A stretch of DNA of 32,263 nucleotides from Candidatus Eiseniibacteriota bacterium (GTDB lineage Bacteria > Eisenbacteria > RBG-16-71-46 > CAIMUX01 > WJJG01): positions 1 through 32,263 of the forward strand of contig JAGMBO010000039.1 in NCBI GenBank assembly GCA_023129715.1, written 5' to 3'. Numbering within the stretch: position 1 is the first letter of the stretch; every line of letters starts with the position of its first letter. The notes under the pieces were generated by a model, which was given only the letters and a program-made list of their open reading frames with translations, did not search any database and was not told where the DNA came from. Position numbers and translations under genes: made by a program. Positions 1 through 32,263 of the stretch are shown here, in pieces.

Positions 1-745
1 CCCGATTCGTCGCCAAGCGCGTGCGTGCCTCGTCATACCAGATGTTGTCCTCGAGCCCGACCCGCACGCCCCCGCCGGCAACCAGCGCCATGGCATTCAT
101 TGCCAGCTGCGAATTCCCCACCCCCCCGACTGCCCAGTAGGAGTTCTCCGGCAGCTCGTTGATCATCAGACCGAGTGAGAGCATCGTCGCCTGCGCGCAG
201 GCGATGTTGCCGAGGATCAGATTGAAGTAGTAGGGGGGCTTGATCAACTCCTTGTGGATCAGATACTTCGCGTAGTTGATCATGCCGAGGTCGAAAGCCT
301 CGAGCTCGGGGCGGATGCCATAGTCGGCCATCTTGCGCGCCAGGTCTTGGATCATCTGCGGCGAGTTGATGCTCGCCTGCCTGTTGAAGTTGAGCGAACT
401 CAGGGTCAGGCTGGCGAAGTCGGGCTTCAGATCCCCGGTCAACTCCAGCACCTCGGAGCGCTTCTCGAACTCGGCGATCTGGCGTCCGCTCGTCGAGACG
501 CTGATCAGCACCTCGCGATTGACCGCCCGAATGCCACGGATGATCTCGGCGTAGATCTCCTTGCGGTGCGTCGGACGCCCGGTGGCCTCGTCCCGAGCAT
601 GAAGATGAACCATATTGACGCCCAGCCCGGCCACCTCCAGCACCTGGCGGACGATCTCATCGGCCTGCACGGGGACCTCAGGAGTCATTGCCTTGGTCGG
701 AATCATCCCCGTGGGCGTGAAGTTGATGATGAATCCATCGGCCAT
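1..745 (-). CDS. Beta-keto acid cleavage enzyme (BKACE/DUF849 family), C-terminus cut by window edge
   Basis: The family condenses a beta-keto acid with acetyl-CoA and releases acetoacetate plus a CoA ester; the founding member, Kce, acts on 3-keto-5-aminohexanoate in lysine fermentation. Visible over 248 residues: the N-terminal NFTPTGMIPT strand, HLHARD at 47-52 (H47 and H49 match the zinc ligands), SVSTSGR near 80, and GLEDN near 230-234, where E232 matches the third ligand. Family members are usually about 275-310 residues, so only the end is missing. The ATG at 745 lies 4 bp after the stop of the WbqC-type gene, which implies one transcript. The substrate cannot be read from the sequence, and no other lysine-fermentation gene is in view, so Kce activity is not implied. 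Family call strong, reaction specificity unknown. Confidence 0.9.
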   Translation of the reverse strand, partial: MADGFIINFTPTGMIPTKAMTPEVPVQADEIVRQVLEVAGLGVNMVHLHARDEATGRPTHRKEIYAEIIRGIRAVNREVLISVSTSGRQIAEFEKRSEVLELTGDLKPDFASLTLSSLNFNRQASINSPQMIQDLARKMADYGIRPELEAFDLGMINYAKYLIHKELIKPPYYFNLILGNIACAQATMLSLGLMINELPENSYWAVGGVGNSQLAMNAMALVAGGGVRVGLEDNIWYDEARTRLATNR

Positions 746-749
746 CCGT

Positions 750-1526
750 CTAGATCCTCGAGCCGTTCGCCGCACCCTCGGCGTGGCTCTCCGCCTGAGC
801 GGAGGCGAAGATCCGCTCGCCGACGCGGTCCCGGAAGGCGGCCATGTAGGCTTCGGCGCCCGTGCAACCCTGGTTCATCAGTAGGTCGATCACGGAGATT
901 TCGTGGATGAAGGGGGGCGAGAAGAGCTGCGGATACTCGGGATACCCCGAGTAATCCATCCAGCAGACGCGCATGCCGGCCTCGAGGAAACACCGCTCGT
1001 CGAGGTAGTCCGCCGCCCGCGGACCGGTGAGGTAGTCGGTGGCCCCGAGCTGTCGGCAGAGGTGGACGAGGCGCTCGGTGCGGTTCCCGTGCAGCTCGAA
1101 GCCGGCGGAGTCGTGAATACGCGTGGTGATCCCGAGCATTGCGGCGAGCCCACGAGTAAGACGGCTGTTGATCGCACTCAATCCTCTCTCGCGGCCGCAC
1201 TGCTCGAAAAGCGGTTCGAGTCGCGCGGCGATCTCGTCGAAAAATGGCGCCCGGGCGTAGTTGGCGCAGATGGTATTCCAGTGCTTGCGGGCCCAACGCG
1301 GATCACTGATCTCTGCATCGCGAACTCGTTGAGTGAACCGCCCCTTGACGGCGACAGGAATACTCAGCCACTTGGGCCCCTGGCGCGTCTTGATGCGATT
1401 ACGGTTGCGCCAGTCGCGATGCGTGTACTGGACATCGTCGTAGAGGATGAAGTCGTCGACGAGCTGGATCAGGCTGAAGTAGCCCTTCCAGGGAATGTAG
1501 GACGACTGGACGATCGCCGCACGCAT
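750..1526 (-). CDS. WbqC-family protein
   Basis: A 258-residue protein of the WbqC-like family (PF08889), members of which sit in O-antigen and other glycan gene clusters and have no settled biochemical activity. Recognisable family features are the start AAIVQSSYIPWKGYFSLI, then FILYDDVQYTHRDWRNRN near residues 30-45, a WLSIPV strand, TGPRAADYLD, and the C-terminal YPQLFSPPFIHEISVIDLL followed by the asparagine-containing MNQG turn. I chose the ATG at 1526 because AGAGGG lies 8 nt upstream and the family start is Met-(Arg)-Ala-Ala-Ile. An in-frame upstream ATG at 1562 would overlap the preceding gene. It lies 10 bp after the membrane-protein gene and 4 bp before the BKACE gene. Its role is probably modification or transfer of an amino-sugar-like or acyl group, but that is inference from context of relatives. 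Confidence 0.88.
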   Translation of the reverse strand: MRAAIVQSSYIPWKGYFSLIQLVDDFILYDDVQYTHRDWRNRNRIKTRQGPKWLSIPVAVKGRFTQRVRDAEISDPRWARKHWNTICANYARAPFFDEIAARLEPLFEQCGRERGLSAINSRLTRGLAAMLGITTRIHDSAGFELHGNRTERLVHLCRQLGATDYLTGPRAADYLDERCFLEAGMRVCWMDYSGYPEYPQLFSPPFIHEISVIDLLMNQGCTGAEAYMAAFRDRVGERIFASAQAESHAEGAANGSRI

Positions 1527-1536
1527 CGAGAACCCT

Positions 1537-3714
1537 CTACCGCCCAAGCGGTGTTTGAACAACCAGCACCGGCCTCTCTCGATACTGGCCGTTCAGGATC
1601 GCGGCCGCAACACCCTTAAGCGAGTCGCTGGCGGCCGGGTCGCTGCGGGCCCGCTGGACGAACCGGGAGAGCGGCCGGCGCCAGCCGCCGGCAACAGCCG
1701 GGTTGAGCAGCAGGGTAGCCTGAGCGCGGCTGTCACGCGATGTGGCGTCATCCGTCCCCGTCGCCTGCAGATACCAACCGATCACTCCGGCATTGAAGAG
1801 CGAGGGCAGGTCCTGGGGGCGTACCGCGAGCGCCGCCTGGGCGGAGGTGAGGGCGGCGGTATCGTCGTGTTGCGACCAGGCGATTGCGGTCAAGTGGTTG
1901 TAGGTGCGCGCCAGGAGGGCGTCGTCCTGGATGAAACCGATGCGGCGGCAGATCTCGAGTTGCTGGACAGCCTTGCGGTAATCGCGACGATAATAGGCGC
2001 GGTTGCCGGCATAGAGGGCAGCCATCGCGTGGGCCTGCCGGCGGTCCTTGGGGCAGAAGCTTCGCTCTGCGACACGAGCGGTCAGCGACTCGCCGATCTT
2101 CCAGTCGCGAATCGCCATGGCGAAGCGGAAGACATAGAGCGCCTGGCTCGTGCTGTTGATCGTGGCGATCGCCGGGCTGGCGCGGTTCTCATGTTCCGGG
2201 AACGGCACGTCGCTGCGAACGAAGACGACGGCGGAGGGGCCGTAGAAGGCGATCGTCCACTCGGGACTGCGCATGAACCAGCCGATGAGCCGCTGATAGT
2301 TGACGTTCAGACACCAGACCTCGCAGGGGAACCGATCCATGAACTCCTCGGTGCGCACACCGCTGCTGAACTCGTGGAAGTGGCCGAACCACTCATCGAA
2401 GGGAAAGCTGCGTGGATCGATCATCACCTTCGTTTCGGGATGAAGGTGCCAGAGGAGATAGCCTCCTCCTCCATAGTCATTGCCCAGGCGGCGGCCGCTG
2501 AGATGCTCACGGATGAAGGCCGCCTCGGTGACTGGATTCTGATACGAGATGCCGAAGCCGAACCAGCGTGTTCCCACCGGACGGCAAACCGTCGTGAATG
2601 CCGCGCGCCCCGCCAGCAGCAGGCACACCACGGTGATCGCCGCGCCGACCAGCAGCCGGCCCCGGCGTGACCCGGGCCACAACAGCCCCCGGCGCTGGGC
2701 GAGCAGATAGACGGCGCTGAGGGCGAAGACCGGCACCCAGTAGTAGGTCGAACGTAGGAAGCGCGTGTAGAGCACCACGAAGACGACGTTGGTTGCGAGC
2801 AAGGCCCAGTCAATACGGCGCAGCGAGAAGCGGCGCCACAGCAGCGTGAGGAATACCAGCGCGGCCAGCCCCAGATAGTGGGGGTAGAAGAGGTGACTGA
2901 CGCGCGGGTCGAAGATGGACAGATAGGCGCGCACCGTGCGCAGTTCCGTCATGTTCTTGGCCGGCAGCGCGCGCAGCAGGTGGAGCGGGTAGCGAATGCC
3001 GTAGGGGGTCACGAAGATCGTCAGCGCACTGAGGACCAGGGCGATGCTCAGGTGCCGCCAGACCCGCCGCGGCAGGGCACCCTCGGGAGCCGTCCGGCGG
3101 TTGATCGTCTCGCCGAGGAACATCAGTCCCAAGAACAACATGCCGAAGATAAAGCCGCCGTGCGAGTTGACCCACACGAGCATGATGACCGGGAAGGCAT
3201 AGCAGAATGGTGCACCGCGATCCCCCGCGGTCTTGATCCGCATCCAGACCGCGACGGTCAGGGTCATCATTGCATAGGAGATGATCTCCGGCTTGATGTA
3301 GGCGGCGCTCTCCGACATCAGCAGGCCGGCAAGACCGATCAGCGCCACCAGGGGATGGCGCAGGACCCCGAGACGCCGGGCGAGCAGCCACACGGCGGCG
3401 AGGAAGACGAGCAGGCAGAGATAGCGAAAGGCGAACAGCGGAGCCAGGCCGGCAGCTTGATGGACGAGGTAGAGGAGGATCTCGGGAAGCCAGGCGCAGT
3501 AGATCGTGTGATCCTGGGTCGGCGTCCAGGTGAAGGCGGTGTGGTCGGGGATCAGAGTGCCGTTTTCGATCATGTAGCGGCCGTAGGCCATCTGCCAGAA
3601 GAGATCGCCATCCCGGACGGGCTGGGCGAAGGAAATGCCGAGGATGGCCAGAACCAGCAGCGTGAGCAGTCCACTCCAGATCGGGTGCCAGCGGGCATGG
3701 ACGGACGGGGTCAT
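1537..3714 (-). CDS. Polytopic membrane protein with TPR-like C-terminal region
   Basis: A 725-residue protein whose first ~370 residues hold about nine or more hydrophobic segments, followed by a soluble half. The first transmembrane segment (about 13-31) is followed by a D-G-D-L-F-W motif (D35, D37) and then a G-R-Y-M-I / IPDHTAFTWTP stretch. An acidic motif in the first periplasmic loop followed by this pattern is typical of GT-C-like integral membrane glycosyltransferase relatives of unknown function. Residues about 580-680 (Asn-Arg-Ala-Tyr-Tyr, then a second Asn-His-Leu, then AALAVRPQDLPSLFNAGV) look like degenerate TPR helices. The ATG at 3714 is chosen over 3744 because AGGTGGAGG sits 8 nt before it. 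It heads a three-gene operon with the WbqC-type protein. I infer an envelope-glycan role but do not recognise a specific enzyme. Confidence 0.75.
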   Translation of the reverse strand: MTPSVHARWHPIWSGLLTLLVLAILGISFAQPVRDGDLFWQMAYGRYMIENGTLIPDHTAFTWTPTQDHTIYCAWLPEILLYLVHQAAGLAPLFAFRYLCLLVFLAAVWLLARRLGVLRHPLVALIGLAGLLMSESAAYIKPEIISYAMMTLTVAVWMRIKTAGDRGAPFCYAFPVIMLVWVNSHGGFIFGMLFLGLMFLGETINRRTAPEGALPRRVWRHLSIALVLSALTIFVTPYGIRYPLHLLRALPAKNMTELRTVRAYLSIFDPRVSHLFYPHYLGLAALVFLTLLWRRFSLRRIDWALLATNVVFVVLYTRFLRSTYYWVPVFALSAVYLLAQRRGLLWPGSRRGRLLVGAAITVVCLLLAGRAAFTTVCRPVGTRWFGFGISYQNPVTEAAFIREHLSGRRLGNDYGGGGYLLWHLHPETKVMIDPRSFPFDEWFGHFHEFSSGVRTEEFMDRFPCEVWCLNVNYQRLIGWFMRSPEWTIAFYGPSAVVFVRSDVPFPEHENRASPAIATINSTSQALYVFRFAMAIRDWKIGESLTARVAERSFCPKDRRQAHAMAALYAGNRAYYRRDYRKAVQQLEICRRIGFIQDDALLARTYNHLTAIAWSQHDDTAALTSAQAALAVRPQDLPSLFNAGVIGWYLQATGTDDATSRDSRAQATLLLNPAVAGGWRRPLSRFVQRARSDPAASDSLKGVAAAILNGQYRERPVLVVQTPLGR

Positions 3715-3734
3715 GGATGAATCCTCCACCTGTC

Positions 3735-3763
3735 CGTATGCCAAAGGCTTCCCTTCCTGTCAA
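3735..3763 (-). promoter_or_regulatory. Candidate sigma70-type promoter for the membrane-protein/WbqC/BKACE operon
   Basis: On the minus strand a perfect TTGACA (3763-3758) is followed after exactly 17 nt by CATACG (3740-3735), which matches three of six bases of TATAAT. Transcription would start near 3728, giving a very short leader that still retains GGAGG before the ATG at 3714. The perfect -35 box is unusual in such GC-rich DNA; the weak -10 keeps this tentative. Confidence 0.35.
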
Positions 3764-4035
3764 TTGCTGCGCCCGCGGCCCGCACACGGCGATTGCGTCA
3801 TGAGGGGCGTTGCGTCGGGGGGGAGTTCGGGGCTTGGGTAGGGCTGGGGGGATCTGTCCGCCGCGCAGACACGGGTCCGGGGGCGTTCCAGGGAGGGCGC
3901 TCCGCGAGTTCCGCAGCGAGCTGCCGAGCGGGCGAGCGCGAGCGAGGACGTGTCTGAGCGGGAGCCCTCCCGGGACCTCCCCCGGGAAGGCCTGGTGAAG
4001 CATGTAACCGAGGGGGGCTGTGTGAGCCTGGCGCC
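3764..4035. other. Gene-free stretch with one GC hairpin
   Basis: No convincing ORF is seen in the 320 bases between the membrane-protein start and the serpin stop. A perfect 7-bp inverted repeat, TCCCGGG (3968-3974) and CCCGGGA (3981-3987) with a 6-nt loop, lies about 50 nt downstream of the serpin stop on the serpin strand. It could end serpin transcription, but no T-run follows it. Confidence 0.4.
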
Positions 4036-5304
4036 TCAGTCTTCCCAGGTCGGGTTCATCACCCGTCCCATGAAGAGGATCGCGCCGGAATGCCGGTCCC
4101 GGATCGCGAAGAGGAAGGGGCGGTCGGCGTAGAATCCCGGGGTGGCCGATTCGATCATCTCGACCACCGTCACCGCCGCGGCTTCGGTGCCTTCTTCATT
4201 GACCTCGATCACCGCCTTGTGCAGCACGCGGCTGATCCAGGGATCGCGAGGGCTGATGCCGGTGAAGTCGGCTGCCGGGGTGAAGGCGATTCCCATCCCG
4301 AGCGCGGTGAGGACATCATTGAGCAAAAGATCGTAGGCCAGCTTGAACTTCGGCATGTGGACATCGATCTCCGACGGGGAGAGCCTCGCGATCCATGCGT
4401 GCCATTGCTCGGGCGTCAGACCGGAGATCACCTCACCGAGATCCCGATCCCGGTCGGGCAAGATCAGGGTCATGCGGAAATCCCCGACCCCATAGGGCAG
4501 ATCGAGGCCCCGAATACCTTGCTCGAAATCGTAGAAGGTCTCGAACTCGCCCCCCTCCATGGACATCATCTGACAGGTCGTCTGTTCGCCACCCGCAAGG
4601 AAGAATGGTGCCGGAGCGGTATCCTCTTCATCGAAAAGATACGTCCAGGTTCCCTTGAAGTAGATCGCGTTGATCAAGTACATGACCACATCGGGAGGGA
4701 TCGCCGTGAGCATGCGGGGGATCAGGCCATGGGTTTTCTCGGAGATCCAACCGTTGATGATGTCGAGGGCAGCGGGATCGCTGAAATCGAGCTCGCGGGT
4801 CTCGGCATCGAACGTCTCGCGGTTGAGTTCGAGGAACGCCTCCTCGACCGGATAGCCGAGCCGCGGCCAGATCGAATTGGCGATCTCGAGGACGACGTCG
4901 GGGTCGAGACCGGCGAGCAAGTCGAGGAGCCCGCGATACGAATCGTTGATCTGCTCGCGAGTGAGACCACTCAGTTCGAGCGCGGCATGCATCGCCGTCT
5001 CAGTCTCGCCCCGGGCGCCATTGGCGGTCATCGTCAGAGCCATGGCGACGCTGAACGGGGAGATCACGATACTCGAATCGGGGGCTTCGTGTTGGGCGAT
5101 TTCGCGGAACAGCTGGAAGGCGAAGACATTGTCGCAGGTGACCAGCTGCTGCTCGGCAGCCGTTAGCGAGCGCGGGGGGACCCGGCCGCCGGGATCGGGA
5201 TCGGTCGGTCCGCGGGAGCATTGGGCGAGGAGCAGAGCGACGGAGCCGGCTAGGATGAAGAGGAAAACCCCTCTCCCGGCCTGGGATCGAGACCAGTGAG
5301 ACAT
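4036..5304 (-). CDS. Serpin (serine protease inhibitor), predicted lipoprotein
   Basis: A 422-residue complete serpin fold. Residues 11-29 form a hydrophobic signal ending LLLAQC, so Cys29 is the likely lipid-modified residue, although Gln at -1 is an unusual lipobox. Serpin landmarks are ISPFSVAMAL (81-90), NAIYFKGTW (212-220), HKAVIEVNEEGTEAAA (362-377) and the C-terminal RPFLFAIRD plus FMGRVMNP. The hinge E370-E371-G372-T373-E374-A-A-A fits the inhibitory consensus (small residues at P12-P10), so it should be able to insert its reactive loop and trap a protease. Counting from Gly372 as P15 places P1-P1' at Ser386-Ala387, which does not point to a trypsin-like target. The ATG at 5304 has GGAGGTG about 5 nt upstream; an upstream in-frame ATG at 5400 lies within the tandem repeats and adds a repeat-coded, non-serpin extension. 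It is monocistronic in view. Confidence 0.95.
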   Translation of the reverse strand: MSHWSRSQAGRGVFLFILAGSVALLLAQCSRGPTDPDPGGRVPPRSLTAAEQQLVTCDNVFAFQLFREIAQHEAPDSSIVISPFSVAMALTMTANGARGETETAMHAALELSGLTREQINDSYRGLLDLLAGLDPDVVLEIANSIWPRLGYPVEEAFLELNRETFDAETRELDFSDPAALDIINGWISEKTHGLIPRMLTAIPPDVVMYLINAIYFKGTWTYLFDEEDTAPAPFFLAGGEQTTCQMMSMEGGEFETFYDFEQGIRGLDLPYGVGDFRMTLILPDRDRDLGEVISGLTPEQWHAWIARLSPSEIDVHMPKFKLAYDLLLNDVLTALGMGIAFTPAADFTGISPRDPWISRVLHKAVIEVNEEGTEAAAVTVVEMIESATPGFYADRPFLFAIRDRHSGAILFMGRVMNPTWED

Positions 5305-5305
5305 G

Positions 5306-5469
5306 GCGACACCTCCACGAGAGAGTATGGCCCGGAAGCGCGCGTTGCGACACCTCCACGAGAGAGTATGGCCTGGAAGCGCGTGTAGCGACACTGCCAC
5401 GAGAGAGTATGGCTCGGAAGCGCGTGTAGCGACACACCTCCACTAGAGAGTATAACCTGGGAGCAGGTG
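5306..5469. repeat. Four tandem copies of a 41-bp repeat in the serpin leader
   Basis: Copies begin at 5306, 5347, 5388 and 5429, each opening with GCGACA and separated by exactly 41 bp. The last copy is the most diverged and carries a 2-bp insertion. Read on the serpin strand each unit holds a T/CATACT box followed by TCTCT and, in three of the four copies, a GGAGGTG ribosome-binding sequence; the copy at 5388 has GGCAGTG instead. Only the copy next to the ATG at 5304 is correctly placed for translation. The copy farthest upstream has the best -10-like box (TATACT). The unit is not a multiple of three, so it is not coding. Unlike CRISPR there are no unique spacers. Confidence 0.9.
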
Positions 5470-5821
5470 CGGTGGCGGCTCTAGGTCATCGATTCGTGCG
5501 GGTCTCCGAGGCCGCATGTCACCGAGCCTCAGTAAGCTCCAAGGCTTCCCTTTCTCCTACCCGGGCAGGAAGTTCCCGGTTCCTTTCGAGCGGATGGCGC
5601 CCGGCTGGGGGTGCGGCTTCGCCGGGAGGGGGGGGGCTGGGCCGGGGGTTAGAGGCGCCGGGGCGAGCGCCTTCCTGAGGGAATCCGCCGGCGAGAAGCC
5701 CGGTTGATGGATGCCGGCTCGCCGCAGTCCATGGAGCGTCAGGATGAACATTCCCCGATCCGGGATCGTCTATAAGAGGTGAAACGGCGAACGGCCTCGA
5801 TGCAGAGGAGACCCCCCGCCG
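5470..5821. other. Divergent intergenic region between serpin and ECF sigma gene
   Basis: No credible gene is seen; the short open frames lack ribosome-binding sites and protein-like composition. It contains a G-run near 5628-5637. A TATAAG box at 5771-5776 lies about 46 nt before the sigma-factor ATG, but no good -35 partner is found upstream, so a promoter is only suspected. Confidence 0.4.
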
Positions 5822-6415
5822 ATGACCGACGCGGAATTGGTGGCCCTTTCCCAGCAGGGCGACTCACAGGCTTTCAATAGGCTGGCCCGCAAGTGGCACG
5901 CCGGGCTCTACCATTTCGTGCACCGCACGTTGGGGAATGCCGAGGAGGCACAGGATGTCTGCCAGGAGGCGCTGCTCAAGGCCTACCTCAACATCCGTCG
6001 CCTGCGCGATCCGGGCAAGTTCAGGGCCTGGTTGCACCACATCGCGCTCAACCTTTGTCGGGATTGGCACCGCGCGGCGCGGGCCCGCCCGACGGGGCCG
6101 TCGATCGATGATGTGCGCCCCGCGGATCTCGTGCCCGCCGCGGGCGCGGCGACCGGCACCGAGCGCCGGGCCGAGCGGAACGACCTGCTCGCCATGGTCC
6201 ATGAGGCTCTCGAGAGCCTCTCGTTGGAGCAGCGCACCGCGATCTTGCTCCGCGAATACCAGGGGTTTGCCTCCCAGGAAATCGCCGAGATCACCGGGGT
6301 CCCCGCAGCTACAGTGCGTACGCGCATCTTCTATGGTCTCAAGTCGGTGCGGCGCATGTTGGACGAGCGGGGCATCCATCCCGGCCTGCTCGGCGAAGGA
6401 GGGCCGCAGCAATGA
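5822..6415 (+). CDS. ECF-type RNA polymerase sigma factor
   Basis: A 197-residue sigma factor of the extracytoplasmic-function group with region 2 (about residues 10-78, including AEEAQDVCQEALLKAY and FRAWLHHIALNLCRDW) and region 4 (about 125-180, including LSLEQRTAILLREYQGFASQEIA, a helix-turn-helix, and VPAATVRTRIFYGLK). A Pro/Ala-rich linker joins them. It directs core polymerase to stress or envelope promoters. Its stop overlaps the ATG of the next gene by 4 bp (ATGA), so it is translationally coupled to a membrane anti-sigma factor, the standard arrangement for release by an envelope signal. No consensus GGAAC/GTC autoregulated promoter was found upstream. Confidence 0.95.
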   Translation: MTDAELVALSQQGDSQAFNRLARKWHAGLYHFVHRTLGNAEEAQDVCQEALLKAYLNIRRLRDPGKFRAWLHHIALNLCRDWHRAARARPTGPSIDDVRPADLVPAAGAATGTERRAERNDLLAMVHEALESLSLEQRTAILLREYQGFASQEIAEITGVPAATVRTRIFYGLKSVRRMLDERGIHPGLLGEGGPQQ

Positions 6416-7272
6416 CATCAGAGTTCCTGGATCCACGCCGTGAGCGGCTGATCGCGGCACTCTACGGAGAGCTCTCATCGCCGGAGCGAGAGGCGTTCGA
6501 GGCGGAACTCGAGCGCGATGAGGAACTGCGCGCGGAGTGGGAGGAGCTCTCCTCGACGCGCTCGTTCCTGCAGGCCGCGGTCGATGAGCAGCCGGCGCCG
6601 CAGTTCGTCTTCTTGGCGCCGCCGGGGGCGGCGAGAGATGAACCCGCCGCGCACCGATCGTCGGGGCGCCGGTTCTGGTCGAGCCCCCGCGGTCCGGCGT
6701 TGGGGTTTGCCCTTGCGGCGGCGAGCCTGGTGGTGATGCTCGTGCTCGGGTTGCGCGTCGATCGGATCCCCGGCGGGCTCTGGGTGCACTTCGGGAATGC
6801 TCCGGACTCCGCACCGGTCTCGCTTCCGATCGGGGAGGGCCGGTTGGCGGAGGGGATCCCCATCGAGCCGAACGCAAGTCATCCGGCACCGGCGCAGTTT
6901 GTCGGCGGGCCGATGACCGAGATGGTCTCGGGGCAGACGGCGGCGGCCGGGTCCTATCTCACCCACGCGGAGTTTGCGACCTACTCGAGCCAGATCATGG
7001 AGCTGATGGCCAACGGCCTGAGCGACTACGAGAACCGGCGCCAAAGGGAACTGCGGCGCGTCCTGCGCGGCGTCTACCAAGACTTCGATGAGCGCCAACA
7101 GCTAAACCGCCAGGAGATTGGTGCGGAGTTCGAGCGGGCCTGGCTGCGTCTGCTGGAAAGCAGCCAGCAGAGCGTTGAGCCCGGTTCGAACCTGCCGGTG
7201 AGCGGTGCACGGGGCAGCCGGCCGACATCGCCCCCATCCTTCCCCGGCAATGCGCCCGGGAACGGCAACTAA
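6412..7272 (+). CDS. Membrane-anchored anti-sigma factor
   Basis: A 286-residue protein called as anti-sigma from its coupling to the ECF gene and from its topology. An N-terminal acidic helical domain (residues 7-60, ERLIAALYGELSSPEREAFE and following) resembles anti-sigma domains of the ZAS type but has no His-x3-Cys-x2-Cys zinc site. One transmembrane helix lies at about 95-114. The periplasmic part has a Pro-rich linker and a charged helical region (about 180-255, rich in Arg, Glu and Gln) and ends in a Pro/Gly/Ser-rich tail. The N-terminus would hold the sigma factor in the cytoplasm and the periplasmic helices would receive the signal. The next gene starts 10 bp later. The family cannot be named from sequence alone. 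Confidence 0.8.
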   Translation: MTSEFLDPRRERLIAALYGELSSPEREAFEAELERDEELRAEWEELSSTRSFLQAAVDEQPAPQFVFLAPPGAARDEPAAHRSSGRRFWSSPRGPALGFALAAASLVVMLVLGLRVDRIPGGLWVHFGNAPDSAPVSLPIGEGRLAEGIPIEPNASHPAPAQFVGGPMTEMVSGQTAAAGSYLTHAEFATYSSQIMELMANGLSDYENRRQRELRRVLRGVYQDFDERQQLNRQEIGAEFERAWLRLLESSQQSVEPGSNLPVSGARGSRPTSPPSFPGNAPGNGN

Positions 7273-7281
7273 GGAGGAGTC

Positions 7282-8214
7282 ATGAAGACCCATGGCGTGT
7301 GTCGGTGGAGCAACGCGGTGCTGGTCCTCTGCGGCCTGCTCCTGGTCACCAGTGGTCTGACCTTGACCGCGACCGCGGATGACGAAGAGAGCATTTCGCC
7401 GAAGCTGAAGCGCCAGATCCGCTTGATGGAGACGATCATCGACGAGATGCTTCTCGACAGTCCGAATTTGCTCGTCTTCTCGAACTCCCCGACGCAGGGC
7501 GTTTATCTCGGAGACTACGGCGTGGTTTTCACCCTCGAGGCTTCGCTCGTCAGCCACGGCTTCTTCCTCGACGGCAAGGAGGCGTTCAGCATCCTGCGCG
7601 ATATCCGCATCGACACCGAGGATGGCCGCGTCGTGATCTGGTCGGGTGACCACGAAGACGACGAAGACGACGAGAAAAGAGAGTCACACAAATACCGAGT
7701 GCGTGTGCGCGATGGTGGTGATTGGGATGCCGTCTATGAGGATGATGACGCAGACAGGGACGATGATGTGGGCGAGGATGAAGATGACGATGCCGACGAG
7801 GATGACGATGCAGACGAGGATGAAGACGAAGACGCCGACTATGACGAAGAGGACTACGACGAAGACGACTGGGACGACGACGACAACGAGGACATCATCA
7901 TAGATTTCTTTGGTTCCAAGGGAAAGTCATTCAGGGAACTTCGCCGCGAGAAGGCCGAGCGGGCGCAGGAGAACTACGAGAAAGGCAAGCAAGAGCTGAT
8001 CGAAGTCCTCACCGGGTACGGCGATTCGATGACTCGCCTGGCGGACGATCAGTGGGTCGTGATCGCGGCTTTCTTGAAGCAGAGCGACTTCTTCAAAGAC
8101 GAAGAGATCTCGCGGCTGATCCTCAAGGCGCGCATGCGCGATCTGCGCGACTACGGCCGCGAGCGCATCTCGGCCGACGAGATGGCCGCGCGCATCGTCC
8201 TCGAGGAGTACTAG
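7282..8214 (+). CDS. Secreted/periplasmic Asp-Glu-rich protein of the sigma cassette
   Basis: A 310-residue protein with a signal peptide (hydrophobic 11-28, likely cleaved after TATA at 29-32). A folded-looking region (about 38-120) contains MLLDSPN and GVYLGDYGVVFTLEASLV. Then comes an almost wholly acidic stretch (about 122-206, mostly Asp and Glu with a few Tyr and Trp) and a basic-acidic helical C-terminal domain (210-310). AAGGAGGAG sits immediately upstream of the ATG, a very strong ribosome-binding site. Position as third gene behind sigma and anti-sigma suggests it is the extracytoplasmic partner or a main output of the system. The acidic block could bind Ca2+ or other cations. I do not recognise a characterised family. 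The acidic region is GA-purine-rich low-complexity DNA, so its length may vary between strains. Confidence 0.8.
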   Translation: MKTHGVCRWSNAVLVLCGLLLVTSGLTLTATADDEESISPKLKRQIRLMETIIDEMLLDSPNLLVFSNSPTQGVYLGDYGVVFTLEASLVSHGFFLDGKEAFSILRDIRIDTEDGRVVIWSGDHEDDEDDEKRESHKYRVRVRDGGDWDAVYEDDDADRDDDVGEDEDDDADEDDDADEDEDEDADYDEEDYDEDDWDDDDNEDIIIDFFGSKGKSFRELRREKAERAQENYEKGKQELIEVLTGYGDSMTRLADDQWVVIAAFLKQSDFFKDEEISRLILKARMRDLRDYGRERISADEMAARIVLEEY

Positions 8215-8234
8215 GCCTCTTGCGGCTTTGAACC

Positions 8235-8249
8235 CCGCGCGAGGCGCGG
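8235..8249. terminator. Perfect GC hairpin between convergent genes
   Basis: CCGCGC and GCGCGG form a 6-bp stem with a GAG loop, 20 nt after the acidic-protein stop and 27 nt from the stop of the convergent transglutaminase gene. No T-run follows on either strand, so terminator function is inferred from position. Confidence 0.45.
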
Positions 8250-8275
8250 CCCTTCCAGGTGGGCCCGATCCCTTC

Positions 8276-10012
8276 TCACGGCTTGAGCTGGGCGCCGCTG
8301 GGGACGACCGTGGCGCCCTCTTCCTTCGCCCGCCTCCAGTGGACCCACTCGTCCTCGGTCAGCGCACAACGTCCTTCCAGCGAGTAGGTGGCGCGGGCGT
8401 TGTAGGTCCAGCCCAAGGCGTCAGAGCCACCCCCATTGTGCGTGGTGATGAACATGCGGTGTGAGATTCGGCCGATGTAGTCGGCCTGACCGCCGGGGGA
8501 CGGCTGGTCGCCGCCGCTCGGGTCGATCGGGACCCAGCCATAGGGGGGCAGGTAGACCTCGGCCCAGCGATGATGGACATCGTCGATGCTGACGTCGTCA
8601 CCGCGCAGAGCGGCACCTGCCTCGTAGCGCGCCGGCAGCCCCGCGGCCCGGCAGAGACCGATGTAGAGGAAGGCATACTCGGAGCACGATCCGGTTCCGC
8701 GCTTGATCAGCGTTACCGGGACATCCCAGCCGCCCACGCGTTCGTACTCGAGCGCCTCGATCACCCAATCGAAGACCTTGCGCGCGATCCAGTAGGGATT
8801 CTGCTCGTCTCCGACGATCTTCTTGGCCGTTTCCTGAACCAGCGGATGACTGACTTGGAAGCGCGTGCCATCCGCCGTGTACGCCTGGCGGATCGACTTG
8901 GGGATGTCATCGAGGGACCCGACCTTCTCCGGAATCAAGATGTAGTTGAGATGCCCTACCCGGATGCGGGTGCGATAGCCGACCTCGAACAGCTCTCCCG
9001 GCGCGATCACCGCCTGCTGGAACGTCGCGATCGTCTGCCCCCAGCGATCCTCATGGATGCGCGGCGCGTGCGGGGCATACTCCAGAGCATCGAGTACGAT
9101 CTGATTCTCGAGCTCACCGGCCGGGACCGCGAAGTGAACGACGGCATCGACGATCTTGCCGGGGCCATGGTTCTCGATCCGGTAGGTGAGATGAATCTCG
9201 GCCTCGCGCCAGTCGCGCGTCTGATAGGGCCGCGCCTCGCGCGGGGCGCAGAGGCGCAGCAGGCCGTCCTCGAAGTCGGCGACCCATAGCCGGCCCGCGC
9301 CCGCCGGCGCGATCCCGCAGGGGTAGGGACCGGGGGAATCGAAGCTGGTGATGGCCTTCCCCGAGGCGGGATCGACCATGTAGATCCGGTCGTGGCGGCG
9401 CTGCGCGACCCACAGATAGGTGCCATCGAAGGCGATCCCATTGGGTTCCCGCCGGGGCGCTTCGAAGTAGGTGAGTGCCGTCCCATCCTCCGGGATCAAC
9501 TGCTGCAGCGAGTGGTCGCCGTTCTCCGCGAGCCAGAGCGCCTGACCATCCCAAGCCAGGCCCAGACCGCCGCCATGGGGGGTGGGATAGGTCGTTTCGG
9601 TGCGTCCCGTGGCGGGATCAAAGACGAAGATCGCTCCATCGAAGTCGTCGGCCACATAGAGCAGGCCATCGGCCCAGGTCAAACCGCGCGGCCGGTAGCA
9701 GGGGGCTGGAACCCGTTCGAGGACCGCCTCGGTTTCCGGATCGAAGCGGAGCAGTTCCCCTCGTTGCCAGTCGGTCACCCACAGAGCCTCGCCGTCCCAG
9801 GCGATGTCGCCGGGCGTGTCGGTCGGCAGGGGCAGCACCCTGACGACCAGGCCGCCGTCATCGGTCTCACCCGGCGGGATGGCGGCAGCTCCGCCCGCCG
9901 CATCGGAGGCGGCCGCCGCCGCCGCGGGCACCAGATGAAGACACAAGCTCACACACAGAGCCATGCTCAGCCCCATCCGCAGAGCCATGTGGAGAAGGTC
10001 GGAAAAGATCAT
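8276..10012 (-). CDS. Exported beta-propeller/transglutaminase-like fusion protein
   Basis: A 578-residue exported protein. An N-terminal signal (about 1-35) is followed by five propeller repeats starting near residues 67, 108, 148, 190 and 231 (pattern P-x-G-[IL]-x-[WF]-D-G-x-x-L-W-V), as in NHL/Vgb-type propellers. A beta-rich linker (265-380) follows. The C-terminal transglutaminase-core domain has Cys443 in GTGSCSEYAFLYIGLCRAAG, His481 in HHRWAEVYL and Asp497 in PIDPSGG, a complete catalytic triad of the protease/transglutaminase fold. It may cleave or cross-link peptides in the periplasm, with the propeller binding the partner. GGGAGGTG lies about 4 nt before the ATG at 10012. It is 52 bp downstream of the SDR gene and probably cotranscribed. 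Confidence 0.88.
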   Translation of the reverse strand: MIFSDLLHMALRMGLSMALCVSLCLHLVPAAAAAASDAAGGAAAIPPGETDDGGLVVRVLPLPTDTPGDIAWDGEALWVTDWQRGELLRFDPETEAVLERVPAPCYRPRGLTWADGLLYVADDFDGAIFVFDPATGRTETTYPTPHGGGLGLAWDGQALWLAENGDHSLQQLIPEDGTALTYFEAPRREPNGIAFDGTYLWVAQRRHDRIYMVDPASGKAITSFDSPGPYPCGIAPAGAGRLWVADFEDGLLRLCAPREARPYQTRDWREAEIHLTYRIENHGPGKIVDAVVHFAVPAGELENQIVLDALEYAPHAPRIHEDRWGQTIATFQQAVIAPGELFEVGYRTRIRVGHLNYILIPEKVGSLDDIPKSIRQAYTADGTRFQVSHPLVQETAKKIVGDEQNPYWIARKVFDWVIEALEYERVGGWDVPVTLIKRGTGSCSEYAFLYIGLCRAAGLPARYEAGAALRGDDVSIDDVHHRWAEVYLPPYGWVPIDPSGGDQPSPGGQADYIGRISHRMFITTHNGGGSDALGWTYNARATYSLEGRCALTEDEWVHWRRAKEEGATVVPSGAQLKP

Positions 10013-10064
10013 GAGGCACCTCCCGATGGAGTTCCCGGAGGGGATTTCCTGCTGTGCGGCCGGA

Positions 10065-10913
10065 TCATGCGATGCCCAGCCGGCGCTGAATCCCTGCCGC
10101 GTCGACCTGTTCGGATTCCCACTGCACGCGCCCCTCCATGCCGCCGGCGACCGTCAGCACCTCGCCGGTGATGTGGGCCGCGGCCGCGGGCGAGGAGAGG
10201 AAGAGGACGGCGCGGGCGATGTCGGCCGCAGTGGCGACCCGCTGCAGCGGCATGGTGCGGATCGCCCGGCGAATGGCTGCGCGATCGTGCAGCGTTCCCT
10301 CCGCCATCGGCGTGGCCGTCCAGCCCGGTTCCACCATGTTGACCCGTCCCTCGGGATCGAGGGCGACGATCTCATTCTTCAGCGAGCGGACGAGCCCATA
10401 GAGCCCGGCCTTGCTGACCGCGTAGTCGGCATGGCCCCGCTCGCCGAAGCGCCCCGCGGTCGAGCCGATGAGAGTGAGACTCGCGCCCCGTCGCGCCGGT
10501 GCTGGTTTGCGGCGGGCAAGTTGCTGCATGAAGGCGCGTGCCGTCCAGATCGCGCCGAGTAGATCGACTTCGAGGGTCTCGCGGATCCGCGCGGGTGAGA
10601 GCTGATCGAGGCGTAGGGACTCAGGCGGCCAGATCCCGGCATTGACGATGCAGGCATCGAGCCGCCCGAAGTGGAGGGCGGCCTGATCGATCGCGCCCTC
10701 GATCTCCGCGGGCCGGGTGACATCGGCGGAGAGTAGGAGAAAGGAATCCGGGGGGAGGGATTCGGCGGCGAAGGCCTCGAGAGCGGCGTGTCGCTGGCGG
10801 GCCTGCAGGGCCACGCGGGCCCCCTCGGCGGTGAATCCTGCGGCGAGCGCTTGCCCAATGCCGCCCGAGGCGCCGGTGATCAGCGCCACGCGGTCCTGGA
10901 GCCCGAGATCCAT
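10065..10913 (-). CDS. Short-chain dehydrogenase/reductase
   Basis: A 282-residue NAD(P)-dependent oxidoreductase of the classical SDR family. Visible are the nucleotide-binding TGASGGIG (13-20), the NAG motif (91-93), Ser151, and the catalytic Y164-x3-K168 in YAVSK, followed by VEPGWTATPM and a C-terminal ITGEVLTVAGG strand. The order and spacing match the FabG/3-ketoacyl-ACP reductase-like branch, but classical SDRs act on so many alcohols and ketones that the substrate cannot be named. AGGGAGG is 6 nt before the ATG at 10913. It precedes the propeller-transglutaminase gene by 52 bp in the same direction; no functional link is obvious. Confidence 0.93.
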   Translation of the reverse strand: MDLGLQDRVALITGASGGIGQALAAGFTAEGARVALQARQRHAALEAFAAESLPPDSFLLLSADVTRPAEIEGAIDQAALHFGRLDACIVNAGIWPPESLRLDQLSPARIRETLEVDLLGAIWTARAFMQQLARRKPAPARRGASLTLIGSTAGRFGERGHADYAVSKAGLYGLVRSLKNEIVALDPEGRVNMVEPGWTATPMAEGTLHDRAAIRRAIRTMPLQRVATAADIARAVLFLSSPAAAAHITGEVLTVAGGMEGRVQWESEQVDAAGIQRRLGIA

Positions 10914-11038
10914 GCATGGCCTCCCTGCAGTTGCCGCTCGGAGTATCCGCCTGGGGCCATTCTCGTCGCCCGGGAGCCGGGGTGCAAGCTGGGGAAGATG
11001 GGCCGCGGTCCAGTCTAGAGAGTGGGATGCGCGCGGAT

Positions 11039-11425
11039 CTAGGGGGTCGGCTGGGCGGGTTCCGCCAGCAGTTCGCGGATCCCCTGCAACAGCTCCTCGC
11101 GGTCGACCGGCTTGGTGAATGTCTTGCGGGCGCCGAGCTTCTGGGCGGAATCGAGATAGGTTTGGGGGCTGACACGCCCGCCGCCCGAGATGGCGATGAT
11201 TTTCACCGCCGGATCCTGGCGACGCATCGTCAGCATCGTCTCGACCCCTTCCATCTCGGGCATCAAGATGTCGAGGACGATGAGATCGGCTGGTGTCGCC
11301 CGGTGGCGATCGATGGCCACCCGGCCATTGGGGGCTTCATCGACCTCATACCCGGCCCGCTCGAGCATCATGCGCAGCATGGCACGGACCTGATCGTCGT
11401 CGTCGACTACGAGAATGCGAGTCAT
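11039..11425 (-). CDS. Single-domain response regulator (CheY-like receiver)
   Basis: A 128-residue receiver domain with no output domain. The acidic pocket is D8-D9-D10, the phosphoacceptor is D52 in LIVLDILMP, and the switch lysine is K105 in FTKPVD; AISGGG carries the conserved Ser/Thr position. I chose the ATG at 11425 because AGAGGGG lies upstream and ILVVDDD is the normal receiver N-terminus; a longer frame from 11557 would overlap the kinase gene. It starts 19 nt after the stop of the hybrid histidine kinase, so the two are probably cotranscribed. It may take phosphate from the kinase or act as a sink or protein-binding switch. Confidence 0.93.
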   Translation of the reverse strand: MTRILVVDDDDQVRAMLRMMLERAGYEVDEAPNGRVAIDRHRATPADLIVLDILMPEMEGVETMLTMRRQDPAVKIIAISGGGRVSPQTYLDSAQKLGARKTFTKPVDREELLQGIRELLAEPAQPTP

Positions 11426-11444
11426 CGCTGTGCCCCTCTTGAAC

Positions 11445-13448
11445 TCACACATCGAGGAGTGCGCGCAGCGTTCGAGCCAGGTCGGCGAAGGCGACCGGCT
11501 TCGCGCGGAAGGCCCGGATGCCGAGGGCCTGCGCCCGCGCATCATCGATTCGGTCATTGTAGCCTGTCGTTAGGATGATCGGCAAATCCCGGCGAATCGC
11601 AAGCATCTCTTTGGCTAGGGCATCCCCGGGCGTGCCGGGCATCGTCTGATCGGTGATCACCAGGTCACAGAGTTGCGGATCGGCGCGGAAGGCCCTCAGT
11701 GCGGCTGTGCTGTCCGTGAAGGCGAGCACCTCGTAGCCTAGCCGCTCCAAGGCGCGGCGGACGAAGTCGACGATCATTTCCTCGTCGTCGACGACCAAGA
11801 TCCGCTCGTTCCCTCGGGGAATGCGCTCATCGGTCTCGTCGCTGGACTTGGCGCCCGCCAGCGGCTTGCAGATCGGGAGGAAGATCTCGAAGAGGGCACC
11901 CTCTCCCGGCGCGCTGGTGACCTCGATCGCCCCGCGGTGACTCCTGACGATGCCGCCCACGGTGGAGAGCCCCAGCCCGGTGCCGTCGCCACCGCGGCGA
12001 GTCGTGAAGTAGGGGTCGAAGATCCGTCCCCGGGTGTCGCCATCCATACCGACGCCGGAGTCCCGCACGCTGAGGCGGGCATAAGCGCCCGGAGGCAGAT
12101 CAGCGGTCGTGCCCGGATCGGCCGGCGGGATCTGAACTGCATCGAGGCGGATCTCCAGGGTGCCCCCCTTCTCCCGCATCGCCTGGGAGGCGTTCGTGGC
12201 CAGGTTCATCAGGATCTGCCCGATCTGCACGGGATCGGCGAGAACCGGGCCACAGGCCTCGTCGATTGCCTGCCGGATCTCGATCGTCGTCGGCAGCATG
12301 CCCCGCAGCAGCGGGCGGATCTCGACAATTGTCTCCTGGAGCCGGAGCGGTCGGCGCGTCTCCTCCTCGCGGCGGCCGAAGGAGAGCAGGCGTCGCACGA
12401 GTTCGGCGCCCCGATCGGTTGCCTTGATGACCTCGGTGAGGCTGCGATGCGTCTCGCTGGGGCCGGGCACCTCGTCGACGGCGAGCTGGGTATACCCCTT
12501 GATCGCGTAGAGGATATTGTTGAAGTCGTGGGCGATGCCGCCGGCCAAGGTTCCGATCGCTTCCATCTTCTGGGCTTGGTGGAGTTGATCCTGCAATCGC
12601 CGACGCTCGGTGACATCTTCGTAGACGGCGACGATCTCTCCGGATGGCAGCTTGTAGACATAGTTGTCCCGCCATCCAGAGATGCGATCATCCTGGTAAT
12701 GGCGTATCGGGAAGTGCTCGGGTTGCCCCGTGCGCCAGACTCGGCGCATGACATCCAACAAGCCGAAGTCCTCGACACCGGGGAACGCCTCGCGCAGGCG
12801 CCTGCCGATCACGGCGTCGCGATGCACACCCTCGATCTGCTCTCCGGCGCGGTTGAACTCCTTGAAGACGAAATCGTCGCCATCATCCACGGCTTCGTAG
12901 ACGGCAACCCCGGCGGCCATGAACTCGACCAAGTGGCGGTAGCGCGCCTCGCCGGCAAGCAGGTCTTCCTGGACGCGAATGAGATCGGTGAGATCGGTGA
13001 TGATGCCCACGAAGCCGCGGACCTTGCCCTCCTCCCCGGAGATCGGGGCGGCAGTCAGGATTGCCTCGACTAAGGTGCCATCCTTCTTGAGGCAGGTGAC
13101 CGGCAGGCGATCACAGACCTCGTCGGCCAGCAGCACTTCCATGTTGGTCCGGAATTCAGCCAGGAACTCCTCGGGCACCGTGGGATTGGGCTTGCCGACA
13201 ACTTCGGCCTCCGACCAGCCGAAGAGGGATTCGGCGGCCGGGTTCCAGTGAGTGACGCGTCCTTGTAGGTCGAGGCAGAGGATCGGCTGCGGAGAGCGCA
13301 AGAAGGCGGCGCGCATGCCTGCCGTGAACGTCGCCTCGGAGATCGGGTCGGCCGGTACGGTCCCCTCGGCTTCGAGCCCCGGGGGATCGGACACGGCGTG
13401 TCGAGCGTTATCGGGAATCGCTGCCTGGCGTCCCGGCCGGTCGCTCAT
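11445..13448 (-). CDS. Hybrid sensor histidine kinase: PAS-PAS-HisKA-HATPase-receiver
   Basis: A 667-residue soluble kinase. PAS 1 spans about 40-160 and PAS 2 about 165-285. The dimerisation/phosphoacceptor helix has GTLAGGIAHDFNN with His307, placing it in the large PAS-kinase group. The ATP-binding domain has N415/N419, the G1 box DSGVGM (463-468) and the G2 box GTGLGLS (489-495). The C-terminal receiver has D554-D555, phosphoacceptor Asp600 in LVITDQTMPG and K650. There is no transmembrane segment, so it senses a cytoplasmic signal; no haem or flavin residue can be assigned. The ATG at 13448 has GGAG 9 nt upstream, while the longer frame from 13772 adds 108 low-quality residues. No histidine phosphotransfer domain or DNA-binding partner is in view. 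Confidence 0.93.
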   Translation of the reverse strand: MSDRPGRQAAIPDNARHAVSDPPGLEAEGTVPADPISEATFTAGMRAAFLRSPQPILCLDLQGRVTHWNPAAESLFGWSEAEVVGKPNPTVPEEFLAEFRTNMEVLLADEVCDRLPVTCLKKDGTLVEAILTAAPISGEEGKVRGFVGIITDLTDLIRVQEDLLAGEARYRHLVEFMAAGVAVYEAVDDGDDFVFKEFNRAGEQIEGVHRDAVIGRRLREAFPGVEDFGLLDVMRRVWRTGQPEHFPIRHYQDDRISGWRDNYVYKLPSGEIVAVYEDVTERRRLQDQLHQAQKMEAIGTLAGGIAHDFNNILYAIKGYTQLAVDEVPGPSETHRSLTEVIKATDRGAELVRRLLSFGRREEETRRPLRLQETIVEIRPLLRGMLPTTIEIRQAIDEACGPVLADPVQIGQILMNLATNASQAMREKGGTLEIRLDAVQIPPADPGTTADLPPGAYARLSVRDSGVGMDGDTRGRIFDPYFTTRRGGDGTGLGLSTVGGIVRSHRGAIEVTSAPGEGALFEIFLPICKPLAGAKSSDETDERIPRGNERILVVDDEEMIVDFVRRALERLGYEVLAFTDSTAALRAFRADPQLCDLVITDQTMPGTPGDALAKEMLAIRRDLPIILTTGYNDRIDDARAQALGIRAFRAKPVAFADLARTLRALLDV

Positions 13449-13588
13449 GGTTGACGCTCCAATGTCGGTTTGTCGGATACTGTTCGGCTTGAAGCTTGTT
13501 CTGCCGATCATCCTGGAAGAAGATCGGAGATCTACAGGTGAGACGCGCCCTCGCGCCGGAGTGGTTTGCCCAAGGAGTCGTTGTGCAG

Positions 13589-13618
13589 CCGGCGCCCTCT
13601 GCTTGCGTGGGGCGCCGG
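13589..13618. repeat. 8-bp perfect inverted repeat upstream of pyruvate kinase
   Basis: CCGGCGCC (13589-13596) and GGCGCCGG (13611-13618) are separated by 14 nt, about 50 nt before the pyk ATG in the divergent kinase/pyk region. It may be an operator, a leader hairpin, or simply GC-rich chance. No promoter with good -10 and -35 boxes was found here. Confidence 0.4.
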
Positions 13619-13668
13619 ATCGCGGCGCGCCTCTCCTCACATAGAAATCGTCATTTGCGGGGTGTTGC

Positions 13669-15078
13669 ATGAGCCGGAATACCAAGATCGTCGCTACTTT
13701 CGGCCCCGCGCTGCGGGGTCCGGGGCGTCTCGCCGACGCTCTGGCCGCCGGCGTCGACGTCGTCCGCCTCAATCTCTCCCACGGCGATCACGAGCAGCAT
13801 GCCGAGGCGATCGGACTCGTCCGTCGAATCGCCGCCGATCAGGGACGGGTGGTTGCCATTCTTCTCGACCTGCGGGGTCCCAAGATCCGGGTGGGCCGAC
13901 TCCCGAGAGAGCTGGAACTAATTACGGGGGAGACTGTTACGGTTGCAGTTGGGGCGGAGATCGTGGGGGCGATCCCGATTGAGGGCTACCCCCATCTGGC
14001 CGAGGTCGTGCGGGCCGGCGAGCCGATCCTGCTCGACGATGGAGCGATTCGGTTGCGGATCGGGAAGGTCGATCCCCCGGCAATCAACTGCCGGGTGGAG
14101 GCCGGGGGGCGCCTTGCTTCCCGCAAGGGGGTCAACCTACCCGAGACGAAGCTGCGCACGCTGGAGACCTTGACCGAGAAGGACCGCCGGGATCTGCACT
14201 TCGCACTCGAGCAAGACGTTGATTGGATCGCGCTCTCCTTCGTCCGCCAGGCGGCCGATGTCGATGCCCTCCGGGAACTGATCCGCTCGGGCAAACGCGA
14301 TATCCCGATCATGGCCAAGATCGAGAAACGCGAGGCGCTGCGCGATCTGGAGGCGATTATTGGTGCGGCCGATGGGGTCATGGTGGCGCGCGGGGATCTC
14401 GGGGTGGAGACCGAGCTCGAGGAGGTGACCCTGCGCCAGAAGGAGATCATCCGCGCCTGTAATCGCTGCGGGAAAGTCGTGGTCACGGCGACCCAGATGC
14501 TCGAATCAATGATCGATCATCCCTCGCCGACGCGCGCGGAGGTGGCCGATATCTCGAATGCGATCTTCGATGGGACCGATGCCCTGATGTTGAGCGGCGA
14601 GACCGCGGTCGGCGCGCATCCGATCGAGGCGATCTCGTTCATGGCGCGCGTTGCCGAGCGCACCGAGGCGGCCCTCGATACCGGGCGGGCCCTTGCGCGC
14701 CGCCCCTTCCAGCAGGGCGTGCCCGATGCCGTCGCCCATGCCGCCTGTGTCCTTGCCCACGAGATCGAAGCTGACGCATTGATCTGCCTCACCCGCTCCG
14801 GACTGACTGCCCGGCTCGTTTCTCGCTATCGGCCACGCTGTCCGGTGATCGCGGTCAGCCCGCGAGCAGAGACCGTGCGCCGCCTGGCGATGCTCTGGGG
14901 TGCCCGGCCGATGCATCTCGATGAAGACCGTGACGGGGAGGCGTTGGTCCATGGCGTGCTGGAACTGGCTCGCGGAAGTGGACAGGTGCGGCCCGGCGGG
15001 CGGGTGGTGATCACCGCGGGGGTGGGGAGCGGTTCGCTAGAGGGGCAGACGAACTTGGTGCGCGTCGAGGAACTCTGA
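13669..15078 (+). CDS. pyk: Pyruvate kinase
   Basis: A 469-residue glycolytic enzyme converting phosphoenolpyruvate and ADP to pyruvate and ATP (EC 2.7.1.40). Conserved features are TKIVATFGPA at the start, RLNLSHG with R33, N35 and S37, LLDLRGPKIRVG (65-76), the small B domain (about 75-155), KGVNLPE, LSFVRQ, the signature MAKIEK with catalytic K217 and metal-ligand E219, MVARGDLGVE with D243, TATQMLESMI (273-282) and SPTRAEVADISNAIFDGTDALMLSGETA. The C-terminal allosteric domain is present (LICLTRSGLTARLVSRYRP, then PVIAVSP), and length is normal. The ribosome-binding site is weak (GGGGTG). It is transcribed alone, diverging from the kinase operon, and a hairpin lies 18 nt after its stop. 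Confidence 0.98.
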   Translation: MSRNTKIVATFGPALRGPGRLADALAAGVDVVRLNLSHGDHEQHAEAIGLVRRIAADQGRVVAILLDLRGPKIRVGRLPRELELITGETVTVAVGAEIVGAIPIEGYPHLAEVVRAGEPILLDDGAIRLRIGKVDPPAINCRVEAGGRLASRKGVNLPETKLRTLETLTEKDRRDLHFALEQDVDWIALSFVRQAADVDALRELIRSGKRDIPIMAKIEKREALRDLEAIIGAADGVMVARGDLGVETELEEVTLRQKEIIRACNRCGKVVVTATQMLESMIDHPSPTRAEVADISNAIFDGTDALMLSGETAVGAHPIEAISFMARVAERTEAALDTGRALARRPFQQGVPDAVAHAACVLAHEIEADALICLTRSGLTARLVSRYRPRCPVIAVSPRAETVRRLAMLWGARPMHLDEDRDGEALVHGVLELARGSGQVRPGGRVVITAGVGSGSLEGQTNLVRVEEL

Positions 15079-15095
15079 GTCACTCGGCCCGCCCG

Positions 15096-15118
15096 CTGCA
15101 CGCTCGAGATCCGTGCAG
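15096..15118 (+). terminator. Hairpin after pyruvate kinase
   Basis: CTGCACG (15096-15102) and CGTGCAG (15112-15118) form a 7-bp stem with a 9-nt loop, 18 nt past the pyk stop. There is no T-run, so a terminator role rests on position. Confidence 0.45.
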
Positions 15119-15141
15119 AGCCACTTGGCGCCGGTCGTTGC

Positions 15142-15183
15142 GGATTGCCCGGCCGCTTCGCCCGGCAGCGCGATTCGCAATCC
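15142..15183. repeat. Inverted repeat in the pyk downstream region
   Basis: GGATTGC (15142-15148) pairs with GCAATCC (15177-15183) around a GC-rich, partly self-complementary centre of 28 nt. It may be a second structured element downstream of pyk. The rest of 15119-15345 shows no gene. Confidence 0.4.
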
Positions 15184-15294
15184 CCGGCCAATCGGCGTGC
15201 CCGAGGCGTCCCACGCCCTTCGCTTGACTGGGTCTGCGCCGGCCGCTATTTCCCCTGCTTAGGCGTTCGCTCGATTGGGATTGTGCGCCCGCGT

Positions 15295-15317
15295 CCGGCG
15301 CATTTTCTGTGCGCCGG
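15295..15317. repeat. 8-bp perfect hairpin before the orphan ORF fragment
   Basis: CCGGCGCA (15295-15302) and TGCGCCGG (15310-15317) enclose a TTTTCTG loop. It could be a terminator-like element or the scar of a lost gene start; no T-run follows. Confidence 0.45.
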
Positions 15318-15345
15318 CCGCAGCCCCGCCGGGTAGCGAGCCGTC

Positions 15346-15633
15346 TTGATCCTGCTGGCACACGGCTTGCCCCACTCGCCTCCATCGAGTCGTCGCTTGT
15401 GCCCCCCGCTTCTCGATCTCTATGGAGGGGGAGGGCTGATCGGCTCAGTGACGACACCGGGGCTCGGCGACAACTCGGTCATCACCGTCGATCTGGCCGA
15501 GTTCACGGATGTGGATCGACTCGAGATTTTCTTGGTCGGTGGTGGCGGCATCGTGCAGATCGAGTACTGGCAGCCGCTGACGCCCGCCAGTGTGATCACC
15601 TGGAGCCGGGTCGCGGAGATCTTTCGTCTCTAG
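15346..15633 (+). pseudogene. Orphan C-terminal-like fragment of a secreted protein (uncertain)
   Basis: An open frame of 95 codons starting only with TTG and lacking a ribosome-binding site. From about residue 25 onward it reads like genuine beta-rich protein (GSVTTPGLGDNSVITVDL, then DRLEIFLVGGGG and IEYWQP), whereas the first 24 residues look non-coding (Pro/Ser/Arg-rich). I read this as the surviving 3' end of an extracellular protein whose 5' part was lost, or as a small gene with an unrecognised start. No family can be named. The zinc-ribbon gene begins 52 bp later. Confidence 0.35.
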
Positions 15634-15685
15634 ACCTGCCTTCAGACCTGCAAAGACGGCGACTCAGCCAGAGGGGGGTCATCCC

Positions 15686-16213
15686 ATGAACTGCCCTGCG
15701 TGTGGTCTCAAGTGTCAATCGGTGCGTGCCGGCAGCATTACCGTCGAGGTCTGCCGCGACGGTTGTGGCGGCATCTGGTTCGACAACTTCGAGTTGGAGA
15801 AGGTCGACGAAGCCCACGAAGCCGCCGGCGAGATGCTCATCGGTCTTCCCCGGAGATCGGAGGTCTCTCCCGATCCCACCCGTCAATTGGAATGCCCGCG
15901 GTGTTCCGGCCAGCCGATGATACGTCACTTCTTCAGTGTGAAGCGCCAGGTGCAGGTCGATGTCTGTCCCAACTGCGGCGGGACATGGCTCGACCTGCGT
16001 GAGCTGGCCCAGATTCGCGAGCAGTTTGCCAGCGAATCGGCTCGGCGGCTGGCGACCGAGCACGTCTTCGAGGATCTCTTCGACGGCGATCTGACTGCGC
16101 TGCGTTCGGAGAGCCAAGAGGGGTGCGTCAAGGCGCGCCAACTGGCGCGGATCTTCCGTTTCCTCTGTCCCAGCTATTACGTTCCGGGGAAACAGACCTG
16201 GGGGGCGTTCTAG
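15686..16213 (+). CDS. Double zinc-ribbon (zf-TFIIB-like) protein
   Basis: A 175-residue cytoplasmic protein with two TFIIB-type zinc ribbons of the PF13453 kind. The first has C3-x2-C6, then C23-x3-C27 followed by GGIWFDNFEL; the second has C70-x2-C73, then C94-x2-C97 followed by GGTWLDLREL. The first ribbon's second knuckle has three residues between cysteines rather than two. A C-terminal tail (110-175) is helical and ends with the aromatic PSYYVPGKQTW. Such proteins are common in bacteria and lack an assigned role. GAGGGGG lies upstream of the ATG. It is convergent with dinB, with two hairpins in the gap. Confidence 0.9.
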   Translation: MNCPACGLKCQSVRAGSITVEVCRDGCGGIWFDNFELEKVDEAHEAAGEMLIGLPRRSEVSPDPTRQLECPRCSGQPMIRHFFSVKRQVQVDVCPNCGGTWLDLRELAQIREQFASESARRLATEHVFEDLFDGDLTALRSESQEGCVKARQLARIFRFLCPSYYVPGKQTWGAF

Positions 16214-16222
16214 CTGCCTGAT

Positions 16223-16261
16223 CCAGTGGCCGTCCACTGGTTGCCGCGCACCGGCGCGGCA
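16223..16261. terminator. Two adjacent perfect hairpins between convergent genes
   Basis: CCAGTGG/CCACTGG (16223-16240, loop CCGT) is followed 1 nt later by TGCCGCGC/GCGCGGCA (16242-16261, loop ACCG). The first begins 10 nt after the zinc-ribbon stop. Placement between convergent stops suggests a bidirectional terminator; neither strand has a U-tract. Confidence 0.55.
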
Positions 16262-16314
16262 GGTCTCCGCGGTGCGCTCGCCGCATTAGGCTGTGCCGAA
16301 TCGCGCGAAGTGGT

Positions 16315-17517
16315 CTAGTCGCTCGAGCGGTTCGAGGGACGGTCTTTCCGTCGCAGCACCTTTGCCGGGATTACCTTCCCGCGCCCGAAGCGCTCTTCAA
16401 TCCGATCGATCGTCTCCGCCAGCCGGCGGCGCCGGCTCTCGCTCTGCGGCGGGGCAAAGAGATCGGGCACCTCACTGCCGGCCGGCAGGATCGCCTGCAC
16501 GCCGACACCGATCAGGCGCACGGGTGCCCGGCTCCAATGCAGCAGCAGCAGCCCTCGGGCGGCTTCGTAGATAGTTCGCTGATCGGCCGTCGGTCCCGAG
16601 AGGGTCACCCGGCGGGTGAGGGTGCGGAAGTCGGCGTAGCGCAGCTTGATCTGCACGATCCGCCCGCAGACACTGTCGTGACGCAGGCGTCGGGCGACCC
16701 GCTGGGCTTGGTCGAGGAGGACCGCCTCCAGGGTCTCGGGATCATCGCAATCGTGGGCGAAGGTCTCCTCGTGGCTGTAGGATTTTGCCTCCCAGTCGGG
16801 CACGACCTCCCGCTCGTCTTCACCGCAGGCCAGCCGGTGCAGCTGCTCTCCATGTTTGCCGAAGCGGGCCACGAGCGTCCTTCGATCGGTGCGGGCGAGG
16901 TCCCCGATCGTCTGCAGGCCCATCGCCTCGAGGGCCTCCCGGGTGCGCGGCCCGGCGCCCCACAGTCGCTTCAGCGGCAACGGGTCCAAGAAGGCCGTGA
17001 CCTCACCGGGCAGGACCACGACCAGTCCGTCGGGCTTCTCCAGATCCGAGGCGATCTTGGCGACGAACTTGACCGGGGCGATGCCGACCGAGGCGATCAG
17101 CTGCGTGCGCTCGCAGATCGCGGACTTGATGCGTGCTCCGACCTCCCCGGGCGGCCCCAGGGAGTGGGCGGTGCCGGTCAGATCGAGAAAGGCCTCGTCC
17201 AGCGAGAGTGGCTCGATCCGTGGGGAGAACTGTTCGAAGATCGACATGATCTGCTTCGAGACGTCGGTGTACTTCGAGAAGCTGCCCGGCAGGCGAATCA
17301 GGTGGGGGCAGAGCCGCTCGGCGCGGGCCATCGGCATCGCCGAGTGGATACCATACGTGCGCGCCTCGTAGGAGGCTGCGCTAACGACCCCGCGGCCATC
17401 ACTCGGCCCGCCGACCACGACGGGTTTGCCTGCCAGGGAGGGGTCATCGCGGATCTCGACCGATGCGTAGAAGGCATCCATGTCGACATGCGCAAAGACA
17501 CGCGTCCAGGTGGTCAT
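16315..17517 (-). CDS. dinB: DNA polymerase IV (Y-family translesion polymerase)
   Basis: A 400-residue error-prone polymerase that copies past DNA damage. The palm has D12 in HVDMDAFYASVE, and D107-E108 in PLSLDEAFLD, the complete metal-binding set; Tyr17 is the predicted steric gate excluding ribonucleotides. The fingers include YEARTYGIHSAMPM, the thumb has helix-hairpin-helix motifs (RLWGAGPRTREALEAMG, then TIGDLA), and the little-finger domain ends with LIGVGVQAI. Near residue 350 VPDLFAPP resembles a sliding-clamp-binding motif. Length is somewhat above the E. coli protein because of a basic C-terminal tail. The ATG at 17517 has GGAGAG about 10 nt upstream. No LexA box was recognised in the divergent region. 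Confidence 0.97.
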   Translation of the reverse strand: MTTWTRVFAHVDMDAFYASVEIRDDPSLAGKPVVVGGPSDGRGVVSAASYEARTYGIHSAMPMARAERLCPHLIRLPGSFSKYTDVSKQIMSIFEQFSPRIEPLSLDEAFLDLTGTAHSLGPPGEVGARIKSAICERTQLIASVGIAPVKFVAKIASDLEKPDGLVVVLPGEVTAFLDPLPLKRLWGAGPRTREALEAMGLQTIGDLARTDRRTLVARFGKHGEQLHRLACGEDEREVVPDWEAKSYSHEETFAHDCDDPETLEAVLLDQAQRVARRLRHDSVCGRIVQIKLRYADFRTLTRRVTLSGPTADQRTIYEAARGLLLLHWSRAPVRLIGVGVQAILPAGSEVPDLFAPPQSESRRRRLAETIDRIEERFGRGKVIPAKVLRRKDRPSNRSSD

Positions 17518-17644
17518 GGCTGAATGACTCTCCGCCCATTGGGGCCCGGTCCGACGGAAGTTGCCTCGGAGGTCGAGTGATCATGATGCCACCTCAGGCG
17601 GACAATCTCCAGGGGGAGGGCTGGTCGCCGAGATGCTTGTTGCG

Positions 17645-17729
17645 CTAGGATGGGTCGTTCTGTGTTGTTCCTCGCGCGAGAACGGGCTGTCTTGTGTAGG
17701 GTTCCTTGCCTAGCACAGGTCGTTCTGTG
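17645..17729. repeat. Pair of 20-bp direct repeats upstream of carbonic anhydrase
   Basis: CTAG followed four bases later by GGTCGTTCTGTG occurs at 17645-17664 and again at 17710-17729, 17 of 20 bases identical and 65 bp apart. Between them lies the 10-bp palindrome CTCGCGCGAG (17671-17680). The second copy ends 46 nt before the carbonic anhydrase ATG, so a regulator-binding pair is possible. Confidence 0.5.
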
Positions 17730-17775
17730 GATCATCAGGCTGGTCGGACCGGGAAGCTCTCGAACCGGAGGCGGA

Positions 17776-18471
17776 ATGGAGTCGTCAGAGAGTCACAATG
17801 CATCGCAGACCCGGGCTGAGGAGGTGCTGCAAGCGCTTCTGGAAGGCAACCGGCGTTTCCAGAAGGGATCCCCGCAGCATCCCCGTTGTCGGCCCACCCG
17901 AAGAAACGATCTCCTCGGCGGCCAGCACCCGATCGCCGCGGTTCTCGGCTGCTCCGACTCGCGCATTCCACCCGAGATCCTCTTCGACCAAGGCCTTGGG
18001 GATTTCTTCGTGGTGCGCGTGGCCGGCAACGTGGTCGGCCCGTTCGTGCTCGCCAGTCTCGAATACGCCGCGATTCACTTGGAGACGCCCCTGATCGTCG
18101 TTCTGGGGCATTCCTCGTGCGGCGCGATCATTGCCGCGCTGGCGAGCGACAGGAAGGCGCAGGTGGATAGCGAGGTGCCGGGAAGGAACGACAGGAAGGC
18201 CTCAGAGAGCGGGGCTGCCTTGATGAAGGCCCTGCGGCCGGCAATCGAGACCGCGCGCGCAGGTGCGCTCGAGACCGCCTCCGGCGGCGAGTTGATCGAC
18301 CAGATTGCCCTCGTTCATGCCCGGGCCGTGAAGGGTGAGATCGTCAGCCGATCGCCGTTGATCGCCCGGCGTCTCGATGCGGGAAAGCTGGCCCTGGCCG
18401 CGGCCTTCTATGACATGCGCACGGGGGGTGTGACGATCCTCCGTTCGCGGGGATCGTCAGCGACGTTGTAG
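17776..18471 (+). CDS. Beta-class carbonic anhydrase with chimeric C-terminus
   Basis: A 231-residue enzyme interconverting CO2 and bicarbonate. Zinc ligands are C59 in GCSDSR (with the D61-R63 dyad), H112 and C115 in GHSSCGAI. The body continues through RVAGNVVGPFVLASLEYA and ends with FYDMRTGGVTIL. I place the start at ATG 17776, which has GGAGGCGGA directly upstream; the frame is open to 17650 but the added residues are not carbonic anhydrase-like. The final nine residues (RSRGSSATL) are not native: the DNA from 18442 is antisense sulfatase-gene sequence, and the partial second copy at 23174-23338 shows the original ending, T-I-L-E-stop. Catalytic residues are unaffected, so activity is likely retained. 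Confidence 0.95.
   Translation: MESSESHNASQTRAEEVLQALLEGNRRFQKGSPQHPRCRPTRRNDLLGGQHPIAAVLGCSDSRIPPEILFDQGLGDFFVVRVAGNVVGPFVLASLEYAAIHLETPLIVVLGHSSCGAIIAALASDRKAQVDSEVPGRNDRKASESGAALMKALRPAIETARAGALETASGGELIDQIALVHARAVKGEIVSRSPLIARRLDAGKLALAAAFYDMRTGGVTILRSRGSSATL
18283..18441 (+). repeat. Direct repeat A1: carbonic anhydrase 3' end
   Basis: This 159-bp stretch within the intact carbonic anhydrase gene recurs at 23174-23332 with only three mismatches and no gaps, 4,891 bp downstream in the same orientation. It marks the left border of the rearranged interval. Confidence 0.95.
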
Positions 18472-18717
18472 CACTCTGCGCGCCGTTCCTTGATGACGGT
18501 CACCATCTCGTATTCTCCTTCACGAACGCCATACCAGTTGCGTACGCAGCACGGCTCCCAACCCACCGCCTTCCTTCGGGAAGTAGCGTGCGGTGAGCAA
18601 CTCGTGGTAGATCGCGCGACCTTCGGCGGCAACGATTCGAGCAGGGAGCGGCCCTGGTGGCGGCCGGAGCTCTCCGCGCCGGCGGGATCGAGAATCCCCG
18701 GGAAGAGATCGAGCTGG
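18442..18717 (-). pseudogene. Sulfatase-fold gene remnant (repeat S1)
   Basis: A 276-bp partial copy of the sulfatase-fold gene region 23569-23844, in the same orientation and about 90% identical (29 differences including two single-base indels by eye). Translated on the minus strand it still reads RNWYGVREGEYEMVTV and ECYNVADDPRER, matching the intact protein's C-terminal third, but the indels break the frame and both ends are missing. It abuts carbonic anhydrase sequence directly at 18441/18442, and its 3' end is what the carbonic anhydrase frame now reads through. Confidence 0.9.
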
Positions 18718-18883
18718 ACCTGAATCCGATTGCGGCTGGCGTCGCACTACTGCTACCCTTTGGGCATCGTAAGTTCTCGGGGTCCGCCACGCCCCTCAGA
18801 TTGTCTTCGAGTCAGTGTCGGTCATGAGCAAACGCTTCTGGCCTGCTTGACGCGACGCAAGTTATCGGACCCTGGAGCTGACA

Positions 18884-18921
18884 GGACAGCGCTATCGGAA
18901 TCTTCCGATGAAACGCTGTCC
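18884..18921 (+). promoter_or_regulatory. Long hairpin in the peptidase leader
   Basis: GGACAGCG (18884-18891) pairs with CGCTGTCC (18914-18921), and inside it ATCGGAA (18894-18900) pairs with TTCCGAT (18903-18909). This is the strongest structure in the window and lies 26 nt before the peptidase ATG. It may control translation or mRNA stability, or end upstream transcription. The flanking DNA from 18718 to 18883 shows no gene. Confidence 0.6.
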
Positions 18922-18947
18922 GAGCGCTGAGAGGCCTAGGATTCGCC

Positions 18948-21900
18948 ATGATCCGCAGAGTGATCCTCGCACTTCCATTGACTGTCGCGATGGCGCTTGT
19001 TCTCTTGCAGTGCGACAGCACGAGCCCCGAGACCGAAGAACTTAGCTGCCTCGAACTCACGGCCGAGGGGCCGATCGCGCCGGACACGCCATTCATGCTC
19101 CAGGTGGTCGCCGTTGGCTCTCGCGGCACGAAGCCTTTCAGTCGATGCGATGGGACCGTTGCGCTGACGGCTTCGGAGGGGACGATCGAGCCGGACACTC
19201 TCCTGATGGCAAGTGGTACGGGGCAACAGGAGGTCCGGCTCCCGGATCTCGATGAGAGCCTGACCATCACAGCAGTCTATGGCGCGGTCCGTGGCTCGAC
19301 CACTGTCTACACCACGTTTCCCGACCGTCTGGTGGGGGATCCCGACTCGCCTGCAGCGCCGGCTATTCCGGCGATCCGTTACATGGCCCGGGTGGAAGAT
19401 TTCTCTCGGGACCACCCGGATCTGCCCGAAGTGTCACTATCGAATTGCGTGATCCTGGTGATTCCTGCAGAAACCGCCACCATTGGCGATATCAATGCCC
19501 TCTTTGAGACCCACAGCGCCGTGGTCGTCGGAGGCGATCCGGCGCTGGGAGGTGGACGGGTTGGTTTGCTTGCGCTTCGCTTGCCGACACGGACGTGCGG
19601 CGAGCTGGAGGAGGTCTTGGAGGTCATCCGCGCGAATCCGGCCGTCGACGAAGCCGTGCAAGACATTCTGCTGCGCGGCTGTGCAGTGCCTCCTCCGAAT
19701 GGAGGCACGCCAGCTCAATGGGAGTGGGAGCGGCAAATGGCGTACGGGAATCCGACCTGGGGCCTGCGATCGATCAGAGCTCCGCAGCTCTGGAACTTCA
19801 ACCGCGTGGTCGAAAAGCGTGGGGCCAGTCAATCACTAGCGATCATCGACATCGGTTTCGGAAGGCTGCATCCCGACATTCCCTACCATGGGGAGTCAAG
19901 GTTCGGAGACCCTAGTGATCATGGGACTGCAATGGCCGGAACCGCCGCAGCCCTTCTCGGCAATCGCAGAGGCATTGAGGGGGTGAGTCCCTTCTCTTCC
20001 GTTCTTGCGTGGGCCATTGGAATGCTGCCGCTCGGTCCTGATTCAATTGAGTGGGGGGCGAGCTGGGCAGAACTGATACTCAATGGTCTTCAAGATGTAA
20101 TCACCTCATTCCCAGAAGTGCGGATCATCAGTACAAGTCTCGGCTATGACTGGGACCGGGGCGGCATCAATCCCGTGGGCAACGATCCGATTGAAATACT
20201 CATTCTGTCCCAGTCGATGATCCTGCTGAAGTGGCTCAGCAAAATGGAAAACGAAGGACTCACGCTTCCCTTGATCGTATCTGCTGCCGGGAATGATGAT
20301 CGGCTTGCACCAGCACCGTGGGAAGCCCGCTATGAGTCGCCGATCAATGATGCTGGTATCGAGTCGGGGGTGCAACAGATCCTCGTCGTCGAGGCCTTGA
20401 AGCGACTTCCGACCGGGCAGGAGCAGAGATGGGAACGCTCTTTCACTAACGGGCACATTTCGGCTCCCGGAGTGGGGCTCTGCTCCACAGTGCCTCCCTC
20501 CACCTATGCCTGCGGCTTGAGTGGCACTTCGTTTGGGCCGCCCCAGGTGGCTGGCCTTGCCGCCTACCTTCTTTGCCTGGATGCCACATTGACCACCCTC
20601 GAGTTGCGAGAGTTGATTGTCTCGAATGCTGCGCCCTTGGACGGGGAGGGCGCACCTCGAATCGATGCATGGGCAAGCGCCCTGGACATCGATCGACTTC
20701 GGAACAACGATGCGGTCCTCCGGATGATGGTGGATATCGACGACGGCACGGTGGATGGCAATCAGCGAACGACGTTCGATAGTGGCAGCGACTACACCGA
20801 GGATGCGTGGGGAGACGGGCGCATCGATATGTCGGACTTCCGCCGGTGGCGGGACTGGCTGCTACAGGTCGAGCCGACGTCCCTGCCGCAGTTGGATGGA
20901 TCGGCAACGCACAAGAAGAAAGACGTCAATGGTAATGGCGTGGTGGAAGATGGCGAGGACGAGAGCTTGTTTCCGTACGGGGATTTCAACGGCGATGGCA
21001 CGCTTGGGCGTACGGGAATGGGGCGAGTCCCGGGAGCGCTCAACAGGTTTGCATGGGATCTCGATGTGCTCCAAGCCGTCTTTGAGGACGAGGACTACAC
21101 AACCGACCAGTTGCCGGGCTTGATCGATTCGGGAGATCTGACGATCTGGCCCCGCTGTTTCCTTGCCTTGCCGGAGATGGTGGTCGTGACATCTACGGTG
21201 CAGGTAACGGACACGGGAGAGCAGATCGACCAACGCAATCATGGAGCAATCGGTGCGCTTCAGGTGTACACGTTGCCAATCGATCCCGGGTACTACACTG
21301 CCCGTGTGGAAGCATTCGATTGGGATCTCGCCAGTCTCGCGATGGATGAGAAAGAATTCGTGATCGCGCTCGGCGGAGATATCTTCTGGGATCCACCCTG
21401 CGGCGAGTGTATCGTGGAGATCGCGTTTCCGGAGACCGGGGATTACTACGAGGATCTCCCGCTGACAGTACGAGTGGGCAGAGAGCTCCCTGACGGGAGT
21501 GTCCTGTATATGGAAGGGCTTCTGGTAGCCCTGGTTCCCACTTTCGGTATCGTTGATGAGACCGAGAACTACACCGATGCATCCGGCTATGTGTACGCGA
21601 CTGCACAGATGTTGCCGCCAGCCAATTACATGACCATCGATGTCATTGTGCGCTGCTCGGAAGAGGATATCGTCCAGCGACAGGTCACCGCGATACGGAG
21701 CGTGTCTCCGGGGACGTGGTTGCTCGACTGGGCGGACTCGGGCCCCCGAGACTTTCATTACGTGAATGAGATCCCTCAAACCTACGGCACGACCCTTCCG
21801 GATGGAGGGCTCAGCATTGCTTTCAACCTGGGGACCCCAGATCCTCAGGCGTCTCTGCGGGTGTTGGATTTCGGAGCCGTGACGCTAGGAGAACCGGTCG

Positions 21901-22247
21901 AGTGTCGTCTCCAGATCGTTTACGGAGATCCAGACTATGCCTGGTCCCCATTCAACTTTGGTCATGGAGCGGAGATCCTTAGAACATACGTGACCTTCAG
22001 CAAGATCGAGTATCCGATTTCGCCGAGTCCTTTTGGCAAGCTCTCAGGGGAGATCGAGGGCCGGTTGGGCATGTACCATCTTGACGGATCGAGCTACAAG
22101 ATCGTGACGATCCTATCTGCGGAATTCGAGGACATTCTCTTCGTGCTTGATGAGAAGTTTCGAGAGAACGGACGGAGCGGATTGCCGACAGACCTCGTGG
22201 ATAAGTTGAGGCGAGTGCGCTCCGTCGACGCGGAGGGAGTTCGCTAA
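18948..22247 (+). CDS. Subtilisin-like (S8) serine peptidase, predicted lipoprotein with EF-hand/dockerin-like loops
   Basis: A 1,099-residue exported protease. A signal (1-21) ends VLLQC with Cys22 as likely lipidation site. Residues 35-125 look like an Ig/invasin-like domain, and 143-245 resemble a subtilase propeptide (VILVIPAETATIGDINALF, then ANPAVDEAVQD). The catalytic domain (about 265-585) carries D301 in IIDIGFG, H325 in DHGTAMAGT, oxyanion N449 in SAAGND and S528 in LSGTSFGPPQVAG, so the triad is intact. Acidic loops follow: WGDGRIDMSDF (621-631), DVNGNGVVEDGE (659-670, a good EF-hand loop) and DFNGDGTLG (679-687). The remaining 400 residues are beta-rich and unassigned. AGGA lies 6 nt before the ATG. 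Codon use looks less GC-skewed than in neighbours, with more A/T-ending codons, suggesting the segment arrived separately. Confidence 0.92.
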   Translation: MIRRVILALPLTVAMALVLLQCDSTSPETEELSCLELTAEGPIAPDTPFMLQVVAVGSRGTKPFSRCDGTVALTASEGTIEPDTLLMASGTGQQEVRLPDLDESLTITAVYGAVRGSTTVYTTFPDRLVGDPDSPAAPAIPAIRYMARVEDFSRDHPDLPEVSLSNCVILVIPAETATIGDINALFETHSAVVVGGDPALGGGRVGLLALRLPTRTCGELEEVLEVIRANPAVDEAVQDILLRGCAVPPPNGGTPAQWEWERQMAYGNPTWGLRSIRAPQLWNFNRVVEKRGASQSLAIIDIGFGRLHPDIPYHGESRFGDPSDHGTAMAGTAAALLGNRRGIEGVSPFSSVLAWAIGMLPLGPDSIEWGASWAELILNGLQDVITSFPEVRIISTSLGYDWDRGGINPVGNDPIEILILSQSMILLKWLSKMENEGLTLPLIVSAAGNDDRLAPAPWEARYESPINDAGIESGVQQILVVEALKRLPTGQEQRWERSFTNGHISAPGVGLCSTVPPSTYACGLSGTSFGPPQVAGLAAYLLCLDATLTTLELRELIVSNAAPLDGEGAPRIDAWASALDIDRLRNNDAVLRMMVDIDDGTVDGNQRTTFDSGSDYTEDAWGDGRIDMSDFRRWRDWLLQVEPTSLPQLDGSATHKKKDVNGNGVVEDGEDESLFPYGDFNGDGTLGRTGMGRVPGALNRFAWDLDVLQAVFEDEDYTTDQLPGLIDSGDLTIWPRCFLALPEMVVVTSTVQVTDTGEQIDQRNHGAIGALQVYTLPIDPGYYTARVEAFDWDLASLAMDEKEFVIALGGDIFWDPPCGECIVEIAFPETGDYYEDLPLTVRVGRELPDGSVLYMEGLLVALVPTFGIVDETENYTDASGYVYATAQMLPPANYMTIDVIVRCSEEDIVQRQVTAIRSVSPGTWLLDWADSGPRDFHYVNEIPQTYGTTLPDGGLSIAFNLGTPDPQASLRVLDFGAVTLGEPVECRLQIVYGDPDYAWSPFNFGHGAEILRTYVTFSKIEYPISPSPFGKLSGEIEGRLGMYHLDGSSYKIVTILSAEFEDILFVLDEKFRENGRSGLPTDLVDKLRRVRSVDAEGVR

Positions 22248-22403
22248 GATGGGCTGGACCACAGAGATCTTGTATAGAGCGTCGCGCGGATCTGGGCGCA
22301 GCGCGATGAACAGCGCCTGGTAGAGCGGATCTGACAGGCGTATGTAATTGTCAATATGCAGAACGGTGGGACGGGACCTGTCATGAGGTGAAAGGAGACT
22401 CCA

Positions 22404-23150
22404 ATGACCACATTCCAGAAGTGTCTTGCGATCGGTGGCTTGATGGGGTTGACGCTACTGCCGGCTAGCACGCTTGCATCGACAGAGGTGGGGGGGCTGC
22501 AGTTCGGCGGCAAGGGAGGAATCACGATCGGGAGTTGTGCTGGATTCGATAGCTTCTTCGACGCGGAAGAGTGGGGAGAGCACACGCCTGATGTGACCAA
22601 GGGATCGAGGACCGGCGTTGCATTTGGTGGCTTTGCGACATACTGGCTCAGTCCGAAACTCGGCTTGCAGGCCGAGTTGCTCTGGGCCCAGGGGGGATGT
22701 AAGCGGGACTTCGACGTCGTGATCGAAAATGTGACCGGGAAACTCGAGATGACGGCGGCTCTCACGTATATTGAAATCCCGATCTTGGTGAAGTACGCGT
22801 TCAATGGAGCCTCGGTGTCGTCTCCGTTCCTCTGCTTCGGTCCGTCGGTGGGCCTGCGTTCGGCGGCCGAACTCGAGATGAAGGCCACAAGTGAGTACGC
22901 AGGCAGCTATTCGACCACAGAAGACATCAAGGACTACGTCAAGAGCACCAACTTCAGTCTGATGGCCGGGCTCGGCTACACCCTGAGATTAGATCAGGTC
23001 TCTGTTGCATTCGAGGCGCGCTATGTGCTGGGCCTGATCGATGTCATGGAAGAAACGGGCAGAATTGAGGTCGAGGAGGACGAGTACATCATGCTCGACG
23101 AGACCAAGCCGCGGACGTTCGCGATCATGATCTCGGTGAGTGGTAACTAG
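22404..23150 (+). CDS. Outer-membrane beta-barrel protein (porin-family, PorT/OMP_b-brl type)
   Basis: A 248-residue protein with a signal peptide (cleavage likely near PASTLAS, 21-27) and alternating amphipathic strands of an eight-stranded outer-membrane barrel. Landmarks are FGGKGGITIG, FGGFATYWLSPKLGLQAELLWAQGG, LTYIEIPILVKYAF, CFGPSVGL and GLGYTLRLDQVSVAFEARY, the pattern of small barrels in FCB bacteria. It ends SVSGN instead of a terminal aromatic residue. AAAGGAG is 6 nt before the ATG. The gap of 156 bp from the peptidase shows no terminator, so cotranscription is possible. No substrate channel function can be inferred. It lies within the rearranged interval just before the carbonic anhydrase remnant. 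Confidence 0.85.
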   Translation: MTTFQKCLAIGGLMGLTLLPASTLASTEVGGLQFGGKGGITIGSCAGFDSFFDAEEWGEHTPDVTKGSRTGVAFGGFATYWLSPKLGLQAELLWAQGGCKRDFDVVIENVTGKLEMTAALTYIEIPILVKYAFNGASVSSPFLCFGPSVGLRSAAELEMKATSEYAGSYSTTEDIKDYVKSTNFSLMAGLGYTLRLDQVSVAFEARYVLGLIDVMEETGRIEVEEDEYIMLDETKPRTFAIMISVSGN

Positions 23151-23173
23151 GCATCTCAGGACCGCAGAGAACA

Positions 23174-23338
23174 GGCGGCGAGTTGATCGACCAGATTGCC
23201 CTCGTTCATGCCCGGGCCGTGAAGGGGGAGATCGTCAGCCGATCGTCGTTGATCGCCCGGCGTCTCGATGCGGGAAAACTGGCCCTGGCCGCGGCCTTCT
23301 ATGACATGCGCACGGGGGGTGTGACGATCCTCGAGTAG
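23174..23338 (+). pseudogene. Carbonic anhydrase 3'-end remnant (repeat A2) with the native stop
   Basis: This holds the last 54 codons and the stop of the carbonic anhydrase gene, 98% identical to 18283-18441 through 23332. It then continues to GAG TAG, giving the ending T-I-L-E that the intact gene has lost. It lacks the catalytic domain and a start, and begins abruptly 23 nt after the barrel-gene stop. The 61 bp from here to the sulfatase-fold stop probably preserve the ancestral intergenic region. Confidence 0.92.
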
Positions 23339-23399
23339 GCGTCACCGGTGCACAACGAGGACGTGAGCGACGGGAAGCGAACGATCGTCCGTCGGTGTG

Positions 23400-24884
23400 T
23401 TACTGGATGTATCCGAGCGAACGCAAGTTTTCCAGCGCGTCCTCATCGAGCTGGGCGTCCCCACCGCTGCCGTAGGCCTTGGCGATCGCTTGGCAATCCT
23501 GATTCCAGAGCTGGATCTGACCCATCAGGCGATTCTTGGGCACATCGTCGCGAGCGATGATGTTCGCTCGTTCGCGGGGGTCGTCAGCAACGTTGTAGAG
23601 CTCGGTGCGCCGTTCCTCGGCGACGGTCACCAGCTTGTATTCCCCTTCACGAACGCCATACCAGTTGCGTACGTAGCGCTGCTCCCAACCACCGCCTTCT
23701 TTTGGGAAGTAGCGTGCGGTGAGCAACTCGTGGTAGATCGCGTGACCTTCGGCCGGCACCGATTCGAGCAGGGAGCGGCCCTGGTGGGGGCCGGGACTCT
23801 CCGCCCCGGCGAGATCGAGAATCGTGGGGAAGAGATCGAGCTGGCTGACCAGCCGGCTGTCACGGCCGCGCGGGAGGCTGCCGGGGAACTTGATGACCAG
23901 GGGCACATGGATCGCCTCGACATACAGGTTGTTCTTATGTCCTTTCCAGTCGTGCTCGTAGAATTCCTCGCCATGATCGGAAGTAACGATCACGACCGTG
24001 TTGTCCCACAGGCCCTGCGCCTTGAGGAGCTGGAAGAACCGATGCAGGTGGTGATCGGTCCAGCGGATCTCCCCATCGTATTGTGAGACGATGTACTTGA
24101 TCTCGCCGGGCGTCGCCTTGCTGGTGACAATGCCTCCCTTCTCATACTCGTTGACGTCGATCGGCTCGCAGTCCTCGGTGACGAACATGCGATCGTAGGG
24201 TTGGGGCGGGATGTAGTCATAGTGTGGATCCCAAAAATAGGCGAAGAGGAAGAAGGGCCGCTCGGGATCGCGTAGCCGGGTGAGGAAGTGGCGCAGTCCC
24301 GTCTCCATCTGCGGGCAGGTGACATCGGCATGTGCGCTCGACTGGCTGAGGGCGGAGGCAGACTCGTTGTAGTACTCGAAGCCCTGGTGCAAGCCGTGCG
24401 CCGTCTTCAGATAGGGCCCGCTGATGACGGCGCCGCATTGATAGCCCTTCTCGCTGAGGATCTCGGCGAGGGTGGTGTAGTTATCCTCCAGCCGGCTGAA
24501 GGGGCCGGTCGTCTGGTGCGCGGTGGGATATAGGCCGGTGAAGATGCTCGCGTGGGTCGGCAGCGTCCAGCTCGTCACGGCGTGGGCATCGTCGTAGATC
24601 ATCGCCTCCTCGGCCAGCGCATCGACTGCCGGGGAGACAGCCTGCGGACAGCCGCCGCAGCCGAGATGATCGGGCCGGACCGACTCGAGGGTGATCAGGA
24701 CGATATTGGGTGGCTGCTCTGTGCGCAGCAGGAACCACCAGGCAGCAACGGCAACGATCAAGCCGGCGAAGACGATCCACATCGCCCCCCGCCGACGGCC
24801 CGCCTGGGACCGGGGCGGCGCGGAACGGGGCCGTTTCGATCCGGATGCCTGCTGCGGGCTCTTGGGTTTGGTTTTCGTGCTCAT
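23400..24884 (-). CDS. Membrane-anchored sulfatase-fold (alkaline phosphatase superfamily) hydrolase/transferase
   Basis: A 494-residue protein with a basic cytoplasmic N-terminus, one transmembrane helix (35-53) and an exported PF00884 domain. Metal-site features are LITLESVRPDHLG (63-75) and TSDHGEEFYEHDWKGH (301-316, with D303, H304, H311 and H316). At the nucleophile position, where sulfatases have Cys/Ser-x-Pro-x-Arg for formylglycine, this protein has T107-L-P-T-H111. A threonine nucleophile is characteristic of LtaS/phosphoethanolamine-transferase-like members, so sulfate-ester hydrolysis should not be assumed. No ribosome-binding site precedes the ATG at 24884; a candidate promoter would make the mRNA leaderless, and Met35 is an alternative start. 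Part of its 3' region is duplicated at 18442-18717. Confidence 0.88.
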   Translation of the reverse strand: MSTKTKPKSPQQASGSKRPRSAPPRSQAGRRRGAMWIVFAGLIVAVAAWWFLLRTEQPPNIVLITLESVRPDHLGCGGCPQAVSPAVDALAEEAMIYDDAHAVTSWTLPTHASIFTGLYPTAHQTTGPFSRLEDNYTTLAEILSEKGYQCGAVISGPYLKTAHGLHQGFEYYNESASALSQSSAHADVTCPQMETGLRHFLTRLRDPERPFFLFAYFWDPHYDYIPPQPYDRMFVTEDCEPIDVNEYEKGGIVTSKATPGEIKYIVSQYDGEIRWTDHHLHRFFQLLKAQGLWDNTVVIVTSDHGEEFYEHDWKGHKNNLYVEAIHVPLVIKFPGSLPRGRDSRLVSQLDLFPTILDLAGAESPGPHQGRSLLESVPAEGHAIYHELLTARYFPKEGGGWEQRYVRNWYGVREGEYKLVTVAEERRTELYNVADDPRERANIIARDDVPKNRLMGQIQLWNQDCQAIAKAYGSGGDAQLDEDALENLRSLGYIQ

Positions 24885-24890
24885 GGGAGA

Positions 24891-24920
24891 AGTCTAGTCT
24901 TCGGTGGGGGGTGGAGACAA
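24891..24920 (-). promoter_or_regulatory. Candidate promoter producing a leaderless sulfatase-fold mRNA
   Basis: On the minus strand TTGTCT (24920-24915) and TAGACT (24896-24891) are 18 nt apart and each matches consensus at four of six bases. A start 7 nt beyond the -10 box falls on the ATG at 24884, which would explain the missing ribosome-binding site. The match is modest. Confidence 0.3.
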
Positions 24921-24927
24921 GCGGCGG

Positions 24928-24942
24928 GCGAGGTATCCTCGC
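24928..24942 (-). terminator. Hairpin after the ABC exporter operon
   Basis: GCGAGG and CCTCGC form a 6-bp stem with a TAT loop, about 70 nt past the exporter stop and upstream of the sulfatase-fold gene. No T-run is present. Confidence 0.35.
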
Positions 24943-25009
24943 ATCGGGGCGGGCTGGCGGCATGGGACTTAGGTGGGCATCGTGCAGCCCCGGTGCCAAG
25001 CCGCCCGGA

Positions 25010-26881
25010 CTAGTCCACGGACTGCCCCAACCCCTCGCTGCGCCCCGCCTCTCCACGGAATTGGAGTCGGTAGAGCCGGGCGTAAAGGCCACCCTGAGCG
25101 AGTAACTCGGCGTGTGTGCCCCGTTCGAGGATGCGGCCATGGTGGACCACCAGAATCTGGTCGGCGCGCCGGATGGTCGAGAGCCGGTGGGCGATGACGA
25201 TCGAGGTCCGTTCGCGCAGCAGATTGCGCAGCGCATCTTGGATCAAGGCCTCGGTCTCGGTATCGACGCTGGCGGTCGCCTCATCGAGGATCAGGATCTC
25301 CGGGTCGAAGGCGAGCGCCCGCGCAAAGGCTAACAACTGACGCTCGCCGGTCGAGAAGCTGCCTCCCCGCTCCATCACCGGATGCTCCCAGCCTCGCGGC
25401 AGGCGTCGGATGAGCACATCGGCATGACTGGTGGCGACCGCCTCGGCGAGACGTTCCTTGCTGATGCCCGGTTCCCACAGACGCATGTTGTCGGCGATGG
25501 TTCCGGCGAAGAGGAAGACATCCTGCTCGACGATCGCCATGCGCCGGCGCAGCACCGCCCGCGGAACCTTCCGGGTATCGATGCCCCCGATCGAGATCAC
25601 GCCCGCGGTTGGATCGTAGAAACGCGCCAGTAGGCTGATCATCGTCGTCTTGCCCGACCCGGTGGCGCCGACGATCGCGGTCGTCGTGCCTGGGGCGATT
25701 TCGCAGGAGACCTCCTGCAGCACCGGCGTCTTGCCGTCATAGGAGAAGCTGACGCGCTCGAAGCGGATCGCCGCCTGCGGATCGAAGGCCTCGACGTAGG
25801 GTGAGGTGGTGGGTGCGTCCGGCTCGGGCTCACGGTCGAGCAGTGCAAAGATGCGCTCCGATGAGGCCATCGCATCCTGGAGAATGTTGTACTTCTCGGA
25901 GAGGTCGCGGATCGGCCGGAAGAAGCGGCCGACGTACTGGATGAACGCCACCAGCGCGCCGAAGGTCAACCCGTCTTGGATCACCAGCCCGCCGCCATAC
26001 CAGAGAATCAGCGCGATCGCGACCGACTGAGTCAGCTCGACGAGCGGGAAGTAGACCGCGAAGGCGCGGACCGAGCGCAGGAAGGCGTCGCGGTGATCGG
26101 TGTTGAGCTCGTCGAACTCCGCATCGTTGCGTGCTTCGCGGCGGAAGGCCTTGATCACCGCGATGCCGCCGAGGTTTTCCTGCAGATAGGCGTTGATCCG
26201 GGCGAGCGCGAGTCGGACGTCGCGGAAGGCATGCCGCACCCGGCTGCGGAAGGCGATACTGAACCAGAAGAGAAACGGCAGCATAGCGAAGGTGACGAAG
26301 GCGATGCGCGCATCCATCACCAGGAGCACGATCATGATGCCGAGCAGCGTGACCAAGTCGCCGATGATTGCGACCACGCCTTGGGTGAAGAGCTGGTTGA
26401 GCACCTCGACATCGTTGGTCACCCGGGTCATCAGGCGGCCGACCGGGTGGCGGTCGTAGAAGCTGATCGGCAATCGCTGCAGGTGCCGGTAGATTTCCTG
26501 GCGCAGGCGCATCATCGTCCGCTGGCCGATCAGGTTCATCGTCACAATCTGGGCGTATTGCAGCCCACCGCCGATGAGAAGCAGGGCAAACCAGGCCAGG
26601 CAGATGCGCAGCAGGCCGGCGGCATCCCCGTTGGCGATGTAGTGGTCGATCCCGATGCGCGTGATCAGCGGGCCGGCGAGCGAGGTCAGCGAGAAGAGGA
26701 TCAGCAAGAGGGCGGCGACAAGAACACGAGCCGTCTCGGGACGCAGGTAGCGCAGGATGCGCATCATCAGGCTGTGATCGTAGATGCGTCCGAGATGCTC
26801 TTCGGGAACGGCATAGGAGCGGGCACCGGTGGCGACACCTCGCCCCGGACCACCACCGCTCAGTTGACCGCCGCCCCTCAT
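25010..26881 (-). CDS. ABC exporter half-transporter, catalytic-Walker-B subunit
   Basis: A 623-residue fused membrane and ATPase protein of the MsbA/multidrug (type IV) exporter class. A Gly-rich tail (1-35) precedes six transmembrane helices (about 50-320), with a coupling-helix region near VRLALARINAYLQENLGGI. The nucleotide domain has GATGSGKT (405-412), the Q-loop VEQDVFLFAG, a non-canonical signature FSTGERQ (509-515) in place of LSGGQ, Walker B ILILDEATASVD with catalytic E534, and H565 in IAHRLST. Its ATG overlaps the stop of the partner gene by 4 bp, so the two subunits are made together. With the partner's Walker B change, one composite ATP site should be inactive. The substrate is unknown: lipid, peptide or drug. 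Confidence 0.95.
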   Translation of the reverse strand: MRGGGQLSGGGPGRGVATGARSYAVPEEHLGRIYDHSLMMRILRYLRPETARVLVAALLLILFSLTSLAGPLITRIGIDHYIANGDAAGLLRICLAWFALLLIGGGLQYAQIVTMNLIGQRTMMRLRQEIYRHLQRLPISFYDRHPVGRLMTRVTNDVEVLNQLFTQGVVAIIGDLVTLLGIMIVLLVMDARIAFVTFAMLPFLFWFSIAFRSRVRHAFRDVRLALARINAYLQENLGGIAVIKAFRREARNDAEFDELNTDHRDAFLRSVRAFAVYFPLVELTQSVAIALILWYGGGLVIQDGLTFGALVAFIQYVGRFFRPIRDLSEKYNILQDAMASSERIFALLDREPEPDAPTTSPYVEAFDPQAAIRFERVSFSYDGKTPVLQEVSCEIAPGTTTAIVGATGSGKTTMISLLARFYDPTAGVISIGGIDTRKVPRAVLRRRMAIVEQDVFLFAGTIADNMRLWEPGISKERLAEAVATSHADVLIRRLPRGWEHPVMERGGSFSTGERQLLAFARALAFDPEILILDEATASVDTETEALIQDALRNLLRERTSIVIAHRLSTIRRADQILVVHHGRILERGTHAELLAQGGLYARLYRLQFRGEAGRSEGLGQSVD

Positions 26882-28599
26882 TCGACCTCCTCGATCTCGG
26901 CGGCGAGCTGTTGCCGGCGGTGGATGCGGGCGTAGAGCCCGCCCTGTCCGACGAGCGATTCGTGCGTGCCCTGCTCTAGGATGCGGCCCTCATCGAGGAC
27001 CAGGATCCAGTCGGCGGCGCGGATTGCCGAAATCCGATGCGAGACGATCACCGCCGTGCGCTCGGCGACATAGCCGCGCAGGTTGGCGAGGATCTCCGCC
27101 TCGGTCTCGGCATCGACGCTCGCGAGCGTGTCATCGAGCAGGAGCAGGCGGGGTTCGAGCAGCAGGGCGCGCGCGAGGGAGACCCGCTGGCGCTGACCGC
27201 CCGAGAGGGTCAGGCCCCGCTCGCCGACGAGGGTCGCCAGGCCGGCGGGGAACTCGGCGACCTCCTCGCCGAGGCGCACGCGGGCGAGCGTTTCCTGGAT
27301 CGCCTCGCGCGGGCGATCGGGGTCTCCGTAGGCGATGTTCTCGATCAGCGGACGCGAGAAGAGCAGCCCATCCTGCGGGGCGTAGCCGATCATGCGGCGG
27401 ATCTCACCGATGTCGCGCCCGCGCAGGTCGTGCCCACCTAGCAGGATGCGGCCCGCGGTCGGGTCATGGAAACGCAGGATGAGCTTCAGGATCGTGCTCT
27501 TCCCGGATCCGGTCCGCCCGGTGATCCCGAGCGTTTGCCCCACGGCGAGCTCGAAGGAGATATCGTGCAGCGCCTCGACTTCCGCATCGGGATAGCGGAA
27601 TGAGACGCCCTCGAAGCACAGACGTGAGGCCGGCGGCGTGCGCCGCGGGCCTGAGACGATCCTCGGCGCAGCTCGACGGATGCGCTCGATACGCCCGGCG
27701 GCGCTTGCCCCGCGCTGGATCATCCCGATGACCCAGCCGATCGCAATCACCGGCCAGGTCAGTTCCGCCAGATAGGCGGAGAGGGCGACCAGTGCTCCCA
27801 GGCTCAGCTCTCCGGCGATTACCTGCCGTCCACCGATCAGCAAGGCGATCGCCATGCCCGAGCCGGCCAGCGCGCTCATCGCGGCGATGAAGGTGCCACG
27901 CAGACGGGCGACGCTCATGTTGGCGGCCAGGTAAGCATCGTTGAGCTCGGCGAAGCGCTGGGCGCAGCGGGTTTCCTGATTGTAGGCCCGCACGACCCGC
28001 ACGCCCCCGAGATCTTCCTGGACCCGCGAAGAGAGCAGGCCGAAGAGATCCTGCACGCGCCGCGAGCGATAGTACATTGCCCGCCCGAAGAAGAAGGTGA
28101 CCACCGAGATCAGTGGGTAGGGAGCGAAGGAGAGCAGGGTCAGCAGGGGATCGATGGCAACCATCAGGCTGATCGAGAGCACCAGCATGACCATCGTCGT
28201 TGCGGCATACATGATCCCCGGGCCGGCGACATCGCGCAGTGCATTGAGGTCGTTGGTGAAGTGCGCCATCAGGTCTCCGGTGCGCTGGCGGGCGAAGAAG
28301 TCGAGATCGAGACGCTGCAGGTGGCTGAAGAGATCACGGCGCAGGTCGTATTCGACGCGGCGCGAGGTGCTGATCAGGAGCCAGCGTTGCAGGTAGAGAA
28401 AGAGCCCACCGACCGCTCCGGCGGCGATCATCGCCCCGCCCAGGCGCGCGACAGTCTCCATCGACGCCCCGTTGCGCAGGGCGTCGATGGCGAGCTTGAG
28501 GATCCAGGGGATCAGGCGCGTCGCGCCGGTGGCGAGCAGCATCGCACCCAGGCCGAGGGCCAAGGTGCGGCGGTAGTGCCGCAGGTAGGGCAACAGCAT
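26878..28599 (-). CDS. ABC exporter half-transporter, degenerate-Walker-B subunit
   Basis: A 573-residue (from ATG) MsbA-like half-exporter. Six transmembrane helices lie within about 12-300. The nucleotide domain has GRTGSGKST (361-369), canonical LSGGQRQ (465-471), LLLLDDTLASVD with D490 where the catalytic glutamate belongs, and H521 in VSHRISAI. This is the layout of TM287/288-type heterodimers: its own Walker motifs and the partner's degenerate signature form the inactive site. The start is doubtful. GGAGGT (minus strand 28626-28621) is 21 nt from this ATG but only 6 nt from an in-frame ATC at 28614, and relatives commonly begin Met-Arg-Ser-Leu, exactly what ATC-CGC-AGC-CTG would give. 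Confidence 0.94.
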   Translation of the reverse strand: MLLPYLRHYRRTLALGLGAMLLATGATRLIPWILKLAIDALRNGASMETVARLGGAMIAAGAVGGLFLYLQRWLLISTSRRVEYDLRRDLFSHLQRLDLDFFARQRTGDLMAHFTNDLNALRDVAGPGIMYAATTMVMLVLSISLMVAIDPLLTLLSFAPYPLISVVTFFFGRAMYYRSRRVQDLFGLLSSRVQEDLGGVRVVRAYNQETRCAQRFAELNDAYLAANMSVARLRGTFIAAMSALAGSGMAIALLIGGRQVIAGELSLGALVALSAYLAELTWPVIAIGWVIGMIQRGASAAGRIERIRRAAPRIVSGPRRTPPASRLCFEGVSFRYPDAEVEALHDISFELAVGQTLGITGRTGSGKSTILKLILRFHDPTAGRILLGGHDLRGRDIGEIRRMIGYAPQDGLLFSRPLIENIAYGDPDRPREAIQETLARVRLGEEVAEFPAGLATLVGERGLTLSGGQRQRVSLARALLLEPRLLLLDDTLASVDAETEAEILANLRGYVAERTAVIVSHRISAIRAADWILVLDEGRILEQGTHESLVGQGGLYARIHRRQQLAAEIEEVE

Positions 28600-28726
28600 C
28601 GCCAGGCTGCGGATGGCCGAACCTCCATGGGCTCGAGAGCAATATCAACGCCGGCGGCCGGGTGGAGGCGACGCAGCGATTGATCTTGCCGCGCTAGGCG
28701 CAGATGACAACAGGCTGGTTGGAAGT

Positions 28727-28768
28727 TGCCGCCAGGCCGGCCGGCAGATCAGCAGGCCGGTGGCGGCA
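28727..28768. repeat. Long imperfect hairpin upstream of the ABC exporter operon
   Basis: TGCCGCCA (28727-28734) pairs with TGGCGGCA (28761-28768), and after a 2-nt bulge CCGGCC (28737-28742) pairs with GGCCGG (28755-28760), leaving a 12-nt loop. It lies between the YfiR-like stop and the exporter start, so it may separate the two transcripts or structure the exporter leader. Confidence 0.5.
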
Positions 28769-28789
28769 CAAGATCCTCGAACACAGCGT

Positions 28790-28814
28790 GGCCATGTGAG
28801 GCGCGGACATGGCC
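28790..28814 (-). terminator. Hairpin after the YfiR-like gene
   Basis: GGCCATGT (28790-28797) pairs with ACATGGCC (28807-28814) around a 9-nt loop, 4 nt beyond the YfiR-like stop on its strand. No U-tract follows. Confidence 0.5.
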
Positions 28815-28818
28815 GTGA

Positions 28819-29451
28819 TCATTGCGACCGGTCGGACTGATTACGGGCCAGGTTCAACAGCTTGGAGCTGATCTGCAGCCCGGCCTCCTGCGCCAGCGCC
28901 TGGCTGATATCGAAGCGCACGCGATCACCGTCGCGGAAGAGGCGAATGATGGTGCCATCCCTGGATTCGTCCCAGATGCCGACGGTCAGGGTCCCCGCCG
29001 GGTGGGCCGGCGCCAGCGGCGGAAGGAGATCCAGGACTGCCTCCTCGCCTAAGACCAAGACCTCGCACTCCCGCGCCTCGGCCGGGGCGGTGACACCGAT
29101 GACCGCGACGCCATAGGGCGCGCTGTGCCGGCGTTCGTTCTCCTGCTCCGCTAGCTGCGCCAGCACTTCCAAGAGCGCGTCGTCGCCGCTCACGCCGATG
29201 TGCAGTGTGTCGCCCATGGGTGTGGGCCAGCGAACGAAGTCCGGGAACCTCAGCAGGAACGCTGCCTTGGTCGCCACCTCGGTCATCTCGGTCACCTGCA
29301 CTTCGTCCATGGTGTCTTCGTACTTCACACGTACGGTGGAAGCGGAGGCAGGCGGGGTTACGAACAGCAACCCCAGGGCCGGGCATGTCAATGCCACGAG
29401 CAGCACTTCGGCCGCACGTCGGCATGCCTGGCGAGATGGCCTGCATCTCAT
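28819..29451 (-). CDS. YfiR/HmsC-like (DUF4154) periplasmic protein
   Basis: A 210-residue exported protein of the YfiR/DUF4154 family (PF13689). After a signal peptide (about 1-38, ending PASAS) come the family hallmarks ATKAAFLLRFPDFVRWP, a THIGVSGDDALLE-like strand (here LHIGVSGDD), and the C-terminal FDISQALAQEAGLQISSKLLNLAR. In Pseudomonas YfiR is a periplasmic repressor of the diguanylate cyclase YfiN; elsewhere the family is often encoded beside TonB-dependent transport genes, as here, where it diverges from tonB. No diguanylate cyclase partner is in the window. The ATG at 29451 has GGGGG about 8 nt upstream; the longer frame from 29589 adds residues with no signal-peptide character. 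Confidence 0.9.
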   Translation of the reverse strand: MRCRPSRQACRRAAEVLLVALTCPALGLLFVTPPASASTVRVKYEDTMDEVQVTEMTEVATKAAFLLRFPDFVRWPTPMGDTLHIGVSGDDALLEVLAQLAEQENERRHSAPYGVAVIGVTAPAEARECEVLVLGEEAVLDLLPPLAPAHPAGTLTVGIWDESRDGTIIRLFRDGDRVRFDISQALAQEAGLQISSKLLNLARNQSDRSQ

Positions 29452-29585
29452 CTGCAATCCCCCACCACGGACAACGCACCAGGCACCCGGCACCACGCCG
29501 GGCGGGAGGTGCGCGAAGGGACGGGGGCGAGGCGACGGATGACCGGCTTCGCGGGCCGGCATCCTGAGCGCTTCACCCCCGGCTG

Positions 29586-29614
29586 ACAATACGCGGATTC
29601 GGCAAGCGGGGCAA
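29586..29614 (-). promoter_or_regulatory. Candidate promoter for the YfiR-like gene
   Basis: On the minus strand TTGCCC (29614-29609) and TATTGT (29591-29586) are 17 nt apart, each four of six to consensus. It implies a leader of about 125 nt. The rest of the 374-bp divergent region (29452-29825) has an A-rich patch near 29636-29670 that may hold the tonB promoter, but I find no matched pair of boxes. Confidence 0.3.
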
Positions 29615-29825
29615 GCCGACCAAGAAGCGTAATGCCGTTTGAGAAAAGAAACAAGACTGCCGAACTACTAGGGAGATGACCCGAGCGCGAGCCCGATGGC
29701 GGCCTGGCCCGTGCCTGGGGCGACTTGGCGGCCTGGGTCGCGATTCTGGGGCCGGCGGCGGGCTGTTCCGGCGGCGGGAACCCCGTGAGCCGCCTGAAGG
29801 CCTTGGTGATTCGGGAGGTCTGCGC

Positions 29826-30617
29826 TTGTTCGAGAGCATGATCGAATCGCGCCGCGACCTGCGGCCGTCCTGGCGGCCGGGGACGTTCGGCGTGGCGCTC
29901 GGCCTGCACCTCTGCCTGCTGGCGGCGATCTTGGTCGGGAGCCACCTCCATGTGCCACCCATCAGCGAGCCGGCCACACGCGTTACTTTCTTGCATTTCG
30001 CGCCTCCTGCGGCGGCCGCGGCACCGGCCCCGGCATCTGAGTCCACTCCGGTTCTTGCGCAGCTGAAGCCCGAGGCGCCACAAGAGGTGCTCGCCGAGGT
30101 GGTCCAGCCGCAGATCACACCCGAGGCGGTCCGCACCGATCCCGTTGCGCCGGAGGCGTTTCCGGCGACCAGTGCGGGAGCGACGGAGAGCCTGCCCGAA
30201 GGCGTCCCGGGCGGCATTTCGGAGGGTGTTCCCGATGGCATTCCCGGGGGTGTTTCGGGTGGTGTCCCCGGCGGTGTTCCAGGCGGTGTTCCGGGGGGCG
30301 TGCTTGGCGGTGACCCACTCTCCGCCGGGCCGACATGGGCCTGGGGCGAGTTCGCGGCTCCCGTGGTGATCCATCGCGCGCGCCCCGTGTATCCGGTGCT
30401 GGCAGAGAATGCCCGCCTCGAGGGTGCGGTGAAACTCGAGGCGGTGATTCGCCGCGATGGGACGGTGGGGGAGATCAGGGTCGTGCAGGGTCTGAGCCTG
30501 GGGTGCACGGAGGCGGCGATCGAGGCGCTCAAGCACTGGCGCTTCCGGCCCGGGGAGCGTAACGGCGTTCCCGTCGATGGGGTTTTCGAGCTGACGGTCG
30601 ACTTCAGACTGAACTAG
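29826..30617 (+). CDS. tonB: TonB-family energy transducer
   Basis: A 263-residue inner-membrane protein that carries proton-motive energy to outer-membrane receptors. It has a short cytoplasmic N-terminus, one transmembrane helix (about 20-38), an Ala/Pro/Glu-rich periplasmic linker, a tetrapeptide Gly-Val-Pro-Gly block (residues 126-161) and the C-terminal TonB domain (about 175-262) with VIHRARPVYPVLAENARLEGAVKLEAVI, IRVVQG, AAIEALKHWRFRPG and FELTVDF. I prefer the TTG at 29826 because GGGAGGT lies 6 nt upstream; an in-frame ATG at 29838 is poorly spaced. The frame stays open to 29676 but that part is Arg-rich and unlikely coding. It heads the tonB-exbB-exbD-exbD operon. Confidence 0.92.
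   Translation: MFESMIESRRDLRPSWRPGTFGVALGLHLCLLAAILVGSHLHVPPISEPATRVTFLHFAPPAAAAAPAPASESTPVLAQLKPEAPQEVLAEVVQPQITPEAVRTDPVAPEAFPATSAGATESLPEGVPGGISEGVPDGIPGGVSGGVPGGVPGGVPGGVLGGDPLSAGPTWAWGEFAAPVVIHRARPVYPVLAENARLEGAVKLEAVIRRDGTVGEIRVVQGLSLGCTEAAIEALKHWRFRPGERNGVPVDGVFELTVDFRLN
30201..30308 (+). repeat. Nine in-frame 12-bp repeats within tonB
   Basis: Nine consecutive 12-bp units encode the tetrapeptide Gly-[Val/Ile]-[Pro/Ser/Leu]-x, six of them ending in Gly. Third-position bases differ between units, which argues for protein-level selection as well as slippage. Confidence 0.9.
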
Positions 30618-30629
30618 GGAGCCAGCGCC

Positions 30630-31355
30630 ATGCAGCCTGTGACCCACTACGGACCGATCGAGATATGGCAGTCGATGGGGACGGTCGGACACTTGGTCCT
30701 GATCATCCTGCTCCTGATGTCGGTCTATGCGACCGGGATCATGTTCGATCGTTGGCTGTTGCTTCGCAAGGCGCACAGGCAATCGCTCGAGTTCGTCCGG
30801 GTGGCACGACGCCTGCTTGCCGAGGGCAAGCTCACCGACCTGGTCGAGGAAGCCGCGAAGCACCCGCAAAGCCACCTGGCACGCATCTACTCCGCTGCCA
30901 TCCTGGATACAACCCCTTGGCGTAGCTCAGGTCCTCCAGGCGAGGGCTTCGAAGACACGATTCGCAGCGCCACCGAGCGCGAGGGCGCACGAATCACCCA
31001 GGAGTTCAAGCGGGGCCTCTCCGGCTTGGCATCGATCGGGTCCACTGCGCCCTTCGTGGGGCTGTTCGGAACCGTGATCGGCATCATGAACAGCTTCTTC
31101 GGCATGGCCGCGACCGGGTCCGGCGGGATCGGCGCGGTGTCGGGCGGCATTGCCGAGGCGCTGGTGAACACCGCCGCCGGGATCCTGGTCGCGCTTCCCG
31201 CCGTCTGGGGCTTCAACTACTTCCTGGGACGGCTGGAGCGCATCCACAGTGAGATGAGCAACGCCAGCAGCGAGCTGGTCGACTACTTCATCAAGAAGTC
31301 GCGGAGCGATTCATGGAAGCTCGAGGCTACGACGGGCCGGCCGGTCAATCGCTGA
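30630..31355 (+). CDS. exbB: ExbB/TolQ/MotA-family proton channel protein
   Basis: A 241-residue inner-membrane protein forming the pentameric core around an ExbD dimer. Helix 1 lies at about 17-38, followed by a large cytoplasmic loop, then helices near 128-155 and 170-195. The conserved core is GLSGLASIGSTAPFVGLFGTVIGIMNSF and IAEALVNTAAGILVALPAVWGFNYF, with the Thr/Ser residues that line the proton path. GGGAG lies about 9 nt before the ATG, 12 bp after the tonB stop. Its 3' end overlaps exbD by 43 bp in another frame, indicating tight coupling. Confidence 0.95.
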   Translation: MQPVTHYGPIEIWQSMGTVGHLVLIILLLMSVYATGIMFDRWLLLRKAHRQSLEFVRVARRLLAEGKLTDLVEEAAKHPQSHLARIYSAAILDTTPWRSSGPPGEGFEDTIRSATEREGARITQEFKRGLSGLASIGSTAPFVGLFGTVIGIMNSFFGMAATGSGGIGAVSGGIAEALVNTAAGILVALPAVWGFNYFLGRLERIHSEMSNASSELVDYFIKKSRSDSWKLEATTGRPVNR

Positions 31356-31810
31356 ACAGCGAGATCAACGTCACCCCCCTCGTGGATGTGATGCTGGTGG
31401 TCCTGATCATCTTCATGGTGGTGACCCCCATGCTCCAAGTGGGTGTGGCCGTCGATCTGCCGCAGGCGCGCAACGTCGAGGAGACCCCCGCCGGCCCAGG
31501 CCAGATCCTGACCGTGGTCCTCCAGGGGAGCGGTCAGATGCTCCTGGGGACCGACCCGATCGAACGGACGGATCTGTCCGGTGCGCTGCGGATGCGCCAC
31601 CGGGCCGACCCCCGCCTGCAGTTACAGGTCAAGGCGGACCGCAGCACCCCTTACGGGGAGATCAAACGCGTGCTCCAGGCGGGCCGCGAGGCGGGGTTCC
31701 ACGGTGCCGCGCTGATCGCGCGTGAGATCGAACCGGCGGGTGGGGGCAAGATGCTCCCCGGCGGAGCGAAGCGTCTTGCGGAAGCGGTCCCGGCGAGGCA
31801 AGGAGGCTAG
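31313..31810 (+). CDS. exbD: ExbD/TolR-family protein 1
   Basis: A 165-residue single-pass protein. After a short cytoplasmic start comes the family signature INVTPLVDVMLVVLIIFMV, whose Asp (in LVDVM) carries the proton, then the periplasmic domain with VDLPQA, ILTVVLQGSGQMLL and LQLQVKADRSTPYGEIKRVLQAGREAGF. It starts inside exbB (43-bp overlap) with GGAGCG upstream. A C-terminal basic tail after LIAREI (about 25 residues) exceeds the usual ExbD end. A second exbD follows 3 bp later. Confidence 0.95.
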   Translation: MEARGYDGPAGQSLNSEINVTPLVDVMLVVLIIFMVVTPMLQVGVAVDLPQARNVEETPAGPGQILTVVLQGSGQMLLGTDPIERTDLSGALRMRHRADPRLQLQVKADRSTPYGEIKRVLQAGREAGFHGAALIAREIEPAGGGKMLPGGAKRLAEAVPARQGG

Positions 31811-31813
31811 CCG

Positions 31814-32263
31814 ATGGCCATGGGATTCGGGGGGCTCGGGGGGCTTGCTCAGAGCCAGTCGAGGATCAATGTCACCCCTCTCATCGACGTGCTCCTGGTC
31901 TTGCTGATCATCTTCATCATGGTGGCCCCGGCGCTGACCATGGCGCTGCCCTCGGAGATCCCGCTGGAGGCGGATCAGCCCCTCCCGGCGGAGTACACGG
32001 AGCGGCAGCTGGTGGTTCACGTGTGCGCCGACGGGCATCTGCTGCTGAATCGCGAGGAGGTTGCCCTGCGGAATCTGCCGGACCTACTGCACGAGATCCT
32101 CACGCAACGCGGCGGTAGGAAGGTCGTCTTCCTCGATGCCGACCATGGTGTCTCCTACGGCGCGGTAATCGAGGTGATGGACCTCTGCCGTGACGGCGGG
32201 GTCGAGACGATCGGCCTGATCCCGGATTCGATCGGGATGGTTGTGGCACGAGGAATCTTGACG
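31814..32263 (+). CDS. exbD: ExbD/TolR-family protein 2, cut by window edge
   Basis: The first 150 codons of a second ExbD paralogue, open to the window end. A Gly-rich start (GFGGLGGLAQSQS) precedes INVTPLIDVLLVLLIIFIMVAP, again with the proton-carrying Asp, then LPSEIPLEA, the LVVHVCADGHLLLN strand and a GVSYGAVIEVMDLCRDGGVETIGL end. AGGAGG lies 7 nt before the ATG and overlaps the end of exbD 1. Two distinct ExbD proteins per ExbB suggest a heteromeric or alternative energising complex, common in FCB-type genomes. Confidence 0.95.
   Translation, partial: MAMGFGGLGGLAQSQSRINVTPLIDVLLVLLIIFIMVAPALTMALPSEIPLEADQPLPAEYTERQLVVHVCADGHLLLNREEVALRNLPDLLHEILTQRGGRKVVFLDADHGVSYGAVIEVMDLCRDGGVETIGLIPDSIGMVVARGILT

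Follow-up and report, generated by a model that had tools for sequence, protein, structure and literature searches.

Background

The ECF sigma factors studied to date read promoters with AAC and CGT boxes, often regulate their own transcription and are kept in check by an anti-sigma factor transcribed with them (PMC8103513). Among the closest described systems, RpoE-RseA-RseB of E. coli has the gene order sigma factor, single-pass zinc-less anti-sigma factor and periplasmic third protein, together with autoregulation and a regulon connected to the outer membrane. In the CnrH-CnrY-CnrX metal resistance system of Cupriavidus an ECF sigma factor, a membrane anti-sigma factor and a periplasmic sensor are encoded together, and CpxP/Spy-type proteins follow a logic in which an exported stress product possibly feeds back on its own regulator.

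Here we describe an operon from a Candidatus Eiseniibacteriota bacterium, encoded in a stretch of 32,263 nucleotides that was analysed as a whole and is referred to as the window. As a module of ECF sigma factor, membrane anti-sigma factor and periplasmic third protein it is of an already known kind. It resembles RpoE-RseA-RseB in gene order and, on our predictions, in its autoregulation and the outer-membrane connection of its regulon. However the third protein, whose family we call ACI, is unrelated by sequence to RseB, as is the anti-sigma factor to the RseA Pfam models, there is no adjoining rseC, and unlinked copies of the third protein are themselves predicted sigma targets. The Cnr system differs in gene order and in its proteins, ACI being without a metal-sensor Pfam match, whereas Cpx is a two-component system and ACI gives neither an LTXXQ family match nor a fold match. 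What is new is the ACI family, the presence of its unlinked copies under the same predicted promoter and the link to DUF5916 genes.

A conserved three-gene operon

Within positions 5822-8214 of the window three co-directional open reading frames on the forward strand encode the sigma factor, the anti-sigma factor and ACI (Table 1). The genes are real and form one operon. An earlier note on this DNA had described them as tightly packed, which holds for the 4-bp ATGA overlap of the first two, but the gap between the anti-sigma and ACI genes, given there as 10 bp, is 9 bp when counted (7273-7281) and contains a GGAGG-type ribosome site.

Table 1 Features of the sigma operon, with positions in the window
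Feature	Position	Strand	Evidence
Predicted ECF promoter: TGAAC (5745-5749), 17-bp spacer, CGTCTA (5767-5772)	5745..5772	+	Comparative genomics
ECF sigma factor, 197 aa; sigma2 ~5885-6082, sigma4 ~6194-6343	5822..6415	+	Pfam, NCBIfam sigma70-ECF, orthologs in 11/47 phylum genomes
Anti-sigma factor, class I-type, single-pass, no zinc motif, 286 aa	6412..7272	+	NCBIfam antisigma, alignment, hydropathy
Exported ACI protein, 310 aa; signal peptide, N half ~7399-7644, linker, C half ~7930-8211	7282..8214	+	Homologues in 12/47 genomes, AF2
Acidic linker core, residues 153-204	7738..7893	+	D/E count, degenerate repeats

The sigma factor, 197 residues in total, consists of sigma2 (Sigma70_r2, PF04542, residues 22-87, E 4e-16) and sigma4 (Sigma70_r4_2, PF08281, residues 125-174, E 7e-14) only, with a short linker of 37 residues between them, which is the architecture of an ECF (group IV sigma70) factor. 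Its partner gives a weak but specific match to the NCBIfam antisigma model (6.7e-9, below the cut-off of the model) and has one hydrophobic transmembrane segment at the hydropathy peak (residues ~96-114, nt ~6697-6753), followed by a predicted periplasmic part (~6955-7176) that is conserved and, judging from the sequence, probably helical. No zinc motif is present, as previously proposed: the protein has no Cys in 286 residues, lacks the Hx3Cx2C pattern and matches zf-HC2 (Pfam) at E 0.13 only. This does not make it distinctive, since ~44% of class I anti-sigma domains (ASDIs) are likewise without a zinc motif (PMC7406223).

In order to assess conservation we used a set of 47 genomes of the phylum (Candidatus Eisenbacteria). 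A single sigma ortholog was found in each of 11 genomes (E<=6e-87). These genomes also have the anti-sigma factor (E<=2e-24), and five further weak matches to it are probably other anti-sigma factors. The ACI family is present in 12 genomes, including all 11 with the sigma factor. ACI is linked to the sigma and anti-sigma genes in 10/10 genomes allowing a linkage test, always as the next gene after the anti-sigma gene: the three are contiguous in G000, G001, G002, G005, G006, G007 and G010, and in G004, G008 and G014 the contigs break within the anti-sigma gene with two pieces that complement each other. As the three genes recur jointly in 10 genomes their order is beyond chance, and the proposal of one conserved three-gene cassette is thus borne out. 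G012 was left out of the linkage count, its anti-sigma gene being cut after the N domain by an apparent assembly join or rearrangement. At this site (G012:C138, L120 ~1488-1600) the truncated anti-sigma gene meets the start of a polysaccharide-flippase-like ORF head-on, reflecting either an assembly chimera or a recent rearrangement.

In G009, the twelfth ACI genome, the sigma and anti-sigma factors are both absent, and the genome containing the window encodes a further ACI on contig C135, next to an MscS-like gene. The earlier note had named as contrary evidence the acidic protein occurring mostly apart from sigma and anti-sigma genes; this is not what we see but the balance is close, with 10 copies linked and 8 not, and a sigma-type promoter ahead of 7 of the latter.

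The predicted promoter and its candidate target genes

The predicted promoter TGAAC-N17-CGTCTA lies 49 bp ahead of the sigma start. Its GAAC and CGTC boxes, at the exact 17-bp spacing, are found upstream of all 11 sigma genes (the 7/7 full operons together with G004, G008, G012 and G014), and shuffled sequence matches the motif in 0.3-2.2% of cases. These predicted sites show the AAC/CGT boxes, and point to the autoregulation, that are frequent hallmarks of ECF factors. Across the 11 operons identity is 0.93-0.96 in the boxes versus 0.30 in the spacer, so that the conservation does not merely reflect an alignable flank. A scan of the region for Sigma70-type promoters found none.

The motif was chosen by eye on the upstream sequences of the operons, whereas the tests on ACI copies and DUF5916 genes used other genes and are therefore independent of that choice. 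A weight matrix trained solely on the 11 sigma promoters was applied to these genes. In sigma genomes each of the seven unlinked ACI copies is preceded, 32-125 bp ahead of its start, by a site with a score in the range 10.8-23 (shuffle p of 0.001-0.005 for each copy, with a log10 product of -19.8), and the unlinked copy in sigma-less G009 has no promoter site (score 0.3, p 0.75).

Strict motif matches in the order also precede exported CBM9/DUF5916 proteins; DUF5916 proteins we take to be outer-membrane barrels. Upstream regions of DUF5916 genes in the order score >=13 in 11/28 cases, versus 2/168 when other spacers are used. The motif precedes 10 of the 21 DUF5916 genes in sigma genomes, the other 11 being without it, as compared with 2/29 in a sigma-less set made up of G009 and family f10 with G003 left out (Fisher p 0.001). 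G003 is an exception in that it has a motif-bearing DUF5916 gene with no sigma factor found in its 87% complete assembly. In G012 a DUF5916 gene is transcribed divergently from the sigma operon, with one site for each. The genome containing the window has a DUF5916 gene on C102 preceded by TTTCAAC-N17-CGTCTAG and two on C14 that score 2-3 (a further gene on C126 was left out of the scoring).

Searches of that whole genome are less informative as a source of targets. As ~2 exact matches are expected by chance, the second exact match was not counted; it lies at C134:8649, where a short ORF starts within a contractile/type VI-like-looking cluster. A search allowing one mismatch is unusable as a regulon list since it returns 57 matches versus 112 for the reversed control.

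Two observations were made beside these tests. In G007 a strict motif lies ~58 bp before a gene for an exported protein with ankyrin repeats, the C-terminal part of which may be metallo-hydrolase-like (G007:C42:127914, L141); the gene is a possible further regulon member. In sigma-less family f10 the sites ahead of DUF5916 genes at L208 and L217 are of the type CAAC/TAAC-N17-(C)GTC, which suggests that a different ECF sigma factor may control DUF5916 genes there.

A proposed envelope-stress module

On balance we favour the view that the locus encodes a self-activating, RpoE-like ECF envelope-stress module, in which the sigma factor would control its own operon, the unlinked ACI copies and some DUF5916 genes, and in which ACI would be a periplasmic product of the regulon and its long acidic tract not the sensor. 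The anti-sigma factor would keep the sigma factor at the inner membrane until an envelope fault or signal led to its release or cleavage, as for RseA and RpoE, and the freed sigma factor would then read TGAAC-N17-CGTCTA promoters, predicted here by comparative genomics, at its own operon, the unlinked ACI copies and the genes for DUF5916/CBM9 outer-membrane barrels. The levels of ACI and of some of the barrels would rise as a result. ACI, with its predicted two-half periplasmic fold and disordered, usually acidic linker, would most likely be an envelope effector of a chaperone- or stabiliser-like kind, and the copy in the operon probably feeds back on the periplasmic part of the anti-sigma factor, similarly to RseB or CpxP. 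If so, an uncultured phylum gains a concrete predicted envelope-stress regulon with its sigma factor, anti-sigma factor, promoter sequence and target genes, and one regulator is predicted to connect an orphan periplasmic family with outer-membrane proteins of the DUF5916 type. In the literature searched we found no mention of DUF5916, and a search for 'Eisenbacteria' together with 'sigma factor' returned a soybean rhizosphere study only.

The presence of ACI in 11/11 sigma genomes, directly after the anti-sigma gene wherever this can be tested, raises the question as to whether it is primarily a signal receiver, an RseB- or CnrX-like co-regulator that binds the periplasmic part of the anti-sigma factor and releases it on meeting a ligand, with the unlinked copies as paralogs for other signals. 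We regard this as rather doubtful. Most of the unlinked copies stand behind a sigma-type promoter without an adjoining anti-sigma gene, as would be expected of an output, and ACI gives no RseB, LTXXQ/CpxP or metal-resistance Pfam match. That G009 keeps ACI without sigma factor, anti-sigma factor or promoter argues that the protein has a function independent of the system, and together with the promoter shared by the unlinked copies this points to an output rather than to a receptor only.

It is also conceivable, though improbable, that several sigma factors read the shared promoter as a common ECF motif, the unlinked genes being connected to this sigma factor by coincidence only. AAC/CGT boxes correspond to the textbook consensus for ECF promoters (PMC8103513), CAAC/TAAC-type variants are present ahead of a few DUF5916 genes of sigma-less f10, and the motif also precedes two other ECF sigma genes (G007:C31:39501, L126, and G010:C581:19959, L134), where a cascade or a shared specificity is possible; some predicted targets may therefore belong to another sigma factor. 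Against this, only 2 exact sites occur in the whole genome containing the window, 5 of the 9 strict sites in G007 precede the sigma operon, ACI or DUF5916 genes, and the corresponding genes of sigma-less G009 are without it.

The ACI family and its acidic linker

ACI has no meaningful sequence match in Pfam, NCBIfam or the PDB (none below E 0.1 in the last). Among 15 members of the family there is no MucB/RseB Pfam match and no match to the LTXXQ and Metal_resist (CnrX-like metal-resistance) models at E<=0.5, and Foldseek searches of the PDB with two AF2 models, of this ACI and of a short-linker homologue, gave none at E<=0.001. Matches to Pfam CDC45 and similar families are regarded as charge-bias artefacts over the acidic tract, and an origin of the two halves by internal duplication was rejected (hhalign probability 0.3%). 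A wider locus search, with a narrow alignment, found 4 loci only, three under the title Candidatus Eisenbacteria and the fourth under 'bacterium'. In the ACI tree linked and unlinked copies cluster but do not form two clean clades, with weak support. It is possible, and we put it forward tentatively, that ACI founds a new and apparently Eisenbacteria-restricted periplasmic stress family without a recognised fold relative, acting both as ECF co-regulator and, through the unlinked copies, as amplified output, with linker length and charge tuned by lineage.

The ACI protein of this operon has a signal peptide followed by N half, linker and C half. Its AF2 model supports the earlier description of an acidic stretch between two folded-looking domains, the halves being mostly at pLDDT >90 and the linker with its acidic tract at <50, and the element order is unchanged in the model of the short-linker homologue (mean pLDDT 82). 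The stretch had been described as ~85 almost uniformly acidic residues; it is indeed acidic, but residues 124-210 contain 53/87 D/E (61%), broken by KYRVRVRDGGDWDAV, and are near-pure only over a core of 52 residues (41 D/E). The DNA of the tract is made of degenerate 18-bp and 15-bp repeats.

The idea that this tract is the functional core of the protein is not supported by comparison across the family. The linker here has 144 residues and a net charge of -46, as against 39-85 residues and +1 to -18 in the 14 other measurable members (61-85 residues and -3 to -18 in homologues at the operon position), and the conserved residues S60, P61, V65, G80, K236, E238, D287 and E309, positions without or almost without variation, sit in the flanking halves. 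Conservation does not extend to the ~85-residue acidic tract: among the variable, disordered and mostly acidic linkers of the family it represents the longest. Given the variation in length and charge, the conserved positions in the halves and the predicted disorder, the tract is most likely a repeat-driven, lineage-specific linker extension and not a sensor. Binding of divalent cations is a general property of Asp-rich tracts and 14/15 measured linkers are net acidic, but with length and charge varying several-fold, some members close to neutral (+1 in the unlinked copy of G007, -3 in the operon copy of G005), the conserved residues outside the segment and the tract itself repeat-derived, a reading developed from the earlier note's proposal of an acidic signal receiver or cation buffer, in which the acidic segment is the functional part and serves the ECF system as a periplasmic cation (e.g. 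Ca2+) buffer or cation sensor, is very unlikely.

Sequences flanking the operon

Elsewhere in the window, overlapping GC-rich tandem repeats of 12/24/36 bp were seen at 30195-30316, in or near an ORF without a Pfam match (29448-30875, reverse strand). Convergent with the operon, at 8276-10012 on the reverse strand, is a gene for an exported transglutaminase-core protein whose N-terminal part is beta-propeller-like (Vgb/SMP-30/NHL). Directly upstream of the sigma operon and divergent from it lies a serpin gene (PF00079, E 9e-109; 4036-5400, reverse strand), and the same window holds a subtilase gene at 18948-22247. A 41-bp repeat array (3.6 copies, 88% match, score 229; 5306-5453) at and upstream of the serpin 5' end separates the serpin from the sigma operon and artificially extends the N terminus of the serpin ORF.
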